The notes beneath the pieces are model-generated. The model saw only the letters and a program-made list of their open reading frames with translations, searched no databases and had not been told where the DNA came from. A DNA stretch of 29,777 nucleotides, taken from positions 1 through 29,777 of the IMG/VR virus record IMGVR_UViG_3300047171_000046, one strand, 5' to 3'. The position numbers and the translations under genes were made by a program. This document shows, piece after piece, positions 1 to 29,777 of the stretch (position 1 is its first letter; each line of letters opens with the position of its first letter). This DNA comes from a virus.

Positions 1-1872
1 CTTAAGGTCGACAACAAGCCGTTCTCTCTGGATGACCGGCCGGCGCTGATCCCGCTCTATGAAGCCATTCCCACCACGGCGGCGGAGGCATTCCAGCAAC
101 GCCTGGTGATCCAGAAGGCGACGCAGATCGGCATGACGGTCTGGGAGGTGCTGGCGGACATCTACATGGCGAAGAAGTGGGGGCCGTTAAACATAGGCCT
201 CTTCCTGCCATCGCAGGGCTTGGCTGCCGACAAGTCTAGCCAGCGATTCCTCAAGATGATCCGGTCAAGTCCGGACCTGATGCATGAGCTTTGCCACCGC
301 ATCAATGAAGATGGCACCTCCACCAGGATAGGGGAGGGGAACGTCTTCACCCGCGAACTGGCGCATAGTCTGCTTATGTTCCTGTGGACAAGTGGCGGCG
401 TCACCACCGAGTCGCGGCCGATGGACGTGGTCAGCCTGGACGAGGTCCAGGGCATGGGCCTTGATGAGATCGATAAGGTCATCAACCGGCTCGGTGACTC
501 GCTCGTGCAGTTCGTCATGATGCTGTCGACAGCGTTCATGCCCGATTCGGACATTAACCGTTGGTTCAAAAGGGGAACACAAGAGGTCTGGCACACCCGC
601 TGCGAGTCCTGCGGCGCGGAATCGGACCTGTCGGACCCGCAGCTTAATTTCCCGCACAAGTCGATCGGCCACAATCCGGCGACAGATGAGTATTTCTGGA
701 CGTGTCCTGCCTGCCAGGCGCCGATCCGGGATCCCCAGATCGGCCGCTACATCCCGCAAAACCCCAAGCCTGAGAAGGGCATCCGTTCCTTCCTGATCCC
801 GCGCATGATCAGCCCGCGCGAAACCGCGGCGAAAACCATGGGCGAGTTCAACGCGGCCCGCACCGGCGCTCAAAAGCAGAGCTTCTACAACCGCACCCTG
901 GCCCGCCCCTACATCGATGCGGACCAACTGCCGGTCACGCTCGAGCATTGCCGCCAGGCGGTGCAGGCTGGCCTGGCCGCCGGCATCAAGTGGAAGCAGT
1001 CTGCCCGCGATACCTACATGGGCATCGATCAGATGGGTGGCTACAACTGCATCATTGTCAAAGAGCGCCTGCGCGATGGCAGGCAGGCGGTGATCCACGT
1101 CGAGGTCTGTTACGGGGAAGAGCCATTCCACGCAGCCGACGATCTGATGAAGCGCTTCGGCGTCTCCCTCTGCGTGGTCGAGCAGCTGCCCAACGTAAAT
1201 TCGGCACGTGCCTTCGCGAACCGCCATCCCGGTAAGGTCTATCTGGCGAGCTACGCCGTCCACGACGATATGATTTCATGGGGTGATGATCTGAGCAAAA
1301 GCGATCGGCGCACGGAAGCGTCTGTTCGCACCCGCTGGACGGTCAGCATCAACCAATACAAGGCAATGCAGGCCAGCCTTCACCGGATTAGAGACGGCGG
1401 CTGCCTGTTTCCTGATCCTGCGTTGCTCGAACAGAACGTGCAGGAAGGTGCGATCACTAAAAAGGTCATGCTCCTTCAGGACTGGGTCTTTCTGCACTAT
1501 ACCAAAACGGCGATCGTCGTACGCCAGGCGGCCGATGAGCACGTGGCGCGAAAGCTCAGCTACGCCGTGCACAAGGTCGGCTTGGACCCTCACTTCAGCT
1601 TCGCCACGCTCCTGTGCGACGTGGCCTATTCGCGCAATCACGGAAGCAACACCATGATCCTGCCGGAAGCCGCGGCGCCCATGTCCCCTCAGCAGCAAAT
1701 GCTGGCGCAGGCGAACCCGCAGATGGCGCACGTGATCGCCGCCATGTCGGCACCAGGCGCTGAGACGTGCGGCGGCTGCGATTCCTTCGAAAACAACTTC
1801 TGCTCGGCGCGCGGCTTCAACACGGCACCGAACGAGCGGGCCTGCCCGATCTACGTCGGCAAGGCCACGTAG
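1..1872 (+). CDS. phage terminase large subunit, GpA type (5' partial)
   Basis: This is the ATPase and nuclease motor that packages DNA into proheads. The frame is open from base 1, so the gene starts upstream of the window; the GTG at 106 is internal. Counting from base 1, a deviant Walker A (KATQIGMT, residues 39-46) resembles the lambda gpA form, which also lacks a classical GKT. Walker B is MDVVSLDEV (141-149). A zinc-knuckle pair follows (CESCG, then CPAC). The RNase H-like nuclease half shows YMGIDQMGG, CVVEQ and a late acidic LLCDVAY. The C-terminus carries a second Cys cluster (CGGCDSF, FCSARGF, ACPIY). Order and motifs fit GpA-family terminases; the family call is from memory of the motifs. 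Confidence 0.9.
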   Translation, partial: LKVDNKPFSLDDRPALIPLYEAIPTTAAEAFQQRLVIQKATQIGMTVWEVLADIYMAKKWGPLNIGLFLPSQGLAADKSSQRFLKMIRSSPDLMHELCHRINEDGTSTRIGEGNVFTRELAHSLLMFLWTSGGVTTESRPMDVVSLDEVQGMGLDEIDKVINRLGDSLVQFVMMLSTAFMPDSDINRWFKRGTQEVWHTRCESCGAESDLSDPQLNFPHKSIGHNPATDEYFWTCPACQAPIRDPQIGRYIPQNPKPEKGIRSFLIPRMISPRETAAKTMGEFNAARTGAQKQSFYNRTLARPYIDADQLPVTLEHCRQAVQAGLAAGIKWKQSARDTYMGIDQMGGYNCIIVKERLRDGRQAVIHVEVCYGEEPFHAADDLMKRFGVSLCVVEQLPNVNSARAFANRHPGKVYLASYAVHDDMISWGDDLSKSDRRTEASVRTRWTVSINQYKAMQASLHRIRDGGCLFPDPALLEQNVQEGAITKKVMLLQDWVFLHYTKTAIVVRQAADEHVARKLSYAVHKVGLDPHFSFATLLCDVAYSRNHGSNTMILPEAAAPMSPQQQMLAQANPQMAHVIAAMSAPGAETCGGCDSFENNFCSARGFNTAPNERACPIYVGKAT

Positions 1873-1998
1873 GCGTGGAGTTTAGGGGCGCCTGGCTTTG
1901 TGCTGATTGCCGAATCGCGACCTTCTGATATCTTCGCCGGTCATGCAATCCACCAGCCGCCTATAGCGTGGCTTGGCGATGCAATTAGGCATACGTGC

Positions 1999-2886
1999 GT
2001 GAGCGAACCCATCGACCATCACTACAACCCGGTCTTCTATCTTGGGCGATGGGCCCGAGGTGATGGCCGGGTGTGCCGATATTACCGCCCATTTGACCGC
2101 GTTGTTGTATCGTGGCGCATGCCTAAGCACACCGGCTACGAGGAGGGACTATACTCGCTAGAGGGTGTCACCGAGCCACAAGTAATAGAGAAGGAGTTCC
2201 TTTCACGCCTCGACAACGATGCCGCTCCGATACTCGAACACCTCATTGCTCATGGTCCGAGCGGACTCGATGTGCAGCAACGGTGCTGCTGGGCGCGTTT
2301 CATCACGTCTCTTCAGCTTCGTGGCCCTCATTCTCTATCCGAGATCAAAGCTGTCGTCACAGACCGAAACCTGCGGGACGCCATAGAGCAACTGAATTCA
2401 GAAGAATATCTTGCCACGAAACAGCCAGGCGATCCGGATACCGTTTACGAATTCGCGCTCCAACAAGCGCCCGCGATGATAGCCAACAACCACAAAGTCT
2501 TTCTGCCGCGCATGATTGACAACGAGTTCATTGGCCAATGGATCATCAACATGAGATGGGCCGTTCTCAACCTGTCCGCGGCACCTCACACTCTACTGAC
2601 CGCGGATAGGCCTTACACCAGCTCCCACGGATTCGGTGACCAAGCATGTCTTCTGGGCGTCCCGCTGTCTCCGACCCACCTGTTTGTGGCGGCGAACGAC
2701 ATCATGCAAATCCGAAGGCTAGCTGCTCAGTCGGCGCGAGATACCGTCCGAAACTCGAATAAATTGATGGTCCAGCTGGGGGTGCAGAACGTCTACGGCT
2801 GCACGGAGGGGCAACTGTCCTTTGTCGAGAAGTGGCTCCGACGCCGGACGGATCCGCCCGTGCCTGGGCTCATCATGCGGGCATAG
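1999..2886 (+). CDS. DUF4238-like protein, probable cargo gene
   Basis: The function is unknown. After the proposed GTG start the protein reads MSEPIDHHYNPVFYLGRW, matching the N-terminal HHY-P-FYL signature of DUF4238 proteins, which normally begin almost at residue 1. I therefore prefer GTG 1999 over the longer GTG 1900 start, which adds 33 residues without family resemblance; an AGG lies about 10 bases upstream. The gene stands alone between the terminase and two small paralogs. It has no GTCGTGACG element and looks richer in A/T-ending codons than its neighbours, so I read it as an inserted accessory gene. DUF4238 genes also occur in bacterial chromosomes. A defence or anti-defence role would be a guess. 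Confidence 0.65.
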   Translation: MSEPIDHHYNPVFYLGRWARGDGRVCRYYRPFDRVVVSWRMPKHTGYEEGLYSLEGVTEPQVIEKEFLSRLDNDAAPILEHLIAHGPSGLDVQQRCCWARFITSLQLRGPHSLSEIKAVVTDRNLRDAIEQLNSEEYLATKQPGDPDTVYEFALQQAPAMIANNHKVFLPRMIDNEFIGQWIINMRWAVLNLSAAPHTLLTADRPYTSSHGFGDQACLLGVPLSPTHLFVAANDIMQIRRLAAQSARDTVRNSNKLMVQLGVQNVYGCTEGQLSFVEKWLRRRTDPPVPGLIMRA

Positions 2887-2967
2887 GAAGCGAAGCCAGT
2901 GCGAACCGCTCGGTGCAAACGAACAACGGGGCGCTGCTAGCTTGCTAGCTTGCGTGCACGTAATCGC

Positions 2968-2983
2968 GTCGTGACGGCCATGC
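2968..2983 (+). promoter_or_regulatory. GTCGTGACG element, copy 1
   Basis: GTCGTGACGGCCATGC, 42 nt from its first base to the ATG at 3010. Upstream (2941-2960) lies a TT-centred imperfect palindrome, tgctagc-tt-gcgtgca. A GGAG Shine-Dalgarno sequence follows at 3000-3003. Confidence 0.6.
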
Positions 2984-3009
2984 TGAGGGTGCGAACGCAG
3001 GAGCGCACC

Positions 3010-3213
3010 ATGTTCAAGCTGGTTGTTCTGGCCTTCCTTTCCGGAAATCCAGTCGACACGGACCCGATGGCTTTCCCAGTGATCGAAACCACCTGGCCGA
3101 TGCCATGCAAGGGCCCGATCGCCGACAAGGCCGTGGCTCGGTGGGCAGCCGAAAATCCCGATTACGTCGTGGTCGGCTCCGCCTGCGTCCGGGCCACAGC
3201 GCAGAATCCCTGA
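3010..3213 (+). CDS. small phage protein, paralog A
   Basis: A 67-residue protein of unknown function. ATG 3010 is chosen because CAGGAGCGCACC immediately upstream supplies a ribosome binding site and because the start then aligns with that of the next gene. The N-terminus MFKLVVLAFLSGNP is hydrophobic. The C-terminal part is WAAENPDYVVVGSAC. Both parts recur in the gene at 3310 (MIKFYILAMLIGSP, WAAEHPNYVVVGTRC), so the two genes are tandem duplicates, each with its own upstream control element. The hydrophobic start could be a buried strand or a weak membrane anchor. Confidence 0.7.
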   Translation: MFKLVVLAFLSGNPVDTDPMAFPVIETTWPMPCKGPIADKAVARWAAENPDYVVVGSACVRATAQNP

Positions 3214-3244
3214 CGCATAAGCGCCGCGAGTGTGCTCCCTAGCA

Positions 3245-3260
3245 AGCACGCTTGCGTGCT
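3245..3260 (+). repeat. perfect inverted repeat upstream of control element copy 2
   Basis: AGCACGC-TT-GCGTGCT, 7-base arms around TT. An imperfect version occupies the equivalent place before copy 1, so it belongs to the duplicated control region. It is probably a protein-binding site. Confidence 0.55.
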
Positions 3261-3269
3261 CGCTATCAC

Positions 3270-3285
3270 GTCGTGACGGCCATGC
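3270..3285 (+). promoter_or_regulatory. GTCGTGACG element, copy 2
   Basis: GTCGTGACGGCCATGC, identical over 16 bases to copy 1. It lies 40 nt before the ATG at 3310, with a GAGAGGTGG ribosome binding site in between. Confidence 0.6.
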
Positions 3286-3309
3286 TGGGTCTCTCTCGAG
3301 AGGTGGCCC

Positions 3310-3567
3310 ATGATCAAGTTTTACATTCTCGCCATGCTGATCGGATCCCCCGCCGGCAAGTCGCGGGAAGAAATCCCGTTTTCGCTGTCGATGCAGCCGG
3401 CCGGCTACGCCAACAACCCGATCATCATGGAAAAGCCGCTGATGCCCTGGCAGTGCGTCGGCATGGACGCGATCGAGGCTGCCCAGCAATGGGCGGCAGA
3501 GCACCCCAACTATGTCGTTGTCGGGACACGCTGCAAACACCCGCGCGAGAATGAAAAGGCTGCCTAG
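3310..3567 (+). CDS. small phage protein, paralog B
   Basis: An 85-residue paralog of the gene at 3010. The shared parts are the hydrophobic start (IKFYILAMLIGSP) and a terminal WAAEHPNYVVVGTRC segment. Between them this copy has about 15 extra residues (GKSREEIPFSLSMQPAGYANNP region). A GAGAGGTGG sequence a few bases upstream supports the ATG. The gene ends in a CTAG that also forms the end of the convergent gene 3564-3929 (4-base overlap). No function is recognised. The duplication with its own control element suggests divergence for related roles in the virion regulon. Confidence 0.7.
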   Translation: MIKFYILAMLIGSPAGKSREEIPFSLSMQPAGYANNPIIMEKPLMPWQCVGMDAIEAAQQWAAEHPNYVVVGTRCKHPRENEKAA

Positions 3568-3929
3568 GCCAAGGCGAACATGGTTCGAAGATACCCGGCA
3601 CCAGGCGCGAACGTGATGCCGGGGATTGCCTCGAAGTCCTCAAGTGATACGCCGTAAATCTCGAAGGCGTCCGGATACTCTGGGAACTTGCTGGGCGAGA
3701 TGATGCAAATGCGTAGCGCACCCCAGTCGCCATTTGACCGTCCACTGCCGTACCAGGCGCGCAGCCTGGCCGGATCAGCGAAACTGAAGCTGTACTGCGC
3801 CACCTCACAGAAGGACTGAAGCATATCCTGGTAGCGGGCTGACGGCATCGTGAATGCTCCCAACAGCGTGCCACGGCAAGACACTAGCTTCAGCATCGGC
3901 GATGTGCGGTTGATTTGGAATTCGGCCAT
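3564..3929 (-). CDS. hypothetical protein, last gene of minus-strand cluster
   Basis: A 121-residue protein that I do not recognise. It starts at the ATG whose complement is 3927-3929, only 9 bases after the stop of the preceding minus-strand gene, so it is likely co-transcribed. The ribosome binding site is weak. The sequence is mixed alpha/beta, with no transmembrane segment and no obvious catalytic motif; the C-terminal half (ALRICIISPSKF, FEIYGVSLEDFEAIPG) looks globular. It is the promoter-distal member of the 5162-to-3564 operon. Confidence 0.6.
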   Translation of the reverse strand: MAEFQINRTSPMLKLVSCRGTLLGAFTMPSARYQDMLQSFCEVAQYSFSFADPARLRAWYGSGRSNGDWGALRICIISPSKFPEYPDAFEIYGVSLEDFEAIPGITFAPGAGYLRTMFALA

Positions 3930-3938
3930 GGCACGCGC

Positions 3939-4208
3939 TCAAAACTGCACGTCTGACGAAGCAATGTTGCGTTCCGCCACGTGCAGAGCACGTTTCAGCT
4001 TAGCGATCAGCACGTGCGTATCGTCTACCGTCATCGACAGCACATCGCCCGGGATGGATGCGTCGATCGATCCACGTATCCTTGCCGCCTCGGTGTGGAT
4101 GAGCGTGCCCACTGGCACTCGCATTTGGATGTGCATACCAAGTCCCTGGTCACTCACGAAAACCTCGGCCTCCTTGTAACCCTCGCATACTGGTCGGCTA
4201 TCAAACAT
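3939..4208 (-). CDS. hypothetical small protein in minus-strand cluster
   Basis: An 89-residue protein. The start MFDSRPVCEGY is chosen because GGAGAAGCG directly precedes this ATG; the longer frame up to 4283 lacks such a site and runs into the HTH gene. Its ATG overlaps the TGA of the upstream HTH gene by 8 bases, indicating translational coupling. The sequence (AEVFVSDQGLGMHIQMRVPVGTL, then IPGDVLSMTVDDTHVLIAKLKRAL) looks like a small beta-rich fold with a C-terminal helix. The function is unknown. Confidence 0.6.
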   Translation of the reverse strand: MFDSRPVCEGYKEAEVFVSDQGLGMHIQMRVPVGTLIHTEAARIRGSIDASIPGDVLSMTVDDTHVLIAKLKRALHVAERNIASSDVQF

Positions 4209-4413
4209 CGCTTCTCCAATCCGCCGGCGGCGGGTGCTGGCTATGAAATTCGGAAAGGGTGCGTAGCCAAGCTGCAATCCCATCCGGTATCGCCTCCGAC
4301 CCTGCCGCCCATCGGCGTGTCAGGCGTTCATCGGCCCCTGGAATCTTGTCAGCTAGGCCGCGTTGGCTCCACCCGAGGTTGGCAAGACACGCTCGCAGTT
4401 CGGTCGGGTCCAT
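4201..4413 (-). CDS. small HTH (XRE-like) DNA-binding protein
   Basis: A 70-residue protein starting MDPTELRACLANLGWSQRGL. Residues about 5-45 (LRACLANLGWSQRGLADKI, ADERLTRRWAAG, AIPDGIAAWL) match the helix-turn-helix layout of Cro/XRE-like regulators: LxWSQRxLAxxI, then a recognition helix ending TRRWAAG. An AAGGA lies about 12 bases upstream. The longer frame to 4494 is less likely because it overlaps the neighbouring gene further. As the only recognisable transcription factor of this six-gene cluster it is the best local candidate for controlling it. Whether it binds the GTCGTGACG element is untested. Confidence 0.65.
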   Translation of the reverse strand: MDPTELRACLANLGWSQRGLADKIPGADERLTRRWAAGSEAIPDGIAAWLRTLSEFHSQHPPPADWRSDV

Positions 4414-4567
4414 GCTGGCGGTTTTCCTTCTCGCGATAGGCGCTGATCCGCAGATGCACTGCCCTAAGCAGCAAACGCATCCGAGTCGTCGCATCGCTAG
4501 CGCACGCCGCCGCGTGCAGGAAATAGCGCGCCCTCATTTCGTACGAGGCAGCTAGGCCGTCGTCCAT
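4349..4567 (-). CDS. small helical hypothetical protein, overlapping HTH gene
   Basis: A 72-residue frame filling the gap between the HTH gene and the gene at 4571, overlapping the HTH gene by 65 bases in another frame. Residues 9-48 (YEMRARYFLHAAACASDATT, then RMRLLLRAVHLRISAYREKEN) resemble small alphaproteobacterial helical proteins of the Y-RA-ECLRLA-RLLELA type. The ribosome binding site is weak. It could be a non-coding shadow; packing and helix pattern favour a real gene. Confidence 0.45.
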   Translation of the reverse strand: MDDGLAASYEMRARYFLHAAACASDATTRMRLLLRAVHLRISAYREKENRQHGPDRTASVSCQPRVEPTRPS

Positions 4568-4570
4568 GGT

Positions 4571-4918
4571 CTACGACCGCGCGAAGGTGGTTACGCAGGG
4601 CAGGGGAGGGGCCGTGCCATAGACAACCTCATGCTCGGTTCGGCCGCTGAAGCGCACCAGGCCACCGCCGGTCAGGTGGTAGGCTGTCGCGGTAAGGCTG
4701 GTCGTCATGCGTGCATCCACCGTGAGACCCAAGAAATCCATGATCTCGAAGCGGTGGTAATCCATCGCCCGATTCAGTGCTGCGAAGCTTTGGCGGCGCA
4801 CGAAGGCCAGGAAGGCGCGGCGCCCATCCGGATGCACCACCTCAACCTCATAGGACGCAGGGATAAGCGCCGGGCGCTTGCCACGACGCGTGCTTGGGAA
4901 CGGGACAACGTTCGACAT
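4571..4918 (-). CDS. hypothetical protein in minus-strand cluster
   Basis: A 115-residue protein starting MSNVVPFPSTRRGKRPALIP. It lies 4 bases after the stop of the gene at 4923-5162 and 3 bases before the gene at 4349-4567, so it belongs to the same operon. The centre (YEVEVVHPDGRRAFLAFVRR, FAALNRAMDYHRFEIMDFLG) suggests a small alpha/beta domain. No membrane segment or known motif is seen. Confidence 0.6.
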   Translation of the reverse strand: MSNVVPFPSTRRGKRPALIPASYEVEVVHPDGRRAFLAFVRRQSFAALNRAMDYHRFEIMDFLGLTVDARMTTSLTATAYHLTGGGLVRFSGRTEHEVVYGTAPPLPCVTTFARS

Positions 4919-4922
4919 GCTC

Positions 4923-5162
4923 TTAGGCCGCCTTCTGATAGGGATGTGCCGCTTTTGCCGCCGCGTGATCGATGGCCTGGCGCATCATGCGCGCAGTGCC
5001 CACCGCATCGTCGAGATCGGGCGTGTAGTAGTTGGCCGGGGCGTAGCGGCTCGTGCCTTTGACGTAGACCACGAAGTCTCCCGCGCCATCACGGAACAGG
5101 CTGAAGCCGAGCTTGTTGATCTGCTCGGCGGCGTCTTTCTGGGTAACCTTGCGCGATGTCAT
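4923..5162 (-). CDS. small hypothetical protein, first gene of minus-strand cluster
   Basis: A 79-residue protein starting MTSRKVTQKDAAEQINKLGF. This ATG (complement of 5160-5162) has GAGGG about 9 bases upstream; the frame extending to 5282 crosses the AT-rich leader and is not needed. The sequence FSLFRDGAGDFVVYVKGTSRYAPANYYTPDLDDAVGTARMM reads like a small beta-hairpin plus helix domain. It is the promoter-proximal gene of the six-gene operon, whose leader carries a long inverted repeat. Confidence 0.6.
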   Translation of the reverse strand: MTSRKVTQKDAAEQINKLGFSLFRDGAGDFVVYVKGTSRYAPANYYTPDLDDAVGTARMMRQAIDHAAAKAAHPYQKAA

Positions 5163-5178
5163 GGGGATATCCCTCACT

Positions 5179-5206
5179 TTTCGCCGGGGAGCATCCCTCG
5201 GCGAAA
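5179..5206 (-). repeat. long inverted repeat in leader of minus-strand cluster
   Basis: TTTCGCCG-GGGA-gca-TCCC-t-CGGCGAAA: 12-base arms with one bulged base, just upstream of the ribosome binding site of the gene at 5162. It could be a repressor operator or an mRNA hairpin. The AT-rich stretch at about 5205-5270 beyond it probably holds the minus-strand promoter, but I see no convincing -35/-10 pair. Confidence 0.5.
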
Positions 5207-5338
5207 CAATAAACGCATACACCCGTATCCAAATGCAAGAACTTTGTTCGGACTTATTCGCTTGTGACCGGCCTCGCACCATTGTGTGTCATGCGCGCAA
5301 CGGTGCCCGGTCTGATGGCTGCGTGGATGCCCTGGCCA

Positions 5339-5360
5339 GTCGTGACGCCAGCATGGCGGC
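5339..5360 (+). promoter_or_regulatory. GTCGTGACG element, copy 3 (portal operon)
   Basis: Ends directly at the portal ATG (22 nt spacing). It is identical to copy 7 over 25 bases (5339-5363 versus 18981-19005). The flanks form a dyad, CTGGC-ca-GTC-gt-GAC-GCCAG (5332-5351). Confidence 0.65.
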
Positions 5361-7232
5361 ATGGCGAGAAAGTCCCGCAGCGATGATGCGCGCTCTGTAG
5401 CGACCAACCCTGATGCGCCTCAGGGGGAGCGTCAGGACGCGGAACTACAACTGGCCAAGGCCACGCTGCCGTCGAACGGCATGGTGGAACAGATGCGAGC
5501 GCTTATGCCCGATATCGCATCCATTGGCAGGGCATTCGAAGAGCGCGAACTATTCAAGTCGTTAAGCGAGCAGGACGAACTGTTCGAATCTGCGCGTGGT
5601 TCTCCCATCCCAAAGCAGGGTATGCGATCGGTCTACCTGGACGAATTGCAGGCCTACACCGGCGGCGATTACTACGAAAAGCCGAGTGATCTGGGTTTCG
5701 ATGCGTGCCGCAGCCTGGTCGACCAGGTGCCGGTGTTGGCGGCCGTCATCCGCACCCGCGTCCGGCAGGTCGCTCGCTTCACGTCACCCTCGGAAGATGG
5801 TGGTCTGGGCTTCGAAATCCGGCACCAGGATCGCCAGCAAAAGCTGACCGGCGACGACAAGGCCGGTGCGCAACTGCTGACCAAATTCATTCAGAATTGC
5901 GGCTGGGAATTCAACCCGCGCAAGCGGAAGAGGCTCAAGCGGGACAGCTTCGCGCAGTTCATGAGCAAATCCGTCGCCGACTCCCTCGCGCTGGACTCGT
6001 GTCCGATCGAAACAGAGCTGAAGCGCGGCCGCAATTCCGGGATCGACGGATTCTATGCCGTGGACGGCACGACCATCCGGCTCTGCACGGAGGATGGCTA
6101 CGACGGTGACGATGACATCTATGCGTTGCAGGTGGTGCAGCAACGCCCGGTGACGTCGTTCACGCGCGACGAGCTGATCTATGAGGTGCGCAATCCGCGT
6201 TCTGACGTCCGCTGTGCGGGCTACGGCCAGTCGGAATCCGAGTGGCTGGTGAAAATAATCGCGGGCTACCTCAACGCGATGACTTACAACATATCGGGTT
6301 TCGATAATAACGCCATCCCGAAAGGTGTTCTGAATATCACCGGCGACTATGGGCCGGACGATCAAGCTGCGTTCAAGCGCTACTGGGCCGCGACGTGCAA
6401 GGGCGTTGACAAGGGCTTTGCGCTGCCTGTTCTTTTCAGCAAGGACGGAGTTGTTGGCGGCGCCAAATTCGAACGCTTTGGCGTCGAATTCAACGAGATG
6501 TATTTCTCGAAGTGGATGACCTTTCTCACCGCGATTATTTGCGCGGTCTACGGCATCGCGCCGGACGAAATCAATTTCGAGGCATTCAGCAACAGCAAAT
6601 CCAGCCTATCCGGTAGCGACACAACGGAACGTCTGGCCGATTCGAAGGACAAGGGGCTGCGTCCGTTGCTCTCGTTCTACGAGGCGATGATCAGCGATTA
6701 CATCATCTCCGATTTTGACGATCGCCTTTGCTTCCGCTGGGTCGGCTTGGATCAGGAAGACCCGGGCGCCAAGGCCACGCGCGACATTCAGACCCTGACG
6801 CTGAACGAACTGCGCTCCCGCAACGGCGACGCGCCGTTCCCGGACCCGGAGCTTGGCGATGCGCCGCTGAACCCCACGCTGATCGGCCCGTGGCAAGCAC
6901 TCCGCCAGCAGCGCGCCGCCGCGCAGCAGCAAGCGCAAGGGCAAGGCGGCCAGGATGGGTTGGACTTCGGCGACGGTGACCAGGGCGGCGCGCCGGGTGA
7001 GCAGGATGGTTTCGGGAAGCCGCCTGGCGGCCAGGTCGATCCGGGCGCGTCCGATGGTGAGCGCGGGCAGGAAGGGCAGGGTAGTCAGCCCAAGCCAGGC
7101 GAGCCGGGCAATCCCGCTACGCCTGGTGGGCAACCGCCTGGCCCGCCAACCGGCGACGACGAAAACCCGGAAGATGACGACAACTTCGGCAAGGCGCTCG
7201 GGGGCGCCGCTGTGTGGGCGATCAATGGTTAA
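5361..7232 (+). CDS. phage portal protein
   Basis: The dodecameric portal forms the DNA gate at one capsid vertex and docks the terminase. This 623-residue protein shows portal features: SLVDQVPVLAAVIRTRVRQV, then DELIYEVRNPRSDVRCAGYG with QSESEWLVKIIAGYLNAM, FDNNAIPKGVLNI, and IICAVYGIAPDEINF with SSLSGSD. From about residue 512 to the end lies a Q/G/P/D-rich low-complexity tail (about 110 residues) unusual for a compact portal, ending NFGKALGGAAVWAING. Residues 31-35 contain LAKAT, reminiscent of the tag in other genes here. ATG 5361 follows the control element directly, with only GGCGG as a possible ribosome binding site. Confidence 0.88.
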   Translation: MARKSRSDDARSVATNPDAPQGERQDAELQLAKATLPSNGMVEQMRALMPDIASIGRAFEERELFKSLSEQDELFESARGSPIPKQGMRSVYLDELQAYTGGDYYEKPSDLGFDACRSLVDQVPVLAAVIRTRVRQVARFTSPSEDGGLGFEIRHQDRQQKLTGDDKAGAQLLTKFIQNCGWEFNPRKRKRLKRDSFAQFMSKSVADSLALDSCPIETELKRGRNSGIDGFYAVDGTTIRLCTEDGYDGDDDIYALQVVQQRPVTSFTRDELIYEVRNPRSDVRCAGYGQSESEWLVKIIAGYLNAMTYNISGFDNNAIPKGVLNITGDYGPDDQAAFKRYWAATCKGVDKGFALPVLFSKDGVVGGAKFERFGVEFNEMYFSKWMTFLTAIICAVYGIAPDEINFEAFSNSKSSLSGSDTTERLADSKDKGLRPLLSFYEAMISDYIISDFDDRLCFRWVGLDQEDPGAKATRDIQTLTLNELRSRNGDAPFPDPELGDAPLNPTLIGPWQALRQQRAAAQQQAQGQGGQDGLDFGDGDQGGAPGEQDGFGKPPGGQVDPGASDGERGQEGQGSQPKPGEPGNPATPGGQPPGPPTGDDENPEDDDNFGKALGGAAVWAING

Positions 7233-8013
7233 GGCGGACCGGGAATGGCAGGGGGCCAAGCGTGCGGAGAAGCCGGAAGGCTTAGAGCCCGGCGACCACG
7301 TCTACGCGCAACACCCCGAGCACGGCCCGCTGGCGGTCAAAGTGCATTGCACTGGCCGCGATGGCTTCGTTGCTGTGTGCGACGAAGGCAAGCGGCACCG
7401 GCTCACGTACGACACCTATCTGGGCCACAAATCCCGCGCGCTGCATCGCTTCCAGGTCCGCGACCAGGGAGAGGATGGCGCCATCATCGCCGATGAGACC
7501 GGTCGCCGCCGCTACCTGCATGGCTACGCCACCTCCGCGCCAAAATCCAAGCTGCCTGGCACGGCGCGAGAACTGGAAGAGGACGATCCTTTGACCGACG
7601 ATCTCGATCGGCTCAGCAAAGCGCTGGCCGATATCACGCTACCGGATTTCGTCCCGCTGCGTGCTTCCTCCTCGCGCACTCTCATTTTGAAGGCCTCTGG
7701 TTCGCCGCGGCGCTGGCACAACACCGTGCCGAAAGAGCATGGGGGAGGTGTCGCCGCTGAAGAGGAAGAGGGCGAAGCCGCAAAACCAGATCCCATGGCG
7801 ATCGGCGATCACGCGGGGTTTCGCTACGGGGACGTGCACGGCCAGGGCCGCATCGTCGCCGCCGGTCCCGACGGCGTTACGATCGAGGATGAGGAAGGCA
7901 ACCGCCACCAGGTTCCGCATGAGGCCCTGACTGGCCCAGCGAAACCGCCTCGCAAGAAGCCAAAGGGCGGCGGCGCTCGCCTGCTACTTTCCAATCGACC
8001 GATGCGCCAATGA
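7225..8013 (+). CDS. protein with two SH3/KOW-like repeats and internal LILKA
   Basis: A 262-residue protein of unknown function whose ATG overlaps the portal stop by 8 bases. Residues about 20-70 (LEPGDHVYAQHPEHGPLAVK ... GKRHRLTYD) and about 193-240 (AIGDHAGFRYGDVHGQGRIV ... GNRHQVPHEAL) look like two copies of a small beta-barrel (GD-V ... G-V ... D-G-RH-V). Between them, residues 151-157 read RTLILKA, followed by PRRWHNTVPKEHGGG. In neighbouring genes an LLLKA peptide stands at the N-terminus, so this protein may be a fusion of two ancestral units. The beta-barrel assignment is by eye. Confidence 0.7.
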   Translation: MVKADREWQGAKRAEKPEGLEPGDHVYAQHPEHGPLAVKVHCTGRDGFVAVCDEGKRHRLTYDTYLGHKSRALHRFQVRDQGEDGAIIADETGRRRYLHGYATSAPKSKLPGTARELEEDDPLTDDLDRLSKALADITLPDFVPLRASSSRTLILKASGSPRRWHNTVPKEHGGGVAAEEEEGEAAKPDPMAIGDHAGFRYGDVHGQGRIVAAGPDGVTIEDEEGNRHQVPHEALTGPAKPPRKKPKGGGARLLLSNRPMRQ

Positions 8014-9479
8014 AGATGCTTCTCCTACTGAAGGCGCTGCCTGAATACGGGCCCGATCGCCTGGACGGTGGCGAGCTCGATACGCTGCTCAAGCTGTCGA
8101 AGCATCATCCGGCGGGTGTGGACGATGGCGACGTGCCGGCGAAAACCGGCCGAGATGGCCTGGTGACCCGTGGCTACGCGCGGCGTGACCGCAACGGATT
8201 CAACTATGCCACGGCAGAAGGCCTATCGGCCGTGGCGCGCTATGAGGCGTCGAAGGTCGAACAGCCGCTCGCCAAGGCGACGATCGCGGGTGGCGCCGCT
8301 GCTGACCTGTTCCCGGACACCGTCCAGGTGAAGCCCTACACGCGCAACGGCAAGACGGTGCAAGGGCACACCTCGCACCGGCTGATCCTGCACAAGCAGG
8401 TGGAGATGCCCGCCAAGGCTAAGCTGGATGCGGCCACGCCAGCGTCGCTGAAAATCGATCTACTGACCTGCGACGCGAAGACGTATGAGCACGCCGTCTA
8501 CGACGCAGCCATGGCGCACCTCGATGCCGGCGAAAATGTCGGCTTTAACACCATGACGCATCAGACCGTCATCACGCCAAAGAACCGGGCCACGCTTCGC
8601 TTTGATGGCGCGCACGTGCAGGTGGCCAGCGGCTCCAAGTGGCTCACGCTCGGGCCCGGCCAGGCGCTTGATACCCTGGCCGTCAATCTCGGTCTGCCAA
8701 CCGGTTTCGCACGCACGAAGGCGGAGACCGAAGCGCCGGACTATGAGGAAAAGAAAGCCACGAAGCTGGCGGCGGCAAAGACTGAGTTACTGCCGCTTCT
8801 GATCGCACGCGAGAAAGCCCGTGCGGCATCGATGGCCGATGTGAGCAATCACGCGCTGGATGCGGCAGATAAGGCCGCCTATGTCGCGGTGCAGGCCGCC
8901 GCCAAGCGCCTGGGCGTGTCTATGACCGACGTGGACGACATGGCCGATGAGATCGTGCCGGATGCGCCGCCTGCACCGCCCCCGCCTGCGCACCAGGCCA
9001 CGATGGCCGTCCGGCAACCACCCTTCGCGCAACCCCGGCTCGAGCCTTCGGCGGACGGCAAGTGGGCGTCCCTGATCTATCGTGATGGTGACGGCAAACT
9101 GGTGAATTACGCGATCACTGTCGGTGCGGACACGACCAAGCAAATCCAGGTGGCGCTGCGCGAACCATATCGCGCGGCGCTGGCGCGGGCATGGGATTCG
9201 CTGGTGGCCGCTGATCCGGACAAACGGGCGGTGCTCAACACGAAGGAAGTCCGCATCGGCGACTGGCGCGATATCATCGACACGAAGCGGGAAACGACCG
9301 TCTACAACGGCGCCCGGTCGCACACGAAGAAAGCTTATCCGCCGAACAAGATCATGGTCGCCGGCGATGCCATGGACTTCAACGCGCCGGTCGTGTCCCG
9401 CATCGCGCACCTGGTCGGTATGCCCAGCTGGTCGGATATGCTGGCGGGCATCGCCGAAGCATCGAAGCAGGCAGCCTGA
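8010..9479 (+). CDS. large LLLLKA-tagged phage protein, possible N-terminal wHTH
   Basis: A 489-residue protein, translationally coupled (ATGA) to the gene before. It begins MKMLLLLKALPEYG, the short tag shared with genes 11299, 15811 and 19003. Residues about 22-80 (LLKLSKHHPAGVDDGDVP, GRDGLVTRGYARRD, GFNYATAEGLSAVARYE) resemble a winged-helix fold. Residues 87-91 (LAKAT) and 99-120 (DLF ... VKPYTRNGKTVQGH) carry a second tag-like peptide and a Y-T-R ... V..H motif shared with the protein at 15811. A proline-rich linker near residue 320 precedes a C-terminal domain with no recognisable motif. I infer a virion or injected protein; no enzymatic function can be assigned. Confidence 0.75.
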   Translation: MKMLLLLKALPEYGPDRLDGGELDTLLKLSKHHPAGVDDGDVPAKTGRDGLVTRGYARRDRNGFNYATAEGLSAVARYEASKVEQPLAKATIAGGAAADLFPDTVQVKPYTRNGKTVQGHTSHRLILHKQVEMPAKAKLDAATPASLKIDLLTCDAKTYEHAVYDAAMAHLDAGENVGFNTMTHQTVITPKNRATLRFDGAHVQVASGSKWLTLGPGQALDTLAVNLGLPTGFARTKAETEAPDYEEKKATKLAAAKTELLPLLIAREKARAASMADVSNHALDAADKAAYVAVQAAAKRLGVSMTDVDDMADEIVPDAPPAPPPPAHQATMAVRQPPFAQPRLEPSADGKWASLIYRDGDGKLVNYAITVGADTTKQIQVALREPYRAALARAWDSLVAADPDKRAVLNTKEVRIGDWRDIIDTKRETTVYNGARSHTKKAYPPNKIMVAGDAMDFNAPVVSRIAHLVGMPSWSDMLAGIAEASKQAA

Positions 9480-10660
9480 TGCCGCCCTTCCTGGTCGACC
9501 TGGGCGCTGTTCCGGACGCGCACTGCAACCACTGCACCGATGCGCTCCACAAGGCGCTTTCGGAAGATCCGGCTGGTGACAACACGGGACTTTGGGACAA
9601 ACACGCAAACCCGTGGATCGCGGAGCACGTCGAGGACGTGACGAGGCAGATGCAGGAAGCCATCCGGCACATCCAGGAAGACTTTTCGAAGCTGCTGCTG
9701 GGCGAGTCGATCTCCACGCTGGCGAAGGCGGAGAACTGGACGCGTTGGGACGATCAGAAATTCGCGGCCGTCAAGGCGCACCTCGAAGGACTGAAGCCGA
9801 TCGAATACACGCTGGACGATTGGATGATGGCGGCCGAATACGTCATCCATCGCTATCTTCCGCCATCGGTCATCAACACCATGGCCGAATACATGACGGT
9901 GCGGGCAACCCTGCTCGGCAAGATCAGCGCGTGCGCGGCCAAACTGCCGCCGCGCCTGATCGATAGCGTGCGCCAGCTTGTGCCCACCAGCTTTGCCAAG
10001 GTCCCGGCGCGCATCCTGTCTGCCGTCGAAAGCGGCATCCTGCGTGTGTCCAAGGCGCGCGCCGCACTGCATATCGGCAACGTCACTTCGGCGCAGCGTG
10101 CCCGAATGCAGGAGCTTGTCATCGAGCACGTCCAGGCCGGCGTGCTCGGCCAGAAAGAGGGCACAAACCAGGCATTAAAAACCCGGCTGTTCGATTCCTT
10201 CGGGCAGATGAACAAGGACATGCGCAAGATCGCGGTGACCGAATCCGGCGAGTGCGTGAACCAGGGTTTTATTTCCGCCACCGGTCCAGGCCACAAGGTA
10301 AAGCGCTTGGAAGCGTATAAGGGCGCCTGCCCGTTTTGCGCATCGATCAACGGCAAGGTGTTTACGATCGTGCCGGCGGATAAGCCGGACCCGGACGGCA
10401 AAACAGAAGTCTGGGAGGGCAAAACCAACATCGGGCGCTCGGCCTCGCCGCGCAAGCGCGTGGGCGGCGTCATGGTCGACCGCACCGAAAAAGAGATGTG
10501 GTGGCCTGCTGCGGGCGTGATGCACCCAAATTGCCGCGGCGCATGGCAGGTGGTGGTGGATACGCCGCCGCAGATGACGCCGGGGTTCAAATCCTGGATG
10601 GATGCGCAGCTTGCGGCCGCACGGCGCGGAGAGAAGACAGAGCCGTTCCGCCCGTCGTGA
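9479..10660 (+). CDS. minor head / head morphogenesis protein, Mu gpF-like
   Basis: A 393-residue protein, coupled by a TGATG overlap to the preceding gene and placed after the portal, the usual position of Mu F/SPP1 gp7-like minor head proteins. The C-terminal third has the typical pattern: DMRKIAVTESGECVNQGF, then EAYKGACPFCASINGKVF (C284, C287) and, after a charged loop, MHPNCRGAW (H349, C352), a probable metal-binding CxxC ... HxxC set. A CNHC pair is also seen near the N-terminus. The stop codon TGA (10658-10660) is part of GTCGTGACG element copy 4. Confidence 0.8.
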   Translation: MPPFLVDLGAVPDAHCNHCTDALHKALSEDPAGDNTGLWDKHANPWIAEHVEDVTRQMQEAIRHIQEDFSKLLLGESISTLAKAENWTRWDDQKFAAVKAHLEGLKPIEYTLDDWMMAAEYVIHRYLPPSVINTMAEYMTVRATLLGKISACAAKLPPRLIDSVRQLVPTSFAKVPARILSAVESGILRVSKARAALHIGNVTSAQRARMQELVIEHVQAGVLGQKEGTNQALKTRLFDSFGQMNKDMRKIAVTESGECVNQGFISATGPGHKVKRLEAYKGACPFCASINGKVFTIVPADKPDPDGKTEVWEGKTNIGRSASPRKRVGGVMVDRTEKEMWWPAAGVMHPNCRGAWQVVVDTPPQMTPGFKSWMDAQLAAARRGEKTEPFRPS

Positions 10661-10675
10661 CGGCAACGTGCCTGA
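10654..10675 (+). promoter_or_regulatory. GTCGTGACG element, copy 4
   Basis: GTCGTGACGGCAACGTGC, 22 nt before the ATG at 10676. It overlaps the last two codons and stop of the minor head gene. It is the least certain of the short-spaced copies because it is partly coding. Confidence 0.5.
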
Positions 10676-11299
10676 ATGGGCACGAAAGTCTTCTTCCTCT
10701 CCGATACCTCCATGGTGCGCCGCTACCTGCGCCGCTACTCTACTCGCAGAACTGAAAAGGCATGCGCCTGCGGCTCGTACTGCGACGCCATGAACTGCAT
10801 CGGCGATTTCATGCTGCCTGCTGATGCAAACGGGAGGATGCCGGTTGTTCGTGCGGTCCAGTCGCCAAGCGATTATGTCGGCAACGAAAACTGGCCAACG
10901 TTTGCGCCCTGCGGATACATGTTTGATCCGGAAGATGAGTGGCAGGTATTTGAACGGCTGCTTTATTTGCGGCCGGACAATTCACTGGTTACCTGGGAAG
11001 ATGCGCTACCCGGAGCGGTGCGTAATTGCTGGTGGATGCCGAAAGGCCGCCGGGATGACGAAGGCCGATTCCTCGAGGTGAAGCTACCGACTGGGCACAC
11101 CTGGAACCCGCAAGCACGCGCCAGCAACTGCACAATGCCTGATGACCATACGCACCGCTGTTGGGTGCAGCACGGGCGCCCGGAGGATGGCACGCTGCAC
11201 GTCGACAAGGTGGGGCTCACATGCGCGGCCGGCGCCGGGTCCATCGTCGTGCCTGGCTGGCATGGCTTCCTACACAACGGCGAATTGAGGAGTTGCTGA
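10676..11299 (+). CDS. conserved Cys-rich phage protein of unknown function
   Basis: A 207-residue protein starting MGTKVFFLSDTSMVRRYLRR. It has many Cys/His residues in conserved-looking contexts: ACACGSYCDAMNC, FAPCGYMFDPEDEW, ASNCTMPDDHTHRCWVQHG and GLTCAAGAGSIVVPGWHGFL. I recall proteins with the NCTMPDD..HRCWV and TCAAGAGSI segments near structural genes of many tailed phages, always without a function. The Cys pattern suggests metal binding. It lies between head and tail genes and overlaps the next start, so it forms a two-gene unit with the InPase gene. Confidence 0.7.
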   Translation: MGTKVFFLSDTSMVRRYLRRYSTRRTEKACACGSYCDAMNCIGDFMLPADANGRMPVVRAVQSPSDYVGNENWPTFAPCGYMFDPEDEWQVFERLLYLRPDNSLVTWEDALPGAVRNCWWMPKGRRDDEGRFLEVKLPTGHTWNPQARASNCTMPDDHTHRCWVQHGRPEDGTLHVDKVGLTCAAGAGSIVVPGWHGFLHNGELRSC

Positions 11300-11805
11300 T
11301 GGCCCGTCTCCTGCTTCTGAAGGCAGCCGGGCCGCACGTCGAACCGACGCGCGCGCAAAAGGAAGCTGGCAACTACCGGATGCAGCATATCCGATTCCAG
11401 GGTATGCCGATCACGATCGAAAACCCGCGCGGCAGCACGCGCAGCGGCGTCAACCGCAAGGGCGTGCGCTGGTCTGTCGAGATGAAGCACCACTACGGCT
11501 ACATCAAAGGCACGCTGGGCGTCGACGGTGACCATTTCGACGTGTTCGTGGGGCCAGATGAAACCGCGGCGAATGTCTACGTCATCAACGCCATGGCGCC
11601 ACCGGCCTTTGAGAAATTTGACGAACAGAAAGCCATGCTGGGCTTCGGCGACCCGTATGCGGCCAAGCAAGCTTTCCTGGCCAGCTACACTGACCCCCGA
11701 TTCTTCGGCAGCATGACGACAATGCCGGTGGAAGAATTCCGCGCAAAGGTCATGACCACGCGCGAGAAACCCCGCATGCTGAAGGCGCTGATCTTCCTGC
11801 GCTGA
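11299..11805 (+). CDS. pyrophosphatase-like (InPase) polyvalent-type protein
   Basis: A 168-residue protein with a strong ribosome binding site (GAGGAG 7 bases before ATG) overlapping the upstream stop. After the tag MARLLLLKAAGP it contains MQHIRFQGMPITIENPRGS, MKHHYGYIKGTLGVDGDHFD and VFVGPD (acidic DGDHFDVF at residues 76-83), FDEQKAMLGFGD and a C-terminal EFRAK segment. This matches the InPase domain found in polyvalent proteins of phages and conjugative elements, distantly related to inorganic pyrophosphatase. In larger polyvalent proteins it is one domain among many; here it is free-standing. It ends PRMLKALIFLR. A role as an injected early effector is inferred. Confidence 0.75.
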   Translation: MARLLLLKAAGPHVEPTRAQKEAGNYRMQHIRFQGMPITIENPRGSTRSGVNRKGVRWSVEMKHHYGYIKGTLGVDGDHFDVFVGPDETAANVYVINAMAPPAFEKFDEQKAMLGFGDPYAAKQAFLASYTDPRFFGSMTTMPVEEFRAKVMTTREKPRMLKALIFLR

Positions 11806-11816
11806 TCGCCTGGCCA

Positions 11817-11839
11817 GTCGTGACGCCAGAGTGCGGGCT
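11817..11839 (+). promoter_or_regulatory. GTCGTGACG element, copy 5 (tail/fibre operon)
   Basis: GTCGTGACGCCAGAGTGC, 23 nt before ATG 11840. The 20 bases 11809-11828 are identical to 5331-5350 at copy 3, including the CTGGC ... GCCAG dyad. It sits in the 34-base gap after the InPase gene. Confidence 0.65.
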
Positions 11840-12382
11840 ATGCTGATCAGCTTCGCCCGCACCCTCGTTCTGGCGAGTCCGACCCCGGACCCGCTTGCGC
11901 CGCTGCGGTGGCCCGCGAAGTCTCCGGGCTCTCAGCTTGATTATTCGGTCAACCTGGCGGCGGTCCTGGGCGAAACGCAGGACACAATCGCCAGCTTCGC
12001 CTTTGTTGTGAACGGCACGGGTCCAACGCTGACCAACGCCGATCAGCCGCTCGTGCCGGGAAGCTGCACGGTGACCACGATCCTATCCGGCGGCACATCC
12101 ATCCAAGACAACTCGCTGACCCTTCAGGTGACCACAGCCGCTGGCCTGGTATACGAGATTGATATTTGGGTTCTGGTCGAGCGCATGGCGCCAAGCGACC
12201 TGATGAGTCCGCCAGTCGTGGTCGGCGCCGCTGGGCGCGGCATCAAAAGCATCACGCAGCCGAACGGCCCGGCGTCGATGCTGGTCACCTACACCGACAA
12301 CACAACGCAAACGGTGGCTCTGCCGCAGCCGGCGGGCACATCAGCCAACACGCAATTCCTAACGATAGGTGGCACTCCGTGA
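11840..12382 (+). CDS. tail/fibre-adaptor-like structural protein
   Basis: A 180-residue protein. ATG 11840 is preferred to the in-frame GTG 11831, which lies within the conserved control element. Residues about 25-115 (WPAKSPGSQLDYSVNLAAVL, DTIASFAFVV, CTVTTILSGGTSIQDNSLTL, TTAAGLVYEIDIWVLV) resemble the beta-sandwich of phage fibre-tail adaptor or Ig-like tail proteins (K-P-LDYS ... DTIAS ... SGGT). The C-terminus (GRGIKSITQPNG, MLVTYTDNTTQTVALP) is a fibre-like repeat segment. It is coupled to the next gene by a 4-base overlap. Confidence 0.65.
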   Translation: MLISFARTLVLASPTPDPLAPLRWPAKSPGSQLDYSVNLAAVLGETQDTIASFAFVVNGTGPTLTNADQPLVPGSCTVTTILSGGTSIQDNSLTLQVTTAAGLVYEIDIWVLVERMAPSDLMSPPVVVGAAGRGIKSITQPNGPASMLVTYTDNTTQTVALPQPAGTSANTQFLTIGGTP

Positions 12383-13089
12383 GCGGAAGCAATTCAGGTA
12401 CGGTCCAACCCGTCAATAATCTTGCTGTGTCCGCCGGCACAAGCCGGGCATCTTCTGTGCTGCGCACGGATGATGGTGGCAGTCAGCTTCCAGTCTCGGC
12501 GATTTTGGGTTTGCTCGATATTGGCGACATTCCGACCGCCGGGGCGACTGCCGGCCAGGTTCTCACCATCTCGAACAATGGCACCGTAACCACGGCTGCA
12601 TGGGAGACGCCAAGCAACGCCGGCAGCAACAACGGTGGCAGTGTCACCACGGCAGAAATTGCGACCACGGGCGCTACGGCTGGCCAGGTGCTCACGGTGT
12701 CGACGTCCGGCAGTGTCACCACTGCCGCATGGGAGACGCCAGCCGCACCGCCGGCGACCACCAACCCGCAGGACTTCTACACGTATTCGGCAGGTGTCCT
12801 AACTGCTGGCCAGGTCCTTTTCAGCATCAATGCCGTACGCCCGCTTGCGTTCCTGGCAGATGCTTTTGCGATCGTGCTCGATGCCGCGGCGACGGCCGCC
12901 ACCACGTTTTCCGTCAGCCACAATGGCGCTTCGATCGGCAGTCTGGTGGTGAGCGCTGGCGGCACGGTCGCGGCGTGCACAACGCCCGTTCTGGCGCTTG
13001 CCACCGGAGATAATCTCCGTGTGCTGAGCCCAACGCCTGCGGACGCCACTGCCGGCGGCGCCGCTTTCTCCACCACCTGCACGCGATAA
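12379..13089 (+). CDS. tail-fibre-like protein with repeated segment
   Basis: A 236-residue protein. GTG 12379 (GTGA overlap with the upstream stop) is chosen; the longer frame from 12166 would run through the preceding gene. It is rich in Gly, Ala, Ser and Thr, with almost no Cys. Two direct repeats (TAGATAGQVLTISNNGTV and GATAGQVLTVSTSGSV, both continuing TTAAWETP) are separated by an N/G/S linker. The C-terminal part (FYTYSAGVLTAGQVLFSINA, then TFSVSHNGASIGSLVVSAGG) looks like a beta-rich domain. This composition is typical of fibre shafts; the receptor-binding role is inferred from position. Confidence 0.65.
   Translation: MSGSNSGTVQPVNNLAVSAGTSRASSVLRTDDGGSQLPVSAILGLLDIGDIPTAGATAGQVLTISNNGTVTTAAWETPSNAGSNNGGSVTTAEIATTGATAGQVLTVSTSGSVTTAAWETPAAPPATTNPQDFYTYSAGVLTAGQVLFSINAVRPLAFLADAFAIVLDAAATAATTFSVSHNGASIGSLVVSAGGTVAACTTPVLALATGDNLRVLSPTPADATAGGAAFSTTCTR
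12535..12741 (+). repeat. two direct repeats inside fibre-like gene
   Basis: Units at 12535-12612 and 12667-12741 encode nearly the same 25-26 residues (ATAGQVLT ... VTTAAWETP). They have diverged at synonymous positions. Confidence 0.7.
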
Positions 13090-13101
13090 GAGGGCACAGA
13101 T

Positions 13102-14115
13102 ATGGTCAACATTATCGATGTGGCCGGCGAAGACGGACAATTCGTATACCCCAGCGGCAATCCAACGATCGGCACGGGTGGAAATTTTCGTGCAGGCTTC
13201 GCGCGCTGCGCATTTGGAGTGAGCGGTAGCCAGAGCATACGCCGCATGTGGGGGCAAACCCTCAACGCGGGATGGACGACTGCGCGCGTCGACTGCCCAG
13301 GCCATAGCGAGGGCTACTATGGCGGAAACAATATGTTTTCGCTGGTAGACGCCAACGGTGTCACCCGCATTGCCTTGGTGACTCCAAATGGCAACATCAC
13401 CGGCCCGTATAATGTGGTGAAGTTCACTGCCGCTGGCGTCGCCACAACGCTTGGGCAAACCAACGGCATAAACTTCAGCACGGCTCCCGCTATTCCGGAC
13501 AAGCTCGATGTCCAGTGGAATTATTCCTCTGGTGGTCTCCTGAATATCTACATCAACGCGGCTCTTGCATTCTCGTATGCCGGCGACATCACAACCGATG
13601 ACGGCGCAGCGATTTCTGGCGTCGATTATATGTCCTACTGCAATGCCGGCGACAGCAATACGGTTACCTGGTATTCTGAACTGATCACGGCCGATGGCGA
13701 CACGCGCACGATGAACCTGGTCACCCTGGCCGCCACTGGCCCGGGCACGGTAGATCAGATGACGGGCGCTTACACCAACGCTAGCCAGATAAGCGTGAAT
13801 GATGCAAACTACGACACCACCACCACGGCAGGCGCGGTGCAGCGCTATAAAATGTCGGACCTTCCCGCCGGCACATACAACGTCCTGACAAAGGCAACGC
13901 AGCTTCGTGGCACTTTGGGTAGCGGTCTCGGACACATCGCCGTGTCCGAACTGATCGGTGGTGCGGCGTTCACCCAGGCTGCTGTGCCGCTCCCGGCGGG
14001 CTATGCCGATCTCCCACTGATCTTCGAAAACACGAACCCAGCAACGGGTGTGGCTTGGACCATGGCGGACATCAACGACGCGGCGCGGGAAGCTGGCTAC
14101 CAGGTGAGTGCCTAA
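13102..14115 (+). CDS. putative tail fibre / receptor-binding protein
   Basis: A 337-residue protein with AGAGGG about 9 bases before ATG. The sequence is beta-rich: WTTARVDCPGHSEGYYGGNN, then FSLVDANGVTRIALVTPNG, YNVVKFTAAG, LDVQWNYSSGGLLNIYINAA, LAFSYAGDITTDDG. This alternation resembles a concanavalin-like lectin domain (residues about 20-190). A second domain (MNLVTLAATGPGTVDQMTG ... VQRYKMSDLPAGTYNVLTKA) follows. I infer a cell-surface or appendage protein from composition and from its place in the 11840-14313 operon; no family was recognised with certainty. Confidence 0.6.
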   Translation: MVNIIDVAGEDGQFVYPSGNPTIGTGGNFRAGFARCAFGVSGSQSIRRMWGQTLNAGWTTARVDCPGHSEGYYGGNNMFSLVDANGVTRIALVTPNGNITGPYNVVKFTAAGVATTLGQTNGINFSTAPAIPDKLDVQWNYSSGGLLNIYINAALAFSYAGDITTDDGAAISGVDYMSYCNAGDSNTVTWYSELITADGDTRTMNLVTLAATGPGTVDQMTGAYTNASQISVNDANYDTTTTAGAVQRYKMSDLPAGTYNVLTKATQLRGTLGSGLGHIAVSELIGGAAFTQAAVPLPAGYADLPLIFENTNPATGVAWTMADINDAAREAGYQVSA

Positions 14116-14118
14116 GCC

Positions 14119-14313
14119 GTGTCAGGCACCACCGGAGCGGGGATTAGCAAGCAGGCTGAGTTCGTTGTGGTCGAGCCTCCGCTTGGCGTGAGCAAACAGG
14201 CCGAATTCGTCGTGCTGCAACCGCCGGTCGGTGTGAGCAAGCAGGCCGAATTCGTCGTGCTTCAAACCCCTCCGCCACGCCCCCAACTGCTCAACATCCT
14301 CTGCGGTGGTTGA
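14119..14313 (+). CDS. small virion-like protein of three 15-residue repeats
   Basis: A 64-residue protein from GTG 14119, 3 bases after the preceding stop. Residues 8-52 are three tandem units: GISKQAEFVVVEPPL, GVSKQAEFVVLQPPV and GVSKQAEFVVLQTPP, each exactly 45 bases (14140-14184, 14185-14229, 14230-14274). Each unit alternates a predicted beta strand with a proline turn. Similar SK-xx-YVVL-PP repeats occur in small proteins next to phage fibre genes, to my memory. The last 52 bases overlap the convergent Uma2 gene. The function is unknown; a beta-solenoid or fibre-tip protein is plausible. Confidence 0.6.
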   Translation: MSGTTGAGISKQAEFVVVEPPLGVSKQAEFVVLQPPVGVSKQAEFVVLQTPPPRPQLLNILCGG

Positions 14314-14900
14314 GAACTTTGCGCAGTAAAATCAAGGCATCCGTAGAGGTCGGCTAGACGTATCGCGAAGTCCCACTGCGGGATTTTGATGGTAGCATCG
14401 AGGCCGTCTGCATGCTCCGAAAGCGGCGGCCACGAGCCGCCCGCCAGGCGCCGCCAGACGCGTGCCCGAGGTAAGTTCGGATCGATGGCCAGGATGATGT
14501 CGACTGATGATATCGTCTGGTATTCTGGAACCTTGTCGAAGACATCAATCACGGCCGTGGTTTCCGAGAGCACCTCCGCGATCAGACCCGGTTGGTCCGC
14601 TTCCAGCAAGTCTTCCGGCGGGTTTCCACATTCGATGCCGAAATCCGGCTGCCTTCGGTTCGTTTGTCCGGGGATCCGCAGAAATGTGTCCATGGTGAAA
14701 ACGGAACACCTTGTCTGCCCTGCCAAGGCATTTTCTAAAAGCCGAATCCCGTTCGCGGCAATATGGTCGTGCCGCCGGTCTGCCCCCGCTATGGCGACGA
14801 TTTCGCCGTCCACCAACTCATATCGGCCGCCGCGCTGCGCCCGTACAAACCGGTAGAACTCATCAGGTGTAACTTTCCCCGGCCTCGAAATACCGTTCAT
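14262..14900 (-). CDS. Uma2 family (DUF820) restriction-like nuclease
   Basis: A 212-residue protein. It carries the PD-(D/E)XK-type pattern of Uma2 proteins: YELVDGEIVAIAG with a downstream H44-D-H, QPDFGIECG (D86), GLIAEVLSETT (E109), and FDKVPEYQTI (K123). All three expected active-site positions are present, so it could be a functional nuclease. Uma2 proteins are abundant in cyanobacteria and scattered elsewhere; their biological role is poorly known. The gene lies on the opposite strand to the fibre operon and overlaps its last gene by 52 bases, which suggests insertion as part of a minus-strand cassette with 14934-15742. Confidence 0.8.
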   Translation of the reverse strand: MNGISRPGKVTPDEFYRFVRAQRGGRYELVDGEIVAIAGADRRHDHIAANGIRLLENALAGQTRCSVFTMDTFLRIPGQTNRRQPDFGIECGNPPEDLLEADQPGLIAEVLSETTAVIDVFDKVPEYQTISSVDIILAIDPNLPRARVWRRLAGGSWPPLSEHADGLDATIKIPQWDFAIRLADLYGCLDFTAQSSQPPQRMLSSWGRGGGV

Positions 14901-14933
14901 CTTAATTGCCTGCTGGCAGGGTTGAATTCCATT

Positions 14934-15497
14934 CTACCCCTCGCGATCTTCTTCGGTCAGGTCGACGTCTTCATAGAGTTTATCAAGCGGAAAACTGATG
15001 CCGGCGCTGGTCACATCCAACTTTGAATTGTCGCGTATCGAAGCGAATTGCCAGGTGCCGTCGCTGGTCTTCCGGTAGGCGCGGGCGGCCATCTGGTCCG
15101 GGCAAATCTCGAAAATCTCCTGCACGTCATCGACTTCCTGAAGCTGGGCGCGCCGGTAATCCCATGCCTGCCAGTCAAGGGAATCAGCCAGGGATACCAC
15201 GTCGAAAACCGCTCTGGGGAGGTGGTTGCAAAGGATCGTGCCGTCTGGAATGCGGACGGTGGGTCGCTCCTGGTTTTGCGGCACCACGCCGCTCCCCACC
15301 GCTGCGGCGCCGTAGATCAGGCCGCCTTTTAGAACGGCAGCAAGGTTGGTCAGGATGGTTGCCTGCCTGTCTGACTTCGCCGGCCGTCCGATGATGCGGC
15401 CGTCGACAAGTTCGTAGCGCCACATTGGGCCGAACTGATCCTGGTCAGCGATAAGGAAGCTCTCGGCCGTCCAATTGTCAGCCAGGTTCGCCGTCAT
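14934..15497 (-). CDS. Uma2-like protein, active site degenerate
   Basis: A 187-residue protein, starting at the ATG that overlaps the upstream stop (ATGA) rather than at 15506 or further upstream. It keeps the Uma2 opening (MWRYELVDGRIIGRPA) and IPDGTIL (D85). The position expected for Glu is Asp (VFDVVS, D99), and the Lys region reads WDYRRAQL without Lys. It therefore looks like a paralog of the neighbour at 14262-14900 that has lost or changed catalysis. A regulatory partner or heterodimer subunit is possible; simple decay is the alternative. The frame is intact. Confidence 0.65.
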   Translation of the reverse strand: MTANLADNWTAESFLIADQDQFGPMWRYELVDGRIIGRPAKSDRQATILTNLAAVLKGGLIYGAAAVGSGVVPQNQERPTVRIPDGTILCNHLPRAVFDVVSLADSLDWQAWDYRRAQLQEVDDVQEIFEICPDQMAARAYRKTSDGTWQFASIRDNSKLDVTSAGISFPLDKLYEDVDLTEEDREG

Positions 15498-15742
15498 GCT
15501 GACCATAGAACGAGCCACCCACCCGGACCTTTGCCGCCGCCTTCGATTCTTCCCGGCATTTCCAAAAGCTGCTCTGTTGTGAAGCCGCCGGCCGGTTCGA
15601 CATTGTAGCCCTGAAGCACATACCAGGCCTCGAGCGGGGTGAGCGGAAAGGGTTTGTCTGCCGGCCAGATGTGACCATCGGCCCAACGGCGCACCTCAGG
15701 GTGCGGTTCGCTGATGATAGTCCGCTTTGGATAATCCAACAC
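15494..15742 (-). CDS. small hypothetical protein upstream of Uma2-like genes
   Basis: An 82-residue protein starting at GTG (complement of 15740-15742) with GGAG 8 bases upstream; coupled by ATGA to the Uma2-like gene. Visible features are MLDYPKRTIISEPHPEVRRW, LTPLEAWYVLQGY and a Gly-rich C-terminus ending GGWLVLWSA. No family is recognised. It is the first gene of the three-gene minus-strand cassette. Confidence 0.55.
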   Translation of the reverse strand: MLDYPKRTIISEPHPEVRRWADGHIWPADKPFPLTPLEAWYVLQGYNVEPAGGFTTEQLLEMPGRIEGGGKGPGGWLVLWSA

Positions 15743-15788
15743 TGGCTGCTCCGTCTTTTAGGTGACGCGCATCTTACCCAGAACACTC

Positions 15789-15810
15789 GTCGTGACGCCA
15801 TCGTGCGTCC
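15789..15810 (+). promoter_or_regulatory. GTCGTGACG element, copy 6 (LPD1 gene)
   Basis: GTCGTGACGCCATCGTGC, ending at the ATG (22 nt). No Shine-Dalgarno sequence is visible between it and the start. It lies in the 68-base gap that separates the plus gene from the divergent Uma2 cassette. Confidence 0.65.
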
Positions 15811-18800
15811 ATGGCTGACGAACCCTGGCTGCTCCTCAAGGCGACCGTCAAGGGCGCCAACACCCCCGATCTATTCGCCGCGCCGCCCCGTCCGGTCGCG
15901 CCCGCCCGGGCCCCGGTAGCTAAAGCCCCGGCGGCGCCCACCGCACCGCCCCCTCCGCCTGGTGACCTGTTCGCCACGCCCGTCGAGGTCGGGGGCTACA
16001 CACGCAAGGATGGCGTCTTTGTCGCACCCCACGCCTCCACCCGGCAGAAGCGGCACGAGGAAGAGCATCACCCGGACCCTGCAAATGAGGTGCCTGAGCC
16101 GATCATGAACCGCCTCAAGGGGGCGATCGAGGAGCTACACGACGTCAAGGGGCACATCGACCGGGTGCGCGAGTCGATCGACGGGCCCGCTGCCGGTGGC
16201 GGTGGCCGCTATGAGGCGGACGTGCTGCGGAACCGGGACAGCGACATTCACGGCGCGCTGGCCTTCATCAACAAGTTTCGGGCCGCCTCGGCCGCCAACG
16301 GCACTGATGCTGAGGCCGTGCTGAAAAAGCTCGGCGGCATCCCTGATCTGGCGCCAAGCGACAAGGCGCGCGGGTGGATGGACGATGAGGCCGCCGAACT
16401 GGCAAAGCCCGCAGCACCGGAACCAGCCGCTCCGCCGCCCCCAGCACCGGAGCGCTTCGGCACCTTCACCGAGGCCGTGCATGCCGCCTCCGCCAAGGGC
16501 CCGTTCACCGCTGCCGATGTCGCCGCCCGCTGGGCCGATGGCGACGCGGAAGAGGTGCTGGACCAGCTGCACGGTCACACCGATGCCTTCGCGCTCTTGC
16601 CCGATGGCGAGCACTGGATGCGCATGCAGGATTACCTGGATAGCCAGGACCCCGCCGAACACCTACGCGACGTGCAGAAGATACTGGCCAACGGCAACCT
16701 GCCCGCCTTCGTGAAGGATCGCATGCAGGCCCAAGCCCGCCGCCTGACGGATGCGGCGCTCGCCAATGCACGCGACGGCCAGGAAGCGCCCGCCCGCGAT
16801 TTCCGGCCCGATGGCTGGGATGACCCGTCCAGCCCGAACTATCGCTACGCGGACACCGGGCATGTCGCCGGCTCACGCAAAGAGATGGCTGCCGCGATGA
16901 TCAAGCGGGCCGCAAAGGCTGGCCAGCAAGTCCTGCCAACGGAGATCGATTGGACGGACCTGGAAGCCAACCCGCGCGAAGCGAAGGACCTGATTACCAA
17001 GAGCAACCTGTTCGGCCAGGTCGACTGGGCCAAGCTGCGCGAAGAGGGGATGGACCCGGGCGCCGGCTTCCTGGTCGACCGCATTTACGCCGCCATCGGG
17101 CAGGAACCATCCGAAGCCACGCCGCAAGCCCGCAAAGACTTCGCCGTGGGGCTGCAAACGCTACGTGCCAGGCTGGAAAGCGCCCGCACCGTCGATGAGG
17201 TGGTGGCGACGCTAGACGAACTGCGTGCCGAGTATGATGGCAAGGTTCTGACGGCGGAGGAAAGCGCGGCCTTCAGTGCGCTGCGTCAGGAAGGCTACGC
17301 ACTGCACGCTGAGGATCGCGCCATCGAGAAGGAGAGGGACCCGCTCTATGCGGCAACCAACGCGCATAACAGCGAGATTTGGAAAACCGAACGCGAGATC
17401 GAAAACCGCAAGTCGCGCGGCTGGGCGGAAAAGCCCGAACTGGCCGAAAAGCTGGCGAACCTGAAAGAGCGCTCCAAGCAGGCACACGAAGCCTGGCGCC
17501 AGCACATCGATCAACACCGGCCGCGCGCTGAAGAAATCCGCAACAGGCGGAAAGTGATCTACGAACTGATGTCGATTATCGAGACCGGCGCGAAAATCCG
17601 GAACAAGGTGGACAACCCCTTGCACCGCGCCTGGGGCCTGATGGGCGATCGCTTCGTCGGAGTTCTGCGGTATCGCTCGCACAAGGGATCCGATGCGTTC
17701 GCGTCGCACCTCACCGCCTGTAAAACCGGCAAGGTGGCGGATTGGTCCTGGGCGGAAAAGGAAGGTGCCACCAAGGCGCCGCGCACCACGAAGGAATCCG
17801 TGCGCTTCCAACTCACAGTGCCAACGAATTTCGTCCGCACGGGCGGCCGCAATGTCACCCCGGAGAGCACCGCAGCACTGAAGGACACCTTCGGGCTGCG
17901 CGATGTGCAGTCCGGCAACTGGGTGCTGCGCGACCAGGCCAGCGCGAAGTGGCACACAGAACAGGCCGCCGGCGCATTTGCTGACCTCGCGGATATCATC
18001 GGTGCGGAAGACGCCAAGGTGGCGATCAATGGACGCCTGGCACTCGCGTTCGGCGCCCGCGGCCATGGTTCGTCTGGCTTCCGGGATGGTGCACCGCGCG
18101 CGCATTATGAGCCGGTGCAGCGCGTCATCAACATCACGAAGATGAAGGGTGGCGGCAGCCTTGGTCATGAATGGTGGCACGCCGTCGACAACATCATGGC
18201 GGAGACCGAGGGCGGCACGTCCTCGAAGGATGCCTTCGTGACTGTCGATCCGGACCTGCTGCCCAACGGCGCGTTGAAGAGCGCGGTGCAGCAACTGCGC
18301 GCGGCGATGTTCGATGGCCCGCACCGCACCACCGAGTCGCACGCCTATACCGATCGCGACGTGAAGACGGCCAAGCACAACGTCGACAGCACCTATCCGA
18401 GCGCGGTTGCGCGGAAGATCAAGGGCGCGGCGGATGTGCATGCGGCCGTCCAGGCGATCGATGATCACTTCGCGGTGCCCAAAGGGCAGGAGCAAACCCG
18501 CCGCTCGAAGGGACTGCAGAAGGATTGGCGGCGCATCGCCATCGCCTATCACGGCGGCAATCCAGAAGGCGGATCGGTGGATGTCAAGGCGGGCCCGGCC
18601 ATGTCGGCCTATGCGCTGAATTCCGCCCGCCTCGATGACGGCCCCACGCCCTATTGGTCAACGGCAGAAGAGATGTCGGCGCGCGCATTCCAGTCCTACG
18701 TGGAAGATCGCCTGGCAGGGCAGGGGCGTCGCAACGATTATCTGAGCGCGTTTGCCGACAACAAGTATCACCAGGCCAAGGCGTATCCCGAGGGCGAAGA

Positions 18801-18897
18801 GCGCGAGAGGATCAATGCGGCATTCGATGCCGTGTTTGCGTCGATGCGTGAGGCTCGCACCCTGGCCAAGGCGGAGACGCTGCTTAGCAATGTCTAG
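15811..18897 (+). CDS. large polyvalent protein with LPD1 zincin-like domain
   Basis: A 1028-residue protein. It begins MADEPWLLLKAT (tag), then a Pro/Ala-rich linker with two DLFA peptides and VGGYTRKDGVFVAPH (residues 60-74). A long charged helical region (about 480-590) follows. The C-terminal part is LPD1, the large polyvalent protein-associated domain: FGLRDVQSGNWV (about 693), INGRLALAFGARGHG, AHYEPVQRVINITKMKGGGS and LGHEWWHAVDN, with H786-E787 ... H790 forming a zinc-binding HExxH. Polyvalent proteins of phages and conjugative elements are predicted to be packaged and delivered with the DNA to protect it or counter host defence. The protease activity and delivery are inferred from family knowledge. 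The C-terminus ends ARTLAKAETLLSNV. Confidence 0.85.
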   Translation: MADEPWLLLKATVKGANTPDLFAAPPRPVAPARAPVAKAPAAPTAPPPPPGDLFATPVEVGGYTRKDGVFVAPHASTRQKRHEEEHHPDPANEVPEPIMNRLKGAIEELHDVKGHIDRVRESIDGPAAGGGGRYEADVLRNRDSDIHGALAFINKFRAASAANGTDAEAVLKKLGGIPDLAPSDKARGWMDDEAAELAKPAAPEPAAPPPPAPERFGTFTEAVHAASAKGPFTAADVAARWADGDAEEVLDQLHGHTDAFALLPDGEHWMRMQDYLDSQDPAEHLRDVQKILANGNLPAFVKDRMQAQARRLTDAALANARDGQEAPARDFRPDGWDDPSSPNYRYADTGHVAGSRKEMAAAMIKRAAKAGQQVLPTEIDWTDLEANPREAKDLITKSNLFGQVDWAKLREEGMDPGAGFLVDRIYAAIGQEPSEATPQARKDFAVGLQTLRARLESARTVDEVVATLDELRAEYDGKVLTAEESAAFSALRQEGYALHAEDRAIEKERDPLYAATNAHNSEIWKTEREIENRKSRGWAEKPELAEKLANLKERSKQAHEAWRQHIDQHRPRAEEIRNRRKVIYELMSIIETGAKIRNKVDNPLHRAWGLMGDRFVGVLRYRSHKGSDAFASHLTACKTGKVADWSWAEKEGATKAPRTTKESVRFQLTVPTNFVRTGGRNVTPESTAALKDTFGLRDVQSGNWVLRDQASAKWHTEQAAGAFADLADIIGAEDAKVAINGRLALAFGARGHGSSGFRDGAPRAHYEPVQRVINITKMKGGGSLGHEWWHAVDNIMAETEGGTSSKDAFVTVDPDLLPNGALKSAVQQLRAAMFDGPHRTTESHAYTDRDVKTAKHNVDSTYPSAVARKIKGAADVHAAVQAIDDHFAVPKGQEQTRRSKGLQKDWRRIAIAYHGGNPEGGSVDVKAGPAMSAYALNSARLDDGPTPYWSTAEEMSARAFQSYVEDRLAGQGRRNDYLSAFADNKYHQAKAYPEGEERERINAAFDAVFASMREARTLAKAETLLSNV

Positions 18898-18942
18898 GGA
18901 AGTCTAGGGAAGTCTAGCAAATATTGGTAGTCTTTTTTAGAC
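18892..18942 (+). repeat. tandem 10-base repeats GTCTAGGGAA with downstream inverted TAGAC
   Basis: GTCTAGGGAA at 18892-18901 and 18902-18911, then GTCTAGCAAA at 18912-18921. A TAGAC in inverted orientation follows at 18938-18942 after an AT-rich stretch. The first unit contains the TAG stop of the LPD1 gene. Exactly one helical turn per unit suggests a protein-binding array; the T-run at 18932-18938 might also give weak termination. Confidence 0.55.
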
Positions 18943-18980
18943 ATACATAGTTACCTCGGGGCGGAGGCACTGCCAATCGC

Positions 18981-19002
18981 GTCGTGACGCCAGCATGGCG
19001 GC
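18981..19002 (+). promoter_or_regulatory. GTCGTGACG element, copy 7 (SNF2/lipase operon)
   Basis: The same 25 bases as copy 3, ending at the ATG (22 nt). It is preceded by AATCGC as in copy 1, giving a GCGTC-gt-GACGC dyad. Confidence 0.65.
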
Positions 19003-22000
19003 ATGACAAAACCGCTGCTGCTTCTTCTGAAGGCGCTGCCCGCTGGAGAGCGCTGGATCACCGTGCATCCGCCTGGCCATGAAGAGGGCCAGCCGCTGCT
19101 GATCAAGGAACAGTCGGACGGCAGCGCCAAGGTCATTGGCGGCGCCGGCGGTTCGATGAATCACCTTCGCCTGAAGAACGTCAAATCCGTCGAATCCTAC
19201 AAAGAAGAGGCGAAACAGCGGGAAGAAGTCCGCAAGACCGAAAAGAAGCGGCAGCAGCAGGAAGATAAAAAGCGTGGCCTGACGAAGGCCAAGGCTCAAG
19301 CGCGCGAAGCTCTCTCCGACCAGCAACGGATAAAGCGGAAGGCCTATGTCGAACAGGTTGCGCAAAGCCTTGGCTGGAAGCCGGAAGACACCCGCTTTCC
19401 GGAAGAGAAATACGCCAACGTCGACCCGAAGGTGCGCGCGAAGGCTGAGGCACAGCACGAGCGCAAGGTGTTCCAGGCAGCGCGGACTGCAATTGAAGGT
19501 CAGCGCCAGCGCATCGTGCATGATGCCGATGTGCGCGCTGAAGCGGGCCTGGGTGAGGTCCCGCTTGTCGCGCCGTCTCCGGACCAACTGACTGTCCAGG
19601 ACTTGGACCCTGTCCAGACAACCACCAAGGGCTTCGGCTACTCCACTGATTACGGCAAGCGGGCTGAGGCCGCTGGGCTTTCCGAGGATGAACTCCAACA
19701 GGAGGCCGCCGCAGCCAAGCCGCCGGCCGATCCGGACAAAGAGCGCTCCAAAACCGAGCGGAAGGAAAAGGGAAAACAGATCGCGGAGGAGTTGGAAAAA
19801 CTTCGTGATCCGCCGCCTGAACTGCCGCCGGCCGCCACGGTCGACGCCAAGAAGGCACGCGATCTTCTAAAGCTAGATAAAGAGATGCGCGCATTCGAGG
19901 CGACTGCCCGGAAGCGTAAAAAGCAAATCGACGAGTCTACAGAGCATATCGAGCCTAAAGCATACCTGATTGACGATGCCTCAGATGGGTCCGGCGTCTC
20001 GGATGCGGATATCGAGCGCGATATCGAAACCGACCTGCGCACCGTCCGCACGCGCGGCTTCTTGTCAGACGTTGACGCATTCACGAAGGAACACGGCAGC
20101 GTCGGCCGCCACATTGGCGTGGGCGCTTACAATTCGATCAATTCCGTGGCGCTGGCAACAGGTGGCGCGTCCCTGGTCGACCGATCGGTTGTGGATGTGC
20201 TTGGCGTGGCTGGCGCATCGCAAGTCCTCGCACGCCGCCTGCATACTGATCTGACGCCTGCCGAGATGGACGAGCTACGCACCGCCATGGGGACGTATCA
20301 CGTCCAGCACTACATGGAAGGGCAGCAAGAATCCCTTCGCCGTGCCCGCGAGTTGCAGGAGCAAGCACACGAAATCGAAATCGGTGCGGCGGCCAATGGT
20401 TCCGACCTGGCGGCGGCGCAAGAACTTAATGCCAGCCGCCGCGACCTGATCCAGTCCGCTCAGGAGATCCTGGGCACGGCATATGGCGAGATGGAGGCTA
20501 ACGCCGCACTCGTCCGTGCGCTGAAAGAGAAGCCAGTCAAAAAAATCGATGTCTCGCTTGGTAAAACCTCGATCGAGGATGCGATCAGGCAGGCGCGCGC
20601 CATCGGCCTAGACCGCGGCGAATACCAGGTCGAGAAGATCGGACCTAACACCTTCCTCACCGTGCATGAGGGTGGCCTGGACAAGCTGGCAAAGCCGGTC
20701 TCGCGTGAAGACCTGGCGCGCACGCGCGGCGCACTGGACATCATCGAGGGGCGTGCTGACCAGGCAGGCTGGCTGCCCGGCGGCGTTGCTGACCGGCCGG
20801 ACATGGCGATGAACGTCCCGCCTGGTGTCGCTCCGCGCCTGTCCAAGCCGTTCCCGCTCAATCCGTCCAACATGAAGCAGGCGATTGAAGACTACATCGG
20901 TGGACGCACGGCCGATGGCGACTCGCCGGCCGATATCATGGCGGACTTGCTTTCCGAAACTGCGCAGCAGCGTGCCGGCGATCGCGCGGCGTTCCAGGCG
21001 TCGCTGCGTGAGGTGGCACCGATCTACGATGCCGACGGCAAGATGATCCGTGCGGAGTCGCACCAGGGCGAATTCGAAAAGATGGCTGACAGCTACGTCG
21101 CCAAGCTCGGGCATGACGTGCAGCCGCTCCATCGCCAGCAATTCGCCGTCGATAAGAACGCTGTGGATGCGCTGCACCGTGCCCTTGCCGAACACCCCGA
21201 CGGCATTGTGGCGTTCAAGCCCGTTGCTGATCTGACGGCGTCCGACCAGGGCGCGCTGCGCGCTGTGTTCGCGCGGGAATACGGCAAGTCCGACCCGGCG
21301 GCACAGGAGCTCGGCGACGAACTCGCCAAGCTGGACACATCCGAGCCCGAAAAAGAAGTCGAAGATATGTTTGGGCGCGGCATCAACCCCGCCTGGCGCG
21401 ACTGGCAAACCAAACGCAACGACGTCGCCGAAAAGGTGAACAAGGCCACGATGACGTGGCAAAAATACCTGGACGTCATGGGATCGCCGTCGAACGCCTA
21501 TGCGGCGATGCAGGACGTCGTCCGTTCGGACGTGCTGAAAAGCTTTTCTGAGACTCACAACAAGCTCAATCCAAAACAACCGCTGCGCATCGGCAAAACG
21601 GTCATCTCGAATGACCTGAACCACCTGGATGCACTGGACCCTGAAGCGCGCGAGCGTCGGGCCAAAGAACACCGCGCGCGGGTGGACTCGCTGCGCAACC
21701 GCGTGAACGGTGCATACGCGTCCGGATCGGTCAGCGATAAGGTGGATGCCGCGCGCGCGGCGGAAGAGGCGCAGGCGCAAGCCCAGATGGGGCTTTTTGG
21801 CTCAAGCGAACTGGCGTCCGACGATGGAGGGCAGGGCGGTGAGCCGGTAAAGACACCTCCGGAGATCGGCGAGCGCTACACCATCGGGCACGCGGCCGAA
21901 CGCCAGATTGCCGGCATGATGCCGATTGTCGGCGCCAACTTTAAGCCTGGCCAGAAAACCGAACTGTGGAAGCCGGATATGTCCGGCGCCTATGTCGGCC

Positions 22001-23598
22001 GCCAGCGCGCGGTGAAGCTGATCCAGCACAACCGCCGCATCATGCTCGGCCTTGGCGTCGGCTCTGGAAAAACATCGATATCGCTCGCCGGCTATACCCA
22101 TCTGCACGAGCAAGGCCAGGCGAAGCGCGGCATGTTTGTCGTGCCGTCCATCGTCCAGGGGCAGTTTCATGGTGAGGCCCTGACGCTACTGCAGCCAGGA
22201 AAATACAACTGGCACTGCAACCCGGGCGCATCCCAGGAAGAGCGCATCAAGGCCTATAAGGACCCATCGGTTAACTTCAACGTCGTCACGCACCAGGCCT
22301 TTCGCGACGATATGCTGCACCTTGCCGCCAAGCGCGAAGGTGTCGAACCGGCGGCGATCGCGGAAACGATCGGCGGCATGAAGCCGGAAGAGCGCGCCAG
22401 CTACATGCGCGATCTGATGCACGCTGAGGGAATCGATCACGATTACATGGCGGTCGACGAAGGCCATGGTTTGCTGAACCGCGCCGGCAAAGAGAACTCG
22501 CACCTGGCGAACGTCCTGGATGGCGTGGCCGACGGGATGGGCACGTACGTCAACATGACGGCGGACCCTGTCAAGAACGATGCATCCGAGGCCTTCGATG
22601 TGCTCTCGAAGATGGATCGCGCCCGCTACAATGACCGGGCCGCGTTCCTGCGCAAATACGGTGTCAACACGGCCGCTGCCCAGGATGGTCTACGCCGCGA
22701 GATGGCGCGGCACTTCTACACCGGGAAGATCGATCCCGGCGTAAAAGCAGACATGCAGCAAATTCCGGTGCAGCTATCGCCGGAACAGCATGCTGGCCTA
22801 GCCAAGCTGGATGATGCCTACGCCAAGGCACGCCTCGCCCGGATGCAGGGCAAGCCCGACCTCGAATCCATGCGCACGCTGTCTCCCAACAGCTTCAAGG
22901 ATGTGCCTGAAGAGCAGCACGAAGCTGTGGCGACAGACCTGCAAAACGCGATCGGCGTGATCCGTGACAGCGCGGTGCACCATGTCATCAACGGCGGCGC
23001 CAAAACGGATGCGCTGGCCAAGTATGCTGGCGATCGCAAGGGCAAGCCTGGTGTGGTGTTCGCCCGCCGCCGGGAGCGCGTCGACGAGATCGCTGCCAGG
23101 CTGGGCAAGGAAGGTCACCGCGTCGTCACCCTGACCGGCTCCGACTCCGCGAAGGACAAGGATCGCAAAAAGCGCGAATTCAAAGACGGTAAGCACGACG
23201 TCATGGTTTGCTCGGACGCGGGCGCGGTCGGGGCGAACCTGCAAACCGGCCAATGGCTCGCGCAATACGATACGCCTCTGACCGCGATGCTGCATGCGCA
23301 GCGCAATGGCCGCATCCATCGCATCGGGCAGAAAAATAACGTCGAACTGGCCGATTTTGTCGCGGACCATCCAGAGGAGCGCAAGTGGCGCAAGCGGCTC
23401 GAGAACAAATACGAGCTACGCGACATCATGACATCGCCGCTCGAAGGCCTGGACGAGCACGGCATCGCCGGCGTGCTCAACCAGATCCGCTCCGGCAAAC
23501 ACCAGGCCGCGCAGCCTGTGCACATGACCGCCTCGGCCGAGGAAATCGCCGCGGCAACCCCAGCCAGCGAACCCGACAACCAAGCGAGCCTTTTCTGA
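19003..23598 (+). CDS. giant polyvalent protein with SNF2-type helicase domain
   Basis: A 1531-residue protein. The N-terminus is MTKPLLLLLKALPAGERW (tag), followed by WITVHPPG and IKEQ ... VIGGAGGSMNHLRL, a small domain also recalled from phage polyvalent proteins. A long Lys/Glu/Arg-rich coiled-coil region follows (about 55-320). The C-terminal 560 residues are an SF2/SNF2-like ATPase: GVGSGKTS (1018-1025, K1023), AVDEGH (D1152, E1153), NMTADP, CSDAGAVGANLQTG, and QRNGRIHRIGQ (1433-1443). SNF2-type enzymes translocate on duplex DNA and remodel bound proteins; in injected phage proteins of the DarB type they are linked to anti-restriction. Pentapeptides QMGLF (928-932) and QASLF (1527-1531, the C-terminus) look like sliding-clamp-binding motifs. 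The helicase fold is certain by motifs; the role is inferred. Confidence 0.88.
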   Translation: MTKPLLLLLKALPAGERWITVHPPGHEEGQPLLIKEQSDGSAKVIGGAGGSMNHLRLKNVKSVESYKEEAKQREEVRKTEKKRQQQEDKKRGLTKAKAQAREALSDQQRIKRKAYVEQVAQSLGWKPEDTRFPEEKYANVDPKVRAKAEAQHERKVFQAARTAIEGQRQRIVHDADVRAEAGLGEVPLVAPSPDQLTVQDLDPVQTTTKGFGYSTDYGKRAEAAGLSEDELQQEAAAAKPPADPDKERSKTERKEKGKQIAEELEKLRDPPPELPPAATVDAKKARDLLKLDKEMRAFEATARKRKKQIDESTEHIEPKAYLIDDASDGSGVSDADIERDIETDLRTVRTRGFLSDVDAFTKEHGSVGRHIGVGAYNSINSVALATGGASLVDRSVVDVLGVAGASQVLARRLHTDLTPAEMDELRTAMGTYHVQHYMEGQQESLRRARELQEQAHEIEIGAAANGSDLAAAQELNASRRDLIQSAQEILGTAYGEMEANAALVRALKEKPVKKIDVSLGKTSIEDAIRQARAIGLDRGEYQVEKIGPNTFLTVHEGGLDKLAKPVSREDLARTRGALDIIEGRADQAGWLPGGVADRPDMAMNVPPGVAPRLSKPFPLNPSNMKQAIEDYIGGRTADGDSPADIMADLLSETAQQRAGDRAAFQASLREVAPIYDADGKMIRAESHQGEFEKMADSYVAKLGHDVQPLHRQQFAVDKNAVDALHRALAEHPDGIVAFKPVADLTASDQGALRAVFAREYGKSDPAAQELGDELAKLDTSEPEKEVEDMFGRGINPAWRDWQTKRNDVAEKVNKATMTWQKYLDVMGSPSNAYAAMQDVVRSDVLKSFSETHNKLNPKQPLRIGKTVISNDLNHLDALDPEARERRAKEHRARVDSLRNRVNGAYASGSVSDKVDAARAAEEAQAQAQMGLFGSSELASDDGGQGGEPVKTPPEIGERYTIGHAAERQIAGMMPIVGANFKPGQKTELWKPDMSGAYVGRQRAVKLIQHNRRIMLGLGVGSGKTSISLAGYTHLHEQGQAKRGMFVVPSIVQGQFHGEALTLLQPGKYNWHCNPGASQEERIKAYKDPSVNFNVVTHQAFRDDMLHLAAKREGVEPAAIAETIGGMKPEERASYMRDLMHAEGIDHDYMAVDEGHGLLNRAGKENSHLANVLDGVADGMGTYVNMTADPVKNDASEAFDVLSKMDRARYNDRAAFLRKYGVNTAAAQDGLRREMARHFYTGKIDPGVKADMQQIPVQLSPEQHAGLAKLDDAYAKARLARMQGKPDLESMRTLSPNSFKDVPEEQHEAVATDLQNAIGVIRDSAVHHVINGGAKTDALAKYAGDRKGKPGVVFARRRERVDEIAARLGKEGHRVVTLTGSDSAKDKDRKKREFKDGKHDVMVCSDAGAVGANLQTGQWLAQYDTPLTAMLHAQRNGRIHRIGQKNNVELADFVADHPEERKWRKRLENKYELRDIMTSPLEGLDEHGIAGVLNQIRSGKHQAAQPVHMTASAEEIAAATPASEPDNQASLF

Positions 23599-24233
23599 TG
23601 CACACCGCTGCCGAACTCGCGGGGCTTTCTGCCGCCGCCTATTCCAGCCCGGGCACCTGGTCAGTCGGTTGCCAGCGCGCCGTTCTGACCGGCGACGTCA
23701 TCGCCTTCCGTGGTACGGTCCCGAGCTCGATAGGGGACTGGCTGTGCGACTTCGACGCGGTGCCGGTCGAGGATCAGCACCTCGGAACATGCCACCAGGG
23801 CTTCCTGGATGGGGTGCACGAACTGCTACCATTCATTCTGAAGGACACGGACCCGCACACCCCGCTGGTCATCACCGGGCATTCCCTTGGCGGAGCGCTG
23901 GCCGTGCTGTCGGCGGCTATGCTGGTTGCCATGGGGCGACCGGTGGCGGGTCTCACCACCTTTGGCGCACCGCGCGCGGCTGGCGATAGGGTGCGGTCCT
24001 TGCTGGCCGCCGTTCCGGTGGTGCAGTTCCGGCAGGGTGATGATCCGGTGCCGCTGGTGCCGTGGATGCCAGGCGTATTCGATCATGTGGTGGCGCTCAC
24101 CCAGATTGGCGTGCCGTCGCTCGATCCGATCGATGATCACGAGATCGCCGGATATGCAGCCGTCCTGGCCAAGCTGGGCGCGCCGATCGCCTCCGCCGCC
24201 GCCCCTGTCACCGTCACGGCCGTCGCCGGCTGA
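23598..24233 (+). CDS. class 3 lipase-like serine hydrolase
   Basis: A 211-residue protein whose ATG overlaps the helicase stop (TGATG). All lipase_3 elements are present: VIAFRGTVPSS (oxyanion loop), VITGHSLGGALAVLSAAML with nucleophile S96, TFGAPRAAGD, RQGDDPVPLVPW with Asp at 148-149, and DPIDDHEIAGY with H181. There is no N-terminal signal peptide; residues 1-20 (MHTAAELAGLSAAAYSSPGT) match the usual helix of cytosolic-start lipase_3 domains. Possible roles are attack on host envelope lipid during entry or lysis, or on a host ester. Coupling to an injected-type helicase is unusual and points to delivery with it, which is inference. Confidence 0.82.
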   Translation: MHTAAELAGLSAAAYSSPGTWSVGCQRAVLTGDVIAFRGTVPSSIGDWLCDFDAVPVEDQHLGTCHQGFLDGVHELLPFILKDTDPHTPLVITGHSLGGALAVLSAAMLVAMGRPVAGLTTFGAPRAAGDRVRSLLAAVPVVQFRQGDDPVPLVPWMPGVFDHVVALTQIGVPSLDPIDDHEIAGYAAVLAKLGAPIASAAAPVTVTAVAG

Positions 24234-24273
24234 GCCCAAGTAGGGTGGTTTCAGAGGCGCATCCCGCACCTGC

Positions 24274-24798
24274 TCACTTCTCGTCCTCCAACTGCGGCCC
24301 CCCGATTTGCAGAGGGGGCGGAGCTGGAGGTCTCGGAACTGGCGGAGGCGGCGGCGCCGCCAGTCCGAGTTGAAGGCTAAGAGTTACAGCCTGGTCGGTG
24401 AGAATCTTCTTCTGTGTCGCAGTGAGGCCAGGGCTTTGGGCTCGCTCCATCAGTTCATTAAATAAAGCATTGTTAAGAAAAAAGAGGTTTTCGGTATCAC
24501 TGGTAAATGTTTTTGAACCCACCAAGAGGCGAATTATTGCAACACCACCAGAAATGCCCGTCATCGTCATCAGTACAAAAAACAGCTTGGTATTGAGCAC
24601 TGGAAATATAGTCGAGACGGTATATGCAAGTGTTGCAAAGAGCGATCCGCCAAAAACGCCTAATACTGTAGCCCGGCCGCGACGGGCAAGATCATCGGCT
24701 GTCTTGCCGATGATCCTCATGCCTTGAGAAACTTCCGCTATGACGGAGGCGAGTCCGAAGGGGGGCTTATCAGGAGGCTTAGTAGTCGGCTTAGCCAC
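24274..24798 (-). CDS. two-TM membrane protein with proline-rich tail
   Basis: A 174-residue protein from GTG (complement of 24796-24798), just after the stop of the upstream minus-strand gene. A basic, helical N-terminus (FGLASVIAEVSQGMRIIGKT) is followed by two hydrophobic segments (ATVLGVFGGSLFATLAYTVS, residues about 43-62; LFFVLMTMTGISGGVAIIRL, about 72-91). The C-terminus is proline-rich (LAAPPPPPVPRPPAPPPLQI). GC content is clearly below that of the surrounding phage genes. There is no GTCGTGACG element. The family is not recognised. Candidates are a superinfection-exclusion or abortive-infection membrane component; a class II holin is less likely because of strand and length. Confidence 0.6.
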   Translation of the reverse strand: MAKPTTKPPDKPPFGLASVIAEVSQGMRIIGKTADDLARRGRATVLGVFGGSLFATLAYTVSTIFPVLNTKLFFVLMTMTGISGGVAIIRLLVGSKTFTSDTENLFFLNNALFNELMERAQSPGLTATQKKILTDQAVTLSLQLGLAAPPPPPVPRPPAPPPLQIGGPQLEDEK

Positions 24799-24801
24799 GC
24801 G

Positions 24802-25221
24802 TCATGACACAGTCGAACGTCGCGCCTTAGGAGAGGAACGTGATCTGCCTCTAGGGCTCATATCTGAAGTCAAGTCCAGTGTGTCAACGAGCCGCTGTCG
24901 GAGATCCCTTGAAGCTTTCAATCCCCAAAATGCGATAACCATCTGGGAAATGAACATGTATGAAATGAAAACGCCAATCGCACAAAGAGACCAAAAGAAA
25001 TTCGGCAATTTATCGGATTGTTTTATTTCAAAATATACAAAAGCAGCCGAGGCCCAAACACCGAAAACAAACAAAGCGTTCGATGCGAACTGTGTGGAAA
25101 GCCTTTGAGATAGCTGATCCAGCTGCATAAGCTTAAGGCGCGCAGATTTTTCTTCGTCCAGCCGCTCTTTGACTGGACCGTCTTCAAGCGCTTCGTCTGC
25201 CTCTAGATACCCGGCAACCAC
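24802..25221 (-). CDS. two-TM membrane protein, first of minus-strand pair
   Basis: A 139-residue protein from GTG (complement of 25219-25221), with a GAGAGAGGGG ribosome binding site upstream. A charged N-terminal helix (VKERLDEEKSARLKLMQLDQ) precedes two transmembrane segments (ALFVFGVWASAAFVYFEI, about residues 49-66; FFWSLCAIGVFISYMFISQM, about 75-94) and a basic, Ser/Arg-rich tail. The layout (helix, two TM segments, helix) resembles SLATT-type membrane proteins of conflict systems, but I cannot confirm that family. It forms a pair with 24274-24798 in the lowest-GC part of the window, suggesting acquisition from elsewhere. Confidence 0.6.
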   Translation of the reverse strand: MVAGYLEADEALEDGPVKERLDEEKSARLKLMQLDQLSQRLSTQFASNALFVFGVWASAAFVYFEIKQSDKLPNFFWSLCAIGVFISYMFISQMVIAFWGLKASRDLRQRLVDTLDLTSDMSPRGRSRSSPKARRSTVS

Positions 25222-25264
25222 TTTCTGCCCCTCTCTCCAGCGCGAACAATGCCTTCAAACGCCC

Positions 25265-25279
25265 CCGGTTGCAAACCGG
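25265..25279 (-). repeat. perfect inverted repeat upstream of membrane-protein pair
   Basis: CCGGTT-gca-AACCGG, about 45 bases before the GTG at 25221, with no T-run on either side. It is more likely an operator or mRNA hairpin than a terminator. The rest of 25222-25372 shows only a weak TTGTCA -35-like hexamer on the minus strand. Confidence 0.4.
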
Positions 25280-25372
25280 CTCAATAGTCTGGGTCTCAGC
25301 CGATGAAGTGGGCTGCCATTGCCCCACCTAGACCCTATCGCACCGACGTTAACACCCTGACAAGGCTCAAAC

Positions 25373-25402
25373 AAAAAAACGCCCGGCATTTCTGCCGAGC
25401 GC
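25373..25402 (-). terminator. rho-independent terminator of 25429-25638 gene
   Basis: Read on the minus strand: GGCGCTCGGCA, loop GAAA, TGCCGGGCG followed by seven T. It lies about 27 bases beyond the stop of the gene at 25429-25638 and insulates it from the membrane-protein pair. Confidence 0.85.
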
Positions 25403-25428
25403 CCCTGAAACCACCATGCGTCGGGAGA

Positions 25429-25638
25429 TCAGAACGCCTTGCGATAGCCAAAGCGGTTCGCATTGGCGAAGGCCACGCGGGCGGCCGCCCCGTTGAAGTC
25501 CGAAACCACGTTGCGGCTCTTCCAGGCCGCGATCGCATCGCTGAAGATCATGCGGCCGCTCACGAAGGCGAGCACGCCGAAAAACGCCATGCCGTAGCAG
25601 AGCAGGAGAACGGTGGCTTGGTCGAGGATGCTGTTCAT
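25429..25638 (-). CDS. small single-TM membrane protein
   Basis: A 69-residue protein starting MNSILDQATVLLLCYGMAFF. ATG (complement of 25636-25638) is supported by GGAG 8 bases upstream; the frame extending to 25707 is therefore rejected. One hydrophobic segment (about residues 8-28, ATVLLLCYGMAFFGVLAFVS) is followed by an amphipathic basic C-terminal half (IFSDAIAAWKSRNVVSDFNG). It has its own terminator and lies divergent to the RHH gene, so it is a one-gene unit, perhaps controlled by that protein. The function is unknown. Confidence 0.65.
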   Translation of the reverse strand: MNSILDQATVLLLCYGMAFFGVLAFVSGRMIFSDAIAAWKSRNVVSDFNGAAARVAFANANRFGYRKAF

Positions 25639-25734
25639 CTGGGTTTCTCCGGTATTTGGCGCGCCACCCCGGCCCGCCGCTGAATACGAACGTAGTCGCA
25701 AGCGCACCCAACGTCAATAAAAATGTTTAGCAAA

Positions 25735-25770
25735 GTTTGCATTGTTTCGCATTTTTCCGCATGATTCCGC
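25735..25770 (+). promoter_or_regulatory. 10-base phased repeats before RHH gene (candidate operator)
   Basis: Four units of about 10 bases ending GC or CGC at 25740, 25750, 25760 and 25770 (gtttgc, attgtttcgc, atttttccgc, atgattccgc). A gcaaa-g-tttgc palindrome overlaps the first unit. RHH proteins commonly bind tandem repeats at such spacing in their own promoters. Confidence 0.5.
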
Positions 25771-25772
25771 CC

Positions 25773-25955
25773 ATGACAAAGGCAAACCGGAAAACCGACC
25801 AAATTGGCGTGCGCATCACGCCGGAAGAGCGCACGGCATTGGAGCGCGCGGCGGCGGCCGACGATCGCTCCATTTCCTGGCTTTGCCGCAAGGTGATTGT
25901 GGACTGGCTACGCGAGCATGGGCACCTGGCGGCGGATCAGCCCGGCCAGTCGTGA
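25773..25955 (+). CDS. ribbon-helix-helix (CopG/Arc-like) DNA-binding protein
   Basis: A 60-residue protein starting MTKANRKTDQIGVRITPEER. The strand QIGVRIT (residues 10-16) followed by two helices (PEERTALERAAAADD; ISWLCRKVIVDWLREH) is the RHH layout. ATG 25773 gives the typical short N-terminus; ATG 25761 is possible but lies inside the repeat array upstream. Neither start has a clear ribosome binding site. The gene lacks a GTCGTGACG element before it, but its final codons CAG TCG TGA form part of copy 8, so its end is built into the next control element. It probably represses its own and the divergent 25638 promoter. Confidence 0.75.
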   Translation: MTKANRKTDQIGVRITPEERTALERAAAADDRSISWLCRKVIVDWLREHGHLAADQPGQS

Positions 25956-25970
25956 CGCCATGCTCCGGCC
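25949..25970 (+). promoter_or_regulatory. GTCGTGACG element, copy 8
   Basis: GTCGTGACGCCATGCTCC, ending at ATG 25971 (22 nt). It overlaps the stop of the RHH gene and is preceded by CGGCCA as in copies 3 and 5. There is no visible Shine-Dalgarno sequence. Confidence 0.65.
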
Positions 25971-26240
25971 ATGGCCACCGATCCGTCTGACAAGCATGTA
26001 GAGGCCGCGCGCACTCGCCTCGTGCATCTGGCCGGTCTGTCCGCGCGAACGCATGCGGCTGAGCAGCGCATACTGGATGCGGCGGAACATCGCCTCGAAT
26101 CTGTAGATCGCGACATCGCCACGCTCCGGCCGCGTGTGAACCTCAGCGACGAAGCGGCCCAGCAATACCAGGACCTGCACATGGAGCGTGGGCAACTGGT
26201 GATCGTGATTGCCAAGGCGCGGCAGGTGTTGGGCCTGTGA
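25971..26240 (+). CDS. small helical (coiled-coil-like) protein
   Basis: An 89-residue protein, almost entirely helix-forming: VEAARTRLVHLAGLSARTHA, AEQRILDAAEHRLESVDRDI, DEAAQQYQDLHMERGQLVIV. Heptad-like Leu/Ile spacing suggests a coiled coil. It is the first gene of a three-gene unit with 26237 and 26434, all overlapping. The position just before the capsid genes would fit a scaffold or assembly helper, but there is no direct evidence. Confidence 0.65.
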   Translation: MATDPSDKHVEAARTRLVHLAGLSARTHAAEQRILDAAEHRLESVDRDIATLRPRVNLSDEAAQQYQDLHMERGQLVIVIAKARQVLGL

Positions 26241-26437
26241 AGTGCAAGTGCGGCGCTGAACTGGCGCAACTCAACAAAGCCGGCGAACCGATCGTGCGCA
26301 ATCGTGGTCTGGTCTTCAAGGCGGACGGTGGCGTGGTCGCCGTGTGCCCGAAATGCAAAAGCGAAGTCGAGATGACGCGGGATGTCGCGCAAACGATCGG
26401 CCGCCGGTTGCTGCTGTTCAAGGGCACCGCGCCATGA
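26237..26437 (+). CDS. small zinc-ribbon protein
   Basis: A 66-residue protein from GTG 26237 (GTGA overlap). Cys residues C3, C5 and C37-x-x-C40 (MKCKCGAEL ... VVAVCPKCKSE) make a likely four-Cys zinc site. The spacing between the pairs (about 32 residues) and the beta-rich middle (IVRNRGLVFKADGGVVAV) fit a zinc ribbon. The C-terminus RRLLLFKGTAP is basic and hydrophobic. Related small zinc ribbons lie near phage head genes; the binding partner is unknown. Confidence 0.65.
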   Translation: MKCKCGAELAQLNKAGEPIVRNRGLVFKADGGVVAVCPKCKSEVEMTRDVAQTIGRRLLLFKGTAP

Positions 26438-26763
26438 GGCTGCTTTTGCCGCGGCACTTGGTATCCGATCTGCTGAAAGCGGACGTGAAGGCTTACGAAC
26501 GCCACCAGGCCAACGGCAAAATCGTGCAGGTCGGACCTTACCGCTCGCACCGCAAGCCGGATTCGGAATTCGCGCAAGGCAACCTGTTCCGCTCCGCAAC
26601 CAAGGCCGCCATCAGGCCGCCCGCGCAACCACAGTCGGAATCCAAGCCGGAAGAGACTCGTCAAGCCTGGGAAGATATTTTTAAGGCGTGGTGCGATAGC
26701 GCGCGGAGTGAGGATGGAACTCACAAAAAGCCAAATCCGACGAGCACCCGCGCCGCTCTCTGA
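26434..26763 (+). CDS. small LLKA-tagged basic protein
   Basis: A 109-residue protein coupled by ATGA to the zinc-ribbon gene. The N-terminus MRLLLPRHLVSDLLKADVKA contains LLKA (13-16). It is followed by YERHQANGKIVQVGPYRSH (21-39), which resembles the Y-T-R-N-G-K-x-V-x-x-H motif in the proteins at 8010 and 15811, so tag and motif occur in the same order in all three. The rest is Lys/Arg/Pro-rich, with one helix (EETRQAWEDIFKAWCDSARS). It may be a virion-packaged or assembly protein; the function is not known. Confidence 0.6.
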   Translation: MRLLLPRHLVSDLLKADVKAYERHQANGKIVQVGPYRSHRKPDSEFAQGNLFRSATKAAIRPPAQPQSESKPEETRQAWEDIFKAWCDSARSEDGTHKKPNPTSTRAAL

Positions 26764-26788
26764 GCGAAAAAGTCTTACCGCGAAAAAA

Positions 26789-26800
26789 GTCGTGACGCGA
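26789..26800 (+). promoter_or_regulatory. GTCGTGACG element, copy 9 (capsid operon / small RNA)
   Basis: GTCGTGACGCGA, 104 nt before the protease ATG, preceded by an A-run. Unlike the others it is followed not by a start codon but by three hairpins and a terminator. Confidence 0.55.
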
Positions 26801-26802
26801 TT

Positions 26803-26882
26803 TTGAAGCTCAAGCAATCGGGCTTCAACCCCTCTGGGGCATGAGCCGCTTAGTCCTCTCACGAGGGCCAAGCGGCTTTTTG
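26803..26882 (+). ncRNA. candidate structured small RNA or leader with terminator
   Basis: Three successive hairpins directly after element copy 9. First: TTGAAGC (26803-26809) with GCTTCAA (26822-26828). Second: CCCC-tct-GGGG (26829-26839). Third: the terminator hairpin. No frame of useful length is present. If copy 9 is a promoter, a transcript of about 75-85 nt would result. Alternatively this is an attenuating leader of the capsid operon. Confidence 0.4.
26844..26882 (+). terminator. rho-independent terminator before prohead protease gene
   Basis: AGCCGCTT (26844-26851), an inner CCTC-tcac-GAGG hairpin, AAGCGGCT (26870-26877) and a run of five T. It ends only about 11 bases before the protease ATG, so protease translation needs readthrough or a transcript starting within this short stretch. 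Confidence 0.8.
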
Positions 26883-26892
26883 CGTTTGGTCA

Positions 26893-27804
26893 ATGGACGT
26901 AGCTGCCGTCAATTACCTGAGCATACCGGACCTTCTGAAGGCAACGCCTGCGGAAGAGGGCGGGGAGCGCTTTGTCTATATCGAGCCATCGAAAGAGGCG
27001 CGCGATATCCAGGGCGAAGTCGTGCTCGCGAAAGCGCTGGCAGATGGCGCGCCGTATTACAAGGAATTCGGCAACCTCGATATTCAACATCGCAGCATTC
27101 TCGGCCTGGCCGCGAATGATCCAGAATATCACCTGCACGAGATCGGTCACCCGGTCGAAGTCAAGGTCGAGAAGGGCCGCACCTTTGTTAAGGGCGCCAT
27201 TTACCAGGGCGACGGCCGCCAAGCGCAGTGCGCCAACGATTACTGGGATTCGGTCACCAACACACGTCCGCCGCAACGCTGGTATCCCAGTGTTGGCGGC
27301 AAGGTTCTGGATGCGGACCCGATCATTGACGCGGACGGCCGTAAAACCCGCATCGTCAAAAAGATACGTTGGTCAAACATCGGCTTCAGCCGCACGCCGG
27401 TAAACACCGCCGTTCCGCAAGTCTCGCGTGTTCCGTTCGGTGCGCTGGCGAAGTGCCTGGATGCCGATGGTTCATTCGATCTTATGAAGGCGATCGATGC
27501 CGGCAACGCCGTTGCTGGTAGCGCAGGTCTCACCGCCGGTTACGGAACGGATGTCGCCGATCTATCCGGCGGTGGCGCGCTGCGCACCCAATCGCTCGAT
27601 CATCATCTGCAATCCTACTGGGATTTTCGCGATCGCCTTGCGGACGATCTCCGCACGAACCGTGTGCCGCAATCGTCCAGCCGGATGGTTGAACACGCCG
27701 CCGCTCACTACGGCCTGGGCAAAGCCCGTGCTGCCGAATGGGTCGAGCGCTTCATGACCGATCTCAAAGCCGGTCTCCACCAACACAAGGGAAAGACACA
27801 ATGA
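26893..27804 (+). CDS. prohead serine protease (capsid maturation protease)
   Basis: A 303-residue protein. Its order is that of prohead/XkdF-like proteases: a strand with RDIQGEVV (37-44), a catalytic-type His in FGNLDIQHRS (H66), VEKGRTFVKGAIY, and RWYPSVGGKV with the probable nucleophile S133 in S-V-G-G. The N-terminus has LLKAT (14-18). Residues 213-236 (LTAGYGTD ... LSGGGALR ... QSLD) are almost the same as residues 29-52 of the capsid protein two genes downstream. Such proteases cleave scaffold and capsid N-termini inside the prohead. There is no Shine-Dalgarno sequence; the terminator hairpin lies just upstream. It is coupled (ATGA) to the scaffold gene. Confidence 0.78.
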   Translation: MDVAAVNYLSIPDLLKATPAEEGGERFVYIEPSKEARDIQGEVVLAKALADGAPYYKEFGNLDIQHRSILGLAANDPEYHLHEIGHPVEVKVEKGRTFVKGAIYQGDGRQAQCANDYWDSVTNTRPPQRWYPSVGGKVLDADPIIDADGRKTRIVKKIRWSNIGFSRTPVNTAVPQVSRVPFGALAKCLDADGSFDLMKAIDAGNAVAGSAGLTAGYGTDVADLSGGGALRTQSLDHHLQSYWDFRDRLADDLRTNRVPQSSSRMVEHAAAHYGLGKARAAEWVERFMTDLKAGLHQHKGKTQ

Positions 27805-28424
27805 CTGCTGTAGCAGCCTCGGGCGGCTTTGCTGCTCTGCTCGCCGAACTTGGTGAGTCTGCAACGCTGGCGAAGGCCGCCGGCGCCGATCTCGATACTC
27901 CGCCCAAGGGCAAAAATGGCAAGCCCATGATCAAGGGCGATGACGGCGAGTGGGGGGAAGACAACTCCGACGATGAAGGTGGCGATGACATGGGCAAAGC
28001 CCTGTCGGTCACACTCGAAGACGGCACGCGTCTCGAAGCAGTCGACGCCACAGATATCCTCAAGGGCCACGACGGACTCCTGAAGGCGCTGCAAGCGGAC
28101 GTGCTGCCGCAGTTTATGGCCGTCATCAAAGACCAAGGCACGGTCATCAAGAAGCAGGGCGACTTGCTGAAGGCTCTGCAAGTTGAAGTCGGCACGCTGC
28201 GCAATACGGGTCGCGGTCGCTCTTCCGCCCTCACCGTGCACGACCAGCCGCGCCGCGCCGCCGCGCCAGCCACCGGGCCGAAGAAAGAAGAAGTGCTTGC
28301 GAAAGCAGACTCGATCTTCGCGGCCGGAAAACTGGACGCGGTCACCTACTCCGAAATCGCCGGTCGCATGGAGCGTGGCGAGCGCCTCACCGCGCAGCAG
28401 GCGGCGGCGCTCGGCCTCGGCTGA
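27801..28424 (+). CDS. probable capsid scaffold protein
   Basis: A 207-residue protein between protease and capsid genes, the standard scaffold position. ATG 27801 overlaps the protease stop and has AGGGAAAG upstream. An acidic stretch (GDDGEWGEDNSDDEGGDDMG) is followed by a coiled-coil-like segment (LLKALQADVLPQFMAVIKDQ, then GDLLKALQVEVGTL) with two LLKAL units 25 residues apart, and a basic C-terminal part ending ERLTAQQAAALGLG. Also seen are TLAKAAG (22-28) and VLAKADS. Low-complexity, helical and acidic to basic layout is typical of scaffolds. If LxKA marks processing sites, this protein would be cut repeatedly. Confidence 0.72.
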   Translation: MTAVAASGGFAALLAELGESATLAKAAGADLDTPPKGKNGKPMIKGDDGEWGEDNSDDEGGDDMGKALSVTLEDGTRLEAVDATDILKGHDGLLKALQADVLPQFMAVIKDQGTVIKKQGDLLKALQVEVGTLRNTGRGRSSALTVHDQPRRAAAPATGPKKEEVLAKADSIFAAGKLDAVTYSEIAGRMERGERLTAQQAAALGLG

Positions 28425-28450
28425 CCGTCTCTCGATGATCGCAAGAAATC

Positions 28451-28465
28451 GCTCTCTTCGAGAGC
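28451..28465 (+). other. perfect hairpin between scaffold and capsid genes
   Basis: GCTCTC-ttc-GAGAGC without a T-run. It may stabilise or process the mRNA ahead of the highly expressed capsid gene. AGGGG about 9 bases before ATG 28485 is the ribosome binding site. Confidence 0.5.
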
Positions 28466-28484
28466 AAAACTAGGGGTTTAGAAA

Positions 28485-29684
28485 ATGGATATCGGTTCGA
28501 TGTTCTTGCAGGGTGGCAACGGCCCTGGCGTAATGGGCAGCGACGGCCTGGAAATGCTCAATAAGGCCCTGACGGCTGGATACGGTACGGACGAGGCTCA
28601 GCTTTCCGGTGGTGGTGCGCTCCGCGTACAGTCTCTCGATCGCCAGATGCAGGCGACGATCCAGACCAACGCGAATTTCAAGCTCTTTAATATGCTACCG
28701 AAGTCCAAAGCGACGGCGACGGTTGACGAGTGGACCGAACAGAGTGACGTCGGCGGATTCCCGGGCGGGTCGTTCAACGGAGAAACCGCGCCGATTGCGG
28801 GTTTCCAGGGCACTTACAACCGCCGCACGGGATCGGTGAAGTATCTGCAGTCCATGCGTCAGGTGTCCATGGTCGTTGCCCTGCAGGGATCCATCCAGTC
28901 AGCGCAGGCCGTGGAAGAGTTGGCCGGTGCGAAGCAGCTTCTGACGGACGCTGAAATCGGATGCTTCGAGGGCAACAGCGCAGTTGTCCCGGAACAGTTT
29001 GACGGCATCTACAGCCAGATGGCGCAGGGTGTGGCCATGGGTCTTGTCGACGGTGGCAACATCATCGACGCGCGCGGCGGCCCGCTGAACAGCATCGATT
29101 ATGTGACGGAAGCTGCCGCCACGATCGCTGGTGAAGGCAACTACGGCACGCCTACGGACATCTTCCTGAGCCAGTTCACCCAGGCGGACCTGGACAACAA
29201 CCTTCAGCCCGCGTTCCGCGTTCCGCTGTCCGGCCAGCCGGAAAGCACCGCTCTGGGCACGCCGGTTACCGCGATCAACACCTCTTACGGCAAGATCGCG
29301 AACCGTCCGGACGTCTTCATCCGCGACCAGGTGAAAATGACACCCTTCGAACTGCGCTACCCCGCAGTGGCCGCCCTCAACCTTTTCGCTCCTGTGAGCG
29401 TGACGGTGCAGACCGCGGCGAACGCGTCCAGCCTGTTCACGGCTCCGCAGGCCGGAAACTACTACTGGTATGTGACTGGCGTCACCAAGCTCGGCGAGTC
29501 CTTCGGGACAATGAGCGCGCAGACTGCGGTGGCTGCCGGCCAGGGTGCGGTGCTCACCATCACCCAGAGCCAGGGCGGAACCGAGGGTGGATACGTGATC
29601 TATCGCTCGCGTCAGAACGGCACCAACGCGCCGTCCGACATGCGCGAGATGGCACGCATCGCGAAAACTCAGAACAGTTGTTAG
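28485..29684 (+). CDS. major capsid protein (frame possibly interrupted at 3' end)
   Basis: The shell-forming protein, 399 residues in the visible frame. The segment ALTAGYGTD ... LSGGGALRVQSLDRQMQ (28-56), then FKLFNMLPKSKATATVDEWT, TYNRRTGSVKYLQSMRQVSM, LLTDAEIGCFEGNSAVVPEQ (the Tyr/Phe-EGN-S signature), FDGIYSQM and TDIFLSQFTQADLDNNLQP match a phage major capsid family I recall. Near the C-terminus an inserted Ig-like region (YYWYVTGVTKLGESF ... YVIYRSRQNG) runs to MREMARIAKTQNSC and stops. Relatives, as I remember them, continue several tens of residues beyond this point, so the real gene may be frame-shifted or interrupted by an intron just before 29684. Confidence 0.85.
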   Translation: MDIGSMFLQGGNGPGVMGSDGLEMLNKALTAGYGTDEAQLSGGGALRVQSLDRQMQATIQTNANFKLFNMLPKSKATATVDEWTEQSDVGGFPGGSFNGETAPIAGFQGTYNRRTGSVKYLQSMRQVSMVVALQGSIQSAQAVEELAGAKQLLTDAEIGCFEGNSAVVPEQFDGIYSQMAQGVAMGLVDGGNIIDARGGPLNSIDYVTEAAATIAGEGNYGTPTDIFLSQFTQADLDNNLQPAFRVPLSGQPESTALGTPVTAINTSYGKIANRPDVFIRDQVKMTPFELRYPAVAALNLFAPVSVTVQTAANASSLFTAPQAGNYYWYVTGVTKLGESFGTMSAQTAVAAGQGAVLTITQSQGGTEGGYVIYRSRQNGTNAPSDMREMARIAKTQNSC

Positions 29685-29777
29685 CGGCGGTGAGAATCCG
29701 CGCATAAACGGCGAAGGCGGATGGTCGCCCTTCTGCGTTGATGGTGCCGTCGTGCTCGTGGCGGTCAAGGACGCGTG
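29670..29777 (+). other. possible 5' part of a group I intron at window edge
   Basis: After the capsid frame ends, the sequence can form a P2-like hairpin GCGG (29687-29690) with CCGC (29698-29701). This is followed by TAAACGGCGAA, in which ACGGC (29708-29712) pairs with GCCGT (29746-29750) around a GGCG/CGCC hairpin (29716-29719, 29726-29729). The order resembles P3-J3/4-P4-P5 of group I introns. The rest lies outside the window, so this is tentative. Confidence 0.3.

Follow-up and report, generated by a model that had tools for sequence, protein, structure and literature searches.

The window analysed here is a whole stretch of viral DNA of 29,777 bases, a contig whose right end carries genes for a protease, a scaffold-like protein and a major capsid protein in the same order as in SPO1:

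26893-27804, forward strand: precursor of the prohead (head maturation) protease, 303 residues, matching phrog_1028 (4.5e-24) and, by its AlphaFold2 fold, T4 gp21.
27801-28424, forward strand: presumed scaffold, 207 residues, with K↓A sites, lying between protease and capsid like SPO1 gp3.3.
28485-29684, forward strand: major capsid protein (major head protein), 399 residues, matching phrog_752 (8.4e-61), SPO1 gp6.1 and the Staphylococcus phage 812-type capsid in the PDB.

Protease and capsid both belong to known families. Both the gene order and the homology of the proteins agree with the head module of SPO1-like phages (Herelleviridae; gp3.2 protease, gp3.3 scaffold and gp6.1 capsid), and the window represents a divergent form of this module, of the Gram-negative type. 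Compared to SPO1, the window protease is longer, with a C-terminal domain of three helices and a private insert of 12 residues. The closest cultured relatives are the group of Bordetella phage PHB04, Pseudomonas phage Touem01, Aeromonas phage ST4 and Morganella phage Mecenats66, which share 38-50% identity in the protease and 41-47% in the capsid and have the same gene order and the capsid-arm copy described below. A Pfam search returned nothing useful, and the protease had no match in the PDB by sequence. In alignment with all relatives, the 3' end of the capsid gene is short by about 95 codons, and the early stop of this ORF is probably a contig-end artefact or a chimera. The forward frames of the last ~100 bases (29675-29777) have no homology to the missing part of the capsid. 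K[SA] dipeptides exceed those of shuffled sequences in the scaffolds of most relatives, while the excess in this scaffold is not significant. Such an excess would fit a protease specificity for K↓[SA], which is a prediction.

The protease and capsid have one short segment in common:

27529-27600, forward strand: capsid-arm copy in the protease, residues 213-236 (LTAGYGTDVADLSGGGALRTQSLD), found by a capsid-only HMM at E = 3.2e-14 and predicted disordered.
28569-28640, forward strand: capsid arm segment, residues 29-52 (LTAGYGTDEAQLSGGGALRVQSLD), placed at the start of the mature capsid protein by a PDB chain start and alignment.

An earlier note on this DNA had described this segment, and an exact recount confirmed its figures: 21 of the 24 residues are identical, encoded by 8 identical and 13 synonymously different codons, with 52 of the 72 nucleotides matching. 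In a search of the complete record, this capsid segment matched two places only, with E = 3.9e-10 for the protease copy, and the local alignment score of the two segments was far above shuffled sequences (z = 16.8). The match is therefore not due to chance. Since the segment is shared by capsid and protease, the profiles of the two families cross-match: phrog_752 hits the protease with positions 24-52, and phrog_1028 hits the capsid with positions 174-206. The clearest asymmetry between the copies is the residue after R (capsid residue 48, protease residue 232), which is V or I in capsids and K, M, R or T in proteases.

On the capsid side, the segment directly follows a predicted maturation bond:

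28485-28565, forward strand: N-terminal propeptide of the capsid protein, residues 1-27, up to the predicted maturation bond K27↓A28 (start of PDB chains 9row, 9rox and 9roz).

Two PDB chains, one of 463 residues (5lii) and one of 439 residues (9row, 9rox and 9roz), align as one protein. We take these entries to be of phage 812 or a near relative, going by the sequence match and the identity of 5lii. The 439-residue chain begins at SFQTGYGITPDTQ, directly after the Lys of a homologous K↓S bond. This Lys aligns with K27 of the window, which is invariant in 56 of 56 capsids. Judging from its start point, the deposited 812-type chain appears to reflect processing. Because this chain starts just after the Lys aligned with K27, the segment likely forms the first ~25 residues of the mature protein and not a part of the removed propeptide. 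The arm segment is disordered in the AlphaFold2 model of the capsid monomer.

AlphaFold2 models, made with sequences from the window and related loci only, and alignments of homologues gave the following features of the protease:

26935-27417, forward strand: catalytic domain, residues 15-175, pLDDT mostly above 90.
27088-27090 and 27289-27291, forward strand: H66 and S133 in the catalytic domain, both invariant in 59 homologues.
26938-26943, forward strand: K16↓A17, predicted N-terminal processing site (K in 59/59, A in 58/59).
27451-27456, forward strand: K187↓C188, predicted self-cleavage site 1 (K in 73/73, followed by S in 55 or C in 18).
27487-27492, forward strand: K199↓A200, predicted self-cleavage site 2 (K in 59/59 of a close set and 69/71 of a wide set, followed by A, S or G).
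27496-27531, forward strand: 12-residue insert (202-213) leading from K199-A-I to TAGYGTD, a gap in 70-72 of 73 aligned proteases.
27616-27798, forward strand: C-terminal three-helix domain, residues 242-302, pLDDT mostly above 90 (helices 242-254, 262-273 and 277-302).

The top Foldseek matches of the protease model were chains of 5jbl (T4 gp21; E = 2e-4), followed by herpesvirus proteases. With this modelled catalytic fold and the conserved His and Ser, the protein appears to be a protease of the T4 gp21 and herpesvirus type. T4 gp21 cleaves itself at the N-terminus (PMC9958956), and by analogy K16↓A17 is a possible activation cut of the same kind. The K187 and K199 bonds stand between the catalytic domain and the copy. 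K199 aligns with the K of SK↓ALEAGY in relatives. In the window, the motif is not adjacent to its Lys because the 12-residue insert, which is nearly private to this phage, intervenes. Residues 201-234, including the copy, are unstructured in the model (pLDDT under 50).

We then determined how widely the copy is distributed, using 159 unique protease-capsid pairs from phage records and IMG/VR and a search HMM built from capsid arms only. Scans were made with split alignments, because family-wide ones were too diverse. The protease tail contained a copy in 143 of the pairs at E<1 and in 137 at E<0.01. A lack of conservation in relatives was what the earlier note expected to count against its proposals, and the opposite was found. 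The copy occurs in SPO1 (about residues 170-197 of gp3.2; z = 16.1), other Herelleviridae, Gram-negative phages and Thermus phage Cumys, where TAGDPHALDxKxGLxGVPAIRxESLE is common to protease and capsid. Another 22 pairs did not reach E<0.01, and 13 of them matched their own capsid arm when compared to shuffles (p<=0.01), some through lineage-private sequence, as in L232 (GVSTAGIANEGTTGGAAIRKQDLE versus GVSTAGIAIDGTTGGAALRVQSLD). In Lalka27b (L016) and L239, the stretch matching the capsid was not convincingly the arm motif. There was no clear copy in the proteases of Thermus phage Lalka27b, DAC16, MA9V-3 and L104. Since Lalka27b and a few others have no detectable copy, it is dispensable in some lineages. 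Protease and scaffold are joined in one ORF of 532 residues in Chryseobacterium phage MA9V-3 (L021, 3285-4883), and Lalka27b has an annotated CRISPR array (L016, 6087-6456) near the capsid gene, with recombinase, methylase and TnpB-family genes nearby.

Within genomes, the segment is confined to these two genes. A genome-wide search found exactly two matches, protease and capsid, in 16 of 18 records, and in Lalka27b the capsid copy only. No copies elsewhere, such as in portal or scaffold proteins, were found in the 18 records with this query, which missed both copies in Cumys.

The high peptide identity in the window could be explained by recent duplication, gene conversion or an assembly artefact. 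Codon usage speaks against such recent events: over 136 pairs, 1247 of 2609 identical residues had identical codons, compared to 1195 expected if synonymous codons were independent. Because identical residues use codons as if independently chosen, the peptides seem to have been held while the DNA became saturated, which points to selection on the peptide. The presence of the copy in sequenced isolates such as SPO1, LP65 and Bobb speaks against them as well. We consequently rejected recent duplication or conversion and assembly error as scarcely credible, in agreement with the earlier note, which had argued against a recent duplication or an assembly artefact. The two segments likely share an ancient origin by duplication, and conversion older than synonymous saturation is possible.

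The earlier note had also proposed looking for co-variation of the two segments across protease-capsid pairs, and this was found. Mean identity of the copy was 0.60 to the capsid arm of its own phage and 0.44 to the arms of other phages (permutation maximum 0.47), while only 21 of 136 copies matched their own arm better than any other. A partial Mantel test of copy against arm, controlled for catalytic domain and capsid body, gave r = 0.48 in 136 pairs and r = 0.51 in 74 non-redundant pairs (p<=0.0005 for both). Protease copies thus change together with the capsid arm of their own phage to an extent beyond phylogeny. Among 77 non-redundant phages, the copy followed the capsid body when the catalytic domain was controlled (r = 0.52) but not its own catalytic domain when the capsid body was controlled (r = 0.01), whereas the C-terminal domain of the protease did track the catalytic domain (0.42). 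We compared the copy to equal-sized control windows, 27 catalytic and 8 C-terminal. All of these still tracked the catalytic domain, no control window tracked the capsid arm above 0.154, and none of them behaved like the copy. Differences were seen between groups: the copy followed the capsid body rather than the catalytic domain in the Gram-negative-type group (0.47 versus 0.07), while it tracked both equally in the Herelleviridae-like group (0.36 each).

At the G/S position of AGY, mapped on the catalytic tree, there were 15 changes in proteases and 13 in capsids, of which 9 were identical on the same branch, compared to about 0.7 expected by chance. In phages PHB04, ST4, Dolphis and fHe-Yen8-01, the capsid arm is of a second type (ASNYQTD...ALGVQSLD and similar), with a parallel shift in the protease copies (KALEASYATD...ALGMQSLD and similar). 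Part of the co-variation signal comes from exchange of capsid types among phages. The C-terminal domain and the scaffold sit between copy and capsid but lack this tracking, which disfavours the idea that recombination carried the 3' end of the protease gene along with the capsid. The copy thus seems to evolve as if it were part of the shell. Distance correlations identify no binding site, and a local co-variation scan of the capsid gave scattered weak windows, several of them in the C-terminal part that is missing from the window.

We considered several functions for the copy. The main rival to our preferred interpretation is that the protease recognises its substrates through the segment, an extended element just after the scissile bond that it would read both in the capsid and in its own tail. 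The motif is immediately preceded by a K↓[AS] bond in 56 of 56 capsids and in almost every protease, cleavage of the 812-type capsid appears to occur at that bond, and related proteases such as SPN3US gp245 remove their C-terminal propeptide themselves (PMC10052503). Conversely, the scaffold K↓[SA] sites, which are presumed substrates, occur without the motif, and the motif is retained in the window, L028, Mecenats66, L224 and L232, which lack the adjacent K or have it 9-15 residues away. With the capsid body controlled, the copy shows no tracking of the catalytic domain in either the full or the Gram-negative set. Substrate recognition on its own is thus rather unlikely, though it could act together with docking. 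The earlier suggestion of a shared cleavage site stands with regard to the K↓[AS] bond and the invariant K27, but not with regard to the motif itself, which is downstream of the bond and is retained without an adjacent K in the cases above.

A second alternative is an autoinhibitory pseudosubstrate, with the copy blocking the protease until assembly, in the way that the N-terminal region of T4 gp21 keeps this enzyme blocked before it is activated (PMC9958956). In the model, however, residues 201-234 have no defined position, and the full set shows no tracking of the catalytic domain by the copy. The invariant K16↓A17 is a better candidate for a block of the T4 type. We therefore found no support for the substrate mimic of the earlier note and consider it very unlikely.

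The third of its proposals, a common docking site, is the best-supported class, although the capsid shell fits as the partner and the scaffold does not. If capsid and protease were brought together by docking to a third protein of the head, such as the scaffold, the portal or a minor protein, this would account for one linear motif in two otherwise unrelated proteins, as expected from a common partner, and for the predicted disorder of both segments. The same co-variation signal would arise from any third partner whose evolution follows that of the capsid. Neither segment, however, tracks the scaffold beyond general phylogeny (r = 0.03 and 0.01; 77 non-redundant phages), and we regard this version of docking as distinctly unlikely.

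We favour docking on the shell itself and give even chances to the interpretation that a mimic of the capsid arm docks the protease precursor on the procapsid, followed by self-release. The mimic, between the gp21-like catalytic domain and the C-terminal helical domain, would be the docking element. During assembly, it would bind the places for the capsid arm on the inner face of the procapsid, and this binding would hold the precursor within the procapsid and pair it with its own shell. The active enzyme would then cut after Lys before small residues, at K27↓A28 in the capsid and K↓[SA] in the scaffold, and self-cuts at K187↓C and K199↓A would free the catalytic domain from the shell-bound tail. 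Capsid binding, protease retention and self-release are what we infer here. They build on the observed copy and its place by the maturation bond, its conservation and restriction to two genes, its co-evolution with the capsid at the amino-acid level, and the conserved K↓[SAC] sites.

T4 gp21 and herpesvirus assemblin have the same catalytic fold and are likewise internal proteases that digest the scaffold and trim the capsid. We found no capsid-arm copy in T4 gp21 when compared to gp23 or gp24 (p = 0.14 for gp21/gp23). In HK97, the best match (p = 0.02) was at the N-terminus of the protease and not in the tail, with no copy in the corresponding place. The capsid-arm copy is therefore not general to prohead proteases. 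A possible parallel is the capsid-targeting sequence (CTS) of T4, a short linear element for prohead entry that is linked to a protease cut (PMC5694885, PMC9958956). The CTS is an N-terminal tag of ~10 residues on internal proteins, is not a copy of a capsid protein and has not been reported in the protease, whereas the copy described here is internal in the protease and restricted to protease and capsid in the genomes searched. In the phiKZ and SPN3US proteases (gp175 and gp245), the C-terminal propeptide that the protease itself removes is 64 residues long in gp245 and cleavage occurs after Glu; the passages covered here report no capsid-like segment (PMC10052503).

The literature covered, which did not include subscription papers on A511, phage K and SPO1, contained no description of the shared segment that we could find. 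The cross-match of phrog_752 and phrog_1028 could mislead annotation. Except for HK97 and T4, there is little understanding of how prohead proteases enter procapsids and what keeps them inactive until assembly. An element that is present in both enzyme and shell, evolves like the shell and lies beside a predicted release cut is a concrete and testable answer for a large group of phages, including the model phage SPO1. Our tentative proposal, to which we give slightly less than even chances, is that a co-evolving arm copy brings the maturation protease to its own shell and makes it specific for that shell, and that the enzyme gets free through a cut next to the copy. Peptides derived from the capsid arm could help load cargo into such capsids. 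If the proposal is true, capsid mimicry would be a mechanism of protease targeting across SPO1-like phages.
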